From Candidatus Zixiibacteriota bacterium (GTDB taxonomy: Bacteria; Zixibacteria; MSB-5A5; GN15; FEB-12), in NCBI GenBank assembly GCA_034439475.1, contig JAWXAN010000054.1, positions 1 through 33,369 of the forward strand: a stretch of 33,369 nucleotides of DNA, in the 5' to 3' direction. Positions within the stretch are counted from its first letter, which is position 1. Every line of letters starts with the position of its first letter. Positions 1-33,369 of the stretch are shown one piece after another. The position numbers were made by a program, and so were the translations under genes. Below the pieces are notes generated by a model, which saw only the letters and a list, made by a program, of their open reading frames with translations, made no database searches and was not told the origin of the DNA.

Positions 1-1410
1 ACCATCTCCTTTGTACCAAGTCGTTTCGGCATCACACACTCTGAATTCACCCATGTAGCCGTCACCGTCCGTGTCGATACCGGGATTATCATAGACCCAA
101 TCCGCCCAGCGGGCATTGTTGGCAAGAAGAGAAAAATCCAAGGAATTGTAGAATGCGGTCGGGTTTTCAGGATTGAAATAGTTTGCGTAGGCGTTCGAAT
201 CGACATGGATGGAATCGCCCCCCACAATGGCAATAGTAAATTCGGCTGTAGCGCCGGGAGGAACATCGAATCCGCCAAATGAATAAACAAAATCAGCGTA
301 GCTGTGAGTAGCAAATTCGATAGCCTTCTCATGCGGCGGTAGAAAACCTTCTGAGGTTTGGTCAACTGCCGCAAACATCTGGTCGTAATCGAATTCACGG
401 TGGCTCAGCAGATAGTAATAGTTGTTATCATAATAGGGAAAGCCCAGGCCGCGTCCGAAATCGCGAAACGGTTCACCGGGTTGGGGAATTCGGCGCGGTC
501 CCCAAGGAAGGTCAGCAGGTTGCCCATCGACAAAAATAGGGCCACCAGTCCACCAGTTAAAGTTGCGACGCTTGGCCTCGCTTGGAGCTTCAAGCAGACG
601 AATGCCGACAGCCGCCCTCGGAGTTCTTTCGCTCCACTCTCGATCACCGAATCTGCCGTCTGTGTCTATAAGATAAGAAACACCGACTGTGTCCCGGTAG
701 CCGCAACCGTCTGGAGATTGCCAATCTTTGAGATGGCCAGCATAAAAGTTCGCATTGGAATCCATTGGATTAAATACGATAGGAGGGCCGACATCGATCC
801 CTACATAGATTTGTTTGATGGTCTGTGTGCTGACATTCTCAAGCTCATAGGTTACCAGGATAAAATCATCAACAGCCGATCCGGACCATGACATAGAACG
901 CTGGAGAATTTTGACCCCCAGCGGTGTGTGTTTATTCTCAGGATAGCCACCCACGGTAAAAGGATAAGGTGTTCTGATAACAGTGTCGACATACTGACAA
1001 ACAAGATCAAGTTCAGAACGCGCTTCCGACGCATAGTATGTTTGCCGAGTGTCGATTGTCTGATAACTGAAGAGTCCCCGTGCGCTCGGATCCGTAGTCA
1101 GCTCTAATGCTCCAAAACGAGTGCAAAGCGTATCACCCTTTACAATGCCTCCTATGGTGAGATGTCCTGAGAGGTATGCGCCATCGCCTTCAGGTGGATA
1201 GGCAAGTAATCGATAAGTTAATCCGGTAAGTGGGTCAGTAATGGTATCGCCCGGATTTTGATAAAATTCCCCCACGTTAGTGAAAAGCATTTTCAGCTTA
1301 TTATTTGTTTGGAGACCATATGGATGTTGGAAACTGTCTTGACTCGATAAGGGCAAAGGCGTGGTAAGAAGGAAGATCACAAGGGGGCATATCGTCTGTA
1401 GCTTTCGCAC
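1..1410 (-). CDS. Large secreted protein, N-terminal 470 residues (C-terminus off the window)
   Basis: An uninterrupted minus-strand frame runs from a GTG at 1410 to the left edge, so the 3' end is missing. I translated it codon by codon and found no stop. The start is chosen because GTG follows a GAGAG ribosome site and opens a signal peptide (VRKLQ, then a hydrophobic core TICPLVIFLLTTPLPLSS). The mature part is rich in Gly, Asp, Tyr and Trp. It includes DDFILVTYELENVSTQTIKQ near residue 175 and, near the break, an acidic GIDTDGDGYMGEF stretch that resembles a calcium loop. It is probably exported to the periplasm or cell surface, like the C-terminally sorted proteins of FCB bacteria, but the sorting domain would lie outside the window. 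I do not recognise a catalytic family. It lies 155 bp downstream of the Cys-rich peptide gene and may be co-transcribed with it. Confidence 0.8.
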   Translation of the reverse strand, partial: MRKLQTICPLVIFLLTTPLPLSSQDSFQHPYGLQTNNKLKMLFTNVGEFYQNPGDTITDPLTGLTYRLLAYPPEGDGAYLSGHLTIGGIVKGDTLCTRFGALELTTDPSARGLFSYQTIDTRQTYYASEARSELDLVCQYVDTVIRTPYPFTVGGYPENKHTPLGVKILQRSMSWSGSAVDDFILVTYELENVSTQTIKQIYVGIDVGPPIVFNPMDSNANFYAGHLKDWQSPDGCGYRDTVGVSYLIDTDGRFGDREWSERTPRAAVGIRLLEAPSEAKRRNFNWWTGGPIFVDGQPADLPWGPRRIPQPGEPFRDFGRGLGFPYYDNNYYYLLSHREFDYDQMFAAVDQTSEGFLPPHEKAIEFATHSYADFVYSFGGFDVPPGATAEFTIAIVGGDSIHVDSNAYANYFNPENPTAFYNSLDFSLLANNARWADWVYDNPGIDTDGDGYMGEFRVCDAETTWYKGDG

Positions 1411-1565
1411 TTTTACTCTCTCGAAAGGGAACCGGCACTGACTGACACAGGCAAACGTTGATTTCAATGATGGCTGGTCTCACACTTATCTAAGACCGGC
1501 CATCTCAAACTATACTAAGGTTGCTATCCCCGAATATGTAATGCGTTAAATATTTGAGCTGCAAA

Positions 1566-1808
1566 TCAAAGCGGCGGACATGTGCGGCATTCCCAAGGGC
1601 AATGCAGATTCGGACCGCTGATGCATTGCCCGTTAGGCGCCCTGTAACCCAAACACTCCCAAAGTGATGGATTAGTTTCACACCAGATAGCACAACACAA
1701 ATCTATATCCGCTTTTGCAGGGGTAGGGGACACAGTAAAGGCAAAAGCAAAAATAAACATGAAGAGGGAGACCAATCCCAATGCTTTCATCAATTTTTTA
1801 TCTAACAT
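1566..1808 (-). CDS. Small cysteine-rich secreted peptide (80 aa)
   Basis: This encodes a Sec-type precursor. The n-region is MLDKKLMK, followed by a hydrophobic core (ALGLVSLFMFIFAFAFTV) and a likely cleavage after SPTPAKA. The predicted mature peptide has about 47 residues and eight cysteines: CC, IWC, LWEC, GQC, LHC, PWEC and RTC. WEC occurs twice. The start ATG has a good ribosome site (GAGG, 7 nt spacing). Directly upstream in the same direction is a thioredoxin-fold TlpA-like protein that could act on these cysteines. I know no family that fits. By analogy, Bacteroidetes NVEALA peptides are also tiny secreted peptides encoded near TlpA-like proteins, but the sequence differs and homology is not claimed. 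It could be a structural disulfide peptide, a signalling or toxin-like peptide, or a metal-binding one. Confidence 0.72.
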   Translation of the reverse strand: MLDKKLMKALGLVSLFMFIFAFAFTVSPTPAKADIDLCCAIWCETNPSLWECLGYRAPNGQCISGPNLHCPWECRTCPPL

Positions 1809-1828
1809 TTTGATACCTCGTTTCTAAA

Positions 1829-1851
1829 GTGAGTCGTTATCAATGACTCAC
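1829..1851 (-). promoter_or_regulatory. Hairpin between the TlpA-like gene and the Cys-rich peptide gene
   Basis: GTGAGTC (1829-1835) and GACTCAC (1845-1851) form a perfect 7-bp stem with a 9-nt loop, about 20 nt upstream of the peptide start codon on the minus strand. Only three T residues follow it, so it is a poor terminator. It could be a partial terminator, an mRNA processing or stability element, or an operator. The arrangement would allow the peptide to be expressed at a different level from the gene before it. Confidence 0.35.
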
Positions 1852-1882
1852 ACGTTTGAATTCTTCATTCCATGAATCCAAT

Positions 1883-2488
1883 CTATCTCAGAGTGACGAT
1901 CTCCTCCTTTGTGAGCGCGTACGGATGGATGGCACCAATCTCTCGGGATGAGTTAACATATATGTTAAAGGGATAACTTGATATATTATATTTTGTCCCG
2001 ATTTCCCTCTGGTGGTCATTGAGGATGCGGAAGGAGAGCTTGATATCATTGTGGATGAATTTGGTCTCTTCAAAATCTCCAGTCCCGATTACAATAATCT
2101 CATCTTTTGTCATTTCTCCCTTTCTGATAAGCGAGTCAAGCATCTTAAGTTGACCATGACAGGCTGTGCAGGCTGGTTCGACGTAACAGATGATGGTGTT
2201 TCCTGTAATTAGGTCAGAGAGCATAAAATGATTCTCATTTGTGTCGTCAAACTCGAAATCAGGCAGGGTATCGCCGACCGAAAGTGTGCCCATGCGCTCT
2301 AACAGACGTTCGGCAAACAGTTTTCGTTCAGCGACTTCTTCCGCATGGACTTCGGCTTCTTTTTTGTCGTTGATGATGCTTCCGGCAAACGAACCGCCCA
2401 AATAGGCAGCAGCGCCTGTGAGCAGGACAATAAGTCCGATGGAGAGGCTTCGAAAGCGTACTCGTCTGTCTGTCTTGTTACTTTGCAT
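1883..2488 (-). CDS. Membrane-anchored TlpA-like thioredoxin-fold protein
   Basis: The protein has a basic N-terminus, one membrane segment at about residues 17-40 (LSIGLIVLLTGAAAYLGGSF) and a charged helical linker to about residue 65. A redoxin domain of the AhpC/TSA-TlpA type follows, starting at VGDTLPDF. The active-site CxxC is PACTAC near residues 107-110, after a beta strand (NTIICYVE), and a YPF stretch near the end may hold the cis-proline. The expected location is periplasm-facing and tethered to the inner membrane, acting as a thiol-disulfide oxidoreductase. ATG at 2488 is preferred over the in-frame TTG at 2491 because GAGGGG lies 8 nt upstream of it. The gene is first in a run with the Cys-rich peptide gene, whose eight cysteines are an obvious candidate substrate (inference). 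Length and layout are normal for the family. Confidence 0.85.
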   Translation of the reverse strand: MQSNKTDRRVRFRSLSIGLIVLLTGAAAYLGGSFAGSIINDKKEAEVHAEEVAERKLFAERLLERMGTLSVGDTLPDFEFDDTNENHFMLSDLITGNTIICYVEPACTACHGQLKMLDSLIRKGEMTKDEIIVIGTGDFEETKFIHNDIKLSFRILNDHQREIGTKYNISSYPFNIYVNSSREIGAIHPYALTKEEIVTLR

Positions 2489-2531
2489 CAAGAATTCCCC
2501 TCATAAATAGGCATAAGTTTTGGTGTGTTCA

Positions 2532-2717
2532 TTATCCGAAACTCAACAAGATACAGCGCGTTCTGCAAAAAGCAGCCGTGCAAGGCGTTGTGAGTGTGGA
2601 ATTGAAAAAAGGAAAATTATCGCGGGGGGGGGGCATCTTGAAGCCGAGCCGACTAAGATAGCCGCCAAGCGGGCCTGTGTGAAGCCTTTTATGCACAAAA
2701 TCTCTTAAAAAGTTCAT
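2532..2717 (-). CDS. Doubtful small ORF interrupted by a ten-G homopolymer
   Basis: This sits in the roughly 400-bp gap between the TlpA-like gene and the ABC permease. The ATG at 2717 has a convincing ribosome site (GGGAGAGG, 7 nt spacing). It starts a basic, plausible N-terminus (MNFLRDFVHKRLHTGPLGGY) of about 28 residues. The frame then crosses a run of ten G on the plus strand (ten C in the message) around 2624-2634, and the remaining residues look like random translation. A length change in this tract would move the C-terminus to another frame. It could be a decayed gene, a phase-variable gene or chance. No homologue is recognised. The rest of the gap (2718-2893) shows nothing I can support. 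Confidence 0.25.
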   Translation of the reverse strand: MNFLRDFVHKRLHTGPLGGYLSRLGFKMPPPRDNFPFFNSTLTTPCTAAFCRTRCILLSFG

Positions 2718-2893
2718 GGTCAAACCTCTCCCAGTCGAGCTTTCAGCATTCCCTACGGTCATTGCTTCCTTCGGTCTTAGATGCCTTCAGCCGCAATCCT
2801 CTGGTGATGTACTATTGATACGCAGCCAAGTTATTAGATGTCAGAAGAAAATTTCTCGAATATTTTGCAGAAACGATTCCGCCTCCGCGCATC

Positions 2894-4192
2894 CTAACCC
2901 TCTTGACGGCTTATCACCCGTGCGCCGATGGCGAAAGAAACAATCCCGACCGCAACGAGGATCAAAATGGGAGTCATCATCTGACCGAAAGTGAACTCGC
3001 GCCAGATTGCGCCTTCAAGCGCGACAATGCCCCATTTCACCGGTGAGACATTGCTCATCGTCTGCATCCATGACGGCATCACAAAAAGCGGCACCATTCC
3101 TCCGCCCAGCATTGCCATGACAAGCAATACTCCCCAGCCTGCTCCGGCGACAGCTTGTTCGGTTCGGCCCATGACCGAGATTAACATCATGAGCCCCACG
3201 AAACAAAATGAGGCAGCGATAACAGCCGCAATCAGGCCCAGCGGATTTGTAATGCGCATATGAAAGACCACAGCGGCAAAGGCCAATAGGAGAACTGCGG
3301 CAAGTACACTCGCGAGAAAACAGGCGAGCCCTTTTCCAGCCAGAATTTGTGTGCGTGTTATCGGAGCAAGCCGTAGCCGCAGGAATGTTCCCTTGGTCCG
3401 CTCGATTACTATCGAGATGGCAAAACTCGCGCAGACGCCGATGAGCGCCCAGAGTATCGACGACGGAAAGGTTATCTCCCATGACGATCGCGGCCCAGAG
3501 CGCTGAAGCGAGATATCGACCATTTTAAACTTTGGTCCGCTCATAGCATTTTCTGTGGAAGCGCTATCCGCGCCGCTGTCGATGCCAGAGGTGTCTTGTT
3601 GGAGCGCGCCAAAGAGGCCGCTGAGGTTGGTCAGCACAGCGCGTATCCGATCACGGTCGGCGGGTGTGAGCGTTGTATCTTTTTTAATCGCAGACAATCT
3701 TTCCTGAAGATTTACGCTCTGGCTTAAATTTGAAAACGAACTCTGCATACTCTGAAAAAATGCCTGAGATAGCATTCCTTTCAGGAAGCCGCCTTCGGCT
3801 GTGCGCGATGGGTCAATGCCAAGCTCCAGCAGCTCAGAGCCTTCCTCGCCGCCGAAGCCAAACGACTCTCCGAATCCATTGTTTATCTGCAGGAATGCGA
3901 TGAGTTTTCCGATTCGCACCATCTGTTTTGCCGAATCGGCAGACATGGACGAAACGGACAGAGCGTCGATTTCCCCCAACTGTGTGACAAATTCATGGCT
4001 CTGGTCGCTCTGGTCATTATCGATAACGGCAACTTTCATCGCTGATTGGCTGCCGGTCCCGCCGCTACTGCTGAATATTGAACCGAAAAACAGCGCCATC
4101 AGAAGTGGAAAACCAAGCACCCAGAAAAGCCCAGCTTTGTCGCGCCAGAGCAAGAGCAGGTCTTTCATCGCGATATGAAATATTGTAGACAT
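2894..4192 (-). CDS. ABC-2 type transporter permease
   Basis: This is the membrane subunit of an ABC-2 exporter (432 aa). One N-terminal membrane segment (about residues 20-40, FWVLGFPLLMALFFGSIF) is followed by a large extracytoplasmic domain (about 45-235). That domain carries the GFG-rich EEGSEL region and a helical section. About five membrane segments fill the C-terminal half, with the family's PSSILWALIGVCASFAI and GTFLRLRLAPITRTQILAGK stretches. This is the DrrB/YhfP-like layout used for drug, lipid or glycan export. Its ATG shares one base with the ATPase stop codon (TGATG), indicating translational coupling. The substrate cannot be deduced. It is the last gene of a two-gene operon. 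Confidence 0.9.
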   Translation of the reverse strand: MSTIFHIAMKDLLLLWRDKAGLFWVLGFPLLMALFFGSIFSSSGGTGSQSAMKVAVIDNDQSDQSHEFVTQLGEIDALSVSSMSADSAKQMVRIGKLIAFLQINNGFGESFGFGGEEGSELLELGIDPSRTAEGGFLKGMLSQAFFQSMQSSFSNLSQSVNLQERLSAIKKDTTLTPADRDRIRAVLTNLSGLFGALQQDTSGIDSGADSASTENAMSGPKFKMVDISLQRSGPRSSWEITFPSSILWALIGVCASFAISIVIERTKGTFLRLRLAPITRTQILAGKGLACFLASVLAAVLLLAFAAVVFHMRITNPLGLIAAVIAASFCFVGLMMLISVMGRTEQAVAGAGWGVLLVMAMLGGGMVPLFVMPSWMQTMSNVSPVKWGIVALEGAIWREFTFGQMMTPILILVAVGIVSFAIGARVISRQEG

Positions 4193-5082
4193 CAGTCGCG
4201 CAACTTCTTTCCGGTTAGTTGCAGGAATACCGCCTCAAGGTCCGCTCGTTCAATTCCGACATGCTGAAATTCAATTCCAGTCGCGGAAATTTGCGCCAGA
4301 ACTTCGAGCGGTTTATCTGTTTTTGCCCTCAGCTTATTGCCGGTGAGATCGCCGGGGAATTTAACATGTTTATCTGGTGTGGAGGTAAACTCAACCTCAA
4401 CTGTCGGTTGGCCGCCGTACTGGCGGATCAATGCATCGACTGTATCCAGAGCCAATATTGTTCCTTGGTCAATAATGGCCACACGGTCGCACAGTCGCTG
4501 GGCTTCTTCCATATAATGCGTGGTGTAAATAATCGTCCGCCCCTCTTTTTTGAGCATTTCAATGCTATCAAATATCTGATTGCGCGATTGCGGGTCAATG
4601 CCGACGGTAGGCTCGTCCATCAGAATAACTGGCGGGTCATGGAGAAGACCGGAGACGAGATTTAGCCGCCGTTGCATACCGCCTGAGAATGTTTTGACTT
4701 TGTCTTTCTTGCGCAATGTCAACCCGGCAAACGAAAGCGCCCAATCGACTTTATCGCGGAGTAATTTCCCCGAGAGATTGTACAGACGTCCGAAAAAGAA
4801 GAGGTTTTCTTCCGCGGTGAGGTCATCATAAATCGCAAGCGCCTGCGGAGCAGTGCCGATTTTGCGACGCACCGAGTTTCGGGTGGGGTCGATTTCTCCA
4901 TCGATTGTTATTGTGCCGGAATCGGGACGCAGCGCGCCGACTATCATCGTAATCGTGGTAGTTTTACCCGCGCCATTAGGGCCGAGCAGACCGAACATCT
5001 CCCCTTTTTGGATGGCGAAGGATATCCCATCGACAGCGACAAGACTGCCGTATTTTTTACAAAGATTATCTGCCGTTATCAT
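4192..5082 (-). CDS. ABC transporter ATP-binding protein (ABC-2 exporter)
   Basis: A standard ABC ATPase of about 296 aa that powers the adjacent permease. Walker A is GLLGPNGAGKTTT, the signature is TFSGGMQRRLNL, Walker B is PPVILMDEPTVGIDP, and the switch histidine is in IIYTTHYMEEAQ. The C-terminal extension (from about residue 220) is the type seen in DrrA/CcmA-like exporters. The open frame extends upstream to a TTG at 5118. I prefer the ATG at 5082 (MITADNLCKKYG) because it matches the usual family N-terminus, although neither start has a good ribosome site at normal distance. The stop overlaps the permease start by one base. The gene is divergent from the SIMPL gene at 5248. Confidence 0.93.
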   Translation of the reverse strand: MITADNLCKKYGSLVAVDGISFAIQKGEMFGLLGPNGAGKTTTITMIVGALRPDSGTITIDGEIDPTRNSVRRKIGTAPQALAIYDDLTAEENLFFFGRLYNLSGKLLRDKVDWALSFAGLTLRKKDKVKTFSGGMQRRLNLVSGLLHDPPVILMDEPTVGIDPQSRNQIFDSIEMLKKEGRTIIYTTHYMEEAQRLCDRVAIIDQGTILALDTVDALIRQYGGQPTVEVEFTSTPDKHVKFPGDLTGNKLRAKTDKPLEVLAQISATGIEFQHVGIERADLEAVFLQLTGKKLRD

Positions 5083-5247
5083 GCTTGAATAAGAATCTAA
5101 ATCCTCGCCACACACCAAGCAAGGAATAAAAGTTTCTCAGTCACCTTCGAGGATAATGCATATATTCCATAAGTTACCCTCTTGACAATGCCGCCCTCAA
5201 GACTGACACTTAGGTTATAAGCGCACAAATTTTTATTGGAGAATTTA

Positions 5248-5973
5248 ATGAATTCGAACGCTGTGAATAATAGGAACACCATCATCGCAAGCCTGGTCCT
5301 CGGATTGGCATTAATAATTTGTGCATTTATCGCCAGCTCTACTTTTGTTCGGGTGAAAGGATTCGGGCGGGCTGTCACAGTAACTGGCGCCGCCATCAAA
5401 CCCATCACCTCTGATTTTGCAATTTGGGAAGCAAATGTCACAGCCGATGATCTTTCGCTCGAAGCCGCTTATGCCACGATCAAGACCGGTCTTGAGAAGT
5501 CCCGCCAGTTTCTCATCGCCAGCGGATTTGCTGACACGTCCATCGAAATTGGAACCGTCCAGGTCAACCGGAGCTACGACCGCGAAGGACGTCCTGCCGG
5601 ATATACACTCTACCAAAGTATTAAAGTGCATGTCGCCGATGTCGACCGAATCACCCTGCTTGCCCGTGAATCTTCCTCGCTTATCGAGCAAGGCGTAGCC
5701 ATAACAACCCTCCCGCCCAAATATGTCTTTACTAAACTTGAAGACCTCAAAATTGAAATGATCAAGGCTGCAACCGAAAACGCGAAACTCCGCGCCGAAC
5801 AGTTGGCCAAGACGACCGGCAAAGAAGTCGGTGCGCCACTTTCGGCACGGATCGGCGTCTTCCAAATTCGTCCTTTGTATTCTCAGGAAGTTTCAGACTA
5901 TGGCGTCAATGATATGTCGTCGATCCAGAAGGAAGTCGTCTCGACGGTGAATATCAGCTTCCTTATAGAGTAG
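5248..5973 (+). CDS. SIMPL-domain (DUF541) periplasmic protein
   Basis: A 241-residue protein with an N-terminal membrane anchor or uncleaved signal (TIIASLVLGLALIICAFIA, about residues 10-30), followed by one SIMPL/DUF541 domain. Family features are VKGFGRAVTVTGAAIKPI at the start of the domain and the central pair of helices (EAAYATIKTGLEKSRQFL). TVQVNRSYDREG follows, then the AATENAKLRAEQLAKTTGK helix and a terminal TVNISFLIE strand. Members are periplasmic or outer-membrane associated and have no agreed biochemical role; some are stress-related. The ATG at 5248 follows TTGGAG by 6 nt, so it is favoured over the TTG at 5236. The gene is transcribed alone, divergently from the ABC exporter. 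Confidence 0.87.
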   Translation: MNSNAVNNRNTIIASLVLGLALIICAFIASSTFVRVKGFGRAVTVTGAAIKPITSDFAIWEANVTADDLSLEAAYATIKTGLEKSRQFLIASGFADTSIEIGTVQVNRSYDREGRPAGYTLYQSIKVHVADVDRITLLARESSSLIEQGVAITTLPPKYVFTKLEDLKIEMIKAATENAKLRAEQLAKTTGKEVGAPLSARIGVFQIRPLYSQEVSDYGVNDMSSIQKEVVSTVNISFLIE

Positions 5974-6117
5974 CCTCTTCACCCAGTTCATTACCTATCG
6001 ACTGTGTTCCTGCCCGCTCTGCCTTTCGCAGAGTTAAAACTTGCATCTGCCTGCTTCTGTTTTTAGCATTCCGCGTATAAAAAAGCACAGTTAATACATA
6101 ACAGCAAGGTCTTTGGA

Positions 6118-7461
6118 ATGCCGATAAATTCAACAATTTTTAAAGCTTACGATATTCGCGGAACGTATCCCGACCAGCTCGATGCCAACACCGCCTACCT
6201 TATCGGCAAATCCCTCGCGGGCTATCTCAAGCCATCGAGCATTGCAGTCGGAAGGGATATGCGGCTTTCTTCGGACATTCTTTTTGAATCGCTAAGCCGG
6301 GGGCTGATGGAATCAGGGGTCGATGTCATTGATCTCGGCCTTATTTCGACCGATGGACTATATTTTGCTGTTGGTAAATATCAATATGCCGGCGGGGTGA
6401 TGATTACCGCGAGCCACAATCCCAAAGAATACAATGGTTTCAAAATTTGCCGACAAAATGCCGAACCGCTTTCCGGCAGCGAAGGATTGGATGTCATGCT
6501 TGCTTCAATTCAAAATAACAGCCTGCCATCGCCGTCAACAAAATCGGGCCGCATGACCAAAAAGGATATTACACTGGCCTATGCCGAGCACTGTCTGTCA
6601 TTTATTGACGTCACAAAAATACGACCGTTCAGAATAGTTATCGATGCCGGCAATGGCATGGCCGGCGCGACTCTCCCGCCGACGCTGAATATGCTACCCA
6701 TTGAAGTCATCAAACTGTTTTTTGAACTTGACGGTAATTTCCCTAATCATCCCGCTTCGCCGATTGAACTGGAAAACCTTGTGGATTTACAAAAGAAGAT
6801 AGCGGAAACCAAAGCCGATTTTGGTGTGGCCTTTGATGGGGATGCCGACCGCATGTTTTTGGTCGATGCCCATGGCAAACCGCTCGGCGGCGACATGGTT
6901 ACTGCGCTTATCTCAAAATCTCTGCTGACCAAACATAAAGGCGAGACGATACTGTACAACCTTATCTCCTCAAAAGCCGTCCCGGAACTTATCAGCAAAA
7001 TCGGCGGCAAGCCGCTCCGCACACGGGTCGGCCATGCCCTCATCAAGCCTCTTATGAAACAACAGAATGCTATCTTCGGCGGCGAGCATTCGGGACATTT
7101 TTATTTTCGCGACAATTGGTTTGCAGACTCAGGGCTTATAGCCTTTCTGATCTGTCTTGAATTGCTCTCTATTGAGAACCGTCCGCTGCATGAATTGGTC
7201 CATGAGATGGATCCGTATTTTCGCTCCGGCGAGCACAACAGCCGGGTGACATCAATACCCGAGAAAATTGCTTTGATTCAAAAAACGTATGCCTCCGGAA
7301 AACAGGATACCCTCGACGGGTTGACTGTCAATTATGACGACTATTGGTTTAATCTGCGGGCTTCAAATACCGAGCCGCTTATACGACTTAATGTGGAAGC
7401 AAACTCTGAAAAGCTTTTGACTGAGAAGACAAACGAACTGCTCAAACTTATCCGATCTTGA
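6118..7461 (+). CDS. Phosphomannomutase/phosphoglucomutase
   Basis: This is an alpha-D-phosphohexomutase (447 aa, normal length) that interconverts hexose-6-phosphates and hexose-1-phosphates for sugar-nucleotide synthesis in the cytoplasm. The four domains show the expected sites. The phosphoserine loop is TASHNPKEYNG (Ser99), the magnesium loop is FDGDADR (Asp240/242/244), and the sugar loop is GGEHSGHFYF (Glu323). The C-terminal phosphate-binding loop is RASNTEPLIRL. It starts with the typical IFKAYDIRGTYP. The sequence resembles the ManB/AlgC group with dual mannose/glucose activity, but specificity cannot be read with certainty. A receiver-domain gene follows after 20 nt and is probably co-transcribed. 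The pathway partners in this window are the isomerase (25336-26403) and the nucleotidyltransferase (19334-20341). Confidence 0.93.
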   Translation: MPINSTIFKAYDIRGTYPDQLDANTAYLIGKSLAGYLKPSSIAVGRDMRLSSDILFESLSRGLMESGVDVIDLGLISTDGLYFAVGKYQYAGGVMITASHNPKEYNGFKICRQNAEPLSGSEGLDVMLASIQNNSLPSPSTKSGRMTKKDITLAYAEHCLSFIDVTKIRPFRIVIDAGNGMAGATLPPTLNMLPIEVIKLFFELDGNFPNHPASPIELENLVDLQKKIAETKADFGVAFDGDADRMFLVDAHGKPLGGDMVTALISKSLLTKHKGETILYNLISSKAVPELISKIGGKPLRTRVGHALIKPLMKQQNAIFGGEHSGHFYFRDNWFADSGLIAFLICLELLSIENRPLHELVHEMDPYFRSGEHNSRVTSIPEKIALIQKTYASGKQDTLDGLTVNYDDYWFNLRASNTEPLIRLNVEANSEKLLTEKTNELLKLIRS

Positions 7462-7481
7462 ATTAGAAAGGGGAAAACAGA

Positions 7482-7892
7482 ATGTCACCGAGCGCAAAGA
7501 TTTTGATTGTCGACGACGACCCTCTCTTGCAGGAACTGCTGAACGATACCTTGAGCGCGGTCGGTTATCAAACGCTTTCTACCTCGAACGCGACAGAAGC
7601 GCTTGGTCTGTTACAGAAATCTGATATAGATTTGGTCATTACCGATATCAAAATGCCGGATATAAACGGTTTCCAACTGCTCAAATTGGTCAGGTTGCAT
7701 TATCCACAAATGCCCGTGATTTTTATCAGCGGCTATGCGACGCCTGAGATGATTAGCGCCGCGGGCCCCGATGGTTTTTTGCTGAAGCCATTTCGAATAG
7801 CCCAGATAGAAGAGCTAATAGAGAAGACCCTCGAGGTAAAACGGGATATACACTTGAATACGGACGCTCTCGCTATTAGTTCTTCCGACTGA
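7482..7892 (+). CDS. Stand-alone CheY-like response regulator receiver
   Basis: A single receiver domain (136 aa) with no output domain. The acidic pocket is VDDDP, the phospho-acceptor is Asp55 in VITDIKMPDING, the switch Ser83 is in FISGYA, and the conserved Lys102 is in LLKPF. About 20 residues follow the last helix and contain no recognisable domain. A ribosome site (AAAGGGG) precedes the ATG. It sits 20 nt after the phosphohexomutase and has no kinase beside it, so it is an orphan receiver. Such proteins act by protein-protein contact or as phosphate relays or sinks. A link to sugar-nucleotide metabolism is suggested only by position. Confidence 0.9.
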   Translation: MSPSAKILIVDDDPLLQELLNDTLSAVGYQTLSTSNATEALGLLQKSDIDLVITDIKMPDINGFQLLKLVRLHYPQMPVIFISGYATPEMISAAGPDGFLLKPFRIAQIEELIEKTLEVKRDIHLNTDALAISSSD

Positions 7893-8085
7893 TTTTTCTG
7901 TTTAAGTGCAGTCAGGCGTCCTCCTTCAGCAGACTTGAAAGCCCTTGCCTGACTGTTTGATTAAAGTGTCGGGTAGAGACGCCCGACACCACGGAATTGA
8001 ATATGCCCTCACCCTCCCCCCTCCCAAGGAATAGAGGGGGGAGAAAAGATCACACCGTCCTACACGATTAGTGCTGTACCCTCAT
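7893..8085. other. Gene-free stretch with two inverted repeats, start of the repeat region 7893-8379
   Basis: No supported gene lies between the receiver and the surface protein. CAGTCAGGC (7909-7917) pairs with GCCTGACTG (7947-7955), which could form a long-loop hairpin downstream of the receiver gene. GTGTCGGG (7966-7973) pairs with CCCGACAC (7982-7989). A C-rich then G-rich tract follows at about 8005-8043. The 15-mer at 8046-8060 (AAGATCACACCGTCC) recurs at 20589-20603. These look like dispersed intergenic repeats. The remainder of the gap holds the 144-bp element at 8086-8229, the palindromes at 8238-8285 and the terminator at 8315-8349. Confidence 0.5.
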
Positions 8086-8229
8086 AATGTCATTCCGGCG
8101 CAGGCCGGAATCCAGGGTAAATAGACGTGCAGGCCATCATTGGCCTGCACCACATATAAAAGCCCACAGCGAGCGATGAGCAACGAATGAAGAGAAGATG
8201 GATTCCCTAGCTTTCGCTGGAATGACATT
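8086..8229. repeat. 144-bp gene-less inverted-repeat element (MITE/REP-like)
   Basis: The ends are inverted copies: AATGTCATTCC at 8086 and GGAATGACATT ending at 8229, a perfect 11-bp match. Each arm is a small palindromic unit (8086-8117 and 8195-8229). The inner side of the right arm carries AAGATGGATTC, as in the 37-bp repeats at 24699 and 25079. The middle holds a strong hairpin, GTGCAGGCC (8127-8135) with GGCCTGCAC (8142-8150). There is no ORF. It looks like a non-autonomous relative of the unit that encloses the GIY-YIG gene at 24699-25115. Confidence 0.6.
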
Positions 8230-8237
8230 AACCTATT

Positions 8238-8285
8238 CCGTCGGGTCTTGCCGGTCTTCTTAGGGCGGTGTGACCTGACGGTCAC
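8238..8285. repeat. Dispersed repeat shared in inverted order with 20687-20775
   Basis: CCGTCGGGTCTTGC (8238-8251) is the reverse complement of 20762-20775. GTGACCTGACGGTCAC (8270-8285), itself nearly palindromic, is the reverse complement of 20687-20702. The two elements keep the same relative order when one region is inverted, so this is one repeat family present twice in the window in opposite orientation. Confidence 0.6.
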
Positions 8286-8314
8286 CCGGCGCGCGACACC
8301 CCTCTCAACACACA

Positions 8315-8349
8315 CAAAAAAAGCCCCCGCACGAATGCGAGGGCTTTTA
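8315..8349 (-). terminator. Rho-independent terminator of the cohesin/dockerin protein gene
   Basis: Read on the minus strand, a 12-bp stem, one pair of it imperfect, is closed by a TTCG-type loop (AAAGCCCTCGCA / TGCGGGGGCTTT). It is followed by a run of seven T, about 30 nt after the stop codon at 8380. It is a clear intrinsic terminator and places the end of the transcription unit before the repeat region. Confidence 0.88.
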
Positions 8350-8379
8350 CTTATCAGAAAGTTTTCTCTATGAAGTAAA

Positions 8380-10968
8380 TTACTTCAACAAGACCGCTTT
8401 CTTGACTTCGCTGAACGTACCGGCGTTTACCTTATAGAAGTAAATACCTGAGGCAACGTTCGAAGCATCCCATTCAATGATCTTGTAACCAGCGTCGGCA
8501 TGGCCTTCGAATGTCTGAACAACCTGACCTTGGACGTTATAAATCGTCAAGGTATAGTCGCTTGCATTCGGCAGAGCCAAGCTAATGTTGGTTTTGGGGT
8601 TGAACGGATTAGGATAGTTCTGGGACAGAGCAAAGGCTGTCGGAACTACGACCTTGTTGACAGTAATCGAATTGCCATAAATGTCGGCCATCTCGATTGA
8701 GGTAACAGAACCAGCAACTTCGATGAATGCGCCGGTAAAGCCGGTCACCTTCTCGATTGCGGTTTCGTTGCCTTCAAGTCCAATCATCGGCACAATGATA
8801 ATACGAGTGTTCGTACCATCGAATAGATATTCCATGCCCATGTTTTCGGCGAGAAGTTTCGGAACGACATTTCCAGCAACAGTCATAGCAACACCACCAA
8901 GGTTGACGCCGTTCACTGACCAGACATCTCCGGTCTGATTGGCGTTAACAGAGATGAGGTCCAGCTTAGGATTTTGAGCTGCGTCTCCTACAACAATACG
9001 GATAGCCAACACTAAGTCAGCAACCGTTAATGCCGTACCGTCAGCATTGACATCGGAGGCGGCAATAGAACCATTGACATGTGTAGTGAAAGCACTGAGT
9101 CCCTGGGTGAAATAATTAGTGAACATAACGACGTCGGCGATTTCAATATAAATGCCGTTGAGGTTGATGTCACCACGAGCGTCGATCGAGTCGGCGCAGA
9201 TGATGGCAATACCGCCGCTGTAGAAATCGACACAACGGACGGGTTGACCCTTGGCTGTGTAGACATCGCATAACGGAGCGACAGCGCCATATGCGCTCGG
9301 GAGAGTACCGTCACTCAGTGTATCTATCTGGTAGTAGGAGCCTACACCATTGCTGGCGTAGACACGGCTGGAGATAATAAGCGAGTCTCCGCTTATTGTC
9401 GAAAGCGCGTTGTCGCCGCAATCATACCAGAAGAAGTCGATAGGAACCCACTGACATTCGAATGTACGATTGTTCGAGACAAAGAATGTCAGGATTGCCA
9501 ACTGGTTGGAGATCAAGGCGCTGCCATTAACAAAGCAATCCGGGTGGTTAGCGCCGCCGTTGTTGGTCTCGGCGATAGCCACTATACGGAGGAAGCCTTG
9601 CGGACAGCCACTGTTACCGCAGTTGCCATTCGGGCCAAAGCGATAGGTGAAATATTCCCATCCGCAATCCAGAATAAATTGACCTGGCTCAGCCTTTTGG
9701 AAGGAGAGAGCCGAAGCATCATACCGGATCAGGAAGTCAAAACCGCCCATTGGGGTGTTAAACGACGGGAAGGGATTCATTGAGACATCGACAGTCGTGA
9801 ATTCACCCTGGCCCTGGTTCGCTACTCCTTCAATGGTAATATCATTGTTAAGTACGTTGACCGTAAAGCAGCAAGTGTCAGCGTTGCTTGGACTGCAAGG
9901 AGAGCAGACTTTGGCGCTGTCAGTAACTGCAACACAGATTGAGAACGAGCCTGAGTTAGGTCCTGGATCCCAGGTAACTTGACCAGTGGCCGGGTCGACA
10001 AGAACAACGCCGGGAGCAGTGGTCGAGGCCAGGGAATAGATGAGCGGACGAGGACCTAAGTCGGAATCCGCGCCGGTTACCGAAACATTGAGCTGCTCGC
10101 CACCGCAAAGGAGGACGGGAGCAACACAAGTTATTGTCGGTGCAACGTTGGTAACACAGATAGCGAAAGTATCGAGATCTGTGGCACCGCATGAATCGGT
10201 TACCTTTACAACAACCGTATTCACGCAAACATCGTTTCCGGTGGTTAACCAGGAGATAGCGCCTGAAGTGGCGTTAACATTCAAAGCAAGCGGGCCGCTC
10301 TGTTTGGCATAGGTCAGCTTCTCACAGTTTGCCTGATCAGCATCCGTGGCAGAAGCCGAGCCTGTGTACAACGTACCCCAGGGGAGCGTGGCATCCGGAA
10401 TGGAAGCCAAGACCGGGGCGGCGTTGACAAGAGTAACCACACCATTGGTTACGGCTACAGGAAGAAGCGAAGAATTGGCAGCATTAACAAACTGGGTGGT
10501 GATAACGCCTACCGGGTTAGGATAAGTGAAAACACCATTGTTCAGGTTGATAATACCAGCGCATACATTCGCAGTTCCAACGTTAATCCTCGCGATGACC
10601 TTCGTACCTGCCAATAAGGCAGCGTCCGTAGATACAGTTCGCATAGCGGCAAATCGGACCGTGTCCGGCGAGACTCCGTTAGCTTGAGTCAAGTCGATTA
10701 CACGATTGTCAAGTTGTGTCAAACCAGCGTCAAAAGTAACCGAAGGTATGCCAGTAAAGTTACCAGTTATCTCGAGGACAACTTCCACAGCGCTGACAGA
10801 ATCCGAGGAAACAACAGCTGTCACATTGATAGCGTTGCTTACTGCGGCTGCGCAGCGTGAGGCGTTCTTTGACTGGACTAGTACCTGGTTAGCAAACGAA
10901 GCTGATGCCGAGAATACCACCATAAAGGAGATCAGCAGCAAAGAATATATCGTTCTTTTTTGCATCAT
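8380..10968 (-). CDS. Secreted multidomain surface protein: cohesin-like, Ig-like, dockerin-like, C-terminal sorting domain
   Basis: An 862-residue exported protein. The signal peptide covers about residues 1-27 (cleavage near ASFANQ). A cohesin-like beta domain (28-180) is followed by two cadherin/He_PIG-type Ig domains (184-274 and 278-372; WLTTGNDVCVNTVVVKVTDS and the matching VTWDPGPNSG repeat). A second cohesin-like domain covers 378-540. A dockerin-like pair follows: GDINLNGIYIEIADVVMF at 599-616 and SDVNADGTALTVADLVLA at 638-655, both with DxNxnG calcium loops. A beta region (667-772) leads to the C-terminal domain (776-862), with FALSQNYPNPFNPKTNISL and a GIYFYKV ending typical of FCB sorting/FlgD-like domains. 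Cysteines are unusually frequent between 205 and 580, suggesting disulfides. The start ATG has GGAG 7 nt upstream, and the gene is monocistronic with a strong terminator. It probably serves in cell-surface scaffolding or adhesion; the partner is unknown. Confidence 0.9.
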   Translation of the reverse strand: MMQKRTIYSLLLISFMVVFSASASFANQVLVQSKNASRCAAAVSNAINVTAVVSSDSVSAVEVVLEITGNFTGIPSVTFDAGLTQLDNRVIDLTQANGVSPDTVRFAAMRTVSTDAALLAGTKVIARINVGTANVCAGIINLNNGVFTYPNPVGVITTQFVNAANSSLLPVAVTNGVVTLVNAAPVLASIPDATLPWGTLYTGSASATDADQANCEKLTYAKQSGPLALNVNATSGAISWLTTGNDVCVNTVVVKVTDSCGATDLDTFAICVTNVAPTITCVAPVLLCGGEQLNVSVTGADSDLGPRPLIYSLASTTAPGVVLVDPATGQVTWDPGPNSGSFSICVAVTDSAKVCSPCSPSNADTCCFTVNVLNNDITIEGVANQGQGEFTTVDVSMNPFPSFNTPMGGFDFLIRYDASALSFQKAEPGQFILDCGWEYFTYRFGPNGNCGNSGCPQGFLRIVAIAETNNGGANHPDCFVNGSALISNQLAILTFFVSNNRTFECQWVPIDFFWYDCGDNALSTISGDSLIISSRVYASNGVGSYYQIDTLSDGTLPSAYGAVAPLCDVYTAKGQPVRCVDFYSGGIAIICADSIDARGDINLNGIYIEIADVVMFTNYFTQGLSAFTTHVNGSIAASDVNADGTALTVADLVLAIRIVVGDAAQNPKLDLISVNANQTGDVWSVNGVNLGGVAMTVAGNVVPKLLAENMGMEYLFDGTNTRIIIVPMIGLEGNETAIEKVTGFTGAFIEVAGSVTSIEMADIYGNSITVNKVVVPTAFALSQNYPNPFNPKTNISLALPNASDYTLTIYNVQGQVVQTFEGHADAGYKIIEWDASNVASGIYFYKVNAGTFSEVKKAVLLK

Positions 10969-11779
10969 TAAATTGCTCCTTTAATGCACTCTAAAAATCA
11001 TGTTAGTGTTCGGTGATCATACCAATCATATTGATTTTATATAGTCACCTTGTCTTACCGTTTTTTTCCCCGAAGGGTCGGGAATCGGTACCCGGCTAAT
11101 CATAAAATCATAGCGCCGGTTTGGATGACAGATGAACCGAGAGATGGGTTCAACAGCGCAATCATCTATAATTAGTTTATGGAGATATTATCGAGAAGAC
11201 TAAAACCGTAGGGCAATATCAAAAAACCCGTGGTCTTACTATCTCTAAAGAAACCGCGAATCAGAGCTTAAATCATCGTAACAATAAGTTTGAGTTACTG
11301 TTACTCAAGGTGCGAAGGATTCAAAACAGAAGCGATTTTCACACAACTATTTCCCTGGACAATGAGAAAATACCATAAAATACGATAATGTCAAGCATAT
11401 TTTTTGTGGAAATGTGAATAATTTATAAATCGACCCTGATTTCGGACTAACCGCGTCTGATTTCGGCAGCCCAAGAAGTGAGCCGCACAGATCGTTTAGA
11501 GACCCAATCTGAACCCAGTGCGACGATAGCCGGACACGCGGCACTGGATACCGTGTCGGAAATTAACGCGAACCTGAAGCCGTGATTATATGACTTTTAC
11601 ATGACTCATTAAACTAAGGGAATTTTCCAGCGGACGGTAGTTCGGGAGCAGTCACAAGTGATTATATTCACAAGCGACGGATATTCGCTTCAGAATATTC
11701 AGTGCTCGGATTTTGAAACGCACGGTGACGAGAAACAAATCTATATTTGTGAACTAATTCACAAACGAGGCCTTCATGG
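10969..11779. other. Long gene-free region with a possible structured leader
   Basis: About 810 bp without a convincing gene; the short frames at 11347-11544 and 11658-11873 lack ribosome sites and family features. On the minus strand, 100-185 nt upstream of the surface-protein start, three hairpins follow each other. They are GAACC/GGTTC (11134-11151), CCGGC/GCCGG (11092-11119) and CCCGA/TCGGG (11069-11082). The last is followed by A residues on the minus strand, so it is not a terminator. This may be the 5' leader of the surface-protein gene. I compared it by eye with the cyclic-di-GMP (GEMM) class and did not find its conserved core. The part from 11160 to 11779 is AT-rich and shows nothing I can name. 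Confidence 0.4.
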
Positions 11780-12862
11780 CTATCTTCGAATGCCACCCTT
11801 CCCGTGGTGTTCCACCTGCCGAAGGGAAAGCTGGGCTGCCCGGAGAGCGGCGGCGGCGGCCTTGGGGCGATGATTGTCTATGAACCCTTTTGCCAGGTCC
11901 AATTGGTCCAAACCTTGCCGGAGAAATTTGGCTGTTTTATCCTTCCGGGGCCCCCTTTTTTCATTAATTCTTGATGCCAGTATTTTAGCTTCGGCTCTCA
12001 ATTTATCGTAGTATTTGAGAAGTCCCTCTGAGCCATGGCATGCCTGTTCTGCCATTCCAGCCAACTCCCGGCTTCGATGAAGCTCCCTAAGCGCCAAGAG
12101 GGGACGGCCATTGGCAGACCTTTCGCGGGCCTTTTCGTGCGCTCTACCGGCCTCTTCGAGAAGTTCAAGAGTCTCTTGGGAGTCAATGCAATCAGATGCC
12201 GAACGACGGGTTTGATCTATCGCTCCTTGGACTCGCTGGGAAAGGTGCTCGAATTGCCGCTTTTCGCTTACTCGGTTGTTTTCGCCACGAAGTACTTTCT
12301 CACAGGCCCTCTCTGCCTGCTCCGAAAGTCTGAGAGCCGGACGAAACTCGTGGTTTCTATACAATACCCATGCTCGCTCCAAATCCGAGCGAGCCGATTG
12401 GTAAAGCTCAAAGCGTCCATGAGCAGAATCCTGGCCTATCTCTGCTTCGGTTCGGTCGACAAGCTCCTGAATCCGCTCGAGTCTGCGGAGCACAAAATCG
12501 TCGAGTCGTTCCCCTTTCGGGCTATTGCCAAGCGAGCTTTGGGCAGTTTCATGGGCCTGAGCAGTAAATTGACGGGCAAGCCGGAATCCTGATTCGGTGC
12601 GCAGGGAGAAACTTACCCACGCCTCTTTCTGAAGTTCTCCGGCCTGCGCGGCAAGTTTCTGTGATATTGGATTCGAAGAAGTCCTTGCCTTATTGGAAGC
12701 TCGAGCGATAAGATCGTCGGTCTGTTCCAGTTCACTTTGGAGCATGACAATCCGTCGAGAATCGTCGTTTGGCTGTGCTCCTGCACCTATAACTGGGAGC
12801 ACCAGAAGGAGCATGGCCAAAAGGATAACAAGGCGCGATTTTATTAATCTTATGATTTGCAT
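11780..12862 (-). CDS. Secreted alpha-helical protein of unknown function
   Basis: About 360 residues. A classical signal peptide (MQIIRLIKSR, a hydrophobic core LVILLAMLLLVLPV, cleavage near GAGAQ) is followed by an almost entirely helical protein rich in Glu, Arg, Ala, Leu and Gln. It is probably coiled-coil or TPR-like. ARSDLERAWVLYRNHEFRPALRLSEQAERACEKVL near the middle and RELHRSRELAGMAEQACHG later look like two related helical hairpins with the pattern alanine-rich helix, then A-E-x-A-C. It ends in a basic tail (HHGKGGIRR). The start is uncertain: ATG at 12862 gives the cleaner signal peptide. ATG at 12886 lies 10 nt after a TATATT box (12897-12902) and could be nearly leaderless. It stands alone between gaps. 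No family is recognised. Confidence 0.75.
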   Translation of the reverse strand: MQIIRLIKSRLVILLAMLLLVLPVIGAGAQPNDDSRRIVMLQSELEQTDDLIARASNKARTSSNPISQKLAAQAGELQKEAWVSFSLRTESGFRLARQFTAQAHETAQSSLGNSPKGERLDDFVLRRLERIQELVDRTEAEIGQDSAHGRFELYQSARSDLERAWVLYRNHEFRPALRLSEQAERACEKVLRGENNRVSEKRQFEHLSQRVQGAIDQTRRSASDCIDSQETLELLEEAGRAHEKARERSANGRPLLALRELHRSRELAGMAEQACHGSEGLLKYYDKLRAEAKILASRINEKRGPRKDKTAKFLRQGLDQLDLAKGFIDNHRPKAAAAALRAAQLSLRQVEHHGKGGIRR

Positions 12863-13093
12863 ACTTATTAAATAAACAACCGGCATGCCTACCACAAATA
12901 TAGCCCTAAACTATTATAAAACAATGATATATATTGCTCACCAATTCTCTCATGACTGCTTAATGAACCTCGGGGTACATTAGCGCACATTGCAATGACC
13001 CAATCGGGATAAAACCTCATCTTAAATGATGTGGGCGGTTTCGCAATAGTCACCTATGCTCCCAAAACGGCTATTGGTATAGTTTTCAATCGT

Positions 13094-14431
13094 CTACCCC
13101 TTTATTTCATGGGCTTTCATCCGGCTGTATAGCCGTCGCCGGGTAATTTTCAATAATTTTGCCGCCTCGGTTTTATTTCCCTCACTCTTTTCAAGAGCCT
13201 TGAGAATCATCTCCCGTTCCGCCTGTTCAAGACCTTCGCTTTCAGTTCGTGAATTGGTGACTAATGGGCGGCTGTCAGAATCGGATTCGATATCCAACGA
13301 AAAGTGGTCGACTGTCAGTCGTTCACCGTCAGCGAGAATGACTGCCCGCTCAAGGGCGTTTCTTAACTCTCTAATGTTTCCCGGCCAATCATAGGAGATG
13401 AGCAGATCGGCGACTGGCTTATCCAGAGTACTGAATGCATAACGAAGCTTGCGAAGGATAGAGATCGCAATTTCAATGACATCGTTCCCGCGTTCTGAGA
13501 GCGCCGGCATTTCGATGGGAAAGACATTGAGACGGAAATAGAGGTCTTCACGAAACTTTCCTGTCTGGATTTCGGTCTTGAGATTCCTGTTCGTAGCCGC
13601 GATAACACGGACATCGATCGGAATCGTGTCGACTCCGCCGACCCGAACGAGATTGCGCTCTTCCAGCACTCGAAGGAGCTTGGTTTGCATCGAAAGCGGC
13701 ATTTCCCCGATTTCATCGAGGAAAATTGTGCCTCGTTCAGCAAGTTCAAACCGTCCCCGTTTTCGAGCAACCGCGCCGGTGAACGCTCCTTTCTCATGAC
13801 CAAAGAGCTCGGATTCAAGAAGTGTCTCGGTGAGGGCGGCACAATTGACGGCGATAAAGGGCTGGGCTTTTCGCGGTGAGATATCATGAATCATTCGGGC
13901 GGCGAGTTCTTTGCCTGTCCCGGATCTTCCAGTAAGGAGAACTGTCGCCGAGGCGGGGGCGACTTTGGCAATCATAGTTTTGATGCGGGTTGCAGATGAT
14001 GAAGTACCAATGAATTCCACTCCGATCTTCTCCATCGCGGCCTGTTCAAAATGTTCTTTGAGAGAGCTGAGTTTTTGTTTGTCGGCGAGCTTTTTTACTT
14101 GGAGGGCAAGCTCTTCGAGTGAAAAGGGTTTGATGAGGTAATCGGCCGCCCCGAGTTTCATGGCCTTGACCGCAGATTCGATAGAGCCGAAGGCGGTCAT
14201 GAGAATAACCTCGGTGCCGTCTTTCTCGAGGCCCTTTTCGAGAATTTTCATGCCATCGATATCGGGCATGGACAGATCGGTTATGACGATATCAAATGAG
14301 TGCTTGTCGAGCAGAAAAAGAGCTTCGGCGGGACGAGTGGTTGTCGTGACGGTATGACCGGCATCTTCGAGTTCCCCGCAGATGAGCGAGGTCATTTTTG
14401 GTTCGTCGTCAACGATTAATATTCTGGCCAT
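13094..14431 (-). CDS. NtrC-family sigma-54-dependent response regulator
   Basis: 445 aa with the full three-domain layout. The receiver (1-120) has VDDEP, Asp52 in VITDLSMPDIDG and Lys101 in LIKPF. The AAA+ domain (about 138-370) has Walker A TGRSGTGKE (167-175), the sigma-54 contact loop GAFTGA (215-220) and Walker B TIFLDE (235-240). The C-terminal Fis-type helix-turn-helix (about 399-445) has GNKTEAAKLLKITRRRLYSRM. When phosphorylated it should activate RNA polymerase carrying sigma-54. It overlaps the 3' end of the sensor kinase gene by 23 bp, so the two form a cognate, translationally linked pair. No target promoter with a clear -24/-12 sequence was found by eye in this window. It resembles ZraR/AtoC/HydG regulators; the signal is unknown. 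Confidence 0.95.
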   Translation of the reverse strand: MARILIVDDEPKMTSLICGELEDAGHTVTTTTRPAEALFLLDKHSFDIVITDLSMPDIDGMKILEKGLEKDGTEVILMTAFGSIESAVKAMKLGAADYLIKPFSLEELALQVKKLADKQKLSSLKEHFEQAAMEKIGVEFIGTSSSATRIKTMIAKVAPASATVLLTGRSGTGKELAARMIHDISPRKAQPFIAVNCAALTETLLESELFGHEKGAFTGAVARKRGRFELAERGTIFLDEIGEMPLSMQTKLLRVLEERNLVRVGGVDTIPIDVRVIAATNRNLKTEIQTGKFREDLYFRLNVFPIEMPALSERGNDVIEIAISILRKLRYAFSTLDKPVADLLISYDWPGNIRELRNALERAVILADGERLTVDHFSLDIESDSDSRPLVTNSRTESEGLEQAEREMILKALEKSEGNKTEAAKLLKITRRRLYSRMKAHEIKG

Positions 14432-15761
14432 GAGCGTCTTTCATATCGACCGGCAGCGTTACTACCATAGCTGTCCCTTCGTTTTTCTTTGATTCAATGT
14501 GTAGATTTCCGCCCATTTCGACAATTAGTTTTTTTGAGAGATACAGACCCAGCCCGGATCCGGTTTGTTTTGTCGTATAAAAGGGTTCAAACAGTTTCCT
14601 CTGCTCTTGTTTCGAGATGCCGGTTCCCGTATCGATAACGTGTATGCTGAATGTTCGCGCTTGTTGCTCAAAAAACAATCCTAACGTAATAGGCTTAGTG
14701 GCATTCTTACAGGCATCGGCGCCGTTGAATAACAAATTGACAAGAACCTGGCGAAGCGAGCCCCGGTAGCTGGTCACCGGAAAAGTATCGGGCAATTCAT
14801 ACTCCAACCAAATTATAACTTCAGGAGCGTATTTTGCCACAATCTGTTTTTTGACGTCTGAAATAAACGGGATGCAGTCAAAGCGTTCGGCATGGTCACC
14901 GGAGAGCAGAGCGCCATCAGCCTTGGCAAAAGAGAGATAGCCCGAAACGACTCCATTGAGCCGGTCGGCCTCTTCTATTATATCTCCGGCTTCGTTCATA
15001 TCTGTCTTTTTTTTTATTCGTTCTGCCGAGCCGCGAATAATCATGAGGGGGGTTTTTATTTCGTGGGCCACCACTGCGACCATCCGTCCAAGGTAGGCAT
15101 GAGTTTCGCTCAGGAATAGTCTTCGTTCGGTTCGATTCAATTGGCGTTGTAAAAGCAGGAAGATCAATCCAAGACCAAGTCCCGCGAGAAGTGACATAGC
15201 TGTCGAAAAGCTCAAACCCGTTTTGAGTGTGTATAGGTCCTCAAAATAATCGACACTGGCTTCAACTCCCAGCACGGCATAGGTGACACCCAGCGAGTCA
15301 CGAATGGGAGCGAATACAGACTTGAGATAAAGTGAGCCGGTCTGATAGGTGGGACTGACAATAACATTCTCAGTCAATCCAAAGAACAGCGAATCAAGAT
15401 AAATACCATTGATAAGCGTCAGGAAATAAGTCGAATCGGCTTCCAGAGAGGTAGTCGCAAGATAGCGATATGTCTCATCAAGGATAAAGACTTCTGACAG
15501 TGAATCAGTCAGCCGGAGTTCTTCGAGCAGGCCGACGGTTGCCGCATAGCTGTCAAGATCTCCGTCTCTCAATGAGAGGATTAAAGAATTAGACAAAGTG
15601 ATGGTCGATGCCTGCGCAAGTGACGACAGCCGTCGGGCAAGTTGCTCGTCGAGCATCCGTTCGGTCTTCTGATAAAAGAGCCACCACACCAAATTGACAA
15701 GCACAATGAGAAGAACCGTGAATACGGCGATAAGTATCAGACGCTGGCTCGGTAAACGCAT
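14409..15761 (-). CDS. Membrane sensor histidine kinase
   Basis: 450 aa, partner of the NtrC-type regulator. The first membrane segment is at about 8-30, and an extracytoplasmic sensor domain at about 33-180 includes the PAS/Cache-like strand pattern FILDETYRYLATTSLEADS. The second membrane segment is at about 184-204. The dimerisation/phospho-acceptor box has His233 (VVAHEIKTPLM). The HATPase domain has an N box (LVNLLFNGADACKNA), a G1 box (DTGTGIS) and a G2 box (GSGLGLYLSKKLI). The H box with E-I-K-T-P and the single receiver partner match the NtrB/ZraS-like class. No Shine-Dalgarno lies at a normal distance from ATG 15761. A -35/-10 pair ends 6 nt upstream of it, suggesting a leaderless message. 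The sensed signal cannot be deduced. Confidence 0.94.
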   Translation of the reverse strand: MRLPSQRLILIAVFTVLLIVLVNLVWWLFYQKTERMLDEQLARRLSSLAQASTITLSNSLILSLRDGDLDSYAATVGLLEELRLTDSLSEVFILDETYRYLATTSLEADSTYFLTLINGIYLDSLFFGLTENVIVSPTYQTGSLYLKSVFAPIRDSLGVTYAVLGVEASVDYFEDLYTLKTGLSFSTAMSLLAGLGLGLIFLLLQRQLNRTERRLFLSETHAYLGRMVAVVAHEIKTPLMIIRGSAERIKKKTDMNEAGDIIEEADRLNGVVSGYLSFAKADGALLSGDHAERFDCIPFISDVKKQIVAKYAPEVIIWLEYELPDTFPVTSYRGSLRQVLVNLLFNGADACKNATKPITLGLFFEQQARTFSIHVIDTGTGISKQEQRKLFEPFYTTKQTGSGLGLYLSKKLIVEMGGNLHIESKKNEGTAMVVTLPVDMKDAHGQNINR

Positions 15762-15798
15762 TGACTAATAATCACTCCGCTGATATGTTTAGTCAATG
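15759..15798. promoter_or_regulatory. Symmetric divergent promoter between kinase and thioesterase genes
   Basis: CATTGACTAA (15759-15768) and TTAGTCAATG (15789-15798) are perfect 10-bp inverted repeats with a 20-bp spacer. Each arm contains both a TTGACT -35 box for one direction and the ATG of the gene on the other side. Plus strand: TTGACT 15761-15766, 17 bp, TATGTT 15784-15789. Minus strand: TTGACT 15796-15791, 17 bp, GATTAT 15773-15768. Both predicted start sites fall at the respective ATG (15796 and 15761). The symmetry could also be a regulator-binding site. Confidence 0.5.
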
Positions 15799-15822
15799 AA
15801 AGAAACGTCTGAGGAGAAGTCC

Positions 15823-16254
15823 ATGCCGGCTTTTACACCGCAAAATCCAAATTATCGCGCCTCGGTTGAAAAACTATTTGAGGCAACACCAATGCACAAC
15901 CATTTGGGGATTAGGTTATCGAGCATAGAGCCGGGACGGGTTGTCGCTTGTATGGAAATGCATCAATCGCTTACGCAGCAGCATGGTGCCTTTCATGCCG
16001 GGGCTTTGATTACACTCGCCGATGCCGTCGCAGGCTGCGCAGCTTGGTCGCTGATTGGCAAAGGTGAAAATCTGGTCTCTATTAGCATTAACACATCACT
16101 TGTGAGAATGGCCCAAGCGAAACGTGTTATGGCAGAAGGATGGGTAGTAAAGGCCGGCTCCAAATTTTATTTTTGTCAGGCTGAGGTCTACGATGAGTCA
16201 GATTCGAGCAAAAAACCGCTGATAGCTGCATCAATAGTGATCGGGGTGGTATAG
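15823..16254 (+). CDS. PaaI-type hotdog-fold thioesterase
   Basis: About 143 aa with a single hotdog domain of the PaaI/4HBT family. After a short helical lead, NHLGIRLSSIEPGRVVACME begins the fold. The central helix carries the active-site region QQHGAFHAGALITLADAVAG, where PaaI enzymes have HGG and an acidic residue. It ends with a beta strand, AASIVIGVV. Such enzymes hydrolyse acyl- or aryl-CoA thioesters; the substrate is unknown. The start is ambiguous: ATG 15823 has GAGGAG 6 nt upstream and fits the usual N-terminus. ATG 15796, nine codons earlier, coincides with the predicted transcription start of the symmetric promoter and would be leaderless. It is transcribed alone, divergently from the sensor kinase. 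Confidence 0.88.
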   Translation: MPAFTPQNPNYRASVEKLFEATPMHNHLGIRLSSIEPGRVVACMEMHQSLTQQHGAFHAGALITLADAVAGCAAWSLIGKGENLVSISINTSLVRMAQAKRVMAEGWVVKAGSKFYFCQAEVYDESDSSKKPLIAASIVIGVV

Positions 16255-16285
16255 CCGATGTGTGATGAAACAACCCGGTTTCCCC

Positions 16286-16771
16286 TTACCCGAACAGGGC
16301 CTCTTTGCCAAGATGTCTCCGAATCAGCATTATCTGTCCGGTATGGTAAAAATCATGACTAGCCAAAGTCAAAACCCAGTTGAGTACCGATGTTTTTGAA
16401 GCCGGATCGCCGAAAGGAGATTGCAAAATCTCATCGGTGGCGTCGTTTGCGGCTTGTTGAAGTTCCTCATGGATTGTCTGGATCGACACACGCAGCACAT
16501 CCATTGACGGATAGAGCGACGAATCTGCGGCAACTGGCTCTCCACGTTTGAAGAGGGCGAGAAGCGATGGATCAATGGTCGGCTCTTTTTTGAGCGCCTT
16601 AGTTGCAGAATAGCAGGTCGTGATGATATGTCCGGTTATCCAGCGGATGTGGCTGTTTGTGTTCGGCACGGTGACCAGAGATTCTTTATCGGTGACATCC
16701 TCAAGCAGCCTGCGTGTTGCTCGATGATTGTTTGTCAGGTGTGGCAGAAGAAAATCTTTTGAAATAGACAT
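16286..16771 (-). CDS. DinB-like superfamily protein
   Basis: A 161-residue four-helix-bundle protein. The expected metal-site histidines are seen in HIRWITGH (first helix pair) and ASHDFYHTGQIMLIRRHLG (last helix), the pattern of DinB/DUF664-type proteins. Members include metal-dependent thiol transferases such as bacillithiol or mycothiol S-transferases and many of unknown role; the substrate here is unknown. The ATG has GGAG 8 nt upstream. It lies 88 bp downstream of ahcY in the same direction and may be read through from that operon. Length is normal. Confidence 0.85.
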   Translation of the reverse strand: MSISKDFLLPHLTNNHRATRRLLEDVTDKESLVTVPNTNSHIRWITGHIITTCYSATKALKKEPTIDPSLLALFKRGEPVAADSSLYPSMDVLRVSIQTIHEELQQAANDATDEILQSPFGDPASKTSVLNWVLTLASHDFYHTGQIMLIRRHLGKEALFG

Positions 16772-16859
16772 TACCTATGCTCCGTGTAAAAAAAAGTATT
16801 GGGCAGGTTCGAACAGAGCGGCCAAATTGCCATCCGGTTTGGCAAACATGCCTCCGCAC

Positions 16860-19291
<2,432 letters not shown>

Positions 19292-19333
19292 TTATATGCT
19301 CCTCTTACTATAAAAAATACTGATATGCATGTG

Positions 19334-20341
19334 TTAGGGGCGACTCTTGTCGCAGGCAATCGATGTATCCTCGCCGATATTGAAGACCGAGACTCGGTCC
19401 ATCAATCCAATCAATTTTGATCGATGTCCGACCAATGAATCTATAATATGCATCGATTCGATAGTTACATCTTCTCCAACAATTGAATTGGCGACAGTAC
19501 TGTTTTTAATGGTTGTTCCGGCTGAGACCGAAGTGAACGGTCCAAGGATAGAATCGATTATCGAGGCATTGGCCGCAATGTAGACCGGAGGCTTGATAAG
19601 CGAGCCGGAATACGCATTTGGAGACGGAGCGGTTGCGGCCTGTGACTGAAGGAGGTATCTGTTGGTCTCAAGCATCGTCTCTTTTTTGCCGCAATCATAC
19701 CATCGTTTGACTTCGAAGGGAGTGAATTTCGTCCCGCCATCTATCATATCCTGCAAGGCATCGGTCAACTGGATCTCACCGCGGGTTGTTTTTCCCGACT
19801 CAACAAGGTTCGAGAGTGACTTTTTGACTGGCGCGGCGCTCTTGAAATAATAGAGACCAATGACGGCAAGGTTCGATTTTGGATGCTCGGGTTTTTCTTC
19901 GAGTCTAGCGACGATTCCATTTTGAATTTCGGCAAGTCCGAATCGTTTAGGATCGTCAACTTGGCGCAACCCCAGCACATTCTCCCCGATCTTAATGAAT
20001 TGCCCCAGATCACAGTCGGCGATGGTATCGCCAAGCACCACAAGCAGCGGCTCGTTGTCGATATTTGCCATAGCCAAATGAAGGGCATAACCGAGCCCCA
20101 GCAGTTTATCCTGCTGAATAAAGGTCGCACGAAACGTATAGTGCTTCTTTACCCACTCTACAATCTGCTCACCCATAAAACCGACCACAAAAATGACTTC
20201 GTCTGGAGAAAGTTTGACAATTGGCTCCAAAATATGGGCGAGAATCGGCCTGCCCGCCACATGCAGAAGCGGTTTGGGGGTCGAATGGGTATGTGGCCGC
20301 AATCGGGTGCCGATTCCAGCGACCGGAATGATTACTTTCAT
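19334..20341 (-). CDS. Sugar-1-phosphate nucleotidyltransferase with left-handed beta-helix tail
   Basis: 335 aa. The N-terminal Rossmann-like nucleotidyltransferase has the pyrophosphorylase signature IIPVAGIGTRLRPHTHSTPKPLL and the metal-site region LLVVLGDTIADCD. Further on are EEKPEHPKSNLAVIGLYYF and a YDCGKKETMLETNRYLL stretch that closes the catalytic domain. A C-terminal beta-helix (about 250-320) has hexapeptide-like turns (IKPPVYIAANASII, SILGPFTSVSAGTTIKNSTV, SIVGEDVTIESM). It most resembles glucose-1-phosphate thymidylyl- or uridylyltransferases (RmlA-long/archaeal type); the base and sugar are not certain. It would act after the phosphohexomutase. The start ATG has GAGGGA upstream. 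It is the first gene of the metK-ahcY operon. Confidence 0.9.
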   Translation of the reverse strand: MKVIIPVAGIGTRLRPHTHSTPKPLLHVAGRPILAHILEPIVKLSPDEVIFVVGFMGEQIVEWVKKHYTFRATFIQQDKLLGLGYALHLAMANIDNEPLLVVLGDTIADCDLGQFIKIGENVLGLRQVDDPKRFGLAEIQNGIVARLEEKPEHPKSNLAVIGLYYFKSAAPVKKSLSNLVESGKTTRGEIQLTDALQDMIDGGTKFTPFEVKRWYDCGKKETMLETNRYLLQSQAATAPSPNAYSGSLIKPPVYIAANASIIDSILGPFTSVSAGTTIKNSTVANSIVGEDVTIESMHIIDSLVGHRSKLIGLMDRVSVFNIGEDTSIACDKSRP

Positions 20342-20804
20342 AAAATTGTATCCCTCAAATCGGACTCAAGGTAGGTATGGCGGGCGTGACAGACAAGCCC
20401 AAATCGGAGGGCAGTGCAAAGAATATGATGATAGGAAAATGAGAAAGTGGCTGGCTTCCCCTATGGGGATACAGTCCCCTGACGTGGTCTCTAACCTAAC
20501 TCGGGTACCCCACCGCTTGCGGTGGGTTTTTCTTCGGTATGCACCGAGCAAATAAGAACCCACCCGTTGGGTGGGCTACAAAGAAGATAAGATCACACCG
20601 TCCGCTCACGCCTGTCCGTTGTAGCGGGAAAGTGGAAACAAGCATCGGTATTCGTGGGGTCCGCCGCAGCGGATGCCCCGCACCAAGTGACCGTCAGGTC
20701 ACCCGCCGTGGGCGGACTTCGGAAGCCTCAGCACTCATGTCTTCGCTTCGCTCTGACATAAGCAAGACCCGACGGAAGAGGGGAACTCGGATACCTAAAT
20801 CCGC
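20342..20804. other. Gene-free repeat-rich region
   Basis: About 460 bp with no supported gene. CCCACCGC/GCGGTGGG (20508-20525) followed by five T looks like a terminator but no plus-strand gene precedes it. A second hairpin, CCCACCCGTTGGGTGGG, follows at about 20557-20574. Then come the 15-mer shared with 8046 (20589-20603), the near-palindrome GTGACCGTCAGGTCAC (20687-20702) and GCAAGACCCGACGG (20762-20775). These last two are the inverted match to 8238-8285. The structure is a cluster of dispersed palindromic repeats. Confidence 0.55.
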
Positions 20805-21431
20805 TTACGTTATAAATGACCCTATCCAGTCTGTCCAGAGGAAGTAAACCCGGCCAATAAGCAGGGAAATACGGGCCATCACGGTATAGCCGAAATGGGC
20901 TCCGAATGAAATCATGATAAACCAGATACCCAGTTTGGCCGTCGCACCAAGCGCGCCGACATGCTCTTTTGAAAAGTAAAAATATATGAGCGTGGAAATC
21001 AGTCCGATAATGATAAGAATGGTCAACACATAGTTTGGCTCTCCACCTGTCTGCTGGATTTGCATAGTGCCAGCCATTTGCCCAAGCACGTTGCCATGCA
21101 GTTCAGACATCAGAAAAACTCCCGCGGTAGTCCCCATAACAAAGGCCAGACCAATCCGCGCAAGCCATGAAAATCTGGGATAGAGCCGGGCGAACATGAG
21201 CAGACCGAGAATGCCGGGGAAAATAAGCAACCAATTCGAATTGAAATCCTGTGTTAACGGTTGCCAAAGTTGCTGTTTAACTACGGTATCGAGATAGAGC
21301 GCGACATAGTAGCCGGCGGTTATTCCGGCGAAAATATGCTCGGCAAATTTGAAAACCGGATTGTCCGCATAGAGAAATGAAAATATGGCCAGCGTGAAAA
21401 AGGCCATGACCCATATCTGGAAAATTTCCAT
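20805..21431 (-). CDS. Polytopic membrane protein, gene 4 of an uncharacterised operon
   Basis: 208 aa with about six membrane segments: WVMAFFTLAIFSFLYA (near 8-23), FAEHIFAGITAGYYVALYL (about 29-48), LLIFPGILGLLMFARLY (about 68-85), ARIGLAFVMGTTAGVFL (about 90-107), YVLTILIIIGLISTLIYFYF (about 133-153) and KLGIWFIMISFGAHFGYTVM (about 165-185). No catalytic motif is visible. A strong ribosome site (GGAGGGG, 7 nt) serves the ATG, which follows the preceding stop by 2 nt. It is last in the operon 23853-20805 and is likely one of two purely membrane subunits of a complex with genes 1-3. Family not recognised. Confidence 0.85.
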   Translation of the reverse strand: MEIFQIWVMAFFTLAIFSFLYADNPVFKFAEHIFAGITAGYYVALYLDTVVKQQLWQPLTQDFNSNWLLIFPGILGLLMFARLYPRFSWLARIGLAFVMGTTAGVFLMSELHGNVLGQMAGTMQIQQTGGEPNYVLTILIIIGLISTLIYFYFSKEHVGALGATAKLGIWFIMISFGAHFGYTVMARISLLIGRVYFLWTDWIGSFIT

Positions 21432-21433
21432 TG

Positions 21434-22276
21434 TTACGCCCCTCCGCCTTTTTTAGCCTGAGAGCGGCGGTTCATAAAGAAGCCGAGATTACCAACAACG
21501 ATAAGGCCTATCAGAAGAAAATGAACAAGTGACTGTATTCCCATTCCAGTCACTGCCAAAGCAGGTTTTCCAACTAACTGCTCGTATTCCGCCGCCCCTT
21601 TCATGCCTCCAAGCATGCCGGTAAGCTGGCCCGAGCCAATATAGGCATATTGTTTGGGGGCCATGACCGACGTCACTCCCGCGCCGACCGGTTTGCCAAA
21701 TTGGGCGTTGACGATGGATATCCAGAAATCAATGATACCGTTATCGGTCACCACAAAAATAAAGGCGATGTCCGCATAATTTTTCACTGTTGTCATAAGC
21801 GGCAACCGCCCAAGAGGTGTGCCGGAATTATCAGCCGGATAAATCGATTCAATCGAGCTTCCCATCCCCTTGAGCACCGAAACATAGTTCGGCTTGTATC
21901 CCAAATTGACAAAATCAGTCCCATAGACTTTGCCGTATTCCGCCGCTAATTCTCGTGTCACTCGCTCGGCGACCGATGGTCCGCCCAGAGGAATAGTGGT
22001 TACAGTAACAACTTTATGATTGTTCCTAAAGAGATGATGCAGTGCGGCGCGGGTCATGGGTTCTGTCTCGGCCAGGGCATTGGGATAGAGATCGAAAGTA
22101 AGCATGACAACCGAGGAATCAGGCAGAGCTTCGACTGCATCATAGAGCGCTTTGACTTCGGGCGTCGTGCTTATTTCAAACGTTGCAGGAACAATGAGCG
22201 GGAAAATTACGGCTATCCAGACAAGAATGAAAATCCACTGCCTATGCAGTCCAGCCAGTCTCTGCCAGATATTCAT
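21434..22276 (-). CDS. Membrane-anchored alpha/beta domain protein, gene 3 of the operon
   Basis: 280 aa. One membrane segment near the N-terminus (WIFILVWIAVIFPLIVPATF, about 14-33) and one near the C-terminus (VHFLLIGLIVVGNLGFFM, about 251-269) enclose a globular alpha/beta domain of about 215 residues. Visible pieces of that domain are SSVVMLTFDLYPNALAETEP, HKVVTVTTIPLGGPSVAERV, GTDFVNLGYKPNYVSVL, a glycine-rich PADNSGTPLGRLP and AFIFVVTDNGIIDFWI. The alternating strands and helices resemble a Rossmann-like fold, but no nucleotide-binding motif is clear. By its two membrane segments the domain should face the extracytoplasmic side (inference). The start follows the previous stop by 3 nt. 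I do not recognise the family. Confidence 0.85.
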   Translation of the reverse strand: MNIWQRLAGLHRQWIFILVWIAVIFPLIVPATFEISTTPEVKALYDAVEALPDSSVVMLTFDLYPNALAETEPMTRAALHHLFRNNHKVVTVTTIPLGGPSVAERVTRELAAEYGKVYGTDFVNLGYKPNYVSVLKGMGSSIESIYPADNSGTPLGRLPLMTTVKNYADIAFIFVVTDNGIIDFWISIVNAQFGKPVGAGVTSVMAPKQYAYIGSGQLTGMLGGMKGAAEYEQLVGKPALAVTGMGIQSLVHFLLIGLIVVGNLGFFMNRRSQAKKGGGA

Positions 22277-22279
22277 CAG

Positions 22280-22957
22280 CTATGACCTGCCCATATAGGT
22301 GCGTTCAATGCCAAGCAGAATGCGAAGAGACATAGTCGCCGCTCCGAGCGCCGCGCCGATTATAATTCCGCGCTGGACAGAAAGGCTAATACCGCCCATG
22401 ATATAGGTGTTGATAACGCCAGGCAGGTCAGGTGAAATAAACAAAAGAAAAGCTTCGCCCATCGGCACCCGCCAGAGCATAACCATAGAGGCGGTGAGCA
22501 GCAAAAGTGTGGCTTCGGTACTCCGCGCGCGAAACGCCCGGTAGGCCGCCGATGCAATGTAAAAGGCCAGAATCGCAAACATCGTCTGGCTCATCGGAGT
22601 CGCTGTGTAGAGAAAGAGCCAGTCGTAAATCGAACCGGCATTCCTTCCTGCAAGGCGTTCCCAACCAGATGGCAGCCAAGCGGCCGGCCAAAGCGCCGGG
22701 ACGGCCATAACAAAAACCGCAAGAACGGTAAGGAGATTATAGCCCCAGCCCGGTTTACGCATGGAAACCTGTTTCCAATTTACACGAGTGATTGAAATTG
22801 CGCCAAGGAGGAATGTAAACCCGCCGATAATAGAACTCCAGATCAGGAGATCCTGTGAAATAGTGCCGACAGTCTTCTGTTCTGGATTTATGAAGAAGGC
22901 GATGACCATAATCAGGCCGGAAATAAAGGCGATTGCAAGCGGGAGGAGAGTTCTCAT
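22280..22957 (-). CDS. Polytopic membrane protein, gene 2 of the operon
   Basis: 225 aa with about six membrane segments (near 5-22, 37-55, 73-95, 120-140, 147-165 and 190-212). It ends in a short polar tail, LRILLGIERTYMGRS, which may be a conserved cap. PALWPAAWLPSGWERLAG is a notable Trp/Pro-rich loop between segments 3 and 4. Its ATG overlaps the stop of gene 1 (ATGA), indicating translational coupling. No transport or enzyme family is recognised. With gene 4 it probably forms the membrane core around the two anchored globular proteins. Confidence 0.85.
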   Translation of the reverse strand: MRTLLPLAIAFISGLIMVIAFFINPEQKTVGTISQDLLIWSSIIGGFTFLLGAISITRVNWKQVSMRKPGWGYNLLTVLAVFVMAVPALWPAAWLPSGWERLAGRNAGSIYDWLFLYTATPMSQTMFAILAFYIASAAYRAFRARSTEATLLLLTASMVMLWRVPMGEAFLLFISPDLPGVINTYIMGGISLSVQRGIIIGAALGAATMSLRILLGIERTYMGRS

Positions 22958-23853
22958 TTTGGAATGAATAACTCCACATATCTGGTGCCATTGCCGGTCA
23001 GGATAAGAACCATCCCGACAACGAGCGCCACGATTATGATAACTTTGATCAGGTCCTGCCCTTTGAGACCACCAAGCAACAGCGGTTCATGTGAAAGGTA
23101 AGCCGAAGCCGCATAGAGCTCTTCGCCCATGAGCGTGTAATCACAGGCGGCTATAAAAAATGGAATTTGTTCGGGACGCGCCGTCCCGGCTATCTGAATC
23201 GATCCTGCGGCATTGCCGGTCTCGGCAAGCAACAGCGATTCGGCGAAAAAAGCTCCCATGAAAATATTAGCCGCTGGACGCTCGCGCATCATGAGGCCAT
23301 TGACGCTTGCCGCGAAAGCCATCTGCTCTCCGGCCACATACCGCACACAATCTTTATTGTATGAGTCTCTCTTGCCAGCTTGAATGTAGGCCTGTTCGAC
23401 CGCTTCCTGTCCGGCGGCAAGAACCAATGGATAGCGCACCGGGACCATGAGCGGGGTGTCATACTGGGCAGTTATTTTTGCCACGCGACCAAGTATCGAT
23501 ATACCGGCGATCGTTTCCATCTCGTCCAGTTCCTGAAGCCCAGGAATAAAGAGAACCGGTTTGCCCATTTCGGTCGCGCGACCGACAGCTTCTTCGAGGG
23601 CGTCGAGTCCCGCTATCTTACGGATGAAGAGCGGCTTGCCTTTTTTCGCCAGTTTGGTGTAGGTCAAAATAACTCCGGCAAAGATGAGGCTGAAAATCAA
23701 AACATTGGTTCTGTCTGCGCGAAAGAGCTTCTGCGACACTTCAGCAACGGCCGGAGTTTCTTCCTGGGCGCCGGTAGGGCAAGCCGAAAAAAGTATGAAA
23801 GCAAAAGTGAGAACAAAAAAAACTGATTGAGATATACGTTTTATGTGTGGCAC
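22954..23853 (-). CDS. Membrane protein with a DUF6754-like domain, gene 1 of the operon
   Basis: 299 aa. An N-terminal export signal (about 1-29, ending CPTGAQ) or anchor is followed by a second membrane segment (NVLIFSLIFAGVILTYTKLA, about 50-69) and a globular domain (about 75-265). A C-terminal segment follows (IKVIIIVALVVGMVLIL). Recognisable pieces are ALEEAVGRATEMGKPVLFIPG, LDEMETIAGISILGRVA, YDTPLMVPVRYPLVLAAGQE, NIFMGAFFAESLLLAETGN, GSIQIAGTARPEQIPFFIAA and YTLMGEELYAASAYLS. I recall this pattern as the domain called DUF6754, from uncultivated and Chloroflexota-like genomes, without known function; this is from memory and unverified. The GTG start lies 5 nt after a good -10 box and has no useful ribosome site, so the message looks leaderless. 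Confidence 0.85.
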   Translation of the reverse strand: MPHIKRISQSVFFVLTFAFILFSACPTGAQEETPAVAEVSQKLFRADRTNVLIFSLIFAGVILTYTKLAKKGKPLFIRKIAGLDALEEAVGRATEMGKPVLFIPGLQELDEMETIAGISILGRVAKITAQYDTPLMVPVRYPLVLAAGQEAVEQAYIQAGKRDSYNKDCVRYVAGEQMAFAASVNGLMMRERPAANIFMGAFFAESLLLAETGNAAGSIQIAGTARPEQIPFFIAACDYTLMGEELYAASAYLSHEPLLLGGLKGQDLIKVIIIVALVVGMVLILTGNGTRYVELFIPK

Positions 23854-23858
23854 AGCCT

Positions 23859-23886
23859 AATATACCTGTCGAATCACTGTTGTCAA
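23859..23886 (-). promoter_or_regulatory. Sigma-70-type promoter of the four-gene membrane operon
   Basis: On the minus strand, TTGACA (23886-23881, consensus) is followed by a 16-bp spacer and TATATT (23864-23859). The GTG start of the first gene begins 5 nt after the -10 box, so the predicted transcription start is at the start codon. Confidence 0.75.
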
Positions 23887-23971
23887 TGATGATACTCGTC
23901 TCTTCTCTCTATAGACGCGCTCAATCTGGATTTGGTTTGATATGAAGTAGAAAAAGTAGAGAGATCAGGTA

Positions 23972-24631
23972 TTAATTCTTGTTTGGCTGATTGGATAGCT
24001 TTTGGGAGCGGAGTTTGATGACTTCAATTAAAGCCGGAAGAACAGAAATAACGATAATCGCGATTATGACCAGCCCGAAATTATCCTTCACTATCGGCAG
24101 GTTGCCAAAGAAGTATCCGGTCAAGGTGCAAAGTAACACCCAGAGAATGGCCCCGATAACATTGTAACTGAAGAAACGAAAATAACCCATATTGCCAACT
24201 CCGGCCAGAAACGGCGCAAATGTCCTGATAATCGGCACAAAACGGGCAATGACAATTGTCTTGCCGCCGTACTTTTCATAGAATTGATGGGTTTTATCGA
24301 GATATCTCCGTTTGAAAAAACGACTTGGCTTGTCAAAGACCGATGTCCCGATCTTTTTGCCGATAGCGTAGTTGAGCGCATCTCCCAAAATTGCCGCGAT
24401 AATAAGCAGACTGAGCAGCCATCCGATTTCAAGTGAGCCCGAGGCGGCGAATGTCCCTGCGACAAAAAGAAGTGAATCGCCGGGAAGAAACGGGGCTACA
24501 ACAAGACCGGTTTCGGCGAAAATTATCAGGAAGAGAATGGCGTAGGTCCAAGTCCCATACTCGAGTATAATTTTATGGAGATGGTCGTCGAGGTGGAGAA
24601 AGAGGTCAATTATTGATATTAAGAATTCCAC
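23972..24631 (-). CDS. DedA-family (VTT domain) inner-membrane protein
   Basis: 219 aa, normal length for the family. The domain shows [20 protein letters not shown], then the signature [19 protein letters not shown], where the conserved acidic residue and PGD lie in a re-entrant loop. [13 protein letters not shown] and then [25 protein letters not shown] follow, with the conserved RFxPxxRxF arginines. C-terminal membrane helices end in a basic tail. DedA proteins are proton-linked transporters or scramblases, involved in lipid-carrier recycling in some species, in membrane homeostasis and in drug resistance; the cargo here is unknown. Start is GTG at 24631, with no clear ribosome site. A good promoter lies about 20 nt upstream. 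It is monocistronic as far as visible. Confidence 0.95.
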
Positions 24632-24656
24632 AGCTTTGTCTCGGGATTAGAGGAAG

Positions 24657-24685
24657 ATTATAATGGGTATTATGCAAGGTCTCAA
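24657..24685 (-). promoter_or_regulatory. Sigma-70-type promoter of the DedA gene
   Basis: TTGAGA (24685-24680), a 17-bp spacer and TATAAT (24662-24657) on the minus strand. The predicted start near 24650 gives a leader of about 19 nt to the GTG at 24631. It lies just outside the left 37-bp repeat. Confidence 0.7.
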
Positions 24686-24698
24686 TACACTTCTCTTA

Positions 24699-24735
24699 TT
24701 GTCATTCCAGTCCGCCACGGCGGAGAATCCATCTT
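24699..24735. repeat. Left 37-bp inverted repeat enclosing the GIY-YIG gene
   Basis: A perfect 37-bp inverted match to 25079-25115. It starts TTGTCATTCCAGTCCGCC and has an internal palindrome CCGCCACGGCGG. The last eight bases before the gene side are ATCCATCTT-like and recur in the element at 8195-8229. It overlaps no coding sequence. Confidence 0.85.
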
Positions 24736-24742
24736 CTCTTTT

Positions 24743-25033
24743 TCATTCAGACAAGACCATCATATAAGTCACGCCACTCTGGATTGTCTCTTTCAATAGT
24801 TTCAATTTTCCATGCCCGTTTCCAGCCTTTATCTGCTTTTCTCTTTGTATGGCAGAGGTGACATCTTCGGTCTGCTCATAAAAGACCACGACATGAACTC
24901 CATATCGTTTGGTAAAGCTATTAATTAGATCATGCTTGTGTTCATAAACTCGTTTGATAAGATTGTTGGTCATGCCGACGTATAATGTGCCGTCTCTTTG
25001 ACTGGCGAGGATGCACACATAGTAGGCGGACAT
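24743..25033 (-). CDS. GIY-YIG nuclease (URI/UPF0213-like), frameshifted near its C-terminus
   Basis: A single GIY-YIG domain of about 96 aa. It opens YYVCILASQRDGTLYVGMTNNLIKRVYEHK, with the GIY-like YYV and YIG-like YVG strands and the following Arg/His residues, and continues to TSAIQREKQIK. From there the annotated frame becomes unlike the family, ending SGVTYMMVLSE. The -1 frame starting at about 24826-24832 (ATAAAGGC) gives GWKRAWKIETIERDNPEWRD LYDGLV, which is the normal family ending, and stops at 24747. A single-base deletion in an A run, a sequencing error or a programmed frameshift explains this; an indel is most likely. No ribosome site; a -10 box ends about 8 nt upstream of the ATG. 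The gene lies exactly between two 37-bp inverted repeats. Confidence 0.85.
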   Translation of the reverse strand: MSAYYVCILASQRDGTLYVGMTNNLIKRVYEHKHDLINSFTKRYGVHVVVFYEQTEDVTSAIQREKQIKAGNGHGKLKLLKETIQSGVTYMMVLSE

Positions 25034-25041
25034 TTATTATA

Positions 25042-25069
25042 TAAATACTCATTGATGTGTCAGAGTCAA
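25042..25069 (-). promoter_or_regulatory. Promoter of the GIY-YIG gene
   Basis: On the minus strand, TTGACT (25069-25064), a 16-bp spacer and TATTTA (25047-25042), with TATAAT slightly downstream. The ATG at 25033 lies 8 nt after the -10 box and has no Shine-Dalgarno. The promoter is inside the repeat-bounded unit, so the gene would carry its own promoter. Confidence 0.5.
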
Positions 25070-25078
25070 GCGAAGATT

Positions 25079-25115
25079 AAGATGGATTCTCCGCCGTGGC
25101 GGACTGGAATGACAA
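25079..25115. repeat. Right 37-bp inverted repeat enclosing the GIY-YIG gene
   Basis: A perfect reverse complement of 24699-24735, including the CCGCCGTGGCGG palindrome. Together they bound a 417-bp unit that contains only the nuclease gene and its promoter. Sequence outside both repeats is not identical, and no clear target-site duplication could be picked out by eye. Confidence 0.85.
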
Positions 25116-25335
25116 AAGGGAAACTTGCATGATTAAAGGGATGCTGGGATGACAATTGCATATGTTCGTCCTATTAGAAAAAAGAAAACATGAGATTGCT
25201 TCGTCATTCATAGGAAGTCATTCCTCGCAACGACGTATAAGGTCAAAGTTGCTCACGAGATAGGCTCCGATGAGGATTTGACACTCGCGAGAGGGCTGGG
25301 CTACCAACAAAGTCATGCCGCATAAGCCATATAAC
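25116..25335. other. Gene-free spacer with dispersed repeat
   Basis: With the repeat at 25079-25115 this forms a gap of about 300 bp. The 22-mer at 25213-25234 (GGAAGTCATTCCTCGCAACG and two further bases) is, apart from two mismatches, the reverse complement of 33253-33274. No gene or clear terminator for the adjacent isomerase gene was found. Confidence 0.5.
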
Positions 25336-26403
25336 CTACTTACCCAGCTCTTTCTTCAGCGTCTCAATCGCTTCAACCGGAGTCGGGTCGACGCCATTCA
25401 AAATAGCAAGATAGTATGAGACAAAATCTCCCATTTGAATCAACGAGAGCATGCGTTCAAGTGAATTACTACCAACTGATTGGAATTCGACAACTTTTAT
25501 CCCCTGCTTTTCGATAATGCCTCGCACCGTGTCCATACGGCGGCTCACTTTGGGATGGTCGTCGGAATCGCGGAGCTGAATGACTATCAGATGTTCCTTG
25601 TGGGAAGCTATTGTCTCGCTCCACCCGACAAGTTCATTGTGGTTAAACTCGGGATAGGTGTTGGCGAAGGCCAAATTTTTTCCATTCTCGCACAACTGCC
25701 CTTTCCAGCGTACAGCAACAACATCGCTAAGTGTCGGCCCGGCATACACCACAGGAATTTTGCCTATAATCTGCGCGGCGAGACGTTTGGCAGGATTCTT
25801 CTCAGTGGGTAGATCTTCAATAAACTGCTCGCGTGTTTTCTGAATTCGCGCGATAGCGGCTGTCAGTTGAGCCGACAATCCTTTGACCAATCCAATCTTT
25901 TCAAAAAACAAAAGAAGCGGGACAAAAGAATAGCCGAGTGCGGCGCGTGGCTGAAGTCCGCCGGGTATTTTGATGTAGGGAATGTCATTGAGTTTGGCAA
26001 CATCTTCGAGTAATCCGCCAGTGGTGATGGCGACCATTAATGCTTTGCGGCCAAGAGCGTCCTCTACAGCCGAAAGTGTTTCTTCGGTGTTGCCGCTATA
26101 CGACGACGCAATCACAAGGGTTTCGTCATCGACATATTCCGGCAGGACGTAGTTGCGGCAGACTTGAAATGGCACAAGCAGTTTATTGGCGAGCAGCGAC
26201 CGCACGAGGTCTCCGCCGATAGCCGATCCGCCCATTCCAATGACAACGATATTTTTTATTCCAGCAAATCCCTGGGCGTCGATTTTCCAGGCGGCGCTGA
26301 TTTTTTGCGCATCGGTCAATTGCTCCGGAAAATCGAAAATACGATTGTACATATTCCCCGGATCAAGCGAGCGGATGTCTTGTATGCTATCTAATGTTGA
26401 CAA
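25336..26403 (-). CDS. Bifunctional phosphoglucose/phosphomannose isomerase
   Basis: About 355 aa with two SIS (sugar isomerase) domains. The first has IVVIGMGGSAIGGDLVRSLL and the serine-rich phosphate loop IASSYSGNTEETLSAVEDA. The second contains VVYAGPTLSDVVAVRWKGQL, the HNELVGW segment with the catalytic histidine region and EFQSVGSNSLERMLSLIQMGD. This family converts fructose-6-P to glucose-6-P or mannose-6-P. The frame is open to 26478 and has an ATG at 26445. I prefer the TTG at 26403 because AGGA lies 9 nt upstream, it follows the EI stop by 19 nt, and STLDSIQDIRSLDPGNM then begins like the family. It is the last gene of the obg-dprA-HPr-EI run. It feeds fructose-6-P into the mannose/glucose phosphate pool used by the phosphohexomutase at 6118. 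Confidence 0.9.
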   Translation of the reverse strand: MSTLDSIQDIRSLDPGNMYNRIFDFPEQLTDAQKISAAWKIDAQGFAGIKNIVVIGMGGSAIGGDLVRSLLANKLLVPFQVCRNYVLPEYVDDETLVIASSYSGNTEETLSAVEDALGRKALMVAITTGGLLEDVAKLNDIPYIKIPGGLQPRAALGYSFVPLLLFFEKIGLVKGLSAQLTAAIARIQKTREQFIEDLPTEKNPAKRLAAQIIGKIPVVYAGPTLSDVVAVRWKGQLCENGKNLAFANTYPEFNHNELVGWSETIASHKEHLIVIQLRDSDDHPKVSRRMDTVRGIIEKQGIKVVEFQSVGSNSLERMLSLIQMGDFVSYYLAILNGVDPTPVEAIETLKKELGK

Positions 26404-26422
26404 AACAGTGTTTCCTATCGTG

Positions 26423-28177
26423 TTAAGGTTCTCGTCTTTCCAATGCATTCTTGTAGCTTTGGAGCTTGCGGCTGACAACCGATGCCGTGCCGCTGGAAAG
26501 AACAGGACCGACCAAAGCTCGAACCATTGTGGTGTCTATTTTACGTATGAGCCGGCAAACATCAAAGATTTTTGCTGGATTCATCGAAAATTCTGTGATT
26601 CCCATCCCGATAAACAAGGGAATCGCCGGATGATCGCCAGCGGCCTCGCCGCAAATGCAAACCGGCTTCCGATGCCGGAGACAGGCGTCAACCGTCATTT
26701 TAATCAGCGTCAGCACCGAGGGGTGCATGGGATTATACAATCCGGTTACGCGGGCGTTGTTGCGATCTGCCGACATCGTGTACTGTGTCAGATCATTTGT
26801 TCCAATCGCCACAAAGTCCACCAGCGGCAACATACTCTCAAGAGTCAGCGCCGCCGATGGCACTTCCACCATCATGCCAATTTTTATGGCTTGATCAAAG
26901 TGAATCTTTTCTTTTTTTAGCTCATACATTACCTGCGAAATTAGTTTTTTGACTTGCTCCACCTCGCCCAAATCTGAGATCATCGGCAGCAGTATTCGCA
27001 GATTTTTGTGTTCCGATGCCCGCAAGATTGCCCGAATTTGGATTTTGAATATATCGCTCAGGTCCAGCATGGACCTAATCCCACGCCACCCCAGAGCCGG
27101 GTTTTCTTCATGCGGAAAGTGGCCGTCGATTGCAATTTTATCGGAGCCAAGATCGAATGTCCGCAAAACCACATACGAGTTGATAAATTTTTCGGCAATG
27201 TGGGTATAGTAGCCAAGTTGTTTTTCTTCGCTTGGGAAACCCCCTTCTTCGAGGTACATAAACTCTGTACGATAGAGTCCCACGGGGAAATTCTGCTCGG
27301 CGAGGATATCCTCGACTGGTCCGGGAAGCTCCAAATTCGCGCCGATTGTGATGATTTGGCCGTCAGCCGTCTTGGGCGGCAAATCCACAAGCTTCTTGAT
27401 TCTGAGAACTAGGGCCGGCCCGAGCTTCTTGCGAGTTTTTTGATACTGTTCTACCTCTTCTTCAGTGGGGAAAAGCACTACCTCTCCTTGTGTGGCGTCG
27501 ATAGCAACCGGCTGGTTATCAGAAAGCTGGCTCCAGTTTTTTTCTAAAACGATAGTCGGAAGCATGAGCGATCGGGCAATAAGGGCCATGTGTGAGTTCT
27601 TGCCACCTTCGCCAACAATAAAACCAACCGCTTTCCGGTTTCGATAGCTCATAATTTCAGCCGGAGTAAATGATTTGCTGACAAGTATAGTATTTGGAGG
27701 AAAGGGGGAGTTGTCTGCCGTTTTGTGAGCGCCAGTCAGACGAAGAAGGACTTTTCTTGCCACTGCTTCTATATCTTGCGCCAACTGGCGCATATAGAGG
27801 TCTTGCGACTCTTTAAGCGGAGTTATTGATTTCTGCACCATAGAGTTATAGGCATGGGCGGCGTTCTTTTTCTTGGCTCTTATCTCTTCTTTGACTTGGT
27901 TGAGAAACTGGGCGTCTCCTGCTATAAGTGCTTGGGCGTCAAAGATTTTAGTCGGGGGCGCGGCCATTTTCTTGCTGGCGTCATCGCGCAGATTTTCAAG
28001 GTAGAGAACTGTGGCAGAAACGGCGGCATCGAGGGCAGAGATTTCTTGTGGAATCTTTGCCTGACTTATAAGTTGTTCGGATATAATAAGTTCACCTGAA
28101 GACAAGACCCGTGCATTGCCCACAACAATGCCCGATGAAATCGACTCGCCCTTTATAACTTTTCGTCTATCTGACAT
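26423..28177 (-). CDS. ptsI: PTS Enzyme I (phosphoenolpyruvate-protein phosphotransferase)
   Basis: 584 aa, normal for Enzyme I. The N-terminal half has the helical HPr-binding domain and the phospho-histidine domain, with His196 in GGKNSHMALIARSLMLPTIV. The C-terminal PEP-binding barrel shows GLYRTEFMYLEEGGFPSEEK, GWRGIRSMLD, VEVPSAALTLE, AIGTNDLTQYTMSADRNN and the active-site Cys in VCICGEAAGD. It phosphorylates HPr from PEP. HPr is encoded immediately upstream, but no EIIA, EIIB or EIIC lies in the window. The start at 28177 is 91 bp after the HPr stop. There is no GAF or nitrogen-PTS extension, so it is a general EI. Whether it drives sugar uptake or a regulatory relay cannot be decided here. 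Confidence 0.95.
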   Translation of the reverse strand: MSDRRKVIKGESISSGIVVGNARVLSSGELIISEQLISQAKIPQEISALDAAVSATVLYLENLRDDASKKMAAPPTKIFDAQALIAGDAQFLNQVKEEIRAKKKNAAHAYNSMVQKSITPLKESQDLYMRQLAQDIEAVARKVLLRLTGAHKTADNSPFPPNTILVSKSFTPAEIMSYRNRKAVGFIVGEGGKNSHMALIARSLMLPTIVLEKNWSQLSDNQPVAIDATQGEVVLFPTEEEVEQYQKTRKKLGPALVLRIKKLVDLPPKTADGQIITIGANLELPGPVEDILAEQNFPVGLYRTEFMYLEEGGFPSEEKQLGYYTHIAEKFINSYVVLRTFDLGSDKIAIDGHFPHEENPALGWRGIRSMLDLSDIFKIQIRAILRASEHKNLRILLPMISDLGEVEQVKKLISQVMYELKKEKIHFDQAIKIGMMVEVPSAALTLESMLPLVDFVAIGTNDLTQYTMSADRNNARVTGLYNPMHPSVLTLIKMTVDACLRHRKPVCICGEAAGDHPAIPLFIGMGITEFSMNPAKIFDVCRLIRKIDTTMVRALVGPVLSSGTASVVSRKLQSYKNALERREP

Positions 28178-28187
28178 CTCTTCGCGG

Positions 28188-28268
28188 CTACTTTGCTTTG
28201 GTTACTTTGTTGAATGAAAATAGGAGGAGAAACAGCCCACTGGCAACAACAATAACTACGATGCCAAA
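28188..28268 (-). other. In-frame hydrophobic open stretch just after the HPr stop codon
   Basis: Directly after the HPr UGA, the same frame stays open for 26 codons. It reads FGIVVIVVASGLFLLLFSFN followed by KVTKAK and a UAG: one ideal membrane segment with a basic end. It has no ATG, GTG or TTG start in frame. Either readthrough would add a membrane anchor to HPr, or it is a tiny separate ORF with a non-canonical start (ATC/ATT/CTG), or it is chance in a T-rich spacer. Confidence 0.25.
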
Positions 28269-28547
28269 TCAGGAATTCTCTCCAAAGCCACTTTCAATAA
28301 CTTTGATAAGCTCTTCCAGAGCGGCTTCGGCATCAGGCCCATCGACCTCCACAAGTATCTCTGAGCCTTTTTCTGCGGCCAGCATCATTACGCCCATAAT
28401 CGATTTGCCGTTGACTTGAAGACCATCTTTTGTGAAAAAGACTTCGGACTTGAATCTTGTGGCGACAGAGACCAGCATCGCCGATGGCCGGGCATGAAGC
28501 CCGAGTCTGTTGATTATTTTGGTAGAACGGCTGATCACAACAATCAC
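28269..28547 (-). CDS. Phosphocarrier protein HPr
   Basis: 92 aa. The phospho-accepting His18 lies in NRLGLHARPSAMLVSVA, and the regulatory serine region is VNGKSIMGVMMLAAEKGSEI (Ser49, equivalent to Ser46 of Bacillus HPr). This serine motif is of the kind phosphorylated by HPr kinase, which is not in this window. The GTG start overlaps the dprA stop (GTGA), so translation is coupled. EI follows after 91 bp. Slightly longer than typical HPr at the C-terminus (VIESGFGENS). Confidence 0.93.
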   Translation of the reverse strand: MIVVISRSTKIINRLGLHARPSAMLVSVATRFKSEVFFTKDGLQVNGKSIMGVMMLAAEKGSEILVEVDGPDAEAALEELIKVIESGFGENS

Positions 28548-29650
28548 TCACACAGTCCGAAACGTTTGCCGGAAAGTTCCTGGATAATGCCCTTAAGTTC
28601 TAATGCCAGAAGAAACTCCATAAGCTCAGAAACTGACAAATTAGAAGTTCGCGAAAGAGTATCGATCTGGATCGGCCCATCGGCCAAAAGCTTTACCAGC
28701 TCTTGCTCTTTGCCGGTTAACTGCTCAATTCGCTCGAATTTCCGGCTGTTCACCTCCCCTTTGAGGCGGGGCAATTCCTCAAAGAGGTCTCCAATATCGG
28801 TTAATAGCCGCGCTCCTTTTTTGATGAGGCTGTTTGTGCCAATACTTTTATCGGACATCGGCGATCCGGGGACGGCGAAAACCTCGCGTCCTTGTTCGAG
28901 GGCAAGTTCCGCGGTTATCAAGGCCCCCGATTTGATGCCGGCCTCCACAACGATCACGGCTTCCGAAAGCCCGGAGATAATTCTATTTCTTTGTGGAAAA
29001 TTGGCCGCATGGTAATCTGAATCAGGGAGATATTCGGAATAGATTGTCCCTTTCGCTTTGAGTTCTTCGGCCAGTGGGCGGTTAAAAGAGGGGAAAATAA
29101 CATTGAGGGGCGTGCCCCAAACGGCAACAGTCATCCCGCCGCAATCCAGCGCCCCTTTATGCGCCGCTGAATCTATTCCTTCGGCCATACCCGATACGAC
29201 GGTGATTCCGGCTTCGCACAGTTGAGACGCCAACGTAAATGCAAAGGCCTGTCCGGCTTCTGATGGATGCCTTGTGCCGACAATGGCGACCATTTTTGAT
29301 TCAGGAGGGGTGGGTTGTCCAAGTCGGAATAAAAAGGGTGGTGGATCAGATACTTGGGTGAGGCGGGGAGGATATTCCGGATGATCCGGAAAAAGTATAG
29401 TCCACTTTAGCTCTACAATCTGAGCGGCAATCTTGTGCGACGCATCGAACTGGTCAAAAGCCCGTATCTCAGAGGCTATTCCGCGGGAGATGCCTTGAAT
29501 TTGTGCAAGTTCATCGAGACTGGCGCCAAAAATTGTATCAACCGACCCGAATTTTTTGATCAGTCGGCCGCACAGTGTCTTTCCAACACCGGGGACATTC
29601 AACAGAGATATGGTAGCGCTCAGGCGGGCTTCAAGCTCGGAGCTGGTCAA
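28544..29650 (-). CDS. dprA: DNA-processing protein DprA (Smf)
   Basis: About 368 aa with all three parts. An N-terminal helix-hairpin-helix region (LLNVPGVGKTLCGRLIKKFG and IQGISRGIASEIRAF) is followed by the Rossmann-like DprA core. That core has VAIVGTRHPSEAGQAFA, VVSGMAEGIDSAAHKGAL, FPQRNRIISGLSEAVIVVEA and GREVFAVPGSPMS. A C-terminal winged-helix region ends the protein. DprA loads RecA on incoming single-stranded DNA in natural transformation; it is also widespread in non-competent species. The frame is open to 29698. The TTG at 29650 is preferred because GAGG lies 6 nt upstream and the protein then begins close to the hairpin domain; it overlaps obg by 20 bp. It precedes HPr with a 4-bp overlap. 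Confidence 0.95.
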   Translation of the reverse strand: MTSSELEARLSATISLLNVPGVGKTLCGRLIKKFGSVDTIFGASLDELAQIQGISRGIASEIRAFDQFDASHKIAAQIVELKWTILFPDHPEYPPRLTQVSDPPPFLFRLGQPTPPESKMVAIVGTRHPSEAGQAFAFTLASQLCEAGITVVSGMAEGIDSAAHKGALDCGGMTVAVWGTPLNVIFPSFNRPLAEELKAKGTIYSEYLPDSDYHAANFPQRNRIISGLSEAVIVVEAGIKSGALITAELALEQGREVFAVPGSPMSDKSIGTNSLIKKGARLLTDIGDLFEELPRLKGEVNSRKFERIEQLTGKEQELVKLLADGPIQIDTLSRTSNLSVSELMEFLLALELKGIIQELSGKRFGLCE

Positions 29651-30614
29651 GTTTTTCCTCGAGGGTTTGCAAAAATTTATCTTTCCCCGTTCCGGCAACG
29701 GCAGAAAGGTAAAGATAGTCGGCGGGTAATTTTTTTGAAATCGCTTTTAAGGCCTTGCTGTCAATAGTGTCAATCTTGGTGATTACTGTTACTGAGGGCC
29801 TGCCTGATAGAGAAGTATCGAATTTCTGAAGTTCTGCCATCAGTAATGCACGAGTTGCTTTGATATTTTCTTCATTTACATCTATGACATAGACAAGCAA
29901 CGAAGTGCGCTGGATATGTTTGAGGAACTGATGTCCCAGGCCTTTTCCTTCGGACGCGCCTTCGATAAGTCCAGGAATATCAGCCATGACACAGGATTTG
30001 AATTCTCGGAATTTTACAATTCCAAGATTGGGAATAAGCGTGGTGAAGGGATAATCGGCGATTTTGGGACGCGCCGCAGAAAAAGTAGCAAGAATTGTCG
30101 ATTTGCCAGCGTTGGGAAGTCCGACCAGTCCGACATCGGCGAGCAGCTTAAGCTCCAGCGATAGCTTTTTTTCTTCGCCGGGACGACCATCCTGGGCTTG
30201 GCGCGGGGCTTGGTTGGTCGAGGTTTTGTAATGATTATTTCCTTTTCCGCCGCGCCCGCCTTTGGCGAGAACTTCTTCCCTTCCGATCACATCCATATCT
30301 GCAAGTTGCTCACCGGTCTCTTTATCTTTGACGAGCGTACCGACCGGCACACGAAGGATAATATGTTCACCCGAGCGGCCTGTGCGTAATCCGCCTTCGC
30401 CCCCCCGGCCGTTTTCGGCCTTATAGATTCTTTTGTAGCGATAATCCAAGAGTGTTGTGAGGTTGGAATCAGCGATAATGATGACATTTCCGCCTCGGCC
30501 GCCGTCACCTCCATCGGGTCCGCCTTTGGGGGCATATTTTTCGGTGCGGAAGGCGACACAACCGGCTCCGCCGTTTCCGGCAAATATTTCAATTTCGACA
30601 TAATCAATAAACAT
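29631..30614 (-). CDS. obgE: GTPase Obg
   Basis: About 327 aa. The glycine-rich OBG domain begins MFIDYVEIEIFAGNGGAGCVAFRTEKYAPKGG. The GTPase domain has G1 GLPNAGKST, G3 DIPGLIEGASEGKGLGHQFL, G4 TKID and G5 SAVAG. There is no C-terminal OCT domain, so this is the short form. Obg associates with the large ribosomal subunit and couples growth with stress. The frame is open to 30644. ATG at 30614 is chosen because it is the family N-terminus and lies 8 nt after a -10 box with no normal ribosome site, pointing to a leaderless message. It starts the obg-dprA-HPr-EI-isomerase operon. Confidence 0.96.
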   Translation of the reverse strand: MFIDYVEIEIFAGNGGAGCVAFRTEKYAPKGGPDGGDGGRGGNVIIIADSNLTTLLDYRYKRIYKAENGRGGEGGLRTGRSGEHIILRVPVGTLVKDKETGEQLADMDVIGREEVLAKGGRGGKGNNHYKTSTNQAPRQAQDGRPGEEKKLSLELKLLADVGLVGLPNAGKSTILATFSAARPKIADYPFTTLIPNLGIVKFREFKSCVMADIPGLIEGASEGKGLGHQFLKHIQRTSLLVYVIDVNEENIKATRALLMAELQKFDTSLSGRPSVTVITKIDTIDSKALKAISKKLPADYLYLSAVAGTGKDKFLQTLEEKLDQLRA

Positions 30615-30622
30615 AGGGGGTG

Positions 30623-30651
30623 AATATCCCTTCATCGGGAGCAAAAGTCAA
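30623..30651 (-). promoter_or_regulatory. Promoter of the obg operon
   Basis: On the minus strand, TTGACT (30651-30646), a 17-bp spacer and GATATT (30628-30623). The obg ATG begins 8 nt after the -10 box, placing the predicted transcription start at or next to the start codon. Confidence 0.55.
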
Positions 30652-30727
30652 TCAGAGGCTTGGTTCATATGATGTCGCTGACATTCAGCTTTCGAAATAT
30701 CGGTTCCGTTCCCCCAGCCCTCTTTGG

Positions 30728-30756
30728 TTGACGTTACATGAATCACGCCATATATT
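30728..30756 (+). promoter_or_regulatory. Promoter of the CDP-alcohol phosphatidyltransferase gene
   Basis: TTGACG (30728-30733), a 17-bp spacer and TATATT (30751-30756), then 8 nt to the ATG at 30765. The in-frame upstream ATG at 30738 falls between the -35 and -10 boxes and therefore could not be in the transcript, which decides the start. Confidence 0.7.
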
Positions 30757-30764
30757 GGCCGGAC

Positions 30765-31412
30765 ATGGAAAAAGGCCAAACAAAGACGTTACCCGGTATT
30801 AATCAACGCAAACGACAGTGGTACGAAGCATCATCGTTGTTTCTTGGCCGGGTATGTCTCAAACTTGGGTTCACACCCAACGTTCTCACCGTTGTTTCAC
30901 TTCTCTGCGCAGTAGTCGCCGGATTACAATTCTGGACCGGCAACATAATGTGGGGCGTCCTCTGGATGATAATCACAGCATTTACTGATATGCTCGATGG
31001 CTCTACCGCCCGCGCGGGAGATTTGGGAACAGTTTTCGGCGGCATTTTCGATCATGTCCTTGACCGCTATGGCGAATTTTGTATTTTGGCAGGTATTACA
31101 CTTTCGGGATCAGCCCATCCCGGATGGGGAATATTTGCGCTCTTTGGAATGCTTATCGCATCGTATACCCGCGCCGCGGCGGAATCTATGGGTAAAATAG
31201 AAAACTGCGCAGTCGGAATGGTAGGACGCGCGGAGAAGTTCCTGCTTATAATTATCGGCGCAGTACTTGAGATTTATTTCCCGACCGGTATCTGGCCAAA
31301 AGCCGGATGGTTGGAATTTGCTTTAATCATTGTCGGTGTGACATCGCTTATCACTGCAATCCAACGTTTGGCCTACGCCAAAAAAGTGCTCGGTAATCGC
31401 AAGAGTGTTTGA
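30765..31412 (+). CDS. CDP-alcohol phosphatidyltransferase family membrane enzyme
   Basis: About 215 aa, integral membrane, with roughly six segments. The catalytic motif DxxDGxxAR...GxxxDxxxD is complete: DMLDGSTARAG, then the G and FDHVLDR residues with normal spacing. It transfers a phospho-alcohol from or to a CDP-activated lipid; family products include phosphatidylglycerol phosphate, phosphatidylinositol phosphate and archaetidyl lipids. Which one applies is not evident; overall it resembles the inositol-phosphate-like group as much as PgsA. The start at 30765 is set by the promoter geometry. It is divergent from obg and is followed, 71 nt later, by a PfkB kinase and a nitroreductase on the same strand. 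Confidence 0.93.
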   Translation: MEKGQTKTLPGINQRKRQWYEASSLFLGRVCLKLGFTPNVLTVVSLLCAVVAGLQFWTGNIMWGVLWMIITAFTDMLDGSTARAGDLGTVFGGIFDHVLDRYGEFCILAGITLSGSAHPGWGIFALFGMLIASYTRAAAESMGKIENCAVGMVGRAEKFLLIIIGAVLEIYFPTGIWPKAGWLEFALIIVGVTSLITAIQRLAYAKKVLGNRKSV

Positions 31413-31483
31413 ATAGAGGTGCGGCTGATATTCCTCAGCCTGTAAGTTTCGGTACCTAAGACCAACGAAAGTTGTATTGATTT

Positions 31484-32419
31484 ATGATCACGGCCATCGG
31501 AAATCCCGTCTATGATTATATAAAAACCCATAAAGTTGAAACACCCGGCCGGATACTTTCGGGCTGTTCCACCAATGCCGCGCTCGCCCTTTCAAAAATG
31601 GGGGAGAAAACCAAACTTATCGGCGCGGTCGGTGATGATTACAAGTCACGTTTCGAGACCGATCTCAAACGCTTCGGAATCGAGTCGCATATTATTCCCT
31701 CGCCGGAAACGGGCGGCTTCTCACTTGTCTATTACGATAATTTCGGCAATCGCACCCTTGATCTGCTTGGACGCGCATCACATATCGGCTCAATTAAGCC
31801 TGAACTCTATTGGGATTCGAAGGCTGTGCTTATCGGGCCTATACTCGGTGAAGTCTCATTTGACAACATCGAAGAAATCCGCGACAACTTTCCCGGGCCG
31901 TTCGTCTGCGATCCGCAGGGCCTGTTGCGCGGAGCGCATGATGACGGACGGATATTTCATCATAAGCCTGAAGGAATCGAAGACGCGCTTGCGTACTTTG
32001 ATATTGTAAAGCCGAATGAACTTGAAGGGCATGTTCTTACCGGTATCGACTGCCGCAAAGACCCATACGAAGCCGCGCGGATTATTCATTCATGGGGTCC
32101 TAAGATTGTCATTGTCACACTCGCCGAGCTTGGCTCGATTATCTACGATGGCAAACAGTTTATCGATATTCCGCCCTACGAAATTGATTTGGTCGATGCC
32201 ACAGGCGCGGGTGACACCTATATGGCCGGGTTTACTTTTGAATATCTCAAAACCGGCGGTGATTTGCGCAAAGCTGGATGTTATGCGTCGTGTACCTCAT
32301 CGATCATGATTGAAAATGTCGGCCCGGATTTTGAAATGAACGAGGCGATGATCCGCAAACGCCAGCAAGTCCTGCTTGGCAAAACCGCATTTAAACCACA
32401 GGTGGCGGTCAATGTCTGA
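31484..32419 (+). CDS. PfkB-family carbohydrate kinase
   Basis: 311 aa. The N-terminal part (MITAIGNPVYDYIKT, then GGR-like GRILSGCSTNAALALSKMG and GAVGDDYKSRFETDLKRFGI) binds sugar and forms the lid. The C-terminal ATP site is the PfkB signature VDATGAGDTYMAGFTFEYL with the catalytic Asp. The HLKPNE-type segment VKPNELEGHVLTG is present. It phosphorylates a sugar or nucleoside with ATP; ribokinase, fructokinase and ADP-heptose-type kinases are possible, and the substrate is unknown. Its stop overlaps the start of the nitroreductase gene by 8 nt, so these two are coupled. Confidence 0.93.
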   Translation: MITAIGNPVYDYIKTHKVETPGRILSGCSTNAALALSKMGEKTKLIGAVGDDYKSRFETDLKRFGIESHIIPSPETGGFSLVYYDNFGNRTLDLLGRASHIGSIKPELYWDSKAVLIGPILGEVSFDNIEEIRDNFPGPFVCDPQGLLRGAHDDGRIFHHKPEGIEDALAYFDIVKPNELEGHVLTGIDCRKDPYEAARIIHSWGPKIVIVTLAELGSIIYDGKQFIDIPPYEIDLVDATGAGDTYMAGFTFEYLKTGGDLRKAGCYASCTSSIMIENVGPDFEMNEAMIRKRQQVLLGKTAFKPQVAVNV

Positions 32420-33029
32420 AAAAGTTATCTCCTACGACTCTGAAAAAATTCTTAAGCAGCTCTCGGATACCAGCTTCATGAAACGCGAGAGCCGTCGTTC
32501 CTACCTCGATAAACCTGTGCCGCAAGATGTTCTTGAGCGGCTCTTTGAGCGAATCCGCTGGACGCCATCGTGCAACAATAACCAACCTTGGCGGTTTATA
32601 TTTGTCTCCGATCCAGAACAGCATGCGAAAGTCGCCGGAGGGTTATCGTTAGGCAATGAGTGGGCGGCCAAAGCGCCGATATTAATTGCTCCGTGTGCCA
32701 GACAAAAAGATGATTACAGCCGCGAGGACGATCCCGTCATGTATTATCAATTTGACACGGGCATGGCGGTCATGTCACTCCTGCTCGGCGCGGCGGATGA
32801 GGGACTCATGGCTCATCCGATGGCGGGCTACGATGCGCCCAAAATTAAGGCCGCGCTTTCGATTCCGGATGAATTCCATGTTATGTGCATGATCTCGCTC
32901 GGGTATAAAGGGCCGATTGATCTGCTCGACGAGCGGACGCGCAAAAAAGACGAATCGCCCCGTGTGCGTAAGCCAGTGAATGAAACAATCGCGCTGAACA
33001 AATTTATGTTCAAGGTCGAGGAGAAGTAG
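32412..33029 (+). CDS. Nitroreductase-family FMN protein
   Basis: About 205 aa. The N-terminal FMN-binding pattern is RESRRSYLDKPVPQDVLERL followed by WTPSCNNNQPWRFIFV. The central region MAVMSLLLGAADEGLMAHPM and the late GYKGP loop fit the family. Typical activity is NAD(P)H-dependent reduction of nitro or quinone-like compounds; many members have other natural substrates. The frame is open to 32376, but the ATG at 32412 overlaps the kinase stop in the arrangement ATGTCTGA and has an AGGTGG site, so that start is preferred. It is likely co-translated with the PfkB kinase. Confidence 0.93.
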   Translation: MSEKVISYDSEKILKQLSDTSFMKRESRRSYLDKPVPQDVLERLFERIRWTPSCNNNQPWRFIFVSDPEQHAKVAGGLSLGNEWAAKAPILIAPCARQKDDYSREDDPVMYYQFDTGMAVMSLLLGAADEGLMAHPMAGYDAPKIKAALSIPDEFHVMCMISLGYKGPIDLLDERTRKKDESPRVRKPVNETIALNKFMFKVEEK

Positions 33030-33369
33030 ACGCGCATCAATCTTCGGTCATCCTCATCAGCGGTTGAGTAGAATACATTTTCATTTAAGTAGGGCAGGTC
33101 CGTCCGCGAACCCGCCAAGCTTATGTTATTTGTTAATTGTAGGTCAGCGATCCTTGCGATCCTGACATCTTTTCTTTGGTGCGCGACAGGGACGTCCCGC
33201 ACGAATATCAACACTGGTTACCGGCCTTCGCCGGTATGACATTAATAAGTGGGTCGTTGCGAGGAGTGATTTCCGAGGAGTGACCCTCCACGGCGGGCAG
33301 GCGCGGCAATGACCAAAGGGAATGGTGCGACCGAAGGGAGTGGTGGAACCGTAACCATCTCAGTTCATC
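33030..33369. other. Gene-free right end with dispersed repeats
   Basis: 340 bp after the nitroreductase gene with no supported gene. A near-palindrome GTCAGCGATCCTTGCGATCC (about 33143-33165) and a GACAGGGACGTCCCGCACG motif precede the repeat at 33216-33243. The 22-mer at 33253-33274 is almost identical to the reverse complement of 25213-25234. Confidence 0.5.
33216..33243. repeat. Single arm of the 8086/24699 repeat family
   Basis: Its reverse complement starts AATGTCATACCGGCGAAGGC and continues CCGGTAACC. This matches the left arm at 8086 (AATGTCATTCCGGCGCAGGC) with few changes, including the internal CCGGC...GCCGG palindrome. It is a solitary copy as far as the window shows. Confidence 0.6.

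Follow-up and report, generated by a model that had tools for sequence, protein, structure and literature searches.

Four-gene cassette at the locus

The window, i.e., the whole 33,369-nucleotide stretch of Candidatus Zixiibacteriota DNA that was analysed, contains four genes designated A, C, B and D (Table 1). Genes A and C overlap by 4 nt (ATGA), with gaps of 3 nt between C and B and 2 nt between B and D, in exact agreement with the packing described in the initial annotation. The same A-C-B-D order was repeated in 106 complete cassettes from 78 loci; the gaps had medians of 12, 1 and -1 nt, and 95-96% of them were no longer than 150 nt. Given the recurrence of this order with such small gaps, the packing is far above chance expectation.

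Table 1. Coordinates of the genes and other features of the operon
Feature	Position	Strand	Remarks
Protein A (DUF6754)	22954-23853	-	GTG start, 299 aa
Protein C	22280-22957	-	225 aa
Protein B	21434-22276	-	280 aa
Protein D	20805-21431	-	208 aa
DUF6754 (PF20539) domain and flanking membrane helices of A	22993-23733	-	Pfam match
Sigma-70-like site TTGACA-16-TATATT	23859-23886	-	consensus match only, 11/12 positions
Terminator-like hairpin downstream of D	20557-20577	-	consensus match only

It had also been proposed that the genes are driven by one strong promoter. A promoter-like site does precede A; however, it ends only 5 nt ahead of the GTG, and 12 such sites were observed in the scanned stretch where 4.9 were expected. 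A single strong promoter for this putative operon is thus plausible, and a transcript from the candidate site would be leaderless or nearly so. No known RNA elements were found near the operon.

Protein A is a full member of the DUF6754 family (Pfam PF20539), with a score of 386.7 bits against a gathering cut-off of 27 and a match to positions 3-249 of the 257-position profile, so that the label originally given was right. Pfam assigns no function to the family, and its entry does not include the cassette, the partner proteins described below or the extra domains; no mention of DUF6754 was found in the literature searched. Proteins B, C and D had no family at cut-off in Pfam, NCBIfam, PADLOC or a PDB sequence search, contrary to what would be expected if each belonged to a known transporter family, and no solved relative was found by sequence. 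Matches of C to DUF3902 (0.012) and of a C paralogue to NapE were under cut-off and were rejected as membrane-helix matches. An anti-phage defence system was likewise rejected, the only PADLOC match being one of 15.8 bits between the helices of C and a 2TM effector model.

Hydropathy computed across the 106 cassettes, together with AF2 models of A and B (mean pLDDT 89.9 and 94.6, respectively), bore out the earlier description of two polytopic proteins, C and D, and two proteins, A and B, in which an alpha/beta domain lies between transmembrane (TM) segments. Protein A has a signal peptide-like N-terminus, and the TM segment that follows the alpha/beta domain of B has conserved Q248, H252 and N263. 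Protein C has approximately six predicted TM segments, with its N-terminus predicted to be inside, a conserved SxxYRAFRAR loop and an LRxxLGxER C-terminus; D also has approximately six, with conserved FLYxDNPxYKxxE and FGYTVMxRxSLLIGR motifs. From charge bias, the DUF6754 domain of A is predicted to be cytoplasmic, and the Rossmann-like domain of B, as well as the FN3 domain present in some A proteins (but not in the window-type A), to be periplasmic. Extra modules were found on the predicted periplasmic side only, i.e., FN3 in A, HEAT repeats in one B and FG-GAP repeats in one C. In Cloacimonadota, the ectodomains predicted for this side reach approximately 650 aa or more.

By structural comparison, the best neighbour of the A domain was Sir2 (Z 11.9, with 139 residues superposed at 3.2 A), with transhydrogenase domain III also among its neighbours, and that of the B domain was the CODH/ACS epsilon subunit (Z 9.6, with 145 residues superposed at 3.1 A), to which A also aligned (Z 9.4). 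No Foldseek match of A or B had an E-value below 1e-3, and neither protein had a SIR2 Pfam match. Any likeness to CODH/ACS epsilon and Sir2, which have a DHS-like NAD/FAD-binding fold, is one of fold only, at 6-14% identity, and A and B differ from both in being membrane-anchored. One CODH/ACS epsilon chain, 9c0q_C, is matched by both domains, which therefore likely share a fold, although profile comparison by hhalign, run locally or on domain-trimmed alignments, detected no homology between them. Likewise, none was found between C and D.

Conservation and copy number of the cassette

A served to find 80 independent named contigs. The full set of genes, in unchanged order, was present on 74 of these, and the remaining six ended inside the cassette. 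Every locus with enough sequence (74/74) thus retained the complete set. This supports the putative obligate four-subunit membrane complex of the initial annotation, which rare co-occurrence of the genes would have refuted. Small exceptions were extra lone A genes in one WOR-3 and one Calditrichota genome. An apparent 802-aa A in one genome (G023) was dismissed as an assembly artefact, in which A and a peptidase are linked by a stretch of N bases. DUF6754 was detected in all 132 Zixibacteria genomes searched, usually in 4-6 copies, and in about a dozen other candidate phyla, but in none of 14 controls. No relative was found in viral contigs or plasmids, and a phage or plasmid origin was rejected on these grounds.

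The genome from which the window derives contains five complete cassettes. Trees of A, C, B and D recovered the same four paralogue clades, in which the tandem positions and the window-type cassette form separate ancient clades, indicating that the cassette has evolved as a single unit. The four proteins coevolve, in that swapping partners between cassettes of one locus lowered the distance correlations from 0.905, 0.757 and 0.813 to at most 0.795, 0.638 and 0.708, respectively. The 4-6 cassettes of Zixibacteria have diverged as whole-unit copies, and that of the window is a relocated, FN3-less type. The evidence for a real conserved system is strong, and this system has not been described before; its function we infer.

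Partner proteins M and N

The set is larger than the four genes to which the initial annotation was confined. Although those four are indeed kept together, two partners, M and N, both encoded outside the window, belong with them and bring the set to six genes. In several phyla, M and N precede the main cassette as M-N-A-C-B-D or M-N-(A-C-B-D)2-3 arrays; in Neomarinimicrobiota they are fused into a 999-aa protein whose gene has a stop codon overlapping the start of A, and separate M-N fusions occur in Zixibacteria. N was present in 33/34 genomes with DUF6754 and in 1/4 of those without (Fisher p 0.002, uncorrected for shared ancestry). At several Zixibacteria loci (L148, L150, L151 and L153), N occurs with no M nearby. 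The window's cassette, which is not adjacent to M-N, is linked to the pair through paralogy and through FN3-less relatives that lie in tandem with M-N elsewhere.

M is a member of the MutL/GlmL-type ASKHA ATPase family (PF13941), matching the entire profile (1-450 of 450) at 432.2 bits, over the cut-off. Its phosphate motifs DCGSTTTK and DIGGATTD are intact and conserved across phyla, and on the basis of these motifs M is predicted to use ATP. Membership of this family might suggest a system for reactivating a cobalamin enzyme, as GlmL does with glutamate mutase, but M scored only 241.7 bits against the GlmL NCBIfam equivalog cut-off of 475, has an extra C-terminal region and is accompanied by N and membrane proteins rather than by adjacent B12-dependent mutase subunits, and we regard this explanation as very improbable.

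N is a barrel-sandwich and KOW protein. Its resemblance to the N-terminal barrels of RnfC and NqrA raises the alternative of an Rnf-, NQR- or transhydrogenase-like complex, driven by redox or by nucleotides, in which the Rossmann-like folds of A and B could be dinucleotide-binding sites and an ion would be carried by C and D. Weak matches to RnfC_N (11/18) and NQRA_N (4/18) among N members, at E-values up to 1, and the structural neighbours of A and B (Z 9-12) are in keeping with such a complex. However, none of the N matches was over cut-off (best, RnfC_N at 5e-4), one M-N fusion scored 23-24 bits against cut-offs of 25.6 and 25 for the Rnf/NQR models, and A-D matched no Rnf, NQR or transhydrogenase family in Pfam or NCBIfam. 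Furthermore, A-D lack Fe-S ligands, as the sole conserved cysteine among them is C237 of A, and both the FN3, HEAT and FG-GAP modules and the presence of 4-6 paralogous cassettes would be unusual for a respiratory complex. Ion translocation of this type therefore appears unlikely.

N is single-copy in most Zixibacteria, compared with 4-6 copies of A. Many divergent cassettes sharing one M-N pair would suit a transmembrane sensor complex that relays many inputs to one output, in which the periplasmic B and FN3 domains would bind ligand and signal to M-N, and conserved domains do lie on both sides of the membrane. Against this, kinases, cyclases and DNA-binding proteins are not among the recurrent neighbours of the cassettes, and the invariant core of the A and B domains is unlike that of diverging ligand sensors. 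A sensory role is quite unlikely.

Genomic neighbourhood and a proposed envelope machine

M-N or the cassette lies next to Tol or ExbBD-TonB genes in three phyla. M-(O)-N adjoins TolQ-TolR-TonB/TolA-like genes at 11/20 Zixibacteria loci, with an N-TolQ gap of approximately 0.45-0.55 kb; in the window's own genome, TolB and a CpoB-like gene lie further along from this block. In WOR-3 and Fermentibacterota, cassettes are found beside ExbB, ExbD, TonB and a TonB receptor. Within one phylum, such proximity may be inherited synteny. The system resembles Tol-Pal and ExbBD-TonB in its predicted inner-membrane location, its parts reaching into the periplasm and its frequent proximity to them. It differs in that A-D have no ExbB, ExbD or TonB homology (no MotA_ExbB, ExbD or TonB_C Pfam match, although the neighbouring genes do match) and in that M is an ATPase-family protein, not a proton-motive channel.

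The window-type cassette itself adjoins a DedA-family gene (PRK10847, 293.8 bits; a weaker UptA-model match was under cut-offs), with a nucleotidyltransferase and a PGI/PMI-like isomerase also nearby, in an arrangement that recurs in Zixibacteria. These neighbours would fit a complex that transports or assembles lipid-linked glycans or lipids. They are, however, limited to one cassette type and one phylum, being missing from other cassettes and phyla, and the same neighbourhood holds MetK, AhcY, PtsI and Obg, as in housekeeping synteny, which leaves a glycan or lipid role improbable.

Type IX secretion (T9SS) has an FCB-type distribution and often occurs in the same genomes as the cassette, and proteins tailed with its C-terminal domain (CTD) adjoin cassettes in several phyla. 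The window's own genome encodes 30 proteins with this type of domain and an SprA-type translocon (568 bits), and had no GldM match in a search run without a positive control. The six genes could accordingly be part of T9SS, or substitute for its motor, in FCB phyla other than Bacteroidota. However, A-D had no NCBIfam match to Gld or Por components (GldL/GldM, PorL/PorM). SprA was over cut-off in 30/34 genomes with DUF6754 and 2/4 without (Fisher p 0.11), with exceptions both ways, i.e., SprA without DUF6754 in G155 and G167 and DUF6754 without SprA in G138, G145 and G154. SprA and DUF6754 thus appear separable, an obligate link as a T9SS motor replacement is unsupported, and any part in T9SS has only a small probability. 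Nothing linking DUF6754 to GlmL/MutL or to T9SS outside Bacteroidota was found in the literature on either.

The best reading, which we hold tentatively, is that of a machine in the inner membrane that depends on ATP and acts on a partner in the periplasm or outer membrane. In this machine, A, C, B and D would form one inner-membrane complex, with C and D supplying the membrane core, while B, by its alpha/beta domain, and A, by its FN3 domain, would project into the periplasm. This complex would be served by M, an ATPase-family protein of the cytoplasm, and by N, which is adaptor-like; the likely docking site for M-N is the DUF6754 domain of A, predicted to be cytoplasmic. The effect of ATP binding and hydrolysis by M would be relayed via N, so as to power or gate a change of conformation that spans the inner membrane. 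The periplasmic modules would transmit this change to clients in the periplasm or outer membrane, where the Tol-Pal and ExbBD-TonB machines, often encoded beside the cassette or M-N, also operate.

In the FCB-type phyla examined, most members have a single M-N pair together with at least one A-C-B-D cassette. A more far-reaching proposal, possible but doubtful, is that these six proteins constitute an undescribed trans-inner-membrane machine that was already present in the ancestor of a large part of the FCB superphylum. In it, an ASKHA ATPase on the cytoplasmic side would energise a process in the periplasm or outer membrane, either alongside the proton-driven Tol/Ton motors or as a replacement for them. 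The fusions of M with N and the co-occurrence place a hitherto anonymous DUF in a system of six parts, whose predicted ATPase is amenable to expression and assay. Being present in every Zixibacteria genome searched and heavily duplicated, DUF6754 is likely to be central to building or energising the envelope in these largely uncultured diderm bacteria.

Co-occurrence and inheritance of the A-C-B-D cassette

Gene mapping of the window confirmed the four genes described in the initial annotation, together with their overlap and gaps; on the minus strand they read A, C, B, D. The DUF6754 label given to A proved correct (PF20539, 386.7 bits), and B, C and D reached the cut-off of no family in a Pfam and NCBIfam scan. 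As for the single strong promoter proposed for the operon, a sigma-70-like match (11/12) does lie upstream of A, ending 5 nt before its GTG start, but the scanned stretch holds 12 such sites against 4.9 expected; this promoter-like site is a consensus match and does not by itself establish a promoter. A DedA-family gene (PRK10847, 293.8 bits) lies immediately upstream of A, on that strand too and 118 nt away, and the window also encodes a small protein with a free-standing GIY-YIG domain.

Scanning named genomes yielded 80 contigs carrying relatives of A, from Zixibacteria, WOR-3/Stahlbacteria, Cloacimonadota, Latescibacterota, Fermentibacteria/Aegiribacteria, Coatesbacteria, Edwardsbacteria, Effluviviaceae, Neomarinimicrobiota, Eisenbacteria and one Caldithrix-labelled MAG; a few bear Gemmatimonadetes or Planctomycetota labels. 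Nearly all genomes analysed, here and below, are MAGs. Mapping with ORFs and HMMs identified 106 complete cassettes at 78 loci, own-phylum loci included. Conserved co-occurrence, which had been expected of a four-subunit complex, was found in full except in six database contigs, every one of which breaks off within the cassette. Departures from the pattern were two consecutive A genes ahead of one C-B-D in a WOR-3 genome, and an extra solitary A lacking FN3, 4 kb from the cassette, in a Calditrichota genome. We consider it very likely that A-C-B-D is one functional unit.

DUF6754 was detected in 132/132 Zixibacteria genomes searched, mostly in 4-6 copies, and in 0/14 control genomes. The window's own genome (2.66 Mb, 98.7% complete), of which the window is one contig, carries five cassettes, the window's included. 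Identity of the window proteins to these paralogues is 42-49% for A, 35-38% for C, 33-37% for B and 41-46% for D. The fifth cassette, which stands singly, has a very long branch and an A without signal peptide or FN3, and may be a distinct, fast-evolving type.

In a tree of A (105 rows), window-type Zixibacteria cassettes group in a single clade (22 rows, support 100), with array positions 1, 2 and 3 as further clades, that of position 2 including a few other second-position rows. The C, B and D trees recover the same groups. When partners were swapped within loci (200 trials), the distance correlation fell from 0.905 to no more than 0.795 for A-C, from 0.757 to at most 0.638 for A-B and from 0.813 to at most 0.708 for A-D. 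The congruent trees and lowered correlations thus indicate that cassettes are inherited as units, with little if any mixing. The window clade groups (support 97) with second cassettes tandem to the M-N gene pair (L069, L070, L071, L080, L129). L129, from genome G010, has the order M-N-A-C-B-D-A-C-B-D, and its second A lacks FN3 as in the window; on both grounds, the most plausible reading is that the window cassette belongs to such an M-N array and has been relocated.

Protein anatomy and fold

As initially annotated, C and D are polytopic, and A and B are alpha/beta proteins flanked by membrane segments. In the AF2 models (pLDDT 89.9 for A, 94.6 for B), membrane helices flank an alpha/beta domain of six strands in each protein. 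Charge bias across the 106 cassettes predicts that the A domain lies inside but the N-terminal part of A outside, that the B domain lies outside and that the C N-terminus lies inside. In most A proteins, window-type ones excepted, the N-terminal part is FN3 (profile match to titin FN3, 1.4e-20; Pfam fn3 match in 12/60). HEAT repeats in one B, FG-GAP repeats in one C and ectodomains of at least about 650 aa in two Cloacimonadota A proteins all fall on the predicted periplasmic side. Q248, H252 and N263 are near-invariant in the second membrane helix of B.

A fold search with the A and B models gave no match with E below 1e-3, and profile comparison gave no A-B homology. In a second structural comparison, Sir2 ranked first for A (Z 11.9), which also matched the CODH/ACS epsilon subunit (Z 9.4); this subunit ranked first for B (Z 9.6). 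These matches suggest a common DHS-like Rossmann fold for A and B, a likeness that shows no function.

Partner proteins and gene neighbourhood

M, a MutL/GlmL-type ASKHA ATPase-family protein (PF13941, 432 bits), retains the ASKHA phosphate motifs. N (~375 aa) shows weak similarity to barrel-sandwich (Biotin_lipoyl, RnfC_N) and KOW domains, and 45-70% identity to the reference N across phyla. Both genes lie upstream of the main cassette in many phyla, and in Neomarinimicrobiota they are fused into a single protein of 999 aa, with a stop codon that overlaps A's start. N is present in 123/132 Zixibacteria (77/78 of good genomes), usually in a single full-length copy. Among 38 other genomes, N occurs in 33/34 with DUF6754 and 1/4 without (Fisher p 0.002, in a small sample with kinship ignored), the single genome that has N but no DUF6754 being interrupted there by a contig end. 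M-N probably belongs to the A-C-B-D system. Some Zixibacteria have an additional, separate M-N fusion (~950 aa); the stretches read around three of these held no cassette, and one has a lipoamide-dehydrogenase-like gene nearby.

At ten loci from several phyla, a small protein bearing the motif ESxKPLSFxGxQ is encoded upstream of M or its fusion with N, or else next to the cassette; it had no Pfam match where scanned. It is a possible seventh part of the system.

M-N, with or without an intervening gene (O), is followed by TolQ-TolR-TonB/TolA-like genes at 11/20 Zixibacteria loci, and also by TolB and a CpoB-like gene in the window's genome, which has four MotA/ExbB-family genes in total. This Zixibacteria neighbourhood may be inherited. 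In WOR-3 and Fermentibacterota, ExbB, ExbD, TonB and a TonB-dependent receptor follow the cassette; in WOR-3 (L109, L074, L093 and L095), a DUF4388 protein lies between, along with two other proteins of no assigned family and a pair of small membrane proteins.

The window's genome encodes 30 proteins with a type IX secretion (T9SS)-type C-terminal sorting domain (CTD), one of them in the window, and, on contig C22, a homologue of the translocon protein SprA. Zixibacteria thus have a secretion system that is type IX-like; published abstracts describe T9SS as confined to Bacteroidota. An obligate T9SS role of the cassette is unsupported, since SprA and DUF6754 are each seen without the other, in several genomes altogether.

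Coordinates of the cassettes and associated features
Feature	Location	Strand	Remark
T9SS-type CTD	window 8392-8616	(-)	end of 866-aa frame
DedA-family gene	window 23972-24631	(-)	
GIY-YIG protein	window 24743-25033	(-)	
Three tandem cassettes	L009:6443-17454		contig C23
Single (fifth) cassette	L010:7077-9896		contig C31
A-A-C-B-D	L135:3466-5755		WOR-3
M-N fusion paralogue, stand-alone	L126:3965-6808	(-)	lipoamide-dehydrogenase-like gene nearby
M-N fusion paralogue, stand-alone	L127:2267-5068	(-)	
M-N fusion paralogue, stand-alone	L128:2563-5358	(+)	
ESxKPLSFxGxQ protein	L106:6239-6577		
ESxKPLSFxGxQ protein	L072:6542-6922		
ESxKPLSFxGxQ protein	L090:6235-6690		
DUF4388-containing stretch	L109:12904-15749		like places in L074, L093, L095

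Proposed mechanism

M-N would act on the A domain from the cytoplasmic side, C and D would form the membrane-spanning part, and B and FN3 would operate in the periplasm, the whole assembly relaying an ATP-dependent change to an envelope client. We offer this mechanism tentatively, as slightly more likely wrong than right; a physical complex, its coupling to ATP and its client are what we infer. The existence and composition of the system rest on several independent lines. It fits no known kind of system, and a function could yet place it in one.
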